Origin: Bacteroidetes bacterium CG12_big_fil_rev_8_21_14_0_65_60_17
GTDB taxonomy: Bacteria; Bacteroidota; Rhodothermia; Rhodothermales; UBA10348
Direction of reading: 5' to 3'
Length of the DNA stretch: 47,500 nucleotides
Assembly: GCA_002787815.1 (NCBI GenBank)
Contig: PCUY01000016.1
Location: 1-47,500 of the forward strand
Made by a program: the position numbers and the translations under genes. Position 1 is the first letter of the stretch, and each line of letters begins with the position of its first letter. The notes under the pieces are model-generated. The model made no database searches. It saw only the letters and a program-made list of their open reading frames with translations, and was not told where the DNA came from. Positions 1-47,500 of this stretch are shown here, one piece after another.

Positions 1-452
1 CATGCGGCACTGAAAACCGGGTGCCGAACGGTCGCCGACAGCTTTGGCACCTCAAATGCCCAGTTGATATGGTCGGTTATCCACATCAACGAACCCGGTG
101 CAAAATCCGGGTTTATTCCGCCGGCTGCGTTTGTAAGCAACACGTACTTTATGCCCAATGCGGCCAACAAACGGATGGGGAACGTGGTTTTTTCAAGGTC
201 GTGTCCCTCATATCTATGCAACCGACCCTGCAGAAAAACAACCTCAACGCCACCCAAGGCGCCGAATATCAACTTGCCGGCGTGGCCGACAACCGAAGAG
301 GCAGGGTAGCCCGGGATCTCGGAGGTCGCAAATACCGTGGCTTCATCTGCCGCGTCGGCCAGGCTCCCGAGGCCTGAGCCCAGAACGAGTGCCAGTCGGG
401 GATGCGCCCGGGTGCGGGTGCGGATATGCTGGAGAGCGCGTTGCATTGTCAT
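1..452 (-). CDS. Purine nucleoside phosphorylase, N-terminal 150 residues (cut by left edge)
   Basis: Phosphorolysis of purine nucleosides to free base plus (deoxy)ribose-1-phosphate in purine salvage, in the cytoplasm. The reverse strand reads open from an ATG at 452 to the window edge. Visible family motifs of the trimeric PNP (PunA/DeoD-II) type are LVLGSGLG (residues 23-30, phosphate loop), VVGHAGKLIFG (54-64), QGRLHRYEGHD (75-85) and LLTNAAGGIN (105-114). The ATG overlaps the TGA of the upstream phosphatase gene as ATGA, which supports this start and translational coupling; a second ATG two codons later (446) is possible. The C-terminal half lies outside the window, so completeness cannot be judged. 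The family is clear; the exact substrate (guanosine/inosine versus methylthioadenosine) is not resolved. Confidence 0.93.
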   Translation of the reverse strand, partial: MTMQRALQHIRTRTRAHPRLALVLGSGLGSLADAADEATVFATSEIPGYPASSVVGHAGKLIFGALGGVEVVFLQGRLHRYEGHDLEKTTFPIRLLAALGIKYVLLTNAAGGINPDFAPGSLMWITDHINWAFEVPKLSATVRHPVFSAA

Positions 453-3103
453 GCTTCCGGTCGTCTTTTTATGACCATCATGGTCATGTCATCGGCGCGT
501 CCCATGCCCTCGATGAAGTGATACACATCCTCGGTCAGCATACGGAGCATGGCCGACGCCGATCGGGCACAACCAACGTGTGCAGCCTTTGCAGCCAATC
601 GTTCGTCACCGTACAGCTCCCTTTTGGTATTCATGGCTTCCGAGAAGCCGTCCGTGTACAGTACAATCATATCCCCCGGCTGGAGGAACACGGTCTCTTC
701 CTTAATACCTTTGTCGAAGAGGCCGCGGTCGACGAAGCCTACCGCCATCCCTGCCGGCTGGAGAAACGCGAATTCCGAACTTTCGGCACGCAGCAGGATA
801 GCCGGGTTGTGTCCGGCCCGAACGAACGTGAATTTCCCGGTCTGGATGTCCAGCACGCCATATATGAGTGTAATGAAAGTCCCCGACGGCACGTTGATGT
901 AAAAAAGGTGATTCAAGTGACGCAGGACCTCGGCCGGCGAACTGCTCATCTGCGAGGCCGACTGAAGAATGCCTTTGACAAGTGTCATGAAGAACGATGC
1001 GTGGATGCCTTTCCCGCTCACATCACCGATCACGACAGCCAGATGTTGCTCGTCCAAGTCAATGAAATCGTAATAGTCGCCACCGACTTCGTTGGCTGGT
1101 AGACACATTCCGGCCAGGTCCAATGACTTGATACGTGGCATGGAGCGGGGCAGGAACGAGGCCTGGACCTGGTACGCAATTTCAAGCTCGCTTTTCAGGC
1201 GCTCCTGGCTGGCCATTTCAGCCACATATTCCGGAACGTACTCCTTGACACTGCGCTCTTCCTCTCCAGCCACAATTCCCAGTATGGCAAAAATCAAGAG
1301 GGAAATAAGCAGCAGAATGGCGATCAGACTGTCAATCCAGGAGTCGGCACCAGCTACCAACAGACCCTGCTTCTGGCTCCAGAGCAGGGTCGAAGAGAAC
1401 AAGGCCATCAACACCGTGAACAGATCCCATTTCAGGAATGCGAGCCCAAGCAGTACGCCGGCCGCCGCCTGGATGAGCACCCCTTCCCAGGTCATCACCA
1501 CGCTCGCAGGTGCCAATTGCAGGAGAACAGTTCCAAGTGCAACGACGGGGATCACGATCCAACCCTTTCCGGATGTGCCATAGGCCACCATGCCGAAGCT
1601 CATACAGAGCAGGAACGTATTCATGTACGTCGCCGCGAAGCCCCCTGCCACATCGCCCACAATCGGCCGGTAAAGGGCGTCGGACAGCATGAAGTCGGTT
1701 ACCTTCGGAAGGCTGCCGTCCATGAGCCAGAACATCAACGTCATGACTCCGAGCAGTACGCCACCCGTCAGAATGCCCCGGAGCAGGCCCGATCCAGTCG
1801 ATGCATTGTGCAGTTGCCCGTGGCGCAGCAACATGAGCGTCCGGATTTTTGTCGGGAAACGATCACGGGCGAACGAGTCCGTGACGCCCGAGAGCACGAA
1901 AACAAAGAGAGACGTGAATATGCCTACAAACGAAAACACGGCAACGCGCAACAGTATCATGGCCCAGACAGGCCAGTCCAACCCCTCGAACATGCCCTGA
2001 CGACTCAGAAGGAAGATGGACCCGAACGCAATACCCATGACGAGCGCGTCTATGCCGGCACTCCGAAAGTCAATGAGCCGCGCCACCATCCGCCGGAAAA
2101 AGAGCACGATGAAAACAATGACAAGCACAGCGTAGACACCTGCCCGCACGAAAGAAAGCGTGGTCTGCATCGCCGTATTTCGGACAACCTGGGGCTCATA
2201 GGAAACAGAGAGGTGCGTTATGGTGCCGGTTACGCCCATGCCCAGTTCTGCCGAAATCCGCTGACCGGCCAATGGAGTGTCTGCCTCCATCCGGACCCTT
2301 GTGTGCCGGGTACCCTCCGGACGTGAAGCCTGGCTCGGCGTCAGCGACCAGGAAAGCGTCGACAATGCCGTGCGCGAGAGATGATACCGTGCCAGGGCAA
2401 CCATACCGGCCGAGTCAATACGTACCACGTCGTCGGAGGACTGCAGCGCGCTTACACCGCGTGAGACCCCTCCGTATCCATAATCAAAGAAAAGCCGGTT
2501 TCGCAGCGTGGAATCGGGAACCGTTCCAAGCAATGGCTGAACGCTGTCGGCCGGTACGCTTTCCGAGGACAGGGCATGTGCCACGGCCTGCCGCACAATC
2601 ACACCCCTACTGGATGCAGCACCAGCCGCCGCATCCCGCGATCGATCCTCTGTCTCGAAACCGAGTACGTTACCCGACTGTGACAGGCGGATTGTAAAGA
2701 CCGGACTGGACGCCGCAAACCGGGAGCTGTTGTCATCGTCAGCCTCCGTTTCCGCGAATCGGATCCTCCAGTGGTAGGCGGCCATGGGTTCGGACACGGG
2801 CGAGCCCAGAAACTTCACGGCCTCGCGCCGGCCAAGCATATGTTGAATGTCCGTCAGCGCGTCCACGTCGCGCTGGAGGCGCGCCGTCACGATCAGGTTG
2901 TCCGAATCAAATCCGTTACCGCGAAGAAACGTGTCCGCGATCTCAATGGCTTCCCGGTCGGTCAGCACGTACTCCGCTGTGCTGTCAGGATGAAGTGGCG
3001 CAATCAACAATGCGAAGCACAGATATCCCACCAGGCCCAGAACAACAAGCAATGCGTCGATTCCGGAGAATCGGAAGAATGCCCTATGATTACCTGTTGA
3101 CAT
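449..3103 (-). CDS. Multi-spanning membrane PP2C/SpoIIE-type serine phosphatase
   Basis: An 884-residue protein. The N-terminus has one membrane segment (about residues 12-35), then an extracytoplasmic region of about 280 residues, then a block of roughly ten hydrophobic segments, a short charged helical linker (EVAEMASQERLKSELEIAYQ region), and a C-terminal SpoIIE/RsbU phosphatase domain. The phosphatase domain shows FLPRSMP, the metal-binding EVGGDYYDF and GDVSGKGIHA motifs, and a terminal RADDMTMMVI. Known relatives dephosphorylate anti-anti-sigma factors in partner-switching pathways; an extracytoplasmic sensor role is inferred. The frame stays open up to 3316, but that would overlap recX by about 180 bases; the ATG at 3103 (MSTGNHRAFF) starts just before the first membrane segment and leaves a 35-base gap after recX. 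No cognate anti-sigma or anti-anti-sigma gene is visible nearby. Confidence 0.88.
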   Translation of the reverse strand: MSTGNHRAFFRFSGIDALLVVLGLVGYLCFALLIAPLHPDSTAEYVLTDREAIEIADTFLRGNGFDSDNLIVTARLQRDVDALTDIQHMLGRREAVKFLGSPVSEPMAAYHWRIRFAETEADDDNSSRFAASSPVFTIRLSQSGNVLGFETEDRSRDAAAGAASSRGVIVRQAVAHALSSESVPADSVQPLLGTVPDSTLRNRLFFDYGYGGVSRGVSALQSSDDVVRIDSAGMVALARYHLSRTALSTLSWSLTPSQASRPEGTRHTRVRMEADTPLAGQRISAELGMGVTGTITHLSVSYEPQVVRNTAMQTTLSFVRAGVYAVLVIVFIVLFFRRMVARLIDFRSAGIDALVMGIAFGSIFLLSRQGMFEGLDWPVWAMILLRVAVFSFVGIFTSLFVFVLSGVTDSFARDRFPTKIRTLMLLRHGQLHNASTGSGLLRGILTGGVLLGVMTLMFWLMDGSLPKVTDFMLSDALYRPIVGDVAGGFAATYMNTFLLCMSFGMVAYGTSGKGWIVIPVVALGTVLLQLAPASVVMTWEGVLIQAAAGVLLGLAFLKWDLFTVLMALFSSTLLWSQKQGLLVAGADSWIDSLIAILLLISLLIFAILGIVAGEEERSVKEYVPEYVAEMASQERLKSELEIAYQVQASFLPRSMPRIKSLDLAGMCLPANEVGGDYYDFIDLDEQHLAVVIGDVSGKGIHASFFMTLVKGILQSASQMSSSPAEVLRHLNHLFYINVPSGTFITLIYGVLDIQTGKFTFVRAGHNPAILLRAESSEFAFLQPAGMAVGFVDRGLFDKGIKEETVFLQPGDMIVLYTDGFSEAMNTKRELYGDERLAAKAAHVGCARSASAMLRMLTEDVYHFIEGMGRADDMTMMVIKRRPEA

Positions 3104-3127
3104 GCGTAGTGCGCTTGGTGACGACAG

Positions 3128-3133
3128 ATTATA
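3128..3133 (-). promoter_or_regulatory. Possible -10 element upstream of the PP2C phosphatase gene
   Basis: The minus strand reads TATAAT here, in the 35-base gap between the recX stop and the ATG at 3103, about 25 bases before the start. No convincing -35 is seen and the surrounding genes are closely packed, so this may be chance. Confidence 0.2.
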
Positions 3134-3138
3134 CGGTT

Positions 3139-3813
3139 TTATGGCGCAATCAGGGACAGTGCGACCTTGATCTCTTCCACGTCGTACCCGCGCCGTACAA
3201 GATATCCGATGGTCTTCCGGCTTCGTGTCCGCGGGTCGCTCTCGGTTCGATATCGATTCCAGGCCTTCTCTGTGACGTGTGCCATGTGTTCGTCCGGATC
3301 GTCGTGCGGGTTGCACGCGACCACGGTTTTTTCTGCCAGTGTCTCCGGAATGCCCTTCTGTATCAATTCCCGTACCACTCGCCGGGGACCATACGCTCTC
3401 AGCCGGCCACGGGCGAACTCCTCCGCATAGCGCTCATCGTGGACGAGGTGCATGGACCGTACCTTTTCCATGACCTGTTTCCGGGTAGATGCGTCGACAT
3501 GCAGTCGGTCGAGGCGGTCCTGCAATTCTTTTTCCGTGCGCGGCTTGTAGGCGAGATGGCTGAGAATACGCTTGAGTGCCCTGTAGTAGACATCTTCCTG
3601 CAACAAGGCCAAGCAATCATCCAGGGAGAGTACGACACCCTTTCGAAGGCCGTGTGCCGATACAACATCAACGTGCAGTCCAAAAGCGAAGGAATCATCC
3701 AGGAAAACTGAACACCGGTGCGGGTCTTTTTTCTGCCATGAGAGGCGGGTCACAGTACCGCCGTTTTCCGGAGGTTCGGGTACGATAATGGGTTTTATCT
3801 GAGAAACGCCCAT
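3139..3813 (-). CDS. recX: Regulatory protein RecX
   Basis: RecX binds RecA filaments and modulates recombination and SOS activity. The 224-residue product matches the family length and shows the tandem three-helix character: ALKRILSHLAYKPRTEKELQ (repeat 1), MHLVHDERYAEEFARGRLR (repeat 2, with the typical DD/ERYA signature) and the C-terminal ARSRKTIGYLVRRGYDVEEI-like repeat. A TTG at 3837 would overlap the previous stop codon as TTGA and add 8 residues; the ATG at 3813 is chosen as the more conventional start, but the TTG start cannot be excluded. recA is not adjacent; recX sits after a lipoprotein gene in a long minus-strand run, so it is probably co-transcribed with unrelated envelope functions. 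Confidence 0.9.
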   Translation of the reverse strand: MGVSQIKPIIVPEPPENGGTVTRLSWQKKDPHRCSVFLDDSFAFGLHVDVVSAHGLRKGVVLSLDDCLALLQEDVYYRALKRILSHLAYKPRTEKELQDRLDRLHVDASTRKQVMEKVRSMHLVHDERYAEEFARGRLRAYGPRRVVRELIQKGIPETLAEKTVVACNPHDDPDEHMAHVTEKAWNRYRTESDPRTRSRKTIGYLVRRGYDVEEIKVALSLIAP

Positions 3814-3833
3814 GGCAACAGCCTCATTTCGTT

Positions 3834-4733
3834 TCAATTTCCGACGCGCAGCTGCACGGTATCAATGGCGACACCTCCTACAAACCCGATAGCTCCCTCA
3901 ACGTTGCCGGCATTGGCCGATGCCATTCCGGAGCTCTGCGTATTCATCCAGGCAGCGAACGCCGCATCTCCCCGCGTGATGGACACCAGGAGGCTGTGTC
4001 GGGGGAGCGAGGAAGTGCTGTCTTCCACCGGAACGGCATAGACCCCTTTCCAGGAGGCTGTACCCCTGCCACCTTCCGGGATCACCTCGGAGGGCAACAG
4101 GAAAAAATCCAGTACGGAAGACGAAAACGATTCTTCCGGGTCCAGGCTGGTGGCTACCCAATAGGTGTCCTCCAGTGCGTCCCACGTGATCTGGACTTCT
4201 ACAGGCACGATGAATCCGAGCCGAGCTCCAAGGCCCACGTCGAGCGAGTCAATGCTGAGGCCGAGCGAATCGACCAGAATGGCCTCCACGGCAGTGCGGG
4301 CGGGGATGGGCTCAACGCCGGAAATCACGATGTCCGGTGGGACCGTACCGCTTCCCGTTGCGCGGACGCCGTCCCGTTCCACGTCCACCTGGAACGGATC
4401 TCCTTCGACGACGGGCGACTTCGCGGGCAGGATCGAAGCGTATCGTCCAGCGCCGATATGACGGTAGGCATATGAAGTGTCTCCGACGCGGACCGCAACC
4501 ACGGCATCTGCCAATCCGACTACCGCCGCCTCCCGACCCGATTCCCGTCCGGATGTCTGGCGGACGCGCACTTCCGGCAGTATGGGACCAGCCTGAACGA
4601 ATGCCTCCACGATCAGCGACGACCGCGACCCGGCATCGGTTGCATCGCATGCGCTCCAAACCAGGCTGAGCACCATCACGGGAATGAGTGCTGCGGCCAG
4701 AGGTCGGGCTCCGGCATATCCATGTGAACTCAT
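3834..4733 (-). CDS. DUF4249-like outer-membrane lipoprotein, partner of the adjacent TonB receptor
   Basis: A 299-residue predicted lipoprotein: a hydrophobic signal (residues about 10-27) ends in a lipobox VWSAC, followed by a beta-rich region with the VEAFVQAGPILPEVRVRQT start typical of DUF4249-like proteins encoded beside TonB receptors in Bacteroidota. The gene overlaps the receptor stop as ATGA (4733-4730), so the two are probably made in equal amounts. Function is unknown; a surface-exposed accessory role in ligand capture, comparable in position to SusD-type lipoproteins, is inferred from context only. The start at 4733 is preferred because it places the signal peptide at the N-terminus; the frame extends upstream to 5213 but there it only shadows the receptor gene. 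Family assignment is by overall resemblance and gene order, so moderate certainty. Confidence 0.72.
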   Translation of the reverse strand: MSSHGYAGARPLAAALIPVMVLSLVWSACDATDAGSRSSLIVEAFVQAGPILPEVRVRQTSGRESGREAAVVGLADAVVAVRVGDTSYAYRHIGAGRYASILPAKSPVVEGDPFQVDVERDGVRATGSGTVPPDIVISGVEPIPARTAVEAILVDSLGLSIDSLDVGLGARLGFIVPVEVQITWDALEDTYWVATSLDPEESFSSSVLDFFLLPSEVIPEGGRGTASWKGVYAVPVEDSTSSLPRHSLLVSITRGDAAFAAWMNTQSSGMASANAGNVEGAIGFVGGVAIDTVQLRVGN

Positions 4734-7357
4734 CGCAGGCTCATTTCGATTTCGAACAGCGGAATCAGGGGTAGTCCCTTGCGGCTTCGTGGCGCAATTA
4801 CCGGATCGGACGCATCGAAGGACTGGGCCACCGTATTTCGACGAATGGTTGTATTGAAAATATCGATACCTGCTTTCCAGTCGGCGTTCCACGCGCGGAA
4901 CCGGTACGATGCATGGACATCCGTGCGGAAATAGTTCGGAAGCCGACCGTTGTTCTCTTCCGGAACATGCAGGATCAACGTGGTTTCCCCTGTGGCGGGA
5001 TGGGTCGATGCAAAGCGACCGGTCGGCTCGGTCACGGGGTAGCCCGAGCGCCACAGTGCCGATACGCCCCAGAGCCAGGTACCCGATGCCCATTGCGCGA
5101 CGACAGATGCATTCCGGGGTGTGTCGAATCGGGCTGCACGCCATGGCGGTTCGCCGGGACCTTCCGGCTTGTCCTGTGTCCGTGATCGGGTGAATGAGGT
5201 TACGATGCGCCACCGGGCGTGCTGGTAGTCCAATCCCAGTTCAAGTCCCTGGGAGCGCTCTTCGCCAGAAACGTATTGCGCGAGGAGTCCCGATACCTCG
5301 ATGCCCGATCCGAGCAATTGGTCCCTGGCCTGGAATCCGTTGTCCGGCAACAGCACGTTGCGACTTCGCCGCAGGTAGACGTCTGCAGTGAGCGTAAGGC
5401 CCCGGACAGGCTGGTATTCGAGTCCCGTCGTCAATTGACCTGACCGGGAGGGAGGCACCATGTCATCGGCCGGGACCCACCGACTGGAAACCAGATCGTA
5501 CAGGCGAGCCTGGCGGTCCTGGATCCGCTGCAGGTATTGGACCTGCGTCGTTGCGGCAGCCCGCAGGGACAAGCGGTCAGGGTGGACGACGAACTGGGCA
5601 TTCATGCGCGGTGCTGCCCGTAGATAGCGTCCCCCTCCGAAATAACTGACTCGAATACCGGGGAGAATGCGCCATCGGGGTGTGGGGCGCCACAGGTCCT
5701 GAATGTACGCGGCCAACTCGGCGCTGTCTACGGCGAGGTGCTCATCGATGTCCTCATCAAATCCGGGCGAGTAGGTCAATAAGGCCTCTACGTCGGAATC
5801 AAACCGCCGATCGACCCACTGTATGCCGAACCGCACGTGATGGCGCAGTGAGAGGTACCAGTCCATATCACTACGCAGTCCGAGATCCTGAACACTCACA
5901 CTGTAGGACGACGCCACGGATGCCGTCTGCGTGGGTTGGATGAATGTATTTTCCTCGGCATCGTATCGGGACTCGTACAGGATTGTCGTCAGGAAAAGGC
6001 GTTGTGACAACAGGCGCTGGTAGCGGGCGCTCGCGAGTCGGTTTCCCCAGGACTGACCCACTTCAAAAAAGAGATCGGCTGGCCGGAGGAAAGACGAAAA
6101 GTCGAGGGATACATCGAATGGGAGTCGGAGGTCGAGCACGTCCCGCCCCGAATACCAGGAAATGGACAGCGAGGACTTTTCATCTGGCCGGTAGGAAAAC
6201 TTCGCGCTCCAGTCATAGAAATAGTAGCCGGTGCGGAGCGTGTCCCGGCGCCCGGCATCATCGGACACGGGGTGGCGGTTGCCGATCAGTTGATCGATGT
6301 AGGACCGCCGTCCCGAGAGCATGAACGAAGAACGTGGCGTGACCGGCGTTTCTATCAGGAAGCGGCCGTGCAGCGCATTGATTCCGGCCTGCACGTGCGG
6401 CTCCGAGCGTCCTCCGTCGCGCAATTCGGCGTCGAGTACGCCGGAGAGTCGTCCACCGTACTCAGCAGGAAAGGCGCCCCGGTAAAGGTTGATGTCCTTG
6501 AATGTTCCGGTCTGGAACGTGGATACGAGGCTGAATGCGTGCCAAGGATGATAAATGGGCACGCCATCAATCAGATACAGATTCTGGTCCGGTCCGGAGC
6601 CCCGGATCATGAGGCCACCCGTCGCCTCGCCGGCCCGTTCAATTCCGGGCAGCCAACGAAGCGTTTCCAGCACGTCATTCGAACCGAGAGCTCCCGGCAA
6701 CTCACGGAGGTGGGCTGGCGGCATGGAAACGAGTCCCGGTGTCGTTGCCAGGTCGGCCCGCAGGGAAGGTGACGATTCGACCGTCACTCCCTCGACCGTG
6801 ACGGACTGCGGTGTCAGTGCCAATGACAGCGCGCGTCCATCTACCGTGATCAGGGAATCGACGGTTTCGAAGCCGATGTAGGAGGCCAGAAGGCGCCGCC
6901 TTCCGGATGTAACGCCCGGCAGTGCAAAATACCCGGCCTCGTTCGTAACGGCTCCCGCTCCCATGTCAGGCAACCGGACGTGCGCCCCCACCAGTGTTTC
7001 CCCGGTCGTGGCATCGACCACGAATCCACTCAACACATGACTTCTCACGCGCCTCGAGTCTGTCAACAGCGGAATGAGAACGTACTGGTTGCGTGAAATC
7101 TCCTGGACCCGGAAAGGCAGATCCGTGACCAGGCAGACCAGCGCATCCCGGGCACTCGGTCCGTTGTAGGTGCAGGTCGTTTTCCACTTCTCTGCCTGGG
7201 TACGACTGAAAACAACATCGATGCCCGACTGGATTGTGAACCGGGAGAGGGCGATCGTAAGGACCGTTTCCTGCTCCTGGACACGGAACGGCTGCGCCAG
7301 CGCGACAGCGGAGCCGGCTGAGCAGAGCACGAAAAAGATGGTGGCGACGCGGTACAC
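4730..7357 (-). CDS. TonB-dependent transducer/receptor with N-terminal STN domain (FecA-like)
   Basis: An 875-residue outer-membrane receptor. Order of parts: signal peptide (1-21, ending ALA-Q), STN secretin/TonB short domain (about 25-98), carboxypeptidase-regulatory-like domain (about 108-185, LSGFVVDATTGETLVGAHV), plug with IRGSGPDQNLYLIDG, and a large beta-barrel ending in an aromatic-basic tail (EIEMSLR). The STN domain is the periplasmic signalling part that, in FecA-type systems, touches a FecR anti-sigma factor; the fecR and sigma genes lie immediately upstream, so signalling is strongly suggested. The start is a GTG at 7357, preceded by AAGG at a plausible ribosome-binding distance; the signal peptide begins directly there. 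The ligand cannot be read from the sequence. Confidence 0.92.
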   Translation of the reverse strand: MYRVATIFFVLCSAGSAVALAQPFRVQEQETVLTIALSRFTIQSGIDVVFSRTQAEKWKTTCTYNGPSARDALVCLVTDLPFRVQEISRNQYVLIPLLTDSRRVRSHVLSGFVVDATTGETLVGAHVRLPDMGAGAVTNEAGYFALPGVTSGRRRLLASYIGFETVDSLITVDGRALSLALTPQSVTVEGVTVESSPSLRADLATTPGLVSMPPAHLRELPGALGSNDVLETLRWLPGIERAGEATGGLMIRGSGPDQNLYLIDGVPIYHPWHAFSLVSTFQTGTFKDINLYRGAFPAEYGGRLSGVLDAELRDGGRSEPHVQAGINALHGRFLIETPVTPRSSFMLSGRRSYIDQLIGNRHPVSDDAGRRDTLRTGYYFYDWSAKFSYRPDEKSSLSISWYSGRDVLDLRLPFDVSLDFSSFLRPADLFFEVGQSWGNRLASARYQRLLSQRLFLTTILYESRYDAEENTFIQPTQTASVASSYSVSVQDLGLRSDMDWYLSLRHHVRFGIQWVDRRFDSDVEALLTYSPGFDEDIDEHLAVDSAELAAYIQDLWRPTPRWRILPGIRVSYFGGGRYLRAAPRMNAQFVVHPDRLSLRAAATTQVQYLQRIQDRQARLYDLVSSRWVPADDMVPPSRSGQLTTGLEYQPVRGLTLTADVYLRRSRNVLLPDNGFQARDQLLGSGIEVSGLLAQYVSGEERSQGLELGLDYQHARWRIVTSFTRSRTQDKPEGPGEPPWRAARFDTPRNASVVAQWASGTWLWGVSALWRSGYPVTEPTGRFASTHPATGETTLILHVPEENNGRLPNYFRTDVHASYRFRAWNADWKAGIDIFNTTIRRNTVAQSFDASDPVIAPRSRKGLPLIPLFEIEMSLR

Positions 7358-7375
7358 GAAGCCTTATAGACTCCG

Positions 7376-7394
7376 CCCGGACACGCGTTCCGGG
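7376..7394 (-). repeat. Small inverted repeat in the fecR-receptor gap
   Basis: CCCGGA and TCCGGG flank a 7-base loop in the 64-base gap between the fecR-like gene and the TonB receptor gene. There is no U-run after it, so it is not a good terminator; it could attenuate or stabilise the transcript between the regulator and the receptor. Confidence 0.3.
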
Positions 7395-7421
7395 TGGCCC
7401 TTGCAGATCGTGCCGATTCGG

Positions 7422-8585
7422 CTACCCTGTGGCAGAACCCCTGCGAATCAGGCGATAGGTGGTCTGGTCACCCTGCTGTTCCAATTCGGCACCGAGAGCG
7501 GCAGCGACGATGGAAAGTATGTCGAGGACGGACTGGTCGCGATCAAATGTACCGGTCAGCGTTTCACTCTGCAGGGACGGGTCGACGTCTATATCCACGT
7601 CATAGGCACGCTCGAGTGCGAGCGCGACCGAATCGACCGGGGTGTCCCGGAAAATAAAGAGGCCGGTCCAGGTCAGCGGATCGGGTCCTGCAAAGCGGAC
7701 GTCCGGCGCTGTGTCGGATGTGGCTGCAATGAGGGTCGTCTCACCTGCTCCCAGTACCACATCGGACCGGTTCTGCACGGCATGCACACGAACGCGTCCC
7801 GAAACAACGGTGATGCGCGTGGACTCGCTGCCCGATTCGACACCGAATTCCGTGCCTTCCACGGTGGTGACTGCGTGATCCGTTGTAACCGAGAACGGTT
7901 CCGTGTTGGACGTCACGTCAAAAAAGCCACTGCCGCTCAGGAAAACCTGTCGCGCACGGTCGTCTTGCCAGGACAACCCCGCAGGACCACGGAGAAGCAC
8001 GGACGAGCCGTCGGCCAGTTGAACCGCTTTCGAGAACCCTTCCGGCACGGTCATGTGGTGTGCCTCTGGAGCCCGCAGCAGAAAGACGGCCGCAACGGCC
8101 AGGACAACTACGGCGGCGGCTGCCGTCCACCATGCCGTGGGTGGTGCGACACGTCGCCATGGGCGGCTCGGTCGCGATGGGTGGGCACCTCTCTGCGTCA
8201 TGGTTTGTTCGGCCCAGACCTCCTGGAACACCCTCGCATCTGCAGCAATACGGCGGAGCAGGGCATCCACGGACAGATGCTCCCGGCGGACCGGTTCGAG
8301 CGCTGTCTGTACGCCATGGACGTGGGAGACGGTCTCGGCGGTCGCATCTCCCAGGAGGCCGGCCTCATACAGGGCAACGACGATCAGGTCATCGGAAGGG
8401 GGGAGGCGGTCCGTGACCGATCGCGTGACCTGTTCACAGAGTTGAACCCAGAGGCGTGTCTGGTCACGCAGCACGGGATCGCTCGAAAGGGCACTTCGCA
8501 GGGCCGAGCGCGCCTGTTTCGAAAGCGCTTCCTGCTGCAGGGGTATGCGGGTTGTGGGATCCATCACACAGAAAGCCGTTACCAT
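7422..8585 (-). CDS. FecR-like anti-sigma factor
   Basis: A 387-residue inner-membrane regulator. Residues 1-150 are a cytoplasmic sigma-binding part, 151-170 a single membrane helix (AAAAVVVLAVAAVFLL), about 175-285 a FecR domain (MTVPEGFSKAVQLADGS, VEGTEFGVE, VVSGRVRVHA) and about 305-385 a C-terminal STN-like domain of the kind found in Bacteroidota FecR proteins. Known role of the family: it holds the ECF sigma factor and receives the signal from the receptor's STN domain. The ATG at 8585 overlaps the end of the sigma gene by 7 bases (ATGGTAA). An internal ATG at 8564 is an alternative start. The cytoplasmic part is longer than in short FecR proteins (about 90 residues). Confidence 0.9.
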   Translation of the reverse strand: MVTAFCVMDPTTRIPLQQEALSKQARSALRSALSSDPVLRDQTRLWVQLCEQVTRSVTDRLPPSDDLIVVALYEAGLLGDATAETVSHVHGVQTALEPVRREHLSVDALLRRIAADARVFQEVWAEQTMTQRGAHPSRPSRPWRRVAPPTAWWTAAAAVVVLAVAAVFLLRAPEAHHMTVPEGFSKAVQLADGSSVLLRGPAGLSWQDDRARQVFLSGSGFFDVTSNTEPFSVTTDHAVTTVEGTEFGVESGSESTRITVVSGRVRVHAVQNRSDVVLGAGETTLIAATSDTAPDVRFAGPDPLTWTGLFIFRDTPVDSVALALERAYDVDIDVDPSLQSETLTGTFDRDQSVLDILSIVAAALGAELEQQGDQTTYRLIRRGSATG

Positions 8586-9121
8586 GCCTGGGAAAGTAAC
8601 AGGAGAAGGACGCCGAGCAGATTGCGCAATTTTTCGAAAGCGCGTTTGACCTGCATTTTGACAGCGGCTTCGGAGGAGTCCACCTCGGCGGCAATTTCCG
8701 TGTATTTGAATCCGAGTTGGCGCAGTTCGATAATGCGCCTGGCAAGCGGTGTCAGGCTTGAAAGTGCCCGGTCCAGGTCAAGCCGGTCTTCCGGGCGATC
8801 CGGTTCGGTGACGGGACCGAACGGCTCCAGGATTTCGTGCAGCAACTCACGTGCGGAATAACGACCCCGGTAAAAGTCCTGGAGTTCGTAGAGGGCACCT
8901 TTCATGGCAAAGGCTTGCAGGCGCGAGACATTGTTCAGATCTGAAATGCTGCGATGCACCCGGATCAGACTGTTCTGGACGAGGTCATCGATTTCTGTCC
9001 GGTGGCCAATGCGGCGCGTGAAGTAGCCGCGCATGATGGGTTCAAGCCCCCGCAGGACGGCATCGACGGCGGCATCGTCTCCCTCTTTGGCCCGCTGCAC
9101 GAGTGCACTGCTGAACTCCAT
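8579..9121 (-). CDS. ECF-family RNA polymerase sigma factor
   Basis: A 180-residue sigma-70 family factor with region 2 (about 5-90; HRTEIDDLVQNSLIRVHRS is the core-binding and -10 recognition helix) and region 4 (about 118-170; LTPLARRIIELRQLGFKYTE then a helix-turn-helix AAEVDSSEAAVKMQVKRA). It lacks regions 1 and 3, as expected for an ECF sigma. It probably drives the downstream receptor and lipoprotein genes when released by the FecR-like protein encoded next. The ATG at 9121 lies 5 bases after the pheA stop; the frame opens to a GTG at 9151 but that would overlap pheA by 25 bases. No separate promoter is visible before it, so basal expression may come from argS-pheA readthrough. Confidence 0.92.
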   Translation of the reverse strand: MEFSSALVQRAKEGDDAAVDAVLRGLEPIMRGYFTRRIGHRTEIDDLVQNSLIRVHRSISDLNNVSRLQAFAMKGALYELQDFYRGRYSARELLHEILEPFGPVTEPDRPEDRLDLDRALSSLTPLARRIIELRQLGFKYTEIAAEVDSSEAAVKMQVKRAFEKLRNLLGVLLLLLSQAW

Positions 9122-9126
9122 ACGAC

Positions 9127-9996
9127 TCAACCGCCCGGTCTGCTGTCCCACGTAGGGCCTTCCACGTACGACCCGAGGACGGTGACATAGGCCGCGATTT
9201 CTTCGAGATGGCGGAGTGCGTTCATCACGGCTTCCGTCTCCGCATGTCCGGCCAGATCCAGGTGGAAAATGTACTTCCCCGGACTGCCTACGAGCGGTCG
9301 ACTTTCGATTTTCAGCAGGTCAATGTCCCTCAATGCGAACACGGCCAGGCTTTTGAACAGGCTTCCGGGCACATTTTCGCTCTGAGCGAAAAGAAGACTG
9401 GTTTTGGGTGGTCCGGTTGTCGTATCGGGGGCCAGGCCAAGGAGGGACGGTTCATCCCGGCCGGAAAGGGCCAGAAAACGAGTGAAATTCAGCGTGTTGC
9501 TTTCGATGTTTTCTGCCAGCACGGTGAGCGCATACTCATGCGCGGCGCGTCTGCTGGCAATGGCAGCGTGTGCCGGATTGCCTTCCCGCGATACGTCCCG
9601 GGCTGCACCCGCGGTGTCGTACGCGGGAGTGACCCGGGCTTGGGGCAGCGATTTTTTCAGGAAGTCACGACACTGGCCAAGGGCCTGTGGATGCGAGTAG
9701 ACCGTCGTGATGTCGCTCAGCGATGCACGGGCAAGACCGAGCAGTTGATGCCGGATGCGAAGTTTTCCTTCGGCAACAATGGTGACATCGTGCTCACGGA
9801 GGAGGTCGTAATTGCGGTGAACACTACCGTGAAGAGAGTTTTCGATGGGCACCACGGCACGATCGCACTCTCCTGAGGACAAGGCTTCGAAAACATGATC
9901 AAACTCCGGATACGGCACCATGTCGGCATCCGGATAGAAGGCGGCGGCTGCCTCTTCGCTGTAGGCACCTGTTTCACCCTGGAAGGCTATACGCAT
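9127..9996 (-). CDS. pheA: Prephenate dehydratase (PDT plus ACT domains)
   Basis: Converts prephenate to phenylpyruvate in phenylalanine synthesis. The 289-residue monofunctional enzyme has the PDT domain (about 1-185: IAFQGETGAYSEEAA, VVPIENSLHGSV, VYSHPQALGQC and catalytic T172-R173-F174 in NFTRFL) and a C-terminal ACT domain (about 195-280) carrying the ESRP motif that mediates phenylalanine feedback. There is no chorismate mutase domain. The ATG at 9996 begins exactly at the conserved MRIAFQG. It follows argS by 29 bases and precedes the ECF sigma gene by 5 bases, so the three are probably on one transcript. Confidence 0.96.
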   Translation of the reverse strand: MRIAFQGETGAYSEEAAAAFYPDADMVPYPEFDHVFEALSSGECDRAVVPIENSLHGSVHRNYDLLREHDVTIVAEGKLRIRHQLLGLARASLSDITTVYSHPQALGQCRDFLKKSLPQARVTPAYDTAGAARDVSREGNPAHAAIASRRAAHEYALTVLAENIESNTLNFTRFLALSGRDEPSLLGLAPDTTTGPPKTSLLFAQSENVPGSLFKSLAVFALRDIDLLKIESRPLVGSPGKYIFHLDLAGHAETEAVMNALRHLEEIAAYVTVLGSYVEGPTWDSRPGG

Positions 9997-10025
9997 GGCA
10001 GCTCGATTTCGTGGACGGAAGCGCG

Positions 10026-11702
10026 TTACATGGAATCGGGCGCGGATATGCCCAGTACCGTCAGCCCGTTGTGCAGTACAATACGTGTCGCAGAGGCAAG
10101 CTGCAATCGGGCCGTAGCCAGCGCCTCCTCCTGTCCGATAATGCGGCATTCACCGTAGAACTTCGAAAAAGAGGTGGCCGTGTCACGCAACCAGGTGGCC
10201 AGTTTCTGAGGCTCGGTCAACTCGGCGGCCATATGGACCGCCTCCGGAAACCCGAGAAGCTGCTTGATGAGCGAGGTTTCGGCGGGGTGCGTGAGGAGTG
10301 ACAGTTCAGCCTGGCCGTCACTTCGAAGGCCGGTTTCGTCCGCTTTCCTGAGAATGGATGCGATCCGGGCGTGGGCATATTGCAGGTAGAAGACCGGATT
10401 TTTTTCCGAGGCCTCGCGCGCGAGGTCCAGATCGAATTCAAGGTGTGTATTGGCCGAGCGCATGAGGAAGAAAAAGCGGGTCACATCTTCTCCGACCTCG
10501 TCCATGAGTTCGTCAAGTGTGACGTACGTGGCCTTTCGCGTGCTCATTTTTACGGGTTCGCCGCTGCGAACAAGCGTCACGAACTGATAGATCAGGACCG
10601 AAATTTTCGATGTGTCATGGCCGAGGGCTTCGACGCCGCTCAGCACATCCGGAAACGTGGCAATGTGATCGGCACCGAATATGTCGACTATCCGGTCAAA
10701 ACCACGTTCGATCTTGTTGACGTGATATCCGATATCGGGAAGTCGATAGGTCGGCTCCCCGCTTGACTTGACCAGCACGGTATCCTGCTCTTTGCCGAAC
10801 TCTGTGGTCCTGAACCATACCGCACCATCTTTGTCATAGGCCAGGTTTTTTTGGCGAAGCGCGTCGACAATGTCCCAGATGGCTCCCGAGTCGTATAGTG
10901 TGCGTTCGTTGAAATAGCTGTCCATCCGGATGCCCAGACGATTGAGTGTGGCTTCGATCCCGGCGAAAATGGCTTTCTCGGCTGCTTGCTTGAAGATGTC
11001 GGACGATTTCTCGTCCAGGAGCCGCGCTCCGTGCTCTTCGAACAGCTTTTCCGCTATGTCTGCGATGTAATGACCCAGGTAGCCGTCGTCCGGGAAAGAT
11101 CCGGGGACCGTAACGCCATCGATGGTTTTTGTCGGCATGTCGGGCCGGGCGCATGCTTCGTAGCGCGCCCGGACAGACTCGCCCAGAACACGCATCTGCC
11201 TCCCCGCATCGTTGAAGTAGTACTCCCTCGTAACGTCGTATCCCGTCCACTCAAGCAGCGTGGCGACCGTATCTCCGAGGACAGCGTTCCGTCCGTGGCC
11301 GACCGTCAATGGCCCTGTCGGGTTGGCACTTACGAACTCCACGAGTGCGCGCTTGCCGGCACCATGGCGGGTGCGGCCATAGGTGCTGCCTTCTGAGAGC
11401 AGATGCCCGAGACGGGTATGCAGCCAGCGGTCGGCAAATCGGAAGTTGATGAATCCGGCACCGGCCACTTCCACACCCGCCACCAGGTCCGGGTCGGTTT
11501 TCATATGTTCGGCAATGCTGTCGGCGATGTGCCGGGGGGAGCGGCGGAAATGTCGGGCGAGCTGCATGGCCGCATTCGTCGAAAGGTCGCCGTGCTCCGG
11601 GTTGGCCGGTATCTCGAATTCAGGTCTGAATCCGTCAGGGGCACCTCCAAGCGCATCGAGGGCTGCAAGAAGTTGTCGGGTGAGCGTATCGTGCATGGTC
11701 AT
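10026..11702 (-). CDS. argS: Arginyl-tRNA synthetase
   Basis: Charges tRNA-Arg with arginine. The 558-residue class I synthetase shows the N-terminal Add-1 region (1-100), the catalytic core starting at VEFVSANPTGP (121-131), a KMSTR version of the KMSKS loop and the C-terminal DALR anticodon-binding domain (last about 120 residues). The usual first histidine of the HIGH box is threonine here (T133-V-G-H136 in PLTVGHGRN). The start is ATG 11702 (MTMHDT); ATG 11696 two codons later is possible. It heads the minus-strand run of nine genes and is divergent from the DUF4159 gene across 161 bases, in which no clear promoter could be assigned. Confidence 0.96.
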   Translation of the reverse strand: MTMHDTLTRQLLAALDALGGAPDGFRPEFEIPANPEHGDLSTNAAMQLARHFRRSPRHIADSIAEHMKTDPDLVAGVEVAGAGFINFRFADRWLHTRLGHLLSEGSTYGRTRHGAGKRALVEFVSANPTGPLTVGHGRNAVLGDTVATLLEWTGYDVTREYYFNDAGRQMRVLGESVRARYEACARPDMPTKTIDGVTVPGSFPDDGYLGHYIADIAEKLFEEHGARLLDEKSSDIFKQAAEKAIFAGIEATLNRLGIRMDSYFNERTLYDSGAIWDIVDALRQKNLAYDKDGAVWFRTTEFGKEQDTVLVKSSGEPTYRLPDIGYHVNKIERGFDRIVDIFGADHIATFPDVLSGVEALGHDTSKISVLIYQFVTLVRSGEPVKMSTRKATYVTLDELMDEVGEDVTRFFFLMRSANTHLEFDLDLAREASEKNPVFYLQYAHARIASILRKADETGLRSDGQAELSLLTHPAETSLIKQLLGFPEAVHMAAELTEPQKLATWLRDTATSFSKFYGECRIIGQEEALATARLQLASATRIVLHNGLTVLGISAPDSM

Positions 11703-11863
11703 TCCGGTAATGTGGGCGCTGGTCTACTCCGGATCCCGGAGGCAGATCCGCCGCATGCATGGGCAGGCACGGACTTCAGCCCCGGTCACGCGAAAATATG
11801 GCGGGAGGAGCAAACCAAGCGCGCGGGCAGCCGTATGACGGACATTCAGAGCCTTTTGAGCCC

Positions 11864-12658
11864 ATGCCGAATATACTCCTGCGTATCCTGAACGTTTTTT
11901 TTCCGGCTCAACCGGGCGGACCGGTGCGTTCTGCAGAGGCGAAGGTCGTGATGTCGTCGGCGGCAATGCTGCCCGCGGTGGGCGCGCTGCTGCTGGCCGG
12001 GGCCATGTCCCCCCGCATGGCCACAGGTCAGTCGGCATCATCGCTCGCAGCACCCGGATCGGGCAGCATCACCATAGCCCGCCTCAAGTATGACGGCGGT
12101 GGTGACTGGTACAATGGTCCACAGTCCGTTCCCAACCTGCTTGCCTTTGTGCGCGAGAATACACTGCTCGATGTGGCCCCCCAGGAAGACGTCGTGGAAC
12201 CAGGCAGTGACCTGCTCTTCTCCTACCCGTACATCTACATGACGGGGCACGGAAATGTGCGGTTCTCGTCTGCAGAGGCGAGCGCGCTTCGCCGCTATCT
12301 GGAAAGCGGCGGATTCATGCACATCAATGACGACTACGGCCTCGACCCCCACGTCCGGCGGGAAATGGTGAAGGTCTTTCCGGAGCGGGAGTTTGTCGAG
12401 CTGCCTTTTTCCCATCCGATCTACCACGCGCATTACGAGTTTCCGAACGGCCTTCCGAAGATCCACGAACACGACAACGAAGCCCCCCGCGGATTCGCAA
12501 TTCTGGATGATGCCGGTCGGGTTATGATTTTCTACAGCTATGAATCGGATATTGGCGACGGATGGGATCCCCCGGACGTCCATAACGATCCACCCGAAAA
12601 ACGATTACAGGCACTGCAGATGGGGACGAACCTCCTTGTCTATGCCATGACACACTGA
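11864..12658 (+). CDS. DUF4159 domain protein, exported
   Basis: A 264-residue protein. An N-terminal hydrophobic stretch ([11 protein letters not shown], about residues 36-46) acts as signal or anchor, followed by a DUF4159 domain: [19 protein letters not shown], then [20 protein letters not shown] and [18 protein letters not shown], which resembles a glutamine-amidotransferase-like fold used in other DUF4159 proteins. Function is unknown; in Bacteroidota such genes often sit near CARF/von Willebrand or aerotolerance-type genes, but not here. The start is uncertain: ATG 11864 gives a positively charged N-region; ATG 11951 would start just before the hydrophobic stretch but without charges; the frame is open further up to 11759. 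It precedes glyA by 7 bases and is likely co-transcribed. Confidence 0.75.
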
Positions 12659-12665
12659 GAAACGA

Positions 12666-13973
12666 ATGAGCGAGCTACAGGAAAATGATCCGGAGTTGTA
12701 TGCGGCCCTTGAGAATGAGGCCCGACGACAGAATGAAGGACTGGAACTGATTGCATCGGAGAACTTCGTATCCCGACCCGTACTGGAGGCGATGGGATCG
12801 ACCCTCACAAACAAGTACGCGGAAGGACTTCCGGGCAAGAGGTATTACGGGGGGTGCCAGTACGTGGATGTTGCCGAGGAGCTGGCCAGGGAACGGGCCA
12901 GGAAGCTGTTCGGATGTGACTGGGTCAACGTGCAACCCCATTCCGGAGCCTCGGCCAATGCGGCCGTGTATCTGGCGTTCATGAAACCGGGCGATACATT
13001 CCTGGGATTGGATCTGGCCCACGGCGGTCATCTCACGCACGGCTCTCCCGTCAACTTTTCGGGCATACTCTACCGCGCCAAATATTATGGTGTGGAGCCC
13101 GACGGCCCGCTGGCCGGCCGTATCGACATGGATCGCGTCCGTGAAAAAGCGCGTGCCGTGCAACCGAAAATGATCTCGATTGGTGCATCTGCATACAGTC
13201 GGGACTTCGACTATGCCGCATTCCGGTCCATCGCGGACGAGGTGGGAGCCCACCTTTGGATGGACATGGCCCACACGGCTGGCCTCATTGCGGCAGGTGT
13301 CCTGAACGATCCCATGCCCCATTGCCATGTGGTGACGACCACTACGCACAAGACACTTCGCGGTCCGCGGGCCGGAATGATCCTTGTCGGAAAGGATTAT
13401 GAGAATCCGTTCGGCAAAGTAGCACCCAAGTCGGGTCGCGTGAAGATGATGTCCGAGCTGTTGGACTCGGCGGTGTTTCCGGGCATGCAGGGTGGACCCC
13501 TCATGCACGTGATAGCGGCCAAGGCGGTCGCCTTCAAGGAGGCCCTCAAGCCATCGTTCAAGGACTATGCCCGTCGGGTCGTGCGTAACGCGCAGACGAT
13601 GGCCCGGTGCTTCTCCGAGCGTGGTTACGACGTGATTTCCGGAGGCACCGACAATCACCTTCTGCTGCTTGACCTGCGCAGCAAGGGACTGACAGGAAAA
13701 GTGGCCGAGGCGGCACTCGAGGGGGCCGATATCACGGTCAACAAGAATATGGTTCCGTTCGACACCGAAAGCCCCTTCGTAACGAGCGGCATCCGCATCG
13801 GGACGCCCGCCATGACGACCCGTGGCTTCGATGAACAGGAGTTCGAAGAGGTAGTGGCCCTCATGGATGAAGTACTGCAGTCACCGGGCCATGAGCAGGT
13901 GGCCTCCCGGGTGCGGGATCGTATACACGAGATGACAGCGTCGCATCCACTGTATGATTTCGTGACGGTCTGA
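12666..13973 (+). CDS. glyA: Serine hydroxymethyltransferase
   Basis: PLP enzyme that interconverts serine and glycine and charges tetrahydrofolate with one-carbon units. The 435-residue product is of full length and shows [10 protein letters not shown] near the N-terminus, the substrate-binding [14 protein letters not shown] (51-64), [17 protein letters not shown] and the PLP-binding lysine K229 in [14 protein letters not shown]. The ATG at 12666 gives the normal N-terminus. The stop overlaps the next gene as TGATG. Confidence 0.98.
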
Positions 13974-14542
13974 TGGCAGTATCCTCGACACCGGCCCATG
14001 CCGAGCTGGTCAATCTCGGACAGCGACTCTATGACCTGGCACTGGTCAAGCGCGATCATGAACACATTACCGATCCGCAGGGTCAACCCATCGGCTGGCT
14101 GCTTGACACGCGCATCCCGATGCTCCGCGGAGATGTAATGCGCGAGGTGGGGCGCGTACTTGCGACGCGACTTGAGGCGCGTTCCATCCATCAGGTGGCG
14201 GGCTTCGGGTTCGGGGCATTCGCGCTTGTGGGATCGGTCGTGGCCACACCGGCTGCTGAACCTTTCATGGGTGGGCTCATTCGCGACAAACGGAAACCAC
14301 ACGGCCGACAACGCCTCGTCGAAGGGCCCCTTGACAGGAGTCGACCGGTTGTTTTCCTGGATGATATCCTGAACAGCGGAAAGAGCGCCCTGCGGGGCAT
14401 TCATCTGCTGCGACAGGACGGTTTCCAGGTCGCAGGCATGATGTGCCTGTTTCAGTTCACATGGAGTGCGGGCAAGACCCGCCTGGAACAGGAGGGTCTC
14501 TGGGTCGATGCAATTCTGGACCTGAAGCTGAGACACGAATGA
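13973..14542 (+). CDS. PRPP-dependent phosphoribosyltransferase, orotate-PRTase-like
   Basis: A 189-residue type I phosphoribosyltransferase fold: the PRPP loop reads VVFLDDILNSGKSALRG (about 122-138), preceded by a pyrophosphate-side loop around GFGFGAFALVGS and a flexible KRKPHGRQRLVEGP hood. It is similar to OPRT-like proteins, but the sequence does not prove orotate as substrate; a purine or other base is possible. It overlaps the glyA stop and the tatC start (ATGA at 14539-14542), so the three are translationally coupled. A second phosphoribosyltransferase (pyrR, 46079) lies elsewhere in the window. Confidence 0.75.
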   Translation: MAVSSTPAHAELVNLGQRLYDLALVKRDHEHITDPQGQPIGWLLDTRIPMLRGDVMREVGRVLATRLEARSIHQVAGFGFGAFALVGSVVATPAAEPFMGGLIRDKRKPHGRQRLVEGPLDRSRPVVFLDDILNSGKSALRGIHLLRQDGFQVAGMMCLFQFTWSAGKTRLEQEGLWVDAILDLKLRHE

Positions 14543-15354
14543 TTTCACGCATACTGAAGAAAAAAGCAGCGAACTCCGTCGATACCGAAGTGGAAATGGG
14601 GTTTCTGGACCATCTGGAGGAACTCCGGTGGTCGCTCATCAAAGGATTCGGTGGAATTCTGGCCTGCACGGCCGTTGCCAGCGTTTTCCGTCGTTGGATC
14701 ATCCAGAACGTGGTTCTGGCGCCCAAGAACCCGGACTTCATCAGCTACCGCATTTTTGGTGTCGAAACAACGCCCTTCGTCATCCAGAACAGAACCATTA
14801 CCGGGCAATTCTTTACCGACTGGGGAACGGCGCTGGTGGTGGGGGCCATCGTGGGGTCGCCTCTCTTCATTTACCAGATGTGGCGCTTCATTGAACCCGG
14901 GCTGTATTCGAACGAGAAGCAGGGTCTAAGATTTTCGGCCGTGTTCGCGACGTTCTTCTTCATTCTGGGCATTTCGTTCGGGTATTTCGTGATCACGCCG
15001 CTGGCACTCCAGTTTTTTGCAGCCTACCAGATCTCACCCGAAATACAGAACGAATTCGATATCACGAAGTACTTCGAAATGATCACCTTCTGGTCATTCG
15101 GTACGGGTTTGCTCTTCCAGTTGCCCGTGGTGGTCTACTTTCTGGCCAAGCTGGGAATTGCCACACCGCAGGCACTCAGGGTGGCCCGGAAGTATGCGCT
15201 TCTGGTGGCCCTCATCCTGTCGGCGTTCTTCACGCCACCGGATCCGGTCTCGCAGATCCTGGTGGCCATGCCGCTCATGCTGCTCTATGAAATGTCGATC
15301 TGGATTGCGGTGGTCGTTGAGAAACGTCGCAAGAAGGCGCTACAGGCTGCCTGA
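14539..15354 (+). CDS. tatC: Sec-independent protein translocase TatC
   Basis: The core receptor subunit of the twin-arginine translocase in the inner membrane. The 271-residue protein has the conserved N-terminal MGFLDHLEELRWSLIKG, six hydrophobic segments, the periplasmic FIEPGLYSNEKQG loop and the FTPPDPVSQ signature before the last two helices. The start ATG overlaps the upstream stop. Between helices 1 and 2 there is an extended periplasmic loop (about residues 55-90, VLAPKNPDFISYRIFGVETT). tatA/B are not adjacent. Confidence 0.96.
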   Translation: MISRILKKKAANSVDTEVEMGFLDHLEELRWSLIKGFGGILACTAVASVFRRWIIQNVVLAPKNPDFISYRIFGVETTPFVIQNRTITGQFFTDWGTALVVGAIVGSPLFIYQMWRFIEPGLYSNEKQGLRFSAVFATFFFILGISFGYFVITPLALQFFAAYQISPEIQNEFDITKYFEMITFWSFGTGLLFQLPVVVYFLAKLGIATPQALRVARKYALLVALILSAFFTPPDPVSQILVAMPLMLLYEMSIWIAVVVEKRRKKALQAA

Positions 15355-15375
15355 TCCACGTATCATCGATCCGAT

Positions 15376-16968
15376 ATGAAAACTTTTCCCCATTTTCTCC
15401 GCCACGTGGTGGTGCTTGCGGTCGTTGCTGCGACGGTCGTGGGCGCGGTTGTACTCGCCGGTTGGACCTGGTCGCAGGATGACGACCTGTTCGAGCTCAG
15501 GCGCAATTTCGAAATATTCGGAGCCGCCTATGAAGAGCTCGTGACCAGCTACGTGGACGATATCCGCCCCCAACCCTTCATGAAAGCGGGACTGGATGCC
15601 ATGCTGGCCGAGCTGGATCCGTACACGGTGTTCTATGACGAGGCCGACCTCGTAGACATGAATGCACGTCAGAATCCGGCGGCAGGCACAGTCGGGCTCA
15701 ATCTGGGCGAGAGGGGCGGACGTATCCGCGTTCTTCCCCCGGATACGCACGCCGAGGCGTATCGGTCGGGCATACGGATCGGGGACATTCTTCTGGAGAT
15801 AGACGGGGTAGATGCGGCGGGGCTCAGTCTGTCGGAGGCCTATACCCTTCTCCAGGGCGAGCCGGGCTCGGTGGTGCGCGTTCTGGTACAGCACTCGGCC
15901 GATGCGCCGAGCCAGGTATTCAACCTCAGGCGCCTACCGCCCCGGACGAAGAACGTGAGCTACGCCGGCTGGTTGGGACCGGATCCGTCAGAGCGGATCG
16001 CATACGTCCGACTTGACCAGTTCGGGGAACGCTCCGGGCGTGAGACCCGGCGTGCCCTTCGCAATCTGGCCGATGGCGAGCCTCTCCGTGGCGTTGTACT
16101 TGATCTGAGGGACAACCCCGGTGGGATTGTGTCGGAGGCTGTCGACGTGGTGGAACTGTTCGTGCCGAAGGAAACATCTGTGGTGCGTATAGCCACCAGA
16201 AACGGATCCTCTGATCAGGTATACCGCACCGACATGGATGCCCTGTTTCCGGAAGCAGAGGTGATTGTACTAGTGAACCGGTTCTCAGCGTCGGCGTCAG
16301 AAATTGTGGCAGGCGCGCTACAGGATCTTGATGCGGCGCTGGTCATGGGGGAAACGACCTTCGGAAAAGGGCTTGTGCAGGTTGTACGGCGCCTGCCACA
16401 CGACACGGCCATGAAGATGACCATCGCCCACTATACATTACCGTCCGGACGGACGGTCCCGACCGGAGAAGGTATTGTTCCTGACGTGGAAACCGCGTCG
16501 GCCGAGGAGTCCGAGCTGGAAGCCGCACTTCGGGCTGAAGGTGCGTTCTTCCTGTTTGCTGGTTCCCGGGTGGACGCCGGATGCGGCGTACGGCAAACGC
16601 CTTTGACGGTGGAGGCCTGTATGGCAGACGAACAGGAGGTCCTTGCAGCGTTCTCCGGTTTTCTGGAGGTACAGGGCTTTTCCTATACCACATCCGTGGA
16701 ACTGGATGTGGATATGCTCCTGGCTCGGTTGGAGGAGGCCTCCTGGCCTGAAGCCCTGGGCCGGGCGGCGTCACTCCAATCGGAATTGCAGCGTGAAAAG
16801 GAGCGGGACCTGGAGCGTCATTCCCGACGCCTGCTCGAAGCGATCGAGGCCAGCATCATGTCCTACCTGCTGGAAGGCGAAGCCCTTGCGGCGAGGGAGG
16901 TCGCACATGATCCACTCGTGGCCATGGCCGCAGAAACTCTGCAAAACAACCTCCGTACGAATCGCTGA
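15376..16968 (+). CDS. S41 family C-terminal processing peptidase (CtpA/Prc type)
   Basis: A 530-residue periplasmic, membrane-anchored protease: N-terminal signal/anchor (8-31), PDZ domain (about 100-185, SGIRIGDILLEIDGVDAAG) and S41 catalytic domain (about 195-365) with LDLRDNPGG, SASASEIVAGALQD and FGKGLVQ. By family alignment the Ser-Lys dyad is S306 and K331. A 160-residue C-terminal extension follows, partly helical and charged (SLQSELQREKERDLERHSRR). Known homologues trim or degrade envelope proteins from the C-terminus. It lies 22 bases upstream of an HtrA-like protease, so two PDZ proteases are co-transcribed. Confidence 0.94.
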   Translation: MKTFPHFLRHVVVLAVVAATVVGAVVLAGWTWSQDDDLFELRRNFEIFGAAYEELVTSYVDDIRPQPFMKAGLDAMLAELDPYTVFYDEADLVDMNARQNPAAGTVGLNLGERGGRIRVLPPDTHAEAYRSGIRIGDILLEIDGVDAAGLSLSEAYTLLQGEPGSVVRVLVQHSADAPSQVFNLRRLPPRTKNVSYAGWLGPDPSERIAYVRLDQFGERSGRETRRALRNLADGEPLRGVVLDLRDNPGGIVSEAVDVVELFVPKETSVVRIATRNGSSDQVYRTDMDALFPEAEVIVLVNRFSASASEIVAGALQDLDAALVMGETTFGKGLVQVVRRLPHDTAMKMTIAHYTLPSGRTVPTGEGIVPDVETASAEESELEAALRAEGAFFLFAGSRVDAGCGVRQTPLTVEACMADEQEVLAAFSGFLEVQGFSYTTSVELDVDMLLARLEEASWPEALGRAASLQSELQREKERDLERHSRRLLEAIEASIMSYLLEGEALAAREVAHDPLVAMAAETLQNNLRTNR

Positions 16969-16990
16969 TAGATCGATTCCGAGAGGTAGC

Positions 16991-18145
16991 ATGTCAATTC
17001 GCTTCGTTTATATCTGTGTGTTGATGCTGCTGGTCGCTGGTTGCAAGCAACCCGTCCAGAGCCAGGACGCAGCGGTATCGTCACCGGCGGGTTCTGACGA
17101 GAGCCGGTTGGCTGCCGTCCAGGACAGCCTGTATGCCAGCCGCCGGACAGCCATCACGAGGGCCGTGGAAGTAGCGTCGCCGGCTGTGGTGAGTGTGAAT
17201 GTAACCCAGGTCCAGAATGTGCAGGCTCGCGACCCGTTCTGGGATCCATGGATGGAGTTCCTGCATGGACGGCAGCGAACGCGAATTTTCCAGAGGGAAG
17301 TACAGTCGGCTGGTTCCGGATTTGTGATCTCTCCAGACGGATACATTGTATCGAACGATCATGTCGTGGGTGGTGCGACACAGATCATGATTGCCATGCC
17401 CAACGGTGACACGTACGGGGCCGAGCTTGTCGGCAGCGACCGGGCAACCGATCTGGCATTGCTGAAGGTCAACGCCGATGTCCCATTGCCCTACCTGGAA
17501 TTCGATGAAGCAACCGAACCCATGGTCGGGGAGTGGGCCATCGCCCTCGGAAACCCCTTCGGTCTGTTCGAGGCGTCAGCGCCTTCGGTGACCGTTGGCG
17601 TTGTAAGCGCGACGGGCCGCGACCTCAAGCCGCAGGACAACAGGTTTTACCTGGACATGATCCAGACCGATGCGGCTATTAACCGGGGAAACTCCGGAGG
17701 GCCCCTTCTCAATGCGGAAGGACGCGTTATTGGAGTCAATACGGCCATCTACTCCCAGTCGGGCGGTTCAGTAGGCATCGGATTTGCCGTGCCGACGGCC
17801 CGCGCGCTTCGCGTGCTTGAAGAGTTGCGTGAAAATGGTTCAGTAGATCGGTCCTACTACATTGGGCTCAACGGCCGTACGGTAAACGCACAGATTGCCC
17901 AGGCCCTTGGACTTGACACGGCAGGGGGTGTACTCGTGGAGGAAGTGGAGAGTGGCTCACCAGCCGAGGACGCCGGGTTTGAACCCTATGACGTGATCCA
18001 CTCCATTGGCGGTGAAGCCATTGGTACACGGGAGGAGTTTGTGGCCCGACTCTACGAATACCGTCCCGGTGACGTGATGGATGTGGGGGTGCTGCGTGAG
18101 GGAAGGGATGTGGCACTGAAACTGCCTGTCGGGTCCAACAGGTAG
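16991..18145 (+). CDS. HtrA/DegP-like serine protease, lipoprotein
   Basis: A 384-residue trypsin-like periplasmic quality-control protease. A lipobox LLVAGC places the lipidated cysteine at residue 18, unlike the soluble DegP of E. coli. The catalytic triad is visible as H124 (IVSNDHVVGG), D154 (ATDLALLKV) and S235 (NRGNSGGPLL). One PDZ domain follows (about 290-380, VEEVESGSPAEDAGFEPYDVI). The frame is open far upstream to 16643, overlapping the S41 gene, but the ATG at 16991 gives the signal peptide and leaves a 22-base gap. It converges with the M23 gene across 20 bases without a recognisable terminator. Confidence 0.95.
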   Translation: MSIRFVYICVLMLLVAGCKQPVQSQDAAVSSPAGSDESRLAAVQDSLYASRRTAITRAVEVASPAVVSVNVTQVQNVQARDPFWDPWMEFLHGRQRTRIFQREVQSAGSGFVISPDGYIVSNDHVVGGATQIMIAMPNGDTYGAELVGSDRATDLALLKVNADVPLPYLEFDEATEPMVGEWAIALGNPFGLFEASAPSVTVGVVSATGRDLKPQDNRFYLDMIQTDAAINRGNSGGPLLNAEGRVIGVNTAIYSQSGGSVGIGFAVPTARALRVLEELRENGSVDRSYYIGLNGRTVNAQIAQALGLDTAGGVLVEEVESGSPAEDAGFEPYDVIHSIGGEAIGTREEFVARLYEYRPGDVMDVGVLREGRDVALKLPVGSNR

Positions 18146-18165
18146 GTACCGGTCAAGGCCCGCAG

Positions 18166-18984
18166 TCAGTGCCCGTAGCTGGTTCCCGCCTGCAGGATCT
18201 GTGCGGACCGGCCACGGGTCCGGAACTCCACCGGTATGGTCTTTCGCTCGAGGTTTTCGGTAATCGCGTAGACCTCAAAATGCAGGTGGGGACCGGTGGA
18301 AAAGCCGGTATTGCCTGAGAGGCCGATCAACTCCCCCTCACGTACCCGCTCGCCCACATGCACTCTTACACCTTCCGGGCTCAGGTGCACGTAATTGCCG
18401 ATCGTGCCGTCATCGTGCCGAATGCGGACGTAGTTGGCCCTGGTTTTCAGTGCCGGATCGTTCCCGCCTTGCCTGTACGAGTCCTCGGTGGCCACAACCA
18501 GACCGGAGCGCGCCGCCAGTACGGGCGTTCCGGTCGGCATGTTCCAGTCAATGGCATACTTACCCTGGTGCGATACGTTGCCATGGAAAGACTGACCGAC
18601 CATGTAGCGTGAGCCCACGCTGTAGGGTAGCGCGTAGGTTACGCTGCGTGCATGCTGCGCATGGAGACGTCCGGTTACCCATTCGAACGTAAAGGAAAAC
18701 GACCAGGGTTTACCGGGTTCCTTGATCCTGAGATCGACCAAGGGCTGCGGTAGACGCCCTCCGAGACCCAGAACGAGTGGGAGCGGCCGGGAAGGCGTGA
18801 GATTGGTGAGTTCCATGTCGACGCGGAGCGTGATGTCCCAGACAATCAGGGGGCGCATGGTGAGCACCACGCCTTCATCAGACTCCTGCGTAATGATGCA
18901 GAAGGTGTCTTCAAAACACTCCTCGTCGTTGTCGGTAATAACCGGCTGCGTGACCAGAAGGAGAAGGAGAACGGTAAACAGCAT
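18166..18984 (-). CDS. M23 family peptidase (LytM/lysostaphin-type), exported
   Basis: A 272-residue protein: short hydrophobic signal (1-18), an extracytoplasmic beta-rich domain (about 20-125) and an M23 metallopeptidase domain (about 130-245). Zinc-site motifs are H139 in SHQGKYAIDWNMP with D147, H200 in GNYVHLSPEG and H233-x-H235 in GPHLHFEV; all are intact, so an active peptidoglycan endopeptidase is expected. It follows rpe by 40 bases on the same strand and may be the last gene of the nuo transcript. Confidence 0.9.
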   Translation of the reverse strand: MLFTVLLLLLVTQPVITDNDEECFEDTFCIITQESDEGVVLTMRPLIVWDITLRVDMELTNLTPSRPLPLVLGLGGRLPQPLVDLRIKEPGKPWSFSFTFEWVTGRLHAQHARSVTYALPYSVGSRYMVGQSFHGNVSHQGKYAIDWNMPTGTPVLAARSGLVVATEDSYRQGGNDPALKTRANYVRIRHDDGTIGNYVHLSPEGVRVHVGERVREGELIGLSGNTGFSTGPHLHFEVYAITENLERKTIPVEFRTRGRSAQILQAGTSYGH

Positions 18985-19024
18985 GTGGACCGGGGAGCAG
19001 AGCCTGCAGACAGACTCCGTGGAT

Positions 19025-19711
19025 TCAAAAAGCCGACTTCAGCTTTCCAATATTCCGAACTACCGATTCGTTCCCGCCGAAAACCGCACTTCCCGCGACA
19101 AGGACATCGGCCCCCGCCTGCAGGACTGAGGCCGCATTGTCGGGATTGACGCCGCCATCGACCTCCAGGAACGCTTCCGACCTGGCATCGTCAAGCATAC
19201 CACGTATCCGGGAGATACGACGCATGGCGCCATCAATGAACGACTGCCCCCCGAAGCCGGGATTGACCGACATGACGAGTACAAGGTCCACGTCCGTGAT
19301 GACCTCTTCGAGGGCCGCCAGTGGTGTGGCCGGATTCAACGTGATGCCCGGGCGGGCTCCGGCGGACCGGATCTGCTGAATTACGCGATGCAGATGCGGG
19401 CACGTTTCGACATGGACGGTCACGATGTCGGCACCCGCCTTGACGAACGCATCGACATATACTTCCGGTTTCTCAATCATGAGATGCACGTCGAGGAGAG
19501 CACCATGCGTCCTGGCCAGCGGCCGGAGTGCATTTACAACTAGCGGCCCGATCGTGATATTCGGCACGAAGTGCCCGTCCATGACATCGATATGCAGCCA
19601 GTCTGCTCCAGCTGTGAGCGCTTCCTCGCAGTGGGCACCAAGACGCGAAAAATCAGCACTCAGGATGCTGGGTGCGAGCAGCGGTGCGCGGCGCGAGCGG
19701 GTCCTGCTCAC
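19025..19711 (-). CDS. rpe: Ribulose-phosphate 3-epimerase
   Basis: Interconverts ribulose-5-phosphate and xylulose-5-phosphate in the pentose phosphate pathway. The 228-residue TIM barrel has LLAPSILSADFSRLG (11-25), HIDVMDGHFVPNITIGP (40-56), VHLMIEKP, VMSVNPGFGGQSF and VDGGVN; all catalytic and metal residues typical of the family are present. The start is the GTG at 19711, which overlaps the nuoH stop as GTGA; no ATG lies between it and the conserved core. Its place inside the nuo operon instead of nuoI is notable. Confidence 0.95.
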   Translation of the reverse strand: MSRTRSRRAPLLAPSILSADFSRLGAHCEEALTAGADWLHIDVMDGHFVPNITIGPLVVNALRPLARTHGALLDVHLMIEKPEVYVDAFVKAGADIVTVHVETCPHLHRVIQQIRSAGARPGITLNPATPLAALEEVITDVDLVLVMSVNPGFGGQSFIDGAMRRISRIRGMLDDARSEAFLEVDGGVNPDNAASVLQAGADVLVAGSAVFGGNESVVRNIGKLKSAF

Positions 19712-20733
19712 GAGAACAGCGCCACACCCAGGGCGACGAGCAACATGTTGGCGAGTGCAATGGGCAGGAGGTACTTCCAGCCGAGCGTCATGAGCTGCGT
19801 GTATTTGAAACGCGGCAACGTCCAACGGACCCAGATGAATACGAAGGCGAAAAAGCCCGCCTTCACCAGTACGGAGCCCAGTTGCAGCACGGTCAACCAT
19901 GCAGAGTCTACGAGGACCGGAAATGCACCCAGGATGAGTGCCTCGAACGGCAGCATGTAACCGCCGAAAAAGAGTGTTACGATGATGAACGATGCAATGA
20001 AGAAGTTGACGTACTCGGCCAGGAAAAACATCCCGAACTTCATGCCGGAATATTCGGTGTGGTAGCCGCCTACGAGCTCCTGCTCAGCCTCCGGCAGGTC
20101 GAAGGGAGCCCGGTTCGTTTCAGCAAAAGCCGTTACTATGAACAGAATGGCCCCAATGGGGTTTCGGAATACGTTCCAGCCCAAGAGCCCCCATCCACCG
20201 GCCTGGTCTTCAACGATTTCCGTCAGACTGAGCGAACCGGCAATCAGAACGACGGACAGCACGGCCAGTCCCATGGACAGTTCGTAGGAGATCATCTGGG
20301 CCGACGAACGCAGTCCACCGAGCAGCGAATATTTGCTGTTGGAACTCCAGCCGGCGAGTGTAACGCCGTAGACACTGATGGACGTCAGCGCCAGCAGTAC
20401 CAGTACGCTCACATCCATGTCGGCAATGACCACGTTGTGGGCAAATGGAATAAGGGCGCCGGCTCCCATTGCAATGACCACCATGAGCATCGGTGCCAGC
20501 GAATGCACGAATGGGTTGGCCAGAACAGGAACGATATTTTCCTTGAAGACAAGCTTCAACACATCGGCAAATGGCTGCAGGAAGCCAAACGGGCCGACCC
20601 GGTTGGGTCCCGGCCGGTTTTGCATGTATCCGGATACCTTGCGCTCAGCGTACACCAATACGGAGGCCGATACCAGCAAAAAGTTGACAATCGCAAATGC
20701 GATGAGGGCCGTCCAATACCAGGCTAATTCCAT
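19708..20733 (-). CDS. nuoH: NADH-quinone oxidoreductase subunit H
   Basis: A membrane subunit of complex I that forms the quinone chamber with NuoB and NuoD. The 341-residue product has eight or nine membrane segments and family signatures YAERKVSGYMQNRPGPNRVGP, ETNRAPFDLPEAEQELVGGYHTEYSG and RWTLPRFKYTQLMTLGWK. The ATG at 20733, 4 bases after the nuoG stop, is chosen; the frame extends to 20772 inside nuoG but without support. Confidence 0.97.
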   Translation of the reverse strand: MELAWYWTALIAFAIVNFLLVSASVLVYAERKVSGYMQNRPGPNRVGPFGFLQPFADVLKLVFKENIVPVLANPFVHSLAPMLMVVIAMGAGALIPFAHNVVIADMDVSVLVLLALTSISVYGVTLAGWSSNSKYSLLGGLRSSAQMISYELSMGLAVLSVVLIAGSLSLTEIVEDQAGGWGLLGWNVFRNPIGAILFIVTAFAETNRAPFDLPEAEQELVGGYHTEYSGMKFGMFFLAEYVNFFIASFIIVTLFFGGYMLPFEALILGAFPVLVDSAWLTVLQLGSVLVKAGFFAFVFIWVRWTLPRFKYTQLMTLGWKYLLPIALANMLLVALGVALFS

Positions 20734-20737
20734 GTTC

Positions 20738-22474
20738 TCACGCAGTTTGAGGGTGGGGCTCGGACTGACCAACTACATCCAGGCGAAAACCCCACTCGCC
20801 CATGGCATCGTAGGTCGCGCCCTGAAACGCCGGATTGCTGTCTGACAGTTCAGCCATGATGGCACGGGGGCCCTTGTAGGACAGATTCAGACCAACTCGT
20901 TCTGCGATGGCGGGAATGGATACCCAGCCTGGCTCACAGTCTACCATGTTCGACTCTGTATACCACCGGTCAAAGGGTGTGCCGTGCAGGTCTGCGCGGC
21001 TCTTGCCCACCTCCATGGCGAGCGTCCGGTTCACGCCCCGGATGGCCTTCGCGGGACGCAGGCGTTGTGCATGGCCATCACAGTTGACAAATGTACCCAC
21101 GGTTTCGACCGCCATGGCCGCCGGAAGGGCCACGGACGCGGCGGGCAGTGTGGCGTTCGTGCTGTGATAATGGTGGAGTATGATTTTTACGCCTTCCAGA
21201 TCGGACAGGGCACATACGCCCGTACCTACGGGGTCGTCCTCCATGACATAGAGTACATCGATCTCTCCGGCAGAGAGCCGGGATTTCAGTACGTCCGCAT
21301 CGACTGGAAAAAATCCGAGGCGCTCACATCCCTGGGAGTTTGGTGCGCGATCGTCTGTTCGAAGCCAGCCATCGCCGTGTCCCTCCTCGATGTGTGGAAT
21401 GTAGGACGGGGTGTCGGCACCCACATGCGCCGCAAGTCGTGACAACAGGTAATTGTCTTCGGTTGTGGCATGGGCCGAACCGAGGAACTGGATACGCGCG
21501 CCGTCAACCCCGCTGAGCAAGGTGGCTGCTTCGGTCCATGCGGCATCCCAGTCCCGCGCCTGCCCCCGGACCGTCGGGCCATCGGGCCGGTTCTCGTTGA
21601 ATTTTTTGTAGTCGAGCCGGTCCTCGTCGGCCAGCCAGAATTCATTCACGCCCATGTTGGTCCTGGTCGTAATATTCAGGACCAGGTTGTCCTTGACGTG
21701 GTAGACGCAGTTTGAACCCTTCGCATTGGTCGTCGAAATGGAGGGCGTTTGACTCATTTCCCAGATCCTGGCCTTGAAACGGTGATCTTTCGACGTCAGG
21801 GCTCCCACCGGGCAGATATCGATCACGTTCATGGAGTAGGGCTCGTCGAACACCACACCGGGCGGAGTCATCGGGTAATTCCGGACGCCACGCTCAATGA
21901 TGGTGAGTTGGTGGCTTCCGGAGATTTCCTGGGTGAAGCGCGTGCACCGCGTACAGTTGATACACCGCTCGCCATCGAGCACGACACGCGGTCCGAGTTC
22001 GATATTCTTTGGTTTGGCCACCTTCCTGAACTCAAACCGTGATCCTTCGGGACCATATTTGTAGGTCTGGTTCTGGAGCGGACAATTACCCGCCTGGTCG
22101 CAGATGGGGCAGTCCAGGGGGTGGTTGATGAGCAGGAACTCCAGGTTGTCCTTCTGGGCACGTTTTACCAGTTCACTCGTCCTGTGCGAGCGCACGACCA
22201 TGCCATCGGCCACTTTCATGGAACAGCTGGTCTGCAGTTTCGGCATGAAGTCTATGACCGGGTTGCCATCCTCATCCATTACACGCTCCCGGGTTTCCCG
22301 GTCGACGCGCGGCATGCCGACTTCGACCAGACACTGGCGGCAGTTGGCTGGAGCCGTCATGGCCGGATGGTAGCAGAAATGTGGAATTTCAAGGTCCTCA
22401 TCGAGGCATGACTGGAGCAGCGTCACGCCGTCTTCCACTTCGATGGTCCTGTTGTCTATCGTAATTTTTGGCAT
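20738..22474 (-). CDS. nuoG: NADH-quinone oxidoreductase subunit G (short form)
   Basis: The iron-sulfur subunit of the complex I peripheral arm. The N-terminal 240 residues carry the ligands for N1b (CYHPAMTAPANCRQC and later QTSC), N5 (H and Cys of NHPLDCPICDQAGNC) and N4 (CINCTRC with CPVGALT). The N7 motif CxxCxxxC seen in E. coli and Thermus is not visible after residue 240. At 578 residues it is clearly shorter than the about 700-900 of well-studied NuoG/Nqo3/NDUFS1, the loss being in the molybdopterin-oxidoreductase-like C-terminal part. No frameshift is seen: the frame ends cleanly 4 bases before nuoH. Confidence 0.95.
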   Translation of the reverse strand: MPKITIDNRTIEVEDGVTLLQSCLDEDLEIPHFCYHPAMTAPANCRQCLVEVGMPRVDRETRERVMDEDGNPVIDFMPKLQTSCSMKVADGMVVRSHRTSELVKRAQKDNLEFLLINHPLDCPICDQAGNCPLQNQTYKYGPEGSRFEFRKVAKPKNIELGPRVVLDGERCINCTRCTRFTQEISGSHQLTIIERGVRNYPMTPPGVVFDEPYSMNVIDICPVGALTSKDHRFKARIWEMSQTPSISTTNAKGSNCVYHVKDNLVLNITTRTNMGVNEFWLADEDRLDYKKFNENRPDGPTVRGQARDWDAAWTEAATLLSGVDGARIQFLGSAHATTEDNYLLSRLAAHVGADTPSYIPHIEEGHGDGWLRTDDRAPNSQGCERLGFFPVDADVLKSRLSAGEIDVLYVMEDDPVGTGVCALSDLEGVKIILHHYHSTNATLPAASVALPAAMAVETVGTFVNCDGHAQRLRPAKAIRGVNRTLAMEVGKSRADLHGTPFDRWYTESNMVDCEPGWVSIPAIAERVGLNLSYKGPRAIMAELSDSNPAFQGATYDAMGEWGFRLDVVGQSEPHPQTA

Positions 22475-22478
22475 GGTA

Positions 22479-23795
22479 TCAGACTGCAGCCGATTCTACG
22501 TGCGTAGCAACAAGAGACGGACGGCACTTGGCTTCAAATTCCTCCCGGAAACGGGTAATAGTGTGCCTGACGGGCCATGCAGCGGCATCGGCCAGTGCAC
22601 AGACCGTGCGGCCCTCCATCTGCGAACACAGGTCAATGAGCAGGTCGAGGTCTTTCATATTACCCTCTCCCTCGTCAATACGGGTTACAATGTTTTCGAG
22701 CCAGCCGGTGCCTTCGCGGCAGGGAGTGCACTGGCCACAGCTTTCATGGTGGTAAAAACGGGTAATGCGGCGCAGGAAGGAAACCATGTCCGTGTCCTCG
22801 TCCATGACCAGCATTCCGGCTGTTCCAAGCATGGAGCCGGCCTCCCGGAGGCTGTCCGGGTCCATGGCGACACCGTCAATCATGTCTGCACGCAGAACCG
22901 GAACCGAGCTTCCTCCGGGCACTACAGCCTTCAGTTTCTTGCCTCCCCGCATACCACCGGCGACGTGGTCAATCAGGTCGCTGATCAGCATGCCACTCGG
23001 GTATTCGTAGACACCGGGCCGATTGACGTGTCCCGAAATGCCGTAGAGTACCGGCCCGGGTGAGGACGGGGCCCCGATGGACGAGAACCAGTCGGCACCC
23101 CTTGACAAAATGAGCGGGACGTGGGCAAATGTTTCGACGTTGTTGATGGTCGTCGGGTAATTCCAGATACCCTTCTGTGCCGGAAATGGGGGCTTGATCC
23201 GTGGATAGGCCCGCTTCCCTTCGAGCGAGTTCATGAGCGAGGACTCTTCACCACAGATATAGGCGCCTGCACCCTTGTGGATCACGATGTCCATGGAGAA
23301 ATCGCTGCCCATGATATTCTTTCCGACATACCCCTTGGCATAGGCTTTTTCGAGTTCACGCTCCATGTGCGTGATCCAGTCGGCGTACTCTCCCCGGACG
23401 TACAGGTACGCCGTCTTGATGGTCATGGCGTAGCCTGCGAGGATCATTCCCTCGAAGATCCGGTGCGGGTTGTATTCCATCACCTGCCGGTCCTTGAACG
23501 TACCCGGCTCCGACTCATCGGCATTACAGCAGATGAAACGGGGGATGTCGGGATTCGCAGGGGGCATGAAGGTCCACTTGAGTCCCGTCGGGAAGCCCGC
23601 TCCACCACGGCCTCGCAACCCGCTTTTCTTGACTTCTTCCGTGACGGAAGACGGGTTCCATTTCTCCGTCGTAAGCGCCTGGCGGAGTGCGTCGTATCCC
23701 CCGTGATTTTCAAAGACATCCAACCTGTGGAGGTCTTTCACGGGAGGGAGCAGTACCCGCTCGTAGTTTCGCCAGTCTCCTGCTTTTGAGGCCAT
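22479..23795 (-). CDS. nuoF: NADH-quinone oxidoreductase subunit F (NADH and FMN binding)
   Basis: The electron entry subunit of complex I; binds NADH and FMN and carries cluster N3. The 438-residue protein has GLRGRGGAGFPTGLKW (NADH/FMN loop), CNADESEPGTFKDR (FMN), GAGAYICGEESSLMNSLEG and the N3 motif ESCGQCTPCREGTGW plus a later Cys in MEGRTVCALADAA. It is of normal length and complete. It lies 4 bases upstream of nuoG and 8 bases downstream of nuoE. Confidence 0.97.
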   Translation of the reverse strand: MASKAGDWRNYERVLLPPVKDLHRLDVFENHGGYDALRQALTTEKWNPSSVTEEVKKSGLRGRGGAGFPTGLKWTFMPPANPDIPRFICCNADESEPGTFKDRQVMEYNPHRIFEGMILAGYAMTIKTAYLYVRGEYADWITHMERELEKAYAKGYVGKNIMGSDFSMDIVIHKGAGAYICGEESSLMNSLEGKRAYPRIKPPFPAQKGIWNYPTTINNVETFAHVPLILSRGADWFSSIGAPSSPGPVLYGISGHVNRPGVYEYPSGMLISDLIDHVAGGMRGGKKLKAVVPGGSSVPVLRADMIDGVAMDPDSLREAGSMLGTAGMLVMDEDTDMVSFLRRITRFYHHESCGQCTPCREGTGWLENIVTRIDEGEGNMKDLDLLIDLCSQMEGRTVCALADAAAWPVRHTITRFREEFEAKCRPSLVATHVESAAV

Positions 23796-23803
23796 ATCCG
23801 GAT

Positions 23804-24478
23804 CTATTTGACTGTTTCTGAGACGGGAGGTGTGGTGTACGTGGTCGTCCTGGCTACATCGGTTCGCCGGTTGCCTCCGAGTTCATTCTCGTCCTGGGGC
23901 AGCGTGACCGATTCGAATTGAGGCATGTTGCCTTCGCGCAGGGCATCGATCAGGGCATCGATTTTTTCACGGGTCAGATTATGCACGTAGGGGCCGTTTG
24001 TGACCTGTAGCATGGGGGCCGACCCGCAGGCGCCGAGGCACTCCGCTTCCTGAACGGTGAAAAGGCCGTCCTCTGTCGTGTCGCCGGCGTGGATGCTGAG
24101 TTTGTCCTCCAGGTAGTGCAGCATATCGTAGCCGCCGCACATCTGGCATGAGAAGCAGGTACACACGTCAAAGACGTACGTGCCTTTCTTCTCCTTGAAA
24201 TACTGTGTATAGAACGTAGCCACACCATACACCTTGGCGTAGGGCATGTCGAGGGTATCGGCCACGAGCTGGACGGCCTCGGGCGGCAGGAAGCCGAACT
24301 TTTCCTGGGCCAGCCAGAGCACGCGCATGACGGCGCCGTCGGCGGTCGGATAACGCGAGACCCACGTGGCAATCTGCTTTTTCTCGTCCTCCGTGAAGAA
24401 CAAATCGTCCTTCGCAACGACGGGGTCCGGCATTCGGTCGGGAAGCGGTACTACCGGGTTCTTGATGAAATCGGTCAT
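23804..24478 (-). CDS. nuoE: NADH-quinone oxidoreductase subunit E
   Basis: A thioredoxin-fold subunit carrying the [2Fe-2S] cluster N1a. The 224-residue protein has VYGVATFYTQY and cysteines in DVCTCFSCQMCGG and AECLGACGSAPML; the region has extra cysteines beyond the four ligands. A C-terminal extension of about 40 residues (rich in T, E and P) follows the conserved domain. It sits between nuoD (14 bases) and nuoF (8 bases). Confidence 0.96.
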   Translation of the reverse strand: MTDFIKNPVVPLPDRMPDPVVAKDDLFFTEDEKKQIATWVSRYPTADGAVMRVLWLAQEKFGFLPPEAVQLVADTLDMPYAKVYGVATFYTQYFKEKKGTYVFDVCTCFSCQMCGGYDMLHYLEDKLSIHAGDTTEDGLFTVQEAECLGACGSAPMLQVTNGPYVHNLTREKIDALIDALREGNMPQFESVTLPQDENELGGNRRTDVARTTTYTTPPVSETVK

Positions 24479-24492
24479 AATGGTGTCAGGCC

Positions 24493-25809
24493 CTATTTGT
24501 CGGCTTCTCCAAGTACAGGATCCACGGTTCCGATGAGGATGACCATGTCGCCCATGAGTCCTCCTTCGAGCATGTGTTCGAGGCCCTGCAGGTTCGTAAA
24601 ACTGGGTGTATTCATTTTGACGCGGAACGGCTTGCCGGTACCGTCAGACTGCACATAGAATCCGAGCTCGCCTTTCGGAGCTTCTATGGCGTGGTAGGTC
24701 GCACCTCCCTTGGGAGGAGTCACACCGGTATCGGTATACATGAAATCATGTATGAGTCCTTCCATCGAATAGTAGACTTCATTTTTCGATGGATACGCCC
24801 GTTTCGCATTGTCCGTCCGGATGGGGCCTTTGAGTGTTTCCAGCTTGTCCAGGCACTGGCGGATGATCTTGATGCTTTCCATCATCTCTTCCATGCGCAC
24901 GAAATACCGTGCGAGCGCGTCCCCTTCTTCCCGGATGGGAATAGTGAAATCGACCTCGTCATACTTCAGGTAGGGCTCGAAGCGGCGGATATCGTGCGCA
25001 ATGCCCGATCCACGGAGGTTGGGGCCGGTCATACCCAGTTCAATCGCATCTTCCTTCGAAAGGATGCCGATATCCACATTGCGATCTATCCAGATCCGGT
25101 TGCGGTTGAGCAGTTTCACCCAGCCGGCGTGCACTTCCGGGAAACGTTCCACGAAATCACGGATCATGTCCATGCCCGTGTCATCGAGGTCGGAGACCAC
25201 GCCGCCAATTCGGCTGTGCGAGACGGTGAGGCGTGCGCCGGTCACGTGGTCGAAGATGGAATACAGGTCTTCGCGCATCTGGAATGACCAGAGAAAGACC
25301 GATACGGCACCGGCGTCCATGAGGCCTACGCCCATCCAGAGCAGGTGGGCCGATATGCGGGCCAGTTCGCTCATCATCATGCGGATCCACTGGGCCCGCT
25401 CGGGTACGTCGATGCCGGCTACTTTCTCTACGGCCAGGCACCACGCGACGTTGTTGGAGTAGGGCGAGAGGTAGTCCATGCGGTCCGTATAGGGCATGAA
25501 CTCCTGGTAGGTCTTGGACTCGGCAAGTTTTTCGACGCCTCGGTGCAGATACCCGATGTCGAGGACGCATTTTTCTATGCATTCGCCATCGAGCTCGACG
25601 GCGCAACGCAGTACACCGTGTGTTGCCGGGTGCTGCGGGCCGATGTTGAGCACCATCTCGTTGTCAAGCGCGTCGGGTGGTGCACCATCACCCTGATGAC
25701 GATCCTCCAGCCAGGCGTGTTTGGACTCCAGGCGACGGTACAGGGCTTCGTTGTGGCGCGGCCAGAACGTGAGCGCTTCTTTGAAATCGGTTTTCTCGAT
25801 GATGCTCAT
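24493..25809 (-). CDS. nuoD: NADH-quinone oxidoreductase subunit D
   Basis: The 49-kDa subunit of complex I; lines the quinone site. The 438-residue protein shows NIGPQHPATHGVLR, DIGYLHRGVEKLAE, TDRMDYLSPYSNN, ELARISAHLLWMG and the C-terminal DPVLGEADK ending typical of NuoD. It is separate from nuoC (no CD fusion). The ATG at 25809 lies 15 bases after the nuoC stop. Confidence 0.97.
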   Translation of the reverse strand: MSIIEKTDFKEALTFWPRHNEALYRRLESKHAWLEDRHQGDGAPPDALDNEMVLNIGPQHPATHGVLRCAVELDGECIEKCVLDIGYLHRGVEKLAESKTYQEFMPYTDRMDYLSPYSNNVAWCLAVEKVAGIDVPERAQWIRMMMSELARISAHLLWMGVGLMDAGAVSVFLWSFQMREDLYSIFDHVTGARLTVSHSRIGGVVSDLDDTGMDMIRDFVERFPEVHAGWVKLLNRNRIWIDRNVDIGILSKEDAIELGMTGPNLRGSGIAHDIRRFEPYLKYDEVDFTIPIREEGDALARYFVRMEEMMESIKIIRQCLDKLETLKGPIRTDNAKRAYPSKNEVYYSMEGLIHDFMYTDTGVTPPKGGATYHAIEAPKGELGFYVQSDGTGKPFRVKMNTPSFTNLQGLEHMLEGGLMGDMVILIGTVDPVLGEADK

Positions 25810-25824
25810 TGCAATTTGCTCCTG

Positions 25825-26490
25825 TCAGTCGTCTTCGCCTGCCGGTTCATCGTAACTCTTGGGTGGAACGCTCCCGTGGGCCCGGGCGAATGGGTCGAGT
25901 GTGAGCCCCCCGGACGGGGTCTGCGGAGGCAATGGGAGGGATCCCGGTACGCCGAGGAGCGGAAACTCCTTGCGAAGTGGGTGATATTCGAAATCGTCCG
26001 GCATGAACATGCGGCGCAGGTCATTGTGGCCGTCGAAGCGGATACCGAACATGTCCCATACTTCCCGCTCGTTCCAGTTCGCGGCCTTGTATACACCTGT
26101 AGCTGACGGCACGACCATCTGATCCTCATCCACTCGGATTACAATACGGATGCGTTTGCCCTTGTCCATGTTGACCAGGTTGTACATGATCTCGTAGCGG
26201 TCATCCTCCGTAAAGCGGTCAATACCGCCCAGGTCTGCAAGGTACGTGTATCCCTGGTCCTCCTTGAGGAACGTCAATAACTCTATGATCCGGGCGCGGT
26301 CAACACGTACGGTTCTTTCACCGGCATATGCGGTAACTTCTTCGATGGCATCACCGAAACGGGACGACAGGGCGTCAAGCGTCCCGGCAACGTTTGTGGA
26401 CGTTTTCGCGTGCGGGTTGCTGTCCTCCCCTGCGGCACTGTCGGCGGGAGTGAAGAGGAAGGAGAGCGTTGTCGGCTGTTTCTTGGACAT
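25825..26490 (-). CDS. nuoC: NADH-quinone oxidoreductase subunit C
   Basis: The 30-kDa subunit of complex I. The 221-residue protein has the family core AANWNEREVWDMFGIRFDGH followed by LRRMFMPDDFEYHPLRK. The first 35 residues (MSKKQPTTLSFLFTP and following) are a low-conservation extension. The gene is 6 bases downstream of nuoB. Confidence 0.96.
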   Translation of the reverse strand: MSKKQPTTLSFLFTPADSAAGEDSNPHAKTSTNVAGTLDALSSRFGDAIEEVTAYAGERTVRVDRARIIELLTFLKEDQGYTYLADLGGIDRFTEDDRYEIMYNLVNMDKGKRIRIVIRVDEDQMVVPSATGVYKAANWNEREVWDMFGIRFDGHNDLRRMFMPDDFEYHPLRKEFPLLGVPGSLPLPPQTPSGGLTLDPFARAHGSVPPKSYDEPAGEDD

Positions 26491-26496
26491 GCTACG

Positions 26497-27081
26497 CTAT
26501 TGCTGATGGTAGAGACCGTCCGGATTGACGGCGTCGCCGCCGCCGGAGGACAGGACCCGGGGGCGCGCCGGGGGGGCAGGCGTCATTTCCTGTCCAAAAT
26601 GTCCGTCCTGGGCCACGGAATATTCATTGCGCACCTTCTCCTGGATATCCATGAGGGCATGGATCAATGCTTCCGGCCGTGGGGGACAACCCGGAATGTA
26701 GACATCGACCGGAAGAAAATTGTCACATCCCTGTACCACACCATAGCACCGGTGCATACCACCGGTCGAGGCACAGGCTCCCATGGCGATACACCACTTG
26801 GGATCGGCCATCTGGTCCCACACGCGACGAATGGTGTGGGCCATCTTGTAGCTCACCCAACCGGCAACAATCATGAGATCCGCCTGGCGGGGAGAGAAAC
26901 GCATGGCTTCACTGCCGAAGCGTGCCACGTCATATTTTGGGGCTGCGAACGCCATCATTTCAATGGCGCAGCAGGAAAGTCCCATGGGAAGCGGCATGAG
27001 GGAGTTCGAACGTGCCCAGTTCACCACCGCGTCGACGCGGGTCGTAAGGAAGCCTTCACTGAGTGAGGAATCGGAGGCCAT
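26497..27081 (-). CDS. nuoB: NADH-quinone oxidoreductase subunit B
   Basis: Carries the terminal cluster N2 next to the quinone site. The 194-residue protein shows [18 protein letters not shown] (tandem cysteines), MGACASTGG and [15 protein letters not shown], giving all four N2 cysteines. A 35-residue C-terminal tail beyond the usual end is rich in P, R and G. The gene is 39 bases after the nuoA stop. Confidence 0.97.
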
Positions 27082-27120
27082 AGAATCGCTGTTTGTACGT
27101 TTTCGTCTTCTGCGCGGGAA

Positions 27121-27492
27121 TCAATCGAATTCGAGGCCGCCCTTCTTTATGTCATAGAGCAGGCCTATGGCCAGTACAACGACAAACACCAGGACGACGG
27201 CCATGACACCTCCTCCAGCACCTGCTGCCAGGAACTCCCTGAAACTGACGGCCCAGGGGTAGAGGAAGACCACTTCTACATCGAATACGATGAAAATCAT
27301 CGCGACGAGATAGAACTTCACGGAATAACGCTCACGGGCCGTTCCAATAGGGTCCATTCCACTCTCGTACGCCTTCCGCTTGACGATATTGTGGCGTTTG
27401 GGTCCAATCAGAGCGGCCGCCTTGAGCAGCGTAAAGGACAGACCGGCAGCGATGGCCAGTTGCAGGAACAGGGGAAAAAAGTCGGAAAGCAT
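27121..27492 (-). CDS. nuoA: NADH-quinone oxidoreductase subunit A
   Basis: A small membrane subunit of complex I with three membrane helices. The 123-residue protein has KRKAYESGMDPIGTARERYSVKFYLVAMIFIVFDVEVVFLYPW, a highly conserved family stretch shown here in part: YESGMDP, FYLVAMIFIVFDVE. The ATG at 27492 starts right before the first helix; the frame opens to 27573 but runs over the candidate promoter. First gene of the nuo operon. Confidence 0.96.
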   Translation of the reverse strand: MLSDFFPLFLQLAIAAGLSFTLLKAAALIGPKRHNIVKRKAYESGMDPIGTARERYSVKFYLVAMIFIVFDVEVVFLYPWAVSFREFLAAGAGGGVMAVVLVFVVVLAIGLLYDIKKGGLEFD

Positions 27493-27514
27493 GACGCGCG
27501 CGTTTATAGACGTA

Positions 27515-27546
27515 CCAAAGTAGCGCAGACAGAGGCCCACAGTCAA
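27515..27546 (-). promoter_or_regulatory. Candidate nuo operon promoter
   Basis: On the minus strand TTGACT (27546-27541) is followed after 18 bases by TACTTTGG (27522-27515), a 7-of-8 match to the Bacteroidota TAnnTTTG element with a TTG about 21 bases upstream. It lies 23 bases before the nuoA ATG at 27492. Seen in sequence; promoter function is inferred. Confidence 0.5.
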
Positions 27547-27570
27547 CGTGAATCGCGTTGAAGAATAGTT

Positions 27571-27603
27571 CAAAGGCGGGGCGCCGGTGGCGCCCCGCCT
27601 TTG
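27571..27603 (-). terminator. Strong GC-rich hairpin after the second TonB receptor gene
   Basis: A perfect 15-bp inverted repeat (CAAAGGCGGGGCGCC and its complement) closes a 3-base loop at 27586-27588. It sits between the stop of the receptor gene (27667) and the nuo promoter and is the best terminator candidate of the window. The U-run is weak on both strands (AACTATTCTT on the minus strand), so termination is inferred from stem strength and place. A weaker inverted repeat (CCGGTC/GACCGG, 27640-27659) lies closer to the receptor stop. Confidence 0.65.
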
Positions 27604-27666
27604 CGTTCTTTCAGAGCCTGTTGTTTGCGCCGCCTGGGGCCGGTCTCAGGTGTGACCGGGCCGGCC

Positions 27667-30489
27667 TCAGAATGAGTAGGTCAGGCGTGCCATGGCCATG
27701 CGACCCAACTGCGGCGCCCCGATGAACTCGTAGTGCTCGTTGTCGGTCACGTTGGTCACATTCACGTCCAGGCGCAGGCCGGGAGTAAAGTCCGACAGGT
27801 CATAGCCGGCTCCCAGGTCCAGCAGGAAGTAGGAGTCGATCGTACCCTCGAATGGACCCGAGCGGATTGGAAACTCCTCGGTATAGCGCCCGGCCACGTT
27901 CACGGAAAGACCGTTCCTGAACGTGTACTGTGCGCCACCACGACCTTTGAAGGTCGGTGCGTTCAGCGCCAGGCTGAGTTGCGTACCGTCCTCGTCGAGT
28001 TCTTCGGCGTCGAAAAAGTCATCCGACACGAGCGACACGTTTCCGAACAGGCTCAGTGCATCGGATGCGAGGTATTGGAACGCGATATCGGCGCCGAAGA
28101 AATCCACATTACCGAAGTTGCGGTACGAGAGCATGAGCTCCGGCACGGCCCCGGGTCCCGGGTTGTTCTCGGCCGCCTGCACGATGGCAACGGGCGTGGA
28201 TGCATCCGGAAGGCTTCCGCCCGCAATATTCATGAGAAGCGAAGAAACGGCCTGCGGGGTCAGGCCGAACTGACTGAGTGCCCCCGCGAGCTGGGCGTTG
28301 CCGGAAATACCGTCGGTGAGTGCGGCTTGCAGGTCCGCATTCAGTGTCGGCACGAATACGAGTGGCGTCTCCATGAACAGCGGTCCGACGAAGTCTTCCC
28401 GGTTCGTGTAGTATCCATCGACCGTGATCAGCAGTTTGTTGTTGATGACGCCCTTGTAGCCGACCTCGAAGGTCTGCGTAATGGTCTGCTTAAGCGGGGC
28501 AATATCCACCAGGTCGTTGACAAAATTGGTCTGACCGGTGTTGGGGTTCACAATCCCCATTGCGCCACGTGAAAACCCTTGCACGTCCGTGCCGGCCTGG
28601 GGGGACAGGAGCGCAACCAGCTGCGCCACAACAGGCTCGGGAAGCGCCAGGCCGTTCTGCGCCAGAATGGCTGCAATGGTTGGTGTTCCCAGCGCCGAGA
28701 GGCCATTGTAGACCGACGCGTACGTGGCGTCGAGTGGAAGCCCCACTGGTGTCGGTGCACCAAGTGAGGCCGGGTTCAGGCTGGATGCCACCAGGTTCGT
28801 ACCGGCAATGGGCTCAAATGCGGCATTGCGTTCCCATGTGAATCCGTCGGCGGCACCCAGGCCGCGGACCGTGATGAGTCCTTTGAACTGACCAGCCACG
28901 ATGTCAAGAAAACTGGAGTTCGTGCCCGGCGACGAAAACGCCCGGTTGTAGGTCGCGCGGAAGGAGTGGTTCGTGGTGGGCTTGAAGACCAGTGCCGCGC
29001 GTGGCGAAAGCTGCACTTCGTCTACCACGCTGTGGTAATCGGTGCGCAGGGCAACCGTGAGGTCGAGCTTGTTCGTTACGCGTGATGTCGACTGGATATA
29101 CCCGCCGTACTCGTTGATATCGTCGTCATTCTCATTGCGGCCCAGGATGGTGCCCTCCGTGTCGGGCCGGGTAAACTCCATGTCGCCACCCACGATTACA
29201 TTGTGGCGACCGTTGGCGAGACTGAAATCGTACTGGGCCTGCGCCACGAACTGGCCGCCTTTGTCCACTACCGCATCGGATACGCCGTCCTGGTCAAAAT
29301 CCTGACCATATACGAACGAGTCCCCTGCGTCATTCTTGTTGTAGTAAACCTGGGCGAAAAAGTCCTTCAGCAGGAAGCGGAGCTGGTAGTACTGATACCC
29401 GAAATCGTCGGCCTGCAGCGTGCCGATACCTGACAGTACGGTCGAGTTCAGCTGGGAAAAACCGCCGTTGGCAATAACAGCCCCTTCCTCCGAGAAACGG
29501 TATTCCAGCGAACCGTTGATATTCAGCTTGTCGAAATCATTGTTTCGGGGACCGAAGGGCGGTACCCACGGGGCATCGTCAGGGCTGTTGGGGTCCAGTT
29601 CCCAGTCATCGGCCTGGGAATACATACCCGTTATCTTGTAGCCGAGTTTGCCGTTCGGGGCAACGCCAGCATGACGGAACTGTGTGGCGAACAGTGAGCG
29701 CTCACCGCCCTGGACGGAAATGGTCGTGCCGGGGTGGCTGAAGGGGTCTTTCGTGGTGAAATGCACCACACCAGCATCCACACCCGCTCCATAGAGGGCC
29801 GAGCCTGGCCCCCGGACCACTTCAATCCGGTCCAGATCCACGTTCATGTTGGGCATGATGCTGTAAAGGTTCACCGCCAGCGACGGTACCGCGGCCTGCC
29901 GGTAGTCGGTAAGTACGTGGGTCGCGCCGGAGAATGCATTGTTGAAGCCCCGGATCACAAGCTCGCGCCTGTCCACACCAGTCTGTTGCATGTCAACCCC
30001 GGGAGTCGAGCGCAGCACTTCCACGGACGATGCGCTCACGTCCCGCGCAATCTCTTCCGTGTTCAGGATGGAAATCGAAGCCGGGGCATCGAGCGCTTTT
30101 TCCTCCCGGCGGGAGGCGGCCACGACTACCGTATTGAGTTCGAGTCCCTGCTGACCGAGGACGAAGTCGACGGTATGCGAGCCACCGGACGTGACCGTGA
30201 TACTCGATTCCTGTTCCTGGAAGCCAACGAAACGGGCGCGGACCGTGACGAATCCGGCGGGGACGGAAAAGGAATACCTTCCATCGGCGTCGGTAGCCGA
30301 ACCACCGAGCATGGCTCCGTCCGCGGCCATGGCAACGATATTGGCGCCGGAAAGCGCAAGTCCATCTTCAGCGTCTGTGACGCGGCCGGAGATGGTACCG
30401 TTCTGTGCGGAAGCGCTTTCGGTCATGCTCAGGAATGCAAGCGCTGTGATCAGGCTTAAAAGCCCTTTTTTGGCGTAACAACCGTTCAT
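27667..30489 (-). CDS. TonB-dependent outer-membrane receptor, probably iron-related
   Basis: A 940-residue receptor: signal peptide (1-28, ending ASAQ), carboxypeptidase-regulatory-like domain (about 30-110, ISGRVTDAEDGLALSGANI), plug (about 125-245, with LNTVVVAASRREEKALDAPASISIL, VIRGFNN, VVRGPGSALYGAGVDAGVV) and a barrel ending NVTNVTDNEHYEFIG and LTYSF with a terminal aromatic. There is no STN domain, so it is an uptake receptor rather than a transducer. Alanine/proline-rich insertions in the barrel (for example SALGTPTIAAILAQNG) suggest large extracellular loops. It lies downstream of an FbpABC-type iron importer on the same strand, so a siderophore or iron substrate is inferred. The ATG at 30489 (MNGCYAKKG) fits the signal peptide. 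Confidence 0.9.
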   Translation of the reverse strand: MNGCYAKKGLLSLITALAFLSMTESASAQNGTISGRVTDAEDGLALSGANIVAMAADGAMLGGSATDADGRYSFSVPAGFVTVRARFVGFQEQESSITVTSGGSHTVDFVLGQQGLELNTVVVAASRREEKALDAPASISILNTEEIARDVSASSVEVLRSTPGVDMQQTGVDRRELVIRGFNNAFSGATHVLTDYRQAAVPSLAVNLYSIMPNMNVDLDRIEVVRGPGSALYGAGVDAGVVHFTTKDPFSHPGTTISVQGGERSLFATQFRHAGVAPNGKLGYKITGMYSQADDWELDPNSPDDAPWVPPFGPRNNDFDKLNINGSLEYRFSEEGAVIANGGFSQLNSTVLSGIGTLQADDFGYQYYQLRFLLKDFFAQVYYNKNDAGDSFVYGQDFDQDGVSDAVVDKGGQFVAQAQYDFSLANGRHNVIVGGDMEFTRPDTEGTILGRNENDDDINEYGGYIQSTSRVTNKLDLTVALRTDYHSVVDEVQLSPRAALVFKPTTNHSFRATYNRAFSSPGTNSSFLDIVAGQFKGLITVRGLGAADGFTWERNAAFEPIAGTNLVASSLNPASLGAPTPVGLPLDATYASVYNGLSALGTPTIAAILAQNGLALPEPVVAQLVALLSPQAGTDVQGFSRGAMGIVNPNTGQTNFVNDLVDIAPLKQTITQTFEVGYKGVINNKLLITVDGYYTNREDFVGPLFMETPLVFVPTLNADLQAALTDGISGNAQLAGALSQFGLTPQAVSSLLMNIAGGSLPDASTPVAIVQAAENNPGPGAVPELMLSYRNFGNVDFFGADIAFQYLASDALSLFGNVSLVSDDFFDAEELDEDGTQLSLALNAPTFKGRGGAQYTFRNGLSVNVAGRYTEEFPIRSGPFEGTIDSYFLLDLGAGYDLSDFTPGLRLDVNVTNVTDNEHYEFIGAPQLGRMAMARLTYSF

Positions 30490-30531
30490 GGGAATAAATG
30501 GTGGGTGAATGGGCCGTGAATTGTGTGAGGG

Positions 30532-30539
30532 CAATTATA
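30532..30539 (-). promoter_or_regulatory. Candidate -7/-10 element for the second TonB receptor
   Basis: The minus strand reads TATAATTG, 7 of 8 to TAnnTTTG and containing TATAAT, 42 bases before the ATG at 30489, in the 103-base gap after fbpC. No fitting upstream element was found at the expected distance. Confidence 0.35.
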
Positions 30540-30592
30540 CAAAAACATTCCAGAAAGAGGATACCCACGGGATCATCTCACTCTTTTCTTGG

Positions 30593-31660
30593 TCAATCAC
30601 ACACGCCGGGGGGTTCGTCTTCGAGTACGATGGCAGCCTCCAACGGAACGATTTCGACCACATCCCGACAGGAAAATGTGAGCCGATTGTCCGTGTGTAC
30701 GAGCACCTCGGTATCAGCCGTTTTCACGGTCCAGGTGACGTCGTGCCCCTTGAATTCCCGCCGCATGATGACGCCGCGCGTCGTCCCGTCTGTGCCGGGA
30801 GCAGCGAGCGTCAGGTGCTCGGGCCTCAGTGAAACCCATGTCGGACCGGTCGCTGGCCTGTCCAGTGCAACAGGACCAAATCCCGTCTGCGCAGTCCGCC
30901 CATCGGCATGAGCAAGAACAAGGTTCGTAAGACCCAGGAACTGGGCAACAAATGGTGTCCGCGGTCTGAAGTAGATATCCTCGGGCGTTCCAGTCTGTTG
31001 GATGCGGCCGTCGCGCATGACCGCGATCCGGTCGGCGAACGAGAGGGCTTCCTCCTGGTCATGTGTGACCATGATGGCCGTGATACCGAATGCGGCCAGC
31101 ATGGATCTGATTTCGGAGCGCGTCGATTGGCGCAACTTGGCATCCAGATTCGAAAAGGGCTCATCGAGAAGGATGAGGGATGGACGGGGGGCCATGGAGC
31201 GGGCAATGGCTACCCGTTGCTGTTGTCCGCCCGAGAGCTCATGTGGATAACGGTGCCCGAGTCCTTCCAGGCCGACCGATGCCAGCAACTCAGCGACTTT
31301 CTTTTTCCGGTCGCGGCGACCCTTGAGTCCAAACCCGATATTCTGTTCCGCTGTCAGGTGCGGAAAGAGTGCGTAATCCTGGAAGACAATCCCGATACCC
31401 CTGTTCTCAGGCGGGACGGGCTGTGCACCCGGCTTGTTCAGAAGACGGCCCTCGTACCGGATGGAGCCCGATTCGGGGGTGTCGAAGCCCGCCAGAACCC
31501 TCAGAAATGATGTTTTTCCGCACCCGGAGGGTCCCAGCAGCGCAAACATTTCACCAGGCTCGACCTGGAACGTGACATCCCGCACCACAGGGGGCAGTGC
31601 GGCCCCATGGCGCCGTGTGATGCCGACAACGTCCAGTATGGGAGCGGAGGAAGTCTTCAT
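30593..31660 (-). CDS. ABC transporter ATP-binding protein, ferric iron type (FbpC-like)
   Basis: The cytoplasmic ATPase of the importer. The 355-residue protein has Walker A GPSGCGKTS (about 44-52), a Q-loop in GIVFQDYALFPHL, signature LSGGQQQR, Walker B LILLDEPFSNLDA, the switch histidine in MVTHDQ and a C-terminal TOBE-like region with WVSLRPEHLTL. The length and TOBE domain fit the FbpC/PotA/CysA group; iron specificity rests on the neighbouring binding protein. Its ATG overlaps the permease stop as ATGA. Confidence 0.92.
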   Translation of the reverse strand: MKTSSAPILDVVGITRRHGAALPPVVRDVTFQVEPGEMFALLGPSGCGKTSFLRVLAGFDTPESGSIRYEGRLLNKPGAQPVPPENRGIGIVFQDYALFPHLTAEQNIGFGLKGRRDRKKKVAELLASVGLEGLGHRYPHELSGGQQQRVAIARSMAPRPSLILLDEPFSNLDAKLRQSTRSEIRSMLAAFGITAIMVTHDQEEALSFADRIAVMRDGRIQQTGTPEDIYFRPRTPFVAQFLGLTNLVLAHADGRTAQTGFGPVALDRPATGPTWVSLRPEHLTLAAPGTDGTTRGVIMRREFKGHDVTWTVKTADTEVLVHTDNRLTFSCRDVVEIVPLEAAIVLEDEPPGVCD

Positions 31661-33252
31661 GCGGGCACGTCCGGATTGCTGTCAGAGTTCCGGTTGGATT
31701 CACGGTGAAGGAGCAGCCCCACGAAAAGGGAAGAAACGGCGACAATCATGAGGGCATGCGGGGCAGCCAATGCGTACTGTGCTTCATTGGTCAGGCTCCA
31801 TACGTTTACCGCAAGAGACTGGAAGCCGATCGGGGAAAGCAGATACGTAAGGGGAAGTTCCTTCATGACCGAGAGGAAGATGAAGGCAGTGGCTGTCACG
31901 AGACCAGGTCGGATGCTCGGAAGAACACTCGCCAGAAAGGCCGCAATTCGTGAACGACCCAGCGTGCGAGCCGACTCCTCAACCGATGGGTTCGCCTGGT
32001 AGAAGGCGGTTCGCAGGGGGCCAAGGGCTTCAGCCAGAAAATGCACGGCATAGACAGCAACGAGCAGGAACATGGTCTGATAGAGGCCGGGCGCCAGTGA
32101 CAGCGCCATGAAGATCACGGCCAGGGCCAGGGCCAGTGGGGGAATGGCATACCCCATCCAGGCAACCCGCTCCAGCCACTGTACGGATCGGATTCGGAGT
32201 CGGGCGCTGGCGTAGGCAACGGGAAGCGCCAGGACAACCGTCAGTACGGCGGCCGGTGCGGAAGCGGAAACGGACCCCAGAAGGGCCCCCGCGACGCTGA
32301 CTCCGGGTGATGACAGGCCACGCAGCGACCAGTAGACGAGCGTACCGAGCGGGAGCACCACCGACCACAGGGCGACGAGTGCCAGACCAGAAAGGACGGG
32401 AATGCGCCACGGCCCAAGTCGGGTCCGGGCCGGAGGCAGGGCCGATCCTGGGCCGCGACGGGCCAGGAATGTCGTGCGTAGCGATTTCGCCTCGGCCAAC
32501 AGAAGCGTAGCCGTGACGGCGAGGAGCATGAGAGCGAGCCAGGCGGCATAGAGACGGTCGAAGGCTCCGGTATACTGCAGGAAAATGGCATAGGAGAACG
32601 TTTTGAAGCGCATCAGGGAGACCACACCGAAGTCTCCGAGAACATGAAGGACAATGAGCAGCCCTCCGGCCATCCAGGCGGGCTTCAGTTGGGGAAGTAC
32701 AATGCGAAAAAATACCTGGCGGCGCGTCAGTCCCAGTGCCTGGGCGGACTCTTCGATGGAAACGTCCAGTCCGAGCAGTGCCGCGCGCAGATTCAGAAAC
32801 ATGTAGGGAAACGTATACAGACTGAGTGCCAGGAGGGCACCCACGTATCCTCCGGGTCGAGGAATGTCAACGCCCAGGGCGAGCGACAGCGCGCCGTATC
32901 TCCCCGAAACGGCCAGGAGCACATAAGCCATCACGTAACCCGGGATGGCCAGCGGGAGAACTCCGAGCAGCGTCACGAGGCGGCGGCCCGGGACATCCGA
33001 GCGTGTTGTGAGCCATGCCAGCGGGAGTGCAATCAGTGTGGCTACAAGAAGCACTCCCGCTGCGAGCGACAATGTGTTCGCCAGCAGATGCAGGTTGCGT
33101 GTGCGGAAGACGACACTGCCGAGGGTGGCCATGTCTGCACCTGCAGCGCAGAGCACCAGGTACGCGATGGGCAGAAAGACACCAACGGCGACAAAGGCGG
33201 CTGCAATCCAGACGGGCCAGTGCCGGACGAGACGTGCTGGTGTGTCCCTCAC
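31657..33252 (-). CDS. ABC transporter permease, fused two-domain FbpB type
   Basis: A 531-residue inner-membrane permease with about twelve membrane segments in two homologous halves; each half has the EAA-type loop (DVSIEESAQALGLTRRQVFFR near residue 180 and PSVEESARTLGRSRIAAFL near residue 430). This fused arrangement is typical of ferric iron importers. The start is a GTG at 33252 that overlaps the stop of the binding-protein gene as GTGA. Confidence 0.92.
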   Translation of the reverse strand: MRDTPARLVRHWPVWIAAAFVAVGVFLPIAYLVLCAAGADMATLGSVVFRTRNLHLLANTLSLAAGVLLVATLIALPLAWLTTRSDVPGRRLVTLLGVLPLAIPGYVMAYVLLAVSGRYGALSLALGVDIPRPGGYVGALLALSLYTFPYMFLNLRAALLGLDVSIEESAQALGLTRRQVFFRIVLPQLKPAWMAGGLLIVLHVLGDFGVVSLMRFKTFSYAIFLQYTGAFDRLYAAWLALMLLAVTATLLLAEAKSLRTTFLARRGPGSALPPARTRLGPWRIPVLSGLALVALWSVVLPLGTLVYWSLRGLSSPGVSVAGALLGSVSASAPAAVLTVVLALPVAYASARLRIRSVQWLERVAWMGYAIPPLALALAVIFMALSLAPGLYQTMFLLVAVYAVHFLAEALGPLRTAFYQANPSVEESARTLGRSRIAAFLASVLPSIRPGLVTATAFIFLSVMKELPLTYLLSPIGFQSLAVNVWSLTNEAQYALAAPHALMIVAVSSLFVGLLLHRESNRNSDSNPDVPA

Positions 33253-34253
33253 AGGAGCCCGACTTCTCGCAGCATGACGAGGGTTGCTTCCAGGTCATCC
33301 ATGCCTTCGAGCGCAACATCAGGCTTCAGTTCGCTCAGTTTGTCGAAGTCGGCAAGCTGCGTCCCGGGGGTGGCCTCGCGCGTCACGGGATATTCAAATG
33401 TTTCCGTGGCAAAGTAATTTTGCGCCGTGTTTTCGAGCAGGAACGCGATCAGGGCCTGCGACTCGGCTGTTTTATTGCTCGAGGCCAGGTGACCGATCCC
33501 CGCCACATTGATCAGGTTGCCGCTATTCCCGGGCGCGAAAAAGGACTGTTCGACCGGGTAGTCGGGATTGTCCGCCTTGTAACGGTAGAGGTAGTAGTGG
33601 TTTGGAATACCCAGATCGATTTCGGCGTTGGCAATGCCTTCCAGAATGCTTCGGTTGTTGGGGTACGAGGTCGCCCCGCCTTCCTTGACAGCCAGGAGCC
33701 AGTCGCGGGTGGACGCATCTCCAAGGGCCATGCGCATGGCGGTAACCGCGGCCTGGAACGATCCGTTTGTCGGAGCCCAGCCCAGGCGGGAAGCGAATTC
33801 CGGCCGGGCCAGCTCTTCAATCCGTTCCGGCAGGTCCTCAGGCGAAAGGCGTTCAGGAGACCAGGCCAGGACACGGGCGCGACCGCTCGTGGCTACCCAG
33901 GCCCCGCCACCAGCGGCAAATCCGGGCAGAACACGAGACGTCACGGCCTCGGGCAGGGGAGTGAAGAGACCGGCTTTCTGGACGGCACCGAGCGCCCCGG
34001 CATCCTGCGCCCAATAGACATCTGCAGGCGACTCGTCGCCTTCCTCAATGAGTGCCACCGCGAGTTGGGCTGTATCACCGTATCGGACGTTTACCTGGAT
34101 ACCCGTCTCCTCCGTAAAGCGGTCCAGCAGCGGCTGGACCAGCGACTGACTCCGGCCCGAGTAGAGTGTAACCGACGACGATTCGGGTTCCGAGCAACCC
34201 GTTGCGGAAACAAGGAGAATCAATGCAAGGAGTGGGAGCGGAAGCTTCTTCAT
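33249..34253 (-). CDS. Ferric iron-binding lipoprotein of ABC transporter (FbpA-like)
   Basis: A 334-residue extracytoplasmic binding protein. A lipobox SATGC gives the lipidated Cys at residue 20. The fold starts with VTLYSGRSQSLVQPLL, a typical FbpA/FutA opening, and the tandem tyrosines Y220-Y221 in IPNHYYLYRY correspond to the Fe(III)-ligand tyrosine pair of the family. The ATG at 34253 gives the signal peptide directly; the frame opens to 34286 without support. First gene of the fbpABC-type operon, with a 21-bp palindrome 41-60 bases upstream. Confidence 0.92.
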   Translation of the reverse strand: MKKLPLPLLALILLVSATGCSEPESSSVTLYSGRSQSLVQPLLDRFTEETGIQVNVRYGDTAQLAVALIEEGDESPADVYWAQDAGALGAVQKAGLFTPLPEAVTSRVLPGFAAGGGAWVATSGRARVLAWSPERLSPEDLPERIEELARPEFASRLGWAPTNGSFQAAVTAMRMALGDASTRDWLLAVKEGGATSYPNNRSILEGIANAEIDLGIPNHYYLYRYKADNPDYPVEQSFFAPGNSGNLINVAGIGHLASSNKTAESQALIAFLLENTAQNYFATETFEYPVTREATPGTQLADFDKLSELKPDVALEGMDDLEATLVMLREVGLL

Positions 34254-34292
34254 GACATGTGATTGATCGTGGCGGGTGCGCGACATGGATTC

Positions 34293-34313
34293 TATTTAGA
34301 TTGAATCTAAATA
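34293..34313. promoter_or_regulatory. 21-bp perfect palindrome, probable metal-regulator operator
   Basis: Half-sites TATTTAGATT and AATCTAAATA surround a central G, a perfect 10-1-10 inverted repeat 40 bases upstream of the iron-binding protein start. The AT-rich site stands out in the GC-rich surroundings. Symmetry and place fit an operator for a DtxR/MntR-type or Fur-type regulator; the core TTAGATT-G-AATCTAA has the 7-1-7 shape of Fur boxes. A Fur-family gene is at 45074. Which protein binds is not shown by the sequence. Confidence 0.65.
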
Positions 34314-34371
34314 CTTTCATTCTCCCGTGCTCCCGTTTCCACAGTTCTTACTGAAAATTCCAACTTGGGCC

Positions 34372-37300
34372 TCAGAGCTCGTTGCCCTCGCGCGACATGC
34401 GCAATGCCCGGCCGGGCCGGGCGCCCGTCAGTTCGCCATCCAGGAGCGCGGCCCGGCCGTTCACGAATACGTGGTGCACCCCCTCTGCATAGGCATGAGG
34501 CGCTCCGAATTCAGCCGTATCCCGGATGCTTTCCGGGTCGAACACCACAATGTCGGCCTTGTAGCCCGGGGCAAGTACGCCGCGGTCCTTCAGCCCAAGT
34601 CGCTCTGCAGGAAGTCTCGTCATTTTGTCAATGGCCACAGGCAGGTCCAGCACACCCTCTTCCCGGACGTAGCGCCCCAGGACACGTGCGAATGCACCAT
34701 AATTACGCGGGTGCGGGACACCTTCACCGAAGGCCGGAATGCCTCCATCCGATGAAATACTCGTCCACTCGTGCTGCATGATGCGTGCCACATCCTGCGG
34801 GGACATGGAGTGGAAAACGCCCGAGCATCCTCCGGCAGCGACCAGTTCCATGGCCATATCGGCAGCACCTTCCACCGTTACCGGCAGCCCACGCGCCTGG
34901 AGCATGTCGGCCAGGCTCATGCCATTCAGGGACGGGTCGTGTGCGCAGACGGCTGCAACGATCGTGGACGGATCGGCACCCCGCTCGACCCTGATGTGCT
35001 CTGCCACGTCTGCCCGGATGCTGGCGCGGGTTTCCGGATTGGACAGACGCGCTCTGAGGGCGCTGCTGCCTCCGTCCTTGGCCCAGTCCGGGAAGAGGAT
35101 GGTCATGCCTGTACTGGAAGCCGTGTATGGATACACATCGCTCGAGACGTCAATTCCTTCGCTGCGGGCGGCATCGATCAGGGCCAGCGATTCGCTGCTT
35201 CGACCCCAGCGGCCTTTTCCGATGACTTTGTGATGCGTGACCTGCGCCCGGATACCGGCCTGACGCGCGACGTCGATGACCTCCTGGACACTTTCCAGGA
35301 GGCGGCCCCCCTCATCCCGGATATGGCTTATGTAAAGCCCTCCTGCATCTGCTGCGGGCGCAGCCACGGCTGCAATCTCATCGGTTTCAGCAAACGCCCC
35401 GGGCGTGTACTCCAGGCCGGATGAGAGGCCGAACGCGCCCTCGTCCATCGCGCGCTTGACAAGGGCGGTCATTTCACGGAGTTCGTCCGCGTCCGGGTCA
35501 CGATCGCCCTCGCCCAGCACGGCGGCGCGCACGGAACCATGTCCCACGAACTGTCCGATGTTGATGGCGCCGGGTTCATTGTCCAGCCAGGCCAGCAGCG
35601 CACCCACATCCAGGGTCGACGATCCGTCCTGCCCGCCCATGGCAGTAGTCACTCCCTGACGCAGATAATTCTCGGCCATGGGTCGCCGAACGATGGCACT
35701 TCCTTCGATGGATGTACCCGTAGCGTGACTGTGGATGTCGATGAAGCCGGGAGCAATGGCAAGTCCGCGGGCATTGATCCGGCTCGAAGCCCAGGCTCCC
35801 GACAGATCACCGATGGCCGCGATCTGATCGTTGCGGAGACCTACGTCGGCCACGGTCCCGGGTGCCATGCCGGGCGCGCCGTAGAGCGCCGCTCCTTCAA
35901 TGATCACGGTCATGTCCGAATCGCGACGAATGCCGCGGCGCAGGGCGCGGCCCGGCATGGCACCCGTATGCGCGCCATTCCGGACCACCGGAACGCCGTT
36001 CACCAGCACGTGCTCCACGCCTGTAGCCAGCCGGTGTGGGTCCTCGAACGTGGCGTGGTCCCGGATGCTGTCCGGGTCAAAGACCACGATATCGGCAAGA
36101 TAGCCGGGCTCGAGCCTGCCACGTCCCTCGAGGCGGAGGCGCCCGGCGGGCAGCGATGTCAGCCGCCTGACAGCCTCTTCGAGCGAAATAACGCCCTCAT
36201 CCCGGACGTAGCGTCCCAAAAGGCGCGCCACATTACCGTAGGCGCGGGGATGCTGGCTCTGCTCCAGCACGCGACCCTCCGGGGCCATGGATCCCGCATC
36301 GGACCCGAACGCCATCCATGGCAGCGCAATCTGTCGCCGGACATTGTCCTCCGACATCAGGAAATACACGACCTCCACGCGGCTGGAATCCTGGATGACG
36401 AGGTCCACGATCGTGTCCTCCGGGCGCTGTCCGCGCTCCATCGCGATGTCGGACAACCGCCGGCCAATCAGATGCCGCAGGGAATCCTGCCTCAGTCCCG
36501 CGATCATGGTCCCTTCGGCGCCGGCTGCGAGATAAAGGTTTTCCCAGGAATCGGTAGGTGTACTTATTTCCACCTCCACGCGCCGACGCGTCCCGCCGTC
36601 CATGAGGCGCTCCCGCCAGGCCCCGAAACCTCCTTCCTGGACCCAGGGCGGCATGGCGGCATCGAGCCCCGTTGATCCCGCCGTATAGGTGTACATATTT
36701 GCACCTACCACCTGACCTGCCGCCTGCGCTTTCTCAACGCGGACTATCACGCTGTCCAATTTGTGCCAGTTATCGGCGCCAGCGGCTTTGAGGTGGAAAA
36801 TTTCCGTCCGCACGCCGGCCTCTCGCCCTATCGTGAGCAGTTCCTCAAGCGCCTCGAGCAGCCGATTGCCTTCAGAGCGCATGTGCGATACATACAGGCC
36901 ATCATATTCGGCGACCACGTCACTGAGCGCAATCAATTCTTCTGTATCCGCATAGAAAGCCGGGGCATAGATCAGCGACGTGCCAAGACCGAGCGCACCG
37001 TCCTCCATGGCACGCCGCACAAGGCCCCGCATGCGCCGGAGTTCCGCGTCCGATGGCGCGCGGTCCTCGTGTCCGAGTTCGTGCACGCGCACGGTGGTTG
37101 CGCCCACGAAGCTGGCCACATTCGTTGAAATTCCCCGCGCCTCAAGACCATCCAGGAATTCGCGCAGCGTCGTCCACGTGAAATCGTCATCCGGCCCGAA
37201 CTCCTCTGCTTTCATGGCCTCGCTGAGCGGTCCTTCGCTCGTGCCCTCCCCGAACACCTCGACCGTAATGCCCTGCATGATATCGCTCATGGAGCGTCCG

Positions 37301-37572
37301 TCACGTACCAGGCGCCCGGCCGCCCACGACAGCATATTGATGAACCCTGGAGATACCGCCTTTCCTGTGGCATCGATCTCCGTGCGCGCCGTTGCATCCG
37401 GCAGCATTGAGACGACAGAAATGGAATCGGCGTCAATCGCCACATCCGCCACGTAAGGTTCCATTCCCGACCCGTCGTAGACCGTTCCACCCCGGATAAT
37501 GATATCATGATCGGGAGATGCGCACGCCGAGAGCCCCACAGCGACTACGAAAAAAAGACACAGGTTACGCAT
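34372..37572 (-). CDS. Double-domain D-aminoacylase-type amidohydrolase lipoprotein
   Basis: A 1066-residue lipoprotein (lipobox LSAC, Cys17) made of two tandem amidohydrolase domains of the N-acyl-D-amino-acid deacylase group: domain 1 about residues 22-540 and domain 2 from 554. Both begin alike (DIIIRGGTVYDGSG and VIIEGAALYGAPG) and end alike (GYLADIVVFDPDSIRD and GYKADIVVFDPESIRD). Domain 2 keeps the metal-binding HSH (H614, H616 in GFIDIHSH) and THHK; in domain 1 the same place reads GFINMLSW (L81, W83), so the HxH is missing. Known members remove the acyl group from N-acyl-D-amino acids; the substrate here is unknown. The gene overlaps the SDR stop by 8 bases. The ATG at 37572 is chosen for the signal peptide. 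Normal family members have about 480-580 residues in one domain. Confidence 0.88.
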   Translation of the reverse strand: MRNLCLFFVVAVGLSACASPDHDIIIRGGTVYDGSGMEPYVADVAIDADSISVVSMLPDATARTEIDATGKAVSPGFINMLSWAAGRLVRDGRSMSDIMQGITVEVFGEGTSEGPLSEAMKAEEFGPDDDFTWTTLREFLDGLEARGISTNVASFVGATTVRVHELGHEDRAPSDAELRRMRGLVRRAMEDGALGLGTSLIYAPAFYADTEELIALSDVVAEYDGLYVSHMRSEGNRLLEALEELLTIGREAGVRTEIFHLKAAGADNWHKLDSVIVRVEKAQAAGQVVGANMYTYTAGSTGLDAAMPPWVQEGGFGAWRERLMDGGTRRRVEVEISTPTDSWENLYLAAGAEGTMIAGLRQDSLRHLIGRRLSDIAMERGQRPEDTIVDLVIQDSSRVEVVYFLMSEDNVRRQIALPWMAFGSDAGSMAPEGRVLEQSQHPRAYGNVARLLGRYVRDEGVISLEEAVRRLTSLPAGRLRLEGRGRLEPGYLADIVVFDPDSIRDHATFEDPHRLATGVEHVLVNGVPVVRNGAHTGAMPGRALRRGIRRDSDMTVIIEGAALYGAPGMAPGTVADVGLRNDQIAAIGDLSGAWASSRINARGLAIAPGFIDIHSHATGTSIEGSAIVRRPMAENYLRQGVTTAMGGQDGSSTLDVGALLAWLDNEPGAINIGQFVGHGSVRAAVLGEGDRDPDADELREMTALVKRAMDEGAFGLSSGLEYTPGAFAETDEIAAVAAPAADAGGLYISHIRDEGGRLLESVQEVIDVARQAGIRAQVTHHKVIGKGRWGRSSESLALIDAARSEGIDVSSDVYPYTASSTGMTILFPDWAKDGGSSALRARLSNPETRASIRADVAEHIRVERGADPSTIVAAVCAHDPSLNGMSLADMLQARGLPVTVEGAADMAMELVAAGGCSGVFHSMSPQDVARIMQHEWTSISSDGGIPAFGEGVPHPRNYGAFARVLGRYVREEGVLDLPVAIDKMTRLPAERLGLKDRGVLAPGYKADIVVFDPESIRDTAEFGAPHAYAEGVHHVFVNGRAALLDGELTGARPGRALRMSREGNEL

Positions 37573-38338
37573 GCCGGTGCACCATGGTGGCATGCGACTG
37601 ATCCGTACACATCATCAGGATTTCGCTGATGTTCACGTGAGGCGGCCGTGTGGCAGCCCAGAGCATGGCATCGGCCACATCTTCGGCCTGGAGGGGCGTC
37701 ATATTGGCGTAAACGCTGTCCGCCTTCTCCTCGTCCCCTTCGAAGCGGACGAGGGAAAATTCGGTCTCCACCAGGCCGGGACTCACGGCCGTTACGCGTA
37801 CGGCCGAGCCGTGCACATCCATTTTGAGACCTTCGTTCAGCGCACCCACGGCATGCTTCGTGGCGCAGTAGACCGTGCCACCCGGATACACCCAGTGGCC
37901 CGCGGTGGAACCCACATTGATGATATGACCTCGATTGCGCTCCAGCATGCCGGGCAGGACGGCTCCCGTTACGTACACCAATCCCTTCACGTTTGTATCG
38001 AGCATTCCATCCAGGTGCTCCGGCGTTGTGGCATAGCCTGGCGCGAGGCCGAGCGCTTTGCCCGCATTGTTGATGAGTACATCGATCTGCTTCCATGCTC
38101 CGGGCAGGGCGCCGAATACGTTGGCGACCGCTTCGCGGTCTGTTACGTCGAGCACGCGCACCAGAACATCTGCGCCAGTCGCGTCGGCTACCTCCCGCGC
38201 CGCCGCCTCCAATTTTCCTTCCCGCCGCGCCATCATGATGACGCGGGCCCCTTGACGGGCAAATGCCTCGGCGGCGGCGCGGCCTATCCCGGCAGATGCA
38301 CCGGTCACGCACACGATGGAATCATTCAGCCTGTTCAT
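37565..38338 (-). CDS. Short-chain dehydrogenase/reductase, YdfG-like
   Basis: A 257-residue NAD(P)-dependent oxidoreductase with cofactor motif TGASAGIG (12-19), NNAG (90-93), catalytic S144 and the YxxxK pair Y157/K161. R38-R39 after the second strand (MMARREGK) suggest NADP(H). It resembles the YdfG/serine-3-dehydrogenase group (3-hydroxy acid or L-allo-threonine dehydrogenase), but the substrate cannot be fixed. It overlaps the amidohydrolase gene by 8 bases, so a shared amino-acid-related pathway is possible. The ATG at 38338 is chosen; the open frame reaches 38518 on the opposite strand of the next gene. Confidence 0.88.
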   Translation of the reverse strand: MNRLNDSIVCVTGASAGIGRAAAEAFARQGARVIMMARREGKLEAAAREVADATGADVLVRVLDVTDREAVANVFGALPGAWKQIDVLINNAGKALGLAPGYATTPEHLDGMLDTNVKGLVYVTGAVLPGMLERNRGHIINVGSTAGHWVYPGGTVYCATKHAVGALNEGLKMDVHGSAVRVTAVSPGLVETEFSLVRFEGDEEKADSVYANMTPLQAEDVADAMLWAATRPPHVNISEILMMCTDQSHATMVHRHA

Positions 38339-38363
38339 GAAGTTTACGTACACTGGTTTCTGA

Positions 38364-38371
38364 TATCTTTC
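38364..38371 (+). promoter_or_regulatory. Candidate TAnnTTTG-type promoter element for the secreted-protein pair
   Basis: TATCTTTC matches TAnnTTTG in 7 of 8 positions and lies 25 bases before the ATG at 38397, in the 58-base divergent gap with the SDR gene. A TTTA lies 17 bases upstream, shorter than the usual spacing. Confidence 0.35.
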
Positions 38372-38396
38372 CGCCTCAACATACTTCATTTCAGCC

Positions 38397-39971
38397 ATGC
38401 ATTCATTCATTGTTCCGGGACGGGGCGTTGTCCCGATGGGACTTCTGCTCTTCGGCCTCCTGTTTCTCCCGACGGACAGCGCCCATGCCCGCCAGGACAC
38501 GGCAGGCGGGCGCACCAAATGCCTGTCCGGTGTGGCTGACGGTTATGCCTGTGACGGCGTGGATCTGCTCTCTCGTCTGGCTCCTGCCGACATGGGTGCC
38601 GTAAGCGGCGGTTTCCAGGCCGCGCTCAATGATATCTGGGGATGGACGGACGCGGAGACCGGCATGGAAGTCGCCATTGTCGGCCGCACGAACGGTACGT
38701 CCTTCGTGGATGTTACCGACCCCGCAAACCCCGGCTATCTCGGAAACCTGCCCCTGCGCGCGGGCACCACGGCGAGCGCGTGGCGCGACATCAAAGTGCA
38801 TGCGGATCATGCCTATATCGTGGCCGACAACGCTTCGGGTTCGGGTGTGCAGATTTTCGACCTCCGTCAGCTCAAGGGGCTTGCCCCGGGAGGGCGCACG
38901 TTCACGGAGACGGCTGTCTACGACGGCATCAGCCGCTCGCATAACGTGGCCATCAATGAAGACACGGGCTTCCTCTATGTAGTGGGCTCGGGTGGAAGCA
39001 ACTCCTGCGGAGGGGGACTCCACATGGTCGATATTTCGGAGCCGACCAATCCGGTCTTCGCCGGGTGTTTCGCCGATCCGGGTACGGGTCGGGCCGGAAC
39101 GGGATATGTGCACGATGCGCAGTGTGTCATCTATTCAGGGCCTGACTCGGACCACACGGGCCGGGAGATCTGTTTCGGCCTGAATGAAACGCACGTATCG
39201 ATTGTTGACGTGACCGACAAGAACGCGTCCATTCCACTGGCCCGCACCTCGTACCCGAACGTAGCCTATGTACACCAGGGTTGGCTCTCGGAAGACCAAC
39301 GCTACTTTTTTCAGGGCGACGAACTGGATGAGCAGCAGGGCATCACACCAAGCCGCAGAACGCTCATCTGGGATGTCTCCGACCTGGACGATCCTGTTCT
39401 GGCCGCAGAGTATTTTGCACCGGGGACGTCCATTGATCACAACATGTATGTGGTCGGCACGCGGCTCTATCAATCAAACTATGTGGACGGCCTGCAGGTG
39501 CTTGATATTTCCGATCCTGAAAATCCGGTCCAGATCGGCTTTTTTGACACGCAGGCGGCACCCGGTACGTGGACGGGGTCCTGGAGCAATTATCCGTTCT
39601 TCAGGAGCGGCGCCATTGCCGTCTCGAGCAGTCACGACGGTCTGTTCATGGTCCAGGAAAGCGACCGGGCACTCGTAACCGATGTGGCCGAAGCTGCCCA
39701 GCTGCCCCAGGCGATCCGTCTGGCCAGTGTGTACCCGAATCCGTTCCAGGATGCTACAACCATTCAGGTGGACGCCGACAGGCTGGTTCATGTGCGCATC
39801 TTCCTGATCGATGTATCCGGCCGGGAGGTACTCGACATCCATTCCGGAGAGTTGCAGCCCGGCACGCAGCATTTCCGCATTCCGTCGGCGCAGCTCTCCG
39901 GTGGAGCCTACTTCGTCCGCCTGGAAGGTGAGGGCGTGTCGGCCACGGAGTCGGTAATTTTGTTGAAATAA
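38397..39971 (+). CDS. Choice-of-anchor B family secreted protein with type IX sorting domain
   Basis: A 524-residue exported protein: signal peptide (to about residue 34, HARQD), a repeated beta-propeller-like region (about 60-430) with DIWGWTDAETGMEVAIVGRT, FVDVTDPANPGYLGN, CGGGLHMVDISEPTNPVFAGC and VDGLQVLDISDPENPV (the LVIVD-like repeats), and a C-terminal type A sorting domain (about 440-524) starting ASVYPNPFQDATTIQV and ending ESVILLK. Known proteins with this tail are moved across the outer membrane by the type IX secretion system. Conserved cysteines in the SCGGGLHM and AGCF/QCVIY blocks may form disulfides. Function is unknown. A paralogue follows 25 bases downstream. Confidence 0.88.
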   Translation: MHSFIVPGRGVVPMGLLLFGLLFLPTDSAHARQDTAGGRTKCLSGVADGYACDGVDLLSRLAPADMGAVSGGFQAALNDIWGWTDAETGMEVAIVGRTNGTSFVDVTDPANPGYLGNLPLRAGTTASAWRDIKVHADHAYIVADNASGSGVQIFDLRQLKGLAPGGRTFTETAVYDGISRSHNVAINEDTGFLYVVGSGGSNSCGGGLHMVDISEPTNPVFAGCFADPGTGRAGTGYVHDAQCVIYSGPDSDHTGREICFGLNETHVSIVDVTDKNASIPLARTSYPNVAYVHQGWLSEDQRYFFQGDELDEQQGITPSRRTLIWDVSDLDDPVLAAEYFAPGTSIDHNMYVVGTRLYQSNYVDGLQVLDISDPENPVQIGFFDTQAAPGTWTGSWSNYPFFRSGAIAVSSSHDGLFMVQESDRALVTDVAEAAQLPQAIRLASVYPNPFQDATTIQVDADRLVHVRIFLIDVSGREVLDIHSGELQPGTQHFRIPSAQLSGGAYFVRLEGEGVSATESVILLK

Positions 39972-39996
39972 GGAGCCCATCCTTTGACTTCGCGTC

Positions 39997-41937
39997 ATGC
40001 CAGACATTTCCCATACCGAGCTGTTTTGTGGCGAGCGAAAGCTCCAGGCTGTATTGGCCGTCGTCATCCTGCTGCTTGCAGCGTCTCCGATGGCGTCGGC
40101 ACAGGTCGTTGGTGAGGTGGGCACAGCATCCGGCATTGAGGACGGAAAGGGTCATTCTGCCGGTGCCGGTGCCGGAGTGGCGCACCAGGCTGCCACGGCC
40201 ACAGGGGGTGGCACTGCGAAGGGCGGCGCATCGACCCGATGTGAGAACGGCCAGGCGGGCGTGTTCGCGTGCCGGAATGTGGACCTCCGGGGGCACCTTA
40301 CGCGCACCGAACTCGGTCTACCGGACAATTGGCGCCTGAATGACATCTGGGGATGGGAGCATGCGGCGTCCGGACGCGCGTTCGCGCTCGTGGGGTCCAT
40401 GGGCAACGTGGTGTTCGTGGACGTAACCGATCCGGATGGGCCAGTGGTTGTCGGCAACCTCCAGCGTCCGGTACAGACCTCTCCGACCACCTGGCGGGAT
40501 ATCAAGGTGATTGGCGACATGGCCTTCGTGGTGGCCGATGGCGGAGGATCGGCCGAACACGGCATGCAGGTATTCGATCTCACGCAACTGCTGGACGTTC
40601 CGGAGGGAGAGGTGCGTTCCTTTACCGAAACGGCGAGGTATGCCGGTTTTGGCGCGGCGCACAATGTAGTGGTGCACCCCGAACGCAATCTGGCCATCGT
40701 GGTCGGCGCGAACCGAAGCGGCGAAACGTGTGGCGGGGGACTCCACATGATCGATGTGTCCGAGCCCACGCGGCCCGCGTTCCTGGGGTGTTTCAATGAC
40801 GGATCGTCGCGCCGCGGCTATTCCCACGATGCCCAGTGCGTGACCTATGCCGGCCCGGACCAGGTCTGGACGGGGCGTGACATCTGCGTGGGATACAACG
40901 AGGATGCGATTGTGCTTTCGGATATCACCAATCCGCAGAGGCCACAGCAGGTGAGCGCCGCCACGTACCCGCAGTCGGGATACGTGCACCAGGGCTGGTT
41001 CACGGACGATCACAGGTACCTGGTGCAGGATGACGAGCTTGACGAATCGGCCTTCCAGCACGGGACAATCACGCGGATCTGGGATGTGACGGACCTCGAC
41101 GATCCCGTGCTTGCCGCGACATTTGAAAGTCCGCTCACGAGTATTGATCACAACCTGTACGTGCGGGGTTCGCTCGTCTTCCAGGCCAATTATACCTCTG
41201 GACTGCGCATCTTGGACATATCGGACCCCGAGAACCCCGTGCTGAAGGGCTTTTTCGATACGTTTCCGCAGGACGACGCTACGAATTTCAACGGCGCCTG
41301 GTCGGCGTGGCCCTTTCTTTCAAGTGGCCTCGTGCTCGTCTCCGACCGGGACAACGGACTCTTTGTGCTCGAGCCGACAGATGGCCGTCTGACGACGGTC
41401 ACCAATATCTCGTTCGAAAGCCGATCGTCCGGGCAGGTGGAGGCGCGCTGGAACGTATCGAGCGTCAGTGGATCGGTGCGTGTTGCCGTTCAGCGGCTGT
41501 TGCCCGACGGCTCCTTCTCGACGGAAGCCAGTTTTTCAGCCGTTGTCGGTCAGTCCGAGGCTTTTACGCTGTCGGGCCTGGAGCCGGGACGTCATGTCCT
41601 GCGGCTCGTCGTGGTGGAGACTGACGGGACGGAGCTCGAGGTGGCCAGTGAAGAGGTATTCATTCTGCCCGAAAAAATCGTGCTCCAGGGCCCGTTTCCG
41701 AATCCTGCACGCACGACGAGCACGATTCGCGTGGTGGCCGGGGAAGACGCGCGTGTGCGCCTGCGGTTGTACAATGCCGCTGGCCGGGAGGTACACTTCC
41801 TGATGGATGCGGTCGTGCGCGCTTTCACCGTGCGCACGGTGACCATCGATACCTCCCCGCTCGCCGGGGGGACCTATTTCATACGCGCCGAGGCCGGTGG
41901 CGTGGAAACCACGAAGGAGCTGACCGTTATTCGCTGA
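39997..41937 (+). CDS. Second choice-of-anchor B secreted protein with Fn3-like and type IX sorting domains
   Basis: A 646-residue paralogue of the preceding gene product: signal peptide (to about residue 36, MASAQ), a Gly/Ala-rich linker (about 48-75), the same propeller-like region (about 90-460: DIWGWEHAASGRAFALVGS, CGGGLHMIDVSEPTRPAFLGC, LRILDISDPENPVLKGF), an added Fn3-like segment (about 470-560, ISFESRSSGQVEARWNV) and a type A sorting domain (GPFPNPARTTSTIRV to the end, KELTVIR). The pair probably comes from duplication with later gain of the Fn3-like part. The ATG at 39997 gives a longer N-terminus before the signal helix (MPDISHTELFCGERKLQ), so an internal start is possible but no good one is seen. 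Confidence 0.87.
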   Translation: MPDISHTELFCGERKLQAVLAVVILLLAASPMASAQVVGEVGTASGIEDGKGHSAGAGAGVAHQAATATGGGTAKGGASTRCENGQAGVFACRNVDLRGHLTRTELGLPDNWRLNDIWGWEHAASGRAFALVGSMGNVVFVDVTDPDGPVVVGNLQRPVQTSPTTWRDIKVIGDMAFVVADGGGSAEHGMQVFDLTQLLDVPEGEVRSFTETARYAGFGAAHNVVVHPERNLAIVVGANRSGETCGGGLHMIDVSEPTRPAFLGCFNDGSSRRGYSHDAQCVTYAGPDQVWTGRDICVGYNEDAIVLSDITNPQRPQQVSAATYPQSGYVHQGWFTDDHRYLVQDDELDESAFQHGTITRIWDVTDLDDPVLAATFESPLTSIDHNLYVRGSLVFQANYTSGLRILDISDPENPVLKGFFDTFPQDDATNFNGAWSAWPFLSSGLVLVSDRDNGLFVLEPTDGRLTTVTNISFESRSSGQVEARWNVSSVSGSVRVAVQRLLPDGSFSTEASFSAVVGQSEAFTLSGLEPGRHVLRLVVVETDGTELEVASEEVFILPEKIVLQGPFPNPARTTSTIRVVAGEDARVRLRLYNAAGREVHFLMDAVVRAFTVRTVTIDTSPLAGGTYFIRAEAGGVETTKELTVIR

Positions 41938-41968
41938 GGTGGTTTCCCGGGGGGCGTTGGTGCCGCAC

Positions 41969-42838
41969 TTATGGCGAGCGCCGGATTTCCCATACGGTCA
42001 TTCCGCCGGCAATGACCAGGCCGACGAGTCCCCACAGGATCACAGGCCAGATATCCGCCGTCCATGCCGGGAACAGGACCGAGCCCTCGTCGGCCAGCCA
42101 GGGCCAGAGCGAGCGGAGTGAGCCGGCCATGAGACCGACCAGCAGGCTCATGGTAGCGTCATGGTAGCGGGCCAGGAGCCATTTCAGCAGAATGGCAAAC
42201 GATCCAAGTCCCAGGCCCGCCCCCAGGCCGAAAACAGCAATGACGGGCAGATTCGTAGCTTCGATTGCTTCAAACAGCGGTTTATACATACCCAGTACGA
42301 GCAGCAGGAACGCGCCCGACACACCGGGCAGGATCATGGCGCAGATGGCCACGGCACCGGCCAGGAAGTAGGCAACCAGTGACGGGTTTTCAAGCTCGAG
42401 AGGTTGCAGTCCGACCAGGTACCAGGCCAGAATCGCGCCCGCAACAACCCAGGCCAGCAGCATGCTGCGGCGATCCGCGATGCGCAGAAGCGGTATGGGA
42501 AGTGAGCCCAGGATCAGGCCGAAAAAGAGACTTCGGCTGAGCTCGGGCCATCTGTCGAGCGCATCGGGTATGAGTTGGGCGCCGGCAACCGGGGCTATCA
42601 ACACGCCTGCACCGATGGCGCTCACAAAGCCCCAAGGAATGGAGGTCAGGCGTTCCCGGAATGATCCGGTATCGAGACGGACCAGGTCCAGTCCGGCGCG
42701 GAACAGGTCGCCCAGTACGCCAATCAATCTGTCGTAGATTCCGAAAAGAAGGGCCATCGTCCCACCGCTGACGCCCGGAATCACGTTCGCAGCACCAATG
42801 GCTATCCCTTCCAGGACGTGCCCCGCCCATCTCCACAT
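41969..42838 (-). CDS. DUF368 family membrane protein (PopT-type polyprenyl-phosphate transporter)
   Basis: A 289-residue inner-membrane protein with about eight hydrophobic segments and two copies of the family motif: NVIPGVSGGTMALLFGIYD near residue 20 and MILPGVSGAFLLLVLGMYK near residue 165. DUF368 proteins have been reported as undecaprenyl-phosphate flippases (PopT) that recycle the lipid carrier for envelope polymers; assignment here is by family. ATG 42838 is chosen over the GTG one codon upstream. The TPR gene lies 12 bases upstream on the same strand. Confidence 0.9.
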   Translation of the reverse strand: MWRWAGHVLEGIAIGAANVIPGVSGGTMALLFGIYDRLIGVLGDLFRAGLDLVRLDTGSFRERLTSIPWGFVSAIGAGVLIAPVAGAQLIPDALDRWPELSRSLFFGLILGSLPIPLLRIADRRSMLLAWVVAGAILAWYLVGLQPLELENPSLVAYFLAGAVAICAMILPGVSGAFLLLVLGMYKPLFEAIEATNLPVIAVFGLGAGLGLGSFAILLKWLLARYHDATMSLLVGLMAGSLRSLWPWLADEGSVLFPAWTADIWPVILWGLVGLVIAGGMTVWEIRRSP

Positions 42839-42850
42839 CACGGTATGGGC

Positions 42851-44257
42851 CTATTGTTCAAATCCGAGCAGGAGTCGGATATTCGAATCCCGGAAGAGTT
42901 CAGGCCACGCGTGCGGAAACTCATCCCGCTGATCTGGATCGAGCCGGAAGGCCATTTTCAGCGAGCGGATGCTCTCCTCGGGCTGACCGAGGGCGAACAG
43001 TGCCCGTGCCTGCGAGAAATAGGTTTCCGCGTTGTCGGGTTTGAGATCCAATGCCCGTCGGTAGGCTGACAGCGCCTCCTCGATGTGTCCGGTCTCGAAC
43101 AGGGTCTCGGCAAAATCCATCCAGGCGTCTCCGTTTTCCGGTGTGATACCCACCACCGTACGATACGCGTTCACGGCTTCCGGAAGCCTTCCCAGATTGT
43201 AGGCACAGTCGGCCTTGGCATACCAGAAGTCCGCCGTATCGGGATTCAGGATCACCGCGCGGTTGAAAAAGGTCAGCGCCTCCTCGAAGCGCTCCAGTCC
43301 ATCATAGCAGCATCCCAGCCCGTACCAGGCCTCGGCGTAGGTTTCGTCGGCCTCAATGGCCATTTCGAAATACCGGATGGCACTTTCCGACAGGCCGAGT
43401 TCGTCGTATGCCAGCGCAATATTGTAGCAGGTGGCTGCATCCCGACCTTCTATTTCCAGGACCCGCTTGTAGGCTTCAATGGCCCCCCGGAGGTCTCCGA
43501 GGTTCGCCATGGCATTTCCCTTGTTGTAGTGGGCCGATGCAAATGCCTCGTTTATGACGAGTGCCATATCGTAGGAGTCGACCGCTTCCTCGAATCGGTT
43601 GGCCTTGTTGAGGACAATACCCCTGTTGTACCAGGCATCGTGCGAGTAGGGGTCCAGGTCGAGGTGCCGGTCGTAACAGGTTATGCTTGAGCTGAGTTGC
43701 TCCTGCCGATCGAAGCAGTATCCGAGTTCGTACCAGACTTCGGGATGTTCCGGATTGGCCTCTGTACACCGCTCAAAAAGACCGATGGCGTCTTCAATAC
43801 GGTCCATGCGCTCCAGCGTGATCCCGAAATTGAAGAGTGTCTCGTCGTTACGTGGGTCCAGTTCGAGGGCCTTGCCGAAGGAGACTTCCGCCTCGTCGAT
43901 GCGGTCCAGGGCATCGAGCGTGATGCCTCGGTTGACGAGCGTTTCCACGTCGGTCGGATTGAGTCCGAGCGCCTCATCGTAGGCCGCGAGCGCCTGCTCG
44001 TGGTCTCCCATGTTGTTGAGCACGATTCCCCTGCGCATCCAGGCGTCGGAGGAATAGGGCTGCACGGCAAGGATCCTGTCCAGGACATCCAGCGCCTCGT
44101 CGAAGCGGCCCTGTTCAAAGTACCAGGCGGCTATCTCCTCCAGTGTGTCCGAGTCAAACCACGTGGTGTCGTCCGCCTCTTCGTAGCGTGATGCCAACTC
44201 AGCGAGTCTGGTCTGGTCTGGTTGGTCTTCGAAATCATCGAATCCGAAGTGGAACAT
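42851..44257 (-). CDS. Tetratricopeptide repeat protein
   Basis: A 468-residue protein made of about twelve consecutive 34-residue TPR units from about residue 45 to 445 (for example DAWMRRGIVLNNMGDHEQAL, ETLFNFGITLERMDRIEDAI, EAWYGLGCCYDGLERFEEAL). There is no signal peptide or membrane segment with the ATG at 44257 (MFHFGFDDFEDQ), so it is probably a cytoplasmic scaffold. An acidic N-terminus precedes the repeats. The frame opens to 44287 on a weak start. Partners are unknown. Confidence 0.92.
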   Translation of the reverse strand: MFHFGFDDFEDQPDQTRLAELASRYEEADDTTWFDSDTLEEIAAWYFEQGRFDEALDVLDRILAVQPYSSDAWMRRGIVLNNMGDHEQALAAYDEALGLNPTDVETLVNRGITLDALDRIDEAEVSFGKALELDPRNDETLFNFGITLERMDRIEDAIGLFERCTEANPEHPEVWYELGYCFDRQEQLSSSITCYDRHLDLDPYSHDAWYNRGIVLNKANRFEEAVDSYDMALVINEAFASAHYNKGNAMANLGDLRGAIEAYKRVLEIEGRDAATCYNIALAYDELGLSESAIRYFEMAIEADETYAEAWYGLGCCYDGLERFEEALTFFNRAVILNPDTADFWYAKADCAYNLGRLPEAVNAYRTVVGITPENGDAWMDFAETLFETGHIEEALSAYRRALDLKPDNAETYFSQARALFALGQPEESIRSLKMAFRLDPDQRDEFPHAWPELFRDSNIRLLLGFEQ

Positions 44258-44377
44258 GGGCGTGTGCAGGTATCCTGGCAAATACAAGCCTTGCGAAAGC
44301 GCGAGTGCCTGAAAGGTTCACGCTCAGGCGCAACTGCCATCGATGATAGCAGTACGATTTTTCAAAAGCAAGACACG

Positions 44378-44385
44378 TATATATT
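44378..44385 (+). promoter_or_regulatory. Possible -10 region for tmk
   Basis: TATATATT lies 49 bases before the tmk ATG in the 177-base divergent gap between the TPR gene and tmk, which also holds an AT-richer stretch (TTTTTCAAAA, about 44359-44368). No standard -35 could be fixed. Nothing else is recognised in this gap. Confidence 0.25.
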
Positions 44386-44434
44386 ACGTCAGAAACAACG
44401 GATATTGCGACCCGGACCGCTGAGGGCGGAAACC

Positions 44435-45055
44435 ATGATTTTCAGTTTCGAAGGTATTGATGGCTGTGGCAAGACGACCCAGGTCGCCCGGCTGGCGGAG
44501 CGGCTTGAAGACGCTGGATACGACGTACTGCGGGTCCGCGAGCCCGGAGGAACGGATCTGGGTGAAGCCGTCCGTGACCTGCTTCTCGATACGCGTCGGG
44601 ACATACACGACATGGCCGAAATGCTGTTGTTCTCGGCGGCCCGCGCACAGCTCGTAACCGAGCGTATCGTGCCGCACGTGCAATCGGGTGGCGTCGTGGT
44701 GTGCGACCGGTTCTTCGATTCGACCGTGGCCTACCAGGGAGGGGGACGCCGCGTGGCCGACGTAGCCTGGCTGTACGACTTCCAGCGGCGCGTGACGGCG
44801 GGCGTTGAGCCCGACAGGACCTATCTGGTGCGGGTGCCCGTCGACGTGGCGGCGACGCGCCTTTCCGGGCGCATCGCCGCCACCGGCCGCGACCGCATGG
44901 AGCACGCCGACCGGGACTTCTGGGTGCGCACGTCAGAGGCGTACGACCGGCTCGCCGAAAGAGCGGCCCAACGCTACCGCGTTGTCGACGGCACCCGTCC
45001 CGTAGATGACATAGCGCGCGCCATCTGGTCCGATGCAAAGGAACTGACCAACTGA
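44435..45055 (+). CDS. tmk: Thymidylate kinase
   Basis: Phosphorylates dTMP to dTDP. The 206-residue protein has P-loop FEGIDGCGKTTQ (5-16), REPGGTDLGE (35-44), the DRxxDS-type motif CDRFFDSTVAYQGGGR (about 91-106) and a LID-type region around RIAATGRDRMEH. The ATG at 44435 begins exactly at the conserved MIFSFEGIDG; the frame is open to 44222, where it overlaps the divergent TPR gene and is not supported. It precedes the Fur-family gene by 18 bases. Confidence 0.96.
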   Translation: MIFSFEGIDGCGKTTQVARLAERLEDAGYDVLRVREPGGTDLGEAVRDLLLDTRRDIHDMAEMLLFSAARAQLVTERIVPHVQSGGVVVCDRFFDSTVAYQGGGRRVADVAWLYDFQRRVTAGVEPDRTYLVRVPVDVAATRLSGRIAATGRDRMEHADRDFWVRTSEAYDRLAERAAQRYRVVDGTRPVDDIARAIWSDAKELTN

Positions 45056-45073
45056 CTCCATGGTACCGGTGGC

Positions 45074-45544
45074 ATGCCCAACTTGTCTACCCAACAGCTG
45101 ACCGACGTAAAGGAACGCTTCATCGCCTACCTGAAGGAGCGCAATCTGCGCCAGACGTCGGAACGACTGGCCATTTTCGACCAGATCTACGCCATCGACG
45201 CCCACTTTGACGCCGATGAGTTGCTGAAGAAGCTTTTGGCAGACGGCGTCGCGGTCAGCCGTGCAACGGTCTACAACACACTCGACCTGCTGGTGGAGTG
45301 CAACCTCGTGGTGCGACACCAGTTCGGCACGAAGCAGGCTACGTTCGAGCGCTCATTCAGCTTCTGGCAGCACGATCATCTGATCTGCCTCGATTGCGAC
45401 CACATCCACGAATTCTGCGATCCGCGCATCCAGGGAGTGCGTGACATGATGGGTGAGATTTTTGACTTTGAGATCACGCGGCACTCGCTCCAGCTGTATG
45501 GACACTGCCAGAAGGAGTCGTGTGCCTACCGGGGCGACGGATGA
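45074..45544 (+). CDS. Fur-family metalloregulator
   Basis: A 156-residue transcription regulator: N-terminal winged helix (about 10-85, with RQTSERLAIFDQIYAID and the recognition helix VSRATVYNTLDLLVE) and a C-terminal dimer and metal domain with H100-x-H102, C105-x2-C108 (LICLDCDHIHEFCD) and C145-x4-C150 (GHCQKESC), giving the two CxxC-type structural zinc pairs. The DHIHEF motif is typical of Fur proper, yet PerR or Zur function cannot be excluded from sequence. Possible targets in the window are the 21-bp palindrome at 34293 and the 7-1-7 element just downstream. Confidence 0.93.
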   Translation: MPNLSTQQLTDVKERFIAYLKERNLRQTSERLAIFDQIYAIDAHFDADELLKKLLADGVAVSRATVYNTLDLLVECNLVVRHQFGTKQATFERSFSFWQHDHLICLDCDHIHEFCDPRIQGVRDMMGEIFDFEITRHSLQLYGHCQKESCAYRGDG

Positions 45545-45561
45545 TGGGTAACCCGTCAGCC

Positions 45562-45593
45562 TCCGGTGTATAACCAGTCCGGTGTATAATCAG
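45562..45593 (+). repeat. Tandem 16-bp direct repeat after the Fur-family gene
   Basis: Two adjacent units, TCCGGTGTATAACCAG and TCCGGTGTATAATCAG, differ at one base and touch without spacer. They start 17 bases after the fur-type stop codon, in the 98-base gap before a small secreted-protein gene. Confidence 0.85.
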
Positions 45594-45599
45594 ATTGTA
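45585..45599. promoter_or_regulatory. 7-1-7 imperfect palindrome, possible Fur/PerR-type box
   Basis: TATAATC and GATTGTA flank a central A; 6 of 7 pairs are symmetric. The layout is that of Fur/PerR boxes (TTATAATnATTATAA for PerR, as known). It lies 44 bases before the GTG start of the next gene and overlaps the second unit of the tandem repeat. Binding by the protein of the gene just upstream is an inference. Confidence 0.4.
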
Positions 45600-45642
45600 A
45601 TCCCCTTTCTTTGCACCACATCCTCTTGTATATTCCGAATCC

Positions 45643-46053
45643 GTGAAACGACTCCTCATATATGGCTGTCTCCTGGTCGTCCTGACCGGTGCCATGTGGT
45701 CATTCGGCCAGGTGCGTCTCGCTGCGTTTGAAATTCGCAACGAGGGATCGGACTTCATCATCACCTGGTCCACGGAAATCGAAGAGGACGTACGCGCATT
45801 CGAAATCCAGCGTCGCACGACGAGCAGTAACGACCAGTTCGTCAAAATCCACACCATTTCGGGTCAGGGTCCGGGTCAGTCATACAGCTACCGCGATTCC
45901 CAGGTATTCAAGTCCAGCTCTGACAGGCTCGACTACCGCCTCGACGTGGTCTATGAAAATGGTGTACGTGAGGCCATTCGGGACGAGTCGATGAACTTCA
46001 CCTCGACCGCCGTCCGGCGCACGTGGGGAAGTCTCAAAGCCATGTTCCAGTAG
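45643..46053 (+). CDS. Small exported protein with an Fn3-like fold, function unknown
   Basis: A 136-residue protein starting at a GTG (MKRLLIYGCLLVVLTGAMW), which gives a signal peptide (1-22) directly; no ATG lies near. The rest looks like one beta-sandwich domain of Fn3 type: VRLAAFEIRNEGSDFIITW, then ENDVRAFEIQR-like strand and YSYRDSQVF and LDYRLDVVYENG strands. It resembles the small Fn3-like segment of the second type IX protein (residues 470-560) only in general pattern. No catalytic motif. It lies between fur and pyrR; 25 bases to the pyrR ATG. Confidence 0.75.
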   Translation: MKRLLIYGCLLVVLTGAMWSFGQVRLAAFEIRNEGSDFIITWSTEIEEDVRAFEIQRRTTSSNDQFVKIHTISGQGPGQSYSYRDSQVFKSSSDRLDYRLDVVYENGVREAIRDESMNFTSTAVRRTWGSLKAMFQ

Positions 46054-46078
46054 GGTGTCTGCTGCTCGTACCCGTCTC

Positions 46079-46615
46079 ATGACGGCCCGGCAGGTCGACC
46101 GCACCCTCAATCGTCTGGCCTGTGAAATCCTGGAACGCAATCGTGGTGCCCAGAACGTCATGCTTGTAGGCATACTGCAAAGTGGCGCCGCCGTGGCCGA
46201 GCGCCTGGCTGCAGAAATCCGGACCATTGAAACCCTTCCGCTGGGCGTTTACGATCTCGACACCACGGCTTTCCGCGACGATCGCCCGGGGCCCGGATCG
46301 CGGGCAGATTCCGGTGCAGGTGACACTTCGCCTCACCATGCGGAGGGCAGCCTGCCCGACGTGACCGACCGGGATGTGGTTCTGGTGGATGATGTGCTCT
46401 TCACGGGTCGTACCGTGCGTGCCGCGCTCGATGCCATTGTCACGTACGGTCGTCCCCGTTCCATCCAACTCGCTGTGCTGGTTGATCGTGGCCATCGTGA
46501 GTTTCCGATTCAGCCCGACTACGTAGGACGCACCATGCCGACAAAGCACAGGGAAGACGTACAGGTCCTGACCGACGGCGGAATCCACGTGGATGTGGTG
46601 GAAGAGCGCTCCTGA
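46079..46615 (+). CDS. pyrR: PyrR-type bifunctional regulator/uracil phosphoribosyltransferase
   Basis: The 178-residue protein has the PRPP loop VVLVDDVLFTGRTVRAALDA (about 100-119), then LAVLVDRGHREFPIQPDYVGR, a stretch highly typical of PyrR. In Firmicutes PyrR binds pyr mRNA to attenuate pyrimidine genes; here no pyr genes or leader are near, so uracil phosphoribosyltransferase activity in salvage is the safer reading. Residues about 67-95 (RDDRPGPGSRADSGAGDTSP) form a Gly/Asp-rich loop where others have a shorter hood. The ATG at 46079 matches the family N-terminus; a GTG at 46055 is open upstream. It converges with the PASTA gene with a 4-base gap. Confidence 0.9.
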   Translation: MTARQVDRTLNRLACEILERNRGAQNVMLVGILQSGAAVAERLAAEIRTIETLPLGVYDLDTTAFRDDRPGPGSRADSGAGDTSPHHAEGSLPDVTDRDVVLVDDVLFTGRTVRAALDAIVTYGRPRSIQLAVLVDRGHREFPIQPDYVGRTMPTKHREDVQVLTDGGIHVDVVEERS

Positions 46616-46619
46616 CCCC

Positions 46620-47372
46620 TTACTCCGTATCGGGAGCCACGTGCAACCGGACCTCGAACCCCTCGCGTACCTGCGTTCCCGGTGGCGGGCTCTGCTTGTC
46701 AATGACCGGCTCCGCTCCGTCGGCCGCGATATGATCAAGGACGACGGAGCGGAGCCGGTCCTCGAGCAGGCGGACGGTGGCCTGCCGGGCTGTCATGCCG
46801 GTCACGTCTGGAACCGTTACAATCCGATCTCCGAGCCCGGTTGAAAACCACAGGTTGACGGGTGTCCGCGCCGCAACACGGCTGCCGGCCTCCGGATCCT
46901 GACGCGTGATCGTGTTGGCGTGGGCCGACGGGATGGAATCCGGCTGTACAAGTCCCACGAGCAGGCCATTCGTCATGAGCTGATTCTGGGCTTCACGTAC
47001 CGGAAGGGCTTCGATGTTGGGTACGACGACGGTCGTCGTATCTCCCGAATTCACTGTTACGTAAATCCGCCGACCAGGCTTGACGCGCGACTCCGGGGTC
47101 GGGGACTGATCAATCACGACGCCCTTCGGAAGGTTCGGTTTGCGCAGCTGGATGAATTCAGCCGCGAGTTGCTGACGATCGAGACTCGCGAGGGCTTCCT
47201 CGGCGGTACCGCCGCGCAGATCAGGAACCGTTACGGCTACCCCGTGCTGCGTGTAGGCTGGCAGGAGCCAGAACGAGACGGCCAGGTAGAGCAGGGTCCC
47301 GACCACGAGCAGCAACGCGATACCCCAAAGCAGGTATCGATTTCTTATATGTATGAGAAGACGGCGAAGCAT
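46620..47372 (-). CDS. PASTA-domain membrane protein
   Basis: A 250-residue protein with a membrane helix (about 14-38, YLLWGIALLLVVGTLLYLAV) and three PASTA domains: about 47-113 (VTVPDLRGGTAEEALASL), 115-185 (VVVPNIEALPVREAQNQL) and 187-246 (VTVPDVTGMTARQATVRL). PASTA domains bind muropeptides or beta-lactams in Ser/Thr kinases and PBPs; here no kinase or PBP domain is attached, so it is a stand-alone anchored PASTA protein, a form common in Bacteroidota. The role in cell-wall sensing is inferred. The ATG at 47372 starts 12 residues before the helix. Confidence 0.92.
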   Translation of the reverse strand: MLRRLLIHIRNRYLLWGIALLLVVGTLLYLAVSFWLLPAYTQHGVAVTVPDLRGGTAEEALASLDRQQLAAEFIQLRKPNLPKGVVIDQSPTPESRVKPGRRIYVTVNSGDTTTVVVPNIEALPVREAQNQLMTNGLLVGLVQPDSIPSAHANTITRQDPEAGSRVAARTPVNLWFSTGLGDRIVTVPDVTGMTARQATVRLLEDRLRSVVLDHIAADGAEPVIDKQSPPPGTQVREGFEVRLHVAPDTE

Positions 47373-47448
47373 GGCACCAGTACGATCACCGTCATCACAG
47401 GTTCGCTGTGGGCCTGGCCTACAGCAGAGGCCGTCCTGTATAGATTAC

Positions 47449-47500
47449 ATGAATGAGAAGAAAATCCAGAACGGACAGAAACCTGACCATCATGCCGATG
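47449..47500 (+). CDS. First 17 codons of a gene cut by the right edge
   Basis: An ATG at 47449 opens a frame to the window end, reading MNEKKIQNGQKPDHHAD. It is divergent from the PASTA gene across 76 bases, and a TATAGATT lies about 12 bases upstream. The fragment is too short for a family call; it is listed because the position after a divergent gap makes a real start plausible. Confidence 0.4.
   Translation, partial: MNEKKIQNGQKPDHHAD

Follow-up and report, generated by a model that had tools for sequence, protein, structure and literature searches.

The locus

The DNA analysed here, referred to as the window, is a stretch of 47,500 nucleotides from contig PCUY01000016.1 of Bacteroidetes bacterium CG12_big_fil_rev_8_21_14_0_65_60_17. 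Its minus strand carries, at positions 34372–37572, a gene for a protein of 1066 residues made of two D-aminoacylase-type amidohydrolase domains, with the start Met at 37572 and the stop at 34372 according to the open reading frame. Pfam Amidohydro_3 is matched in both halves, and both match PDB entries. An earlier note, made from the sequence alone, had given this frame, its coordinates and its two-domain character, all of which are borne out: residues 22–546 (domain 1 or D1, 35935–37509, minus strand) and residues 554–1060 (domain 2 or D2, 34393–35913, minus strand) each match D-aminoacylases from end to end. The two domains are 37% identical to each other. Taken singly, they score 205.7 and 203.3 bits against NCBIfam NF006560 (the PRK09061 amidohydrolase subfamily), below its curated cut-off of 340; the whole protein clears this cut-off, at 398.2 bits, because the two domain scores are summed.

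The protein begins with a lipoprotein signal peptide (residues 1–17, 37522–37572, minus strand) that ends in LSAC, a lipobox judged by eye and found in the same way at the start of the other two fused genes described below. This is the only export signal retained in the fused protein, and the lipobox agrees with the earlier description of an exported lipoprotein. The junction between the domains consists of seven residues (547–553, 35914–35934, minus strand), as defined by comparison with unfused relatives, and both the D1 stop codon and the D2 signal peptide of those relatives are absent from it.

The neighbouring genes lie on the same strand. A short-chain dehydrogenase (SDR) gene (37565–38332, minus strand), for which the nearest NCBIfam model is YdfG with a score below the cut-off, is conserved upstream of D1, and its stop overlaps the start of the fusion gene by 8 bases. 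Downstream are the genes of a ferric-iron-type ABC transporter, comprising a binding protein, a permease and an ATPase (30593–34286, minus strand), and a TonB-dependent receptor (27667–30534, minus strand), which cassette searches identify as a conserved member of the group.

Distribution and origin of the fusion

The same in-frame junction is present in two other genomes of the genus, G002 and G003, and its length is seven residues in all three. Each half of the protein is 86–89% identical to the window copy. On another reading, the joined frame stems from faulty assembly or sequencing and the cell makes two proteins. This reading draws on the separation of the genes in most relatives and on G010 and G017, where D1 and D2 are in frame with each other but divided by a stop. 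It is ruled out by the identical junction and spacing in three genomes whose synonymous divergence is near or above 1, and the D2 signal peptide has gone as well, which is more than the loss of a stop; the chance of such an error is negligible. The earlier note had named a missing stop as what would undo the fusion, and that test fails: three genomes read through. The long open frames of G010 and G017 were considered as a second fusion and rejected, since each region contains two reading frames split by a single stop.

Fused genes are confined to one lineage. Among the 27 genomes of the family, three carry the fusion and 16 have D1 and D2 as separate neighbours in the same order and on the same strand. 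The exceptions are G006, whose locus has D2 right behind the dehydrogenase and lacks D1; G008, with D1 and D2 on different contigs; G012, G016 and G019, where the relatives are more distant and on different contigs or a D1-like match is missing; G014 and G026, with fragments; and G023, with no match. The 114 genomes of the order contain the same three fused genes and no others. A sample of 296 genomes of the phylum, in which scoring was restricted to the two best candidates per genome, contains two (G000 and G003; G002 was not in the sample), and the best 80 loci from a scan of 84,980 genomes also contain two (L032 and L033, the G002 and G003 genomes). No fusion in another lineage was found among these order genomes, phylum-sample genomes and best scan loci, in keeping with the earlier statement that members of the family normally have a single domain. 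Other families of the order, where they have both D1 and D2, carry them on separate contigs or tens of kilobases apart. At two Saprospiraceae-type loci a D2-like gene (42–43% identity) adjoins D1 in divergent orientation; in the tree the grouping of these two rows with D2 is not firm, and the branches of the PDB rows are long.

The state before the fusion is best seen in G001, an unfused genome of the same genus that retains the D1 stop, a short spacer and the D2 signal peptide. In most other unfused pairs D2 likewise has a signal of its own at its start, lipoprotein-like or of another kind, judged by eye. Since both the D1 stop and the D2 signal are lost from the fused genes, more than a point loss of the stop has taken place. 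G001 is sister to the fused copies in both the D1 and the D2 parts of the tree (support 100/99), which fits a single fusion event.

Homology and adjacency of the two domains are what a recent tandem duplication, followed by decay of one copy, would give, but the identities and the tree rule this origin out, leaving it practically no probability at all. D1 is about 55–65% identical to its relatives in other phyla, against 37% to D2, and it forms one clade, on a long stem, that is separated from D2 with 100/100 support. Among the fused genes dN/dS is 0.057–0.078 for D1 and 0.058–0.081 for D2, and 0.108–0.13 over residues 536–575, which span the junction (dS about 0.8–1.1 there and 0.8–1.6 overall); the ratios are approximate because dS is high. 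Constraint on both domains is nonetheless clear and of similar strength.

Fold of the two domains

Both domains align over their full length with D-aminoacylase structures, and their AlphaFold2 models have the fold of that group, a β-sandwich together with a (β/α)8 barrel that contains an insertion. Foldseek places the D-aminoacylase group closest to both models, with E-values between 1e-39 and 1e-48. The D1 model has a mean pLDDT of 93.9 and superimposes on 1m7j, 3gip and 9kb1 with an rmsd of 1.7 Å across 462–465 residues and Z-scores of 55–57 (for 1m7j, 463 residues and Z 56.5). The D2 model has a mean pLDDT of 86.4, and its best match is 1m7j. None of the solved structures compared was recognised as a D1-clade member.

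The closest relatives of known structure are single-domain enzymes. The D-aminoacylase of Alcaligenes faecalis (1m7j, subtype V) shares with each domain the fold, the β-site histidines, the catalytic Asp and the carboxylate-binding Lys, Tyr and Arg, but has an HxH motif and a Cys ligand, both of which D1 lacks, while D2 lacks the Cys. The N-acyl-D-glutamate deacylase of Bordetella bronchiseptica (3gip) matches the fold of D1 with a Z-score of 57.0, and the N-acyl-D-amino-acid deacylase of Klebsiella pneumoniae (9g5m), which has HTH in the alignment, with a Z-score of 56.4. The A. faecalis residue numbers used in the mapping match the printed chain to within one residue.

Active site of domain 1

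The distinctive feature of D1 is the sequence INMLSW (residues 78–83, 37324–37341, minus strand), in which L81 and W83 align with the two HxH histidines of characterised relatives. The alignment of this clade has 103 rows, with the window copy counted twice, drawn from the one-genome-per-species scan and the family and covering many phyla. N79 is kept in 100 of the 103 rows, L81 in 99 and W83 in 100. The variants are DMQSW, NMLSH and NVLSW (three rows each), with NILSW and NMMSW in one row apiece; as far as the aligned sequences tell, these exceptions are mild and ordered. The INMLSW subgroup mentioned in the earlier note is recognisable.

The rest of the site is strictly kept, and E109, Y202, H230, H260, K262, Y294, D425 and R443 are invariant in all 103 rows. 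In the alignment with 1m7j, interpreted with PMC12017989, His230 (36883–36885, minus strand) and His260 (36793–36795, minus strand) correspond to the β-site histidines and are proposed β-metal ligands, Asp425 (36298–36300, minus strand) corresponds to the catalytic Asp and is the proposed base, and Y202, K262, Y294 and R443 are the counterparts of residues binding the substrate at its amide oxygen and its carboxylate. PpOngB (9kb1), a GlcNAc1A deacetylase, resembles D1 in fold and in its β-mononuclear plan, and its Y194, K254, Y285, D368 and R379 all have invariant counterparts in D1. PpOngB also has a Ser in contact with the carboxylate; D1 has not kept it, and the D1 consensus there is mostly Ala.

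The Cys ligand of subtype V has no counterpart in D1, which has Glu109-Gly110 at that spot. Glu109 (37246–37248, minus strand) is just past the end of the second barrel strand, counting strands on the D1 model, and the sequence alignment places it one residue ahead of the Cys position. It is a natural candidate for the missing ligand and may bind the β metal in place of the Cys. That D1 could still bind one metal, as the earlier note had allowed, is a reading that the conserved residues favour.

Active site of domain 2

D2 has the HxH motif that D1 lacks. The HSH of residues 614–616 (35725–35733, minus strand), which the earlier note had read correctly together with L81 and W83 of D1, would form the α site, and both histidines are invariant in the 23 rows of the D2 alignment. 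The proposed β-metal ligands are His750 (35323–35325, minus strand) and a second histidine within the pair His780-His781 (35230–35235, minus strand); the proposed catalytic base is Asp942 (34747–34749, minus strand). In full, the residues kept in 23 of 23 rows are H614, H616, D649, Y722, H750, H780, H781, K782, Y814, D942 and R956. The carboxylate and amide anchors K782, Y814, R956 and Y722 are thus all present, with roles assigned after PMC12017989.

The two β-site histidines and the catalytic Asp of subtype V are found in both domains. The Cys that completes its Cys/His/His set is absent from both, an observation that goes beyond the HxH motif on which attention had been fixed before. In D2 the position aligned with the 1m7j Cys is taken by Asp649 (35626–35628, minus strand).

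Activity of domain 1

In related enzymes the consequences of losing HxH differ. According to PMC12017989, a single β-site zinc suffices in D-aminoacylases and PpOngB, and a second metal attenuates AfDam; by the same paper, the activity of PpOngB depends on Cys97 and on HxH, neither of which D1 has, and is abolished in the H68A and H70A mutants of HxH. E. coli-type NagA (CE9, subtype IV) is described as an active enzyme with one metal, no HxH and a site of Glu/His/His plus Asp. PMC6016474 gives QxN in the HxH place and a single metal for E. coli NagA; it also reports that a QxN double mutant of the mycobacterial NagA is still active, with a seven-fold higher Km, and that the AxA mutant is inactive. 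The metal ligands of Klebsiella NagA include E131, H195 and H216 (PMC12409433), and CE9 enzymes function as dimers (PMC12017989). NagA is remote from D1 and is not among the closest folds listed for it, an absence that does not exclude likeness. Within the superfamily, then, an enzyme can lose HxH and stay active, though at some cost.

The dead PpOngB alanine and mycobacterial AxA mutants indicate that loss of HxH can kill such enzymes, and together with the long stem of the D1 clade they are what speaks for D1 as a pseudo-enzyme, that is, a binding, scaffold or regulatory module for an active D2. We consider this unlikely. The catalytic residues that remain, and those that anchor the carboxylate, do not vary across the 103 rows; D1 is under purifying selection of the same strength as D2; and D1-clade genes of other phyla mostly lack a neighbouring D2. 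This conservation and selection give no support to the earlier suggestion that one domain is active and the other a binding domain.

Gene neighbourhood

The unfused state in the family is a conserved cassette in the order SDR, D1, D2 and TonB receptor. Twenty regions were searched with the window genes, and 18 hold D1 and D2, either fused or adjacent. The dehydrogenase is directly upstream in 16 of the 18, the other two ending at a contig edge inside D1, and the TonB receptor is downstream in 15, the other three ending at a contig edge. The ferric ABC transporter belongs to the cassette only in the window, G001, G002 and G003.

An SDR-type gene is also near D1 at four loci outside the family (L035, L048, L070 and L074); given how common SDR genes are, and with no chance control for comparison, these four are not counted as evidence. 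At the 77 D1-clade loci of other phyla, a gene similar to β-lactamases and D-aminopeptidases is beside or near D1 in 10, and 5 have an MR_MLE gene of dipeptide-epimerase type beside or near it; the representatives of these neighbours were annotated below curated NCBIfam cut-offs, with flanks of unequal length and no chance control. Like the SDR-type genes they are not counted as evidence, although they lean towards peptides or amides of D-amino acids. The family and some of these neighbours make the scavenging of D-amino acids in the envelope, as put forward in the earlier note, plausible.

The transporter raises the question of iron. Its binding protein is FbpA-like and matches solved ferric-iron-binding proteins (best E-value 8.9e-90), it is found with the cassette in all four genomes of the genus, and the best NCBIfam model for the TonB receptor is a siderophore-receptor subfamily, at 129.8 bits. 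The receptor could thus import an amide-containing iron chelate that the hydrolases break, leaving the iron to the ABC transporter. Such a role for the pair is quite improbable. The receptor's score is below the curated cut-off of 223.5, D1 has many other neighbours elsewhere, and the absence of the iron transporter from the cassette outside the genus makes an ancestral role in iron uptake unlikely.

Function of the fused protein

The explanation that we favour, and hold to be probable, is that a conserved pair of D1 and D2 genes has been fused in one genus and that each half is an active enzyme, D1 by means of a single β-site metal. To judge from the conserved residues, they are most likely exported amide hydrolases. 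Against this explanation may be set the inactive HxH mutants of PpOngB and mycobacterial NagA, the offset of Glu109 by one residue from the Cys position, and the lack of a recognised D1-clade member among the solved structures. The pairing, moreover, is not universal: D1 is missing from the G006 locus, and the genes are apart in other families.

The ancestral family cassette would have contained, as adjacent genes on the same strand, two anciently diverged D-aminoacylase paralogues, D1 with INMLSW and D2 with HxH. In one genus a deletion or an equivalent change would have taken out the D1 stop, the spacer and the D2 signal peptide, to give one lipoprotein with two complete enzymes and a linker of seven residues. 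D1 would bind a single β-site metal through Glu109, His230 and His260, with Asp425 activating the water while Lys262, Tyr294 and Arg443 hold the carboxylate of the substrate. D2 would have an ordinary site, with Asp649 in place of the Cys. Once exported from the cytoplasm, both domains would cleave N-acyl amino acids or amides of a similar kind, the neighbouring TonB receptor may import the substrate or the product, and the fusion would hold the two activities together at a fixed ratio.

A bolder proposal is a serious but tentative possibility: the INMLSW clade may be an active class with a new one-metal centre, in which Glu/His/His is combined with Leu-x-Trp in place of HxH and the Cys is replaced by Glu. 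D2 would then have a second variant centre, with HxH and an Asp where the Cys would be, and the fusion would join complementary steps on one amide substrate in the envelope. In the open-licence literature, judged by titles and the starts of abstracts, no description of a fused D-aminoacylase or of the INMLSW clade was recognised.

Implications

That nature has fused the two enzymes hints at a joint action, and the product is a single protein in which both can be tested. The D1 clade is large and extends over several phyla, and its predicted metal site is unlike that of every solved relative found here. Should the clade prove active, homology-based annotation gives it the wrong metal centre and perhaps the wrong substrate; should it prove inactive, hundreds of proteins predicted to be enzymes are none.

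Arrangement of D1 and D2 in relatives

In two family genomes where the D-aminoacylase-type domains D1 and D2 are unfused, G010 (locus L121, 4702-9063) and G017 (locus L125, 5625-9008), both lie in one reading frame and are parted by a single stop, an arrangement that possibly represents the pre-fusion state. At the G006 locus (L117, 5052-7616), the dehydrogenase is followed directly by D2, and no D1 was found when the fetched region was searched with the window genes. Two Saprospiraceae-type loci, L094 (508-3886) and L101 (887-4270), each have a D2-like gene (42-43% identity) that adjoins D1 in divergent orientation.

Neighbours and annotation of the fusion gene

Searches of the fetched regions with the window genes place an ABC transporter of the ferric-iron type (window 30593-34286), made up of an FbpA-like binding protein, a permease and an ATPase, between the TonB receptor and the fusion gene in each of the genus's four genomes, and at the cassette in none of the remaining family regions, outside the genus. 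Two adjoining proteins encoded at 38397-41937 are related to each other, and both carry LVIVD repeats together with a Por_Secre_tail sorting domain at the C-terminus; they are oriented divergently from the cassette, and their neighbourhood with it is kept in relatives. The VCA0040-like gene (41969-42841), whose homologue in locus L118 is undecaprenyl phosphate translocase-like by Pfam, is likewise conserved near the cassette in the regions of relatives.

The fusion gene (34372-37572) reaches the curated cut-off of NCBIfam NF006560 only through the sum of two sub-threshold domains. Such score summing in two-domain proteins is an annotation pitfall.
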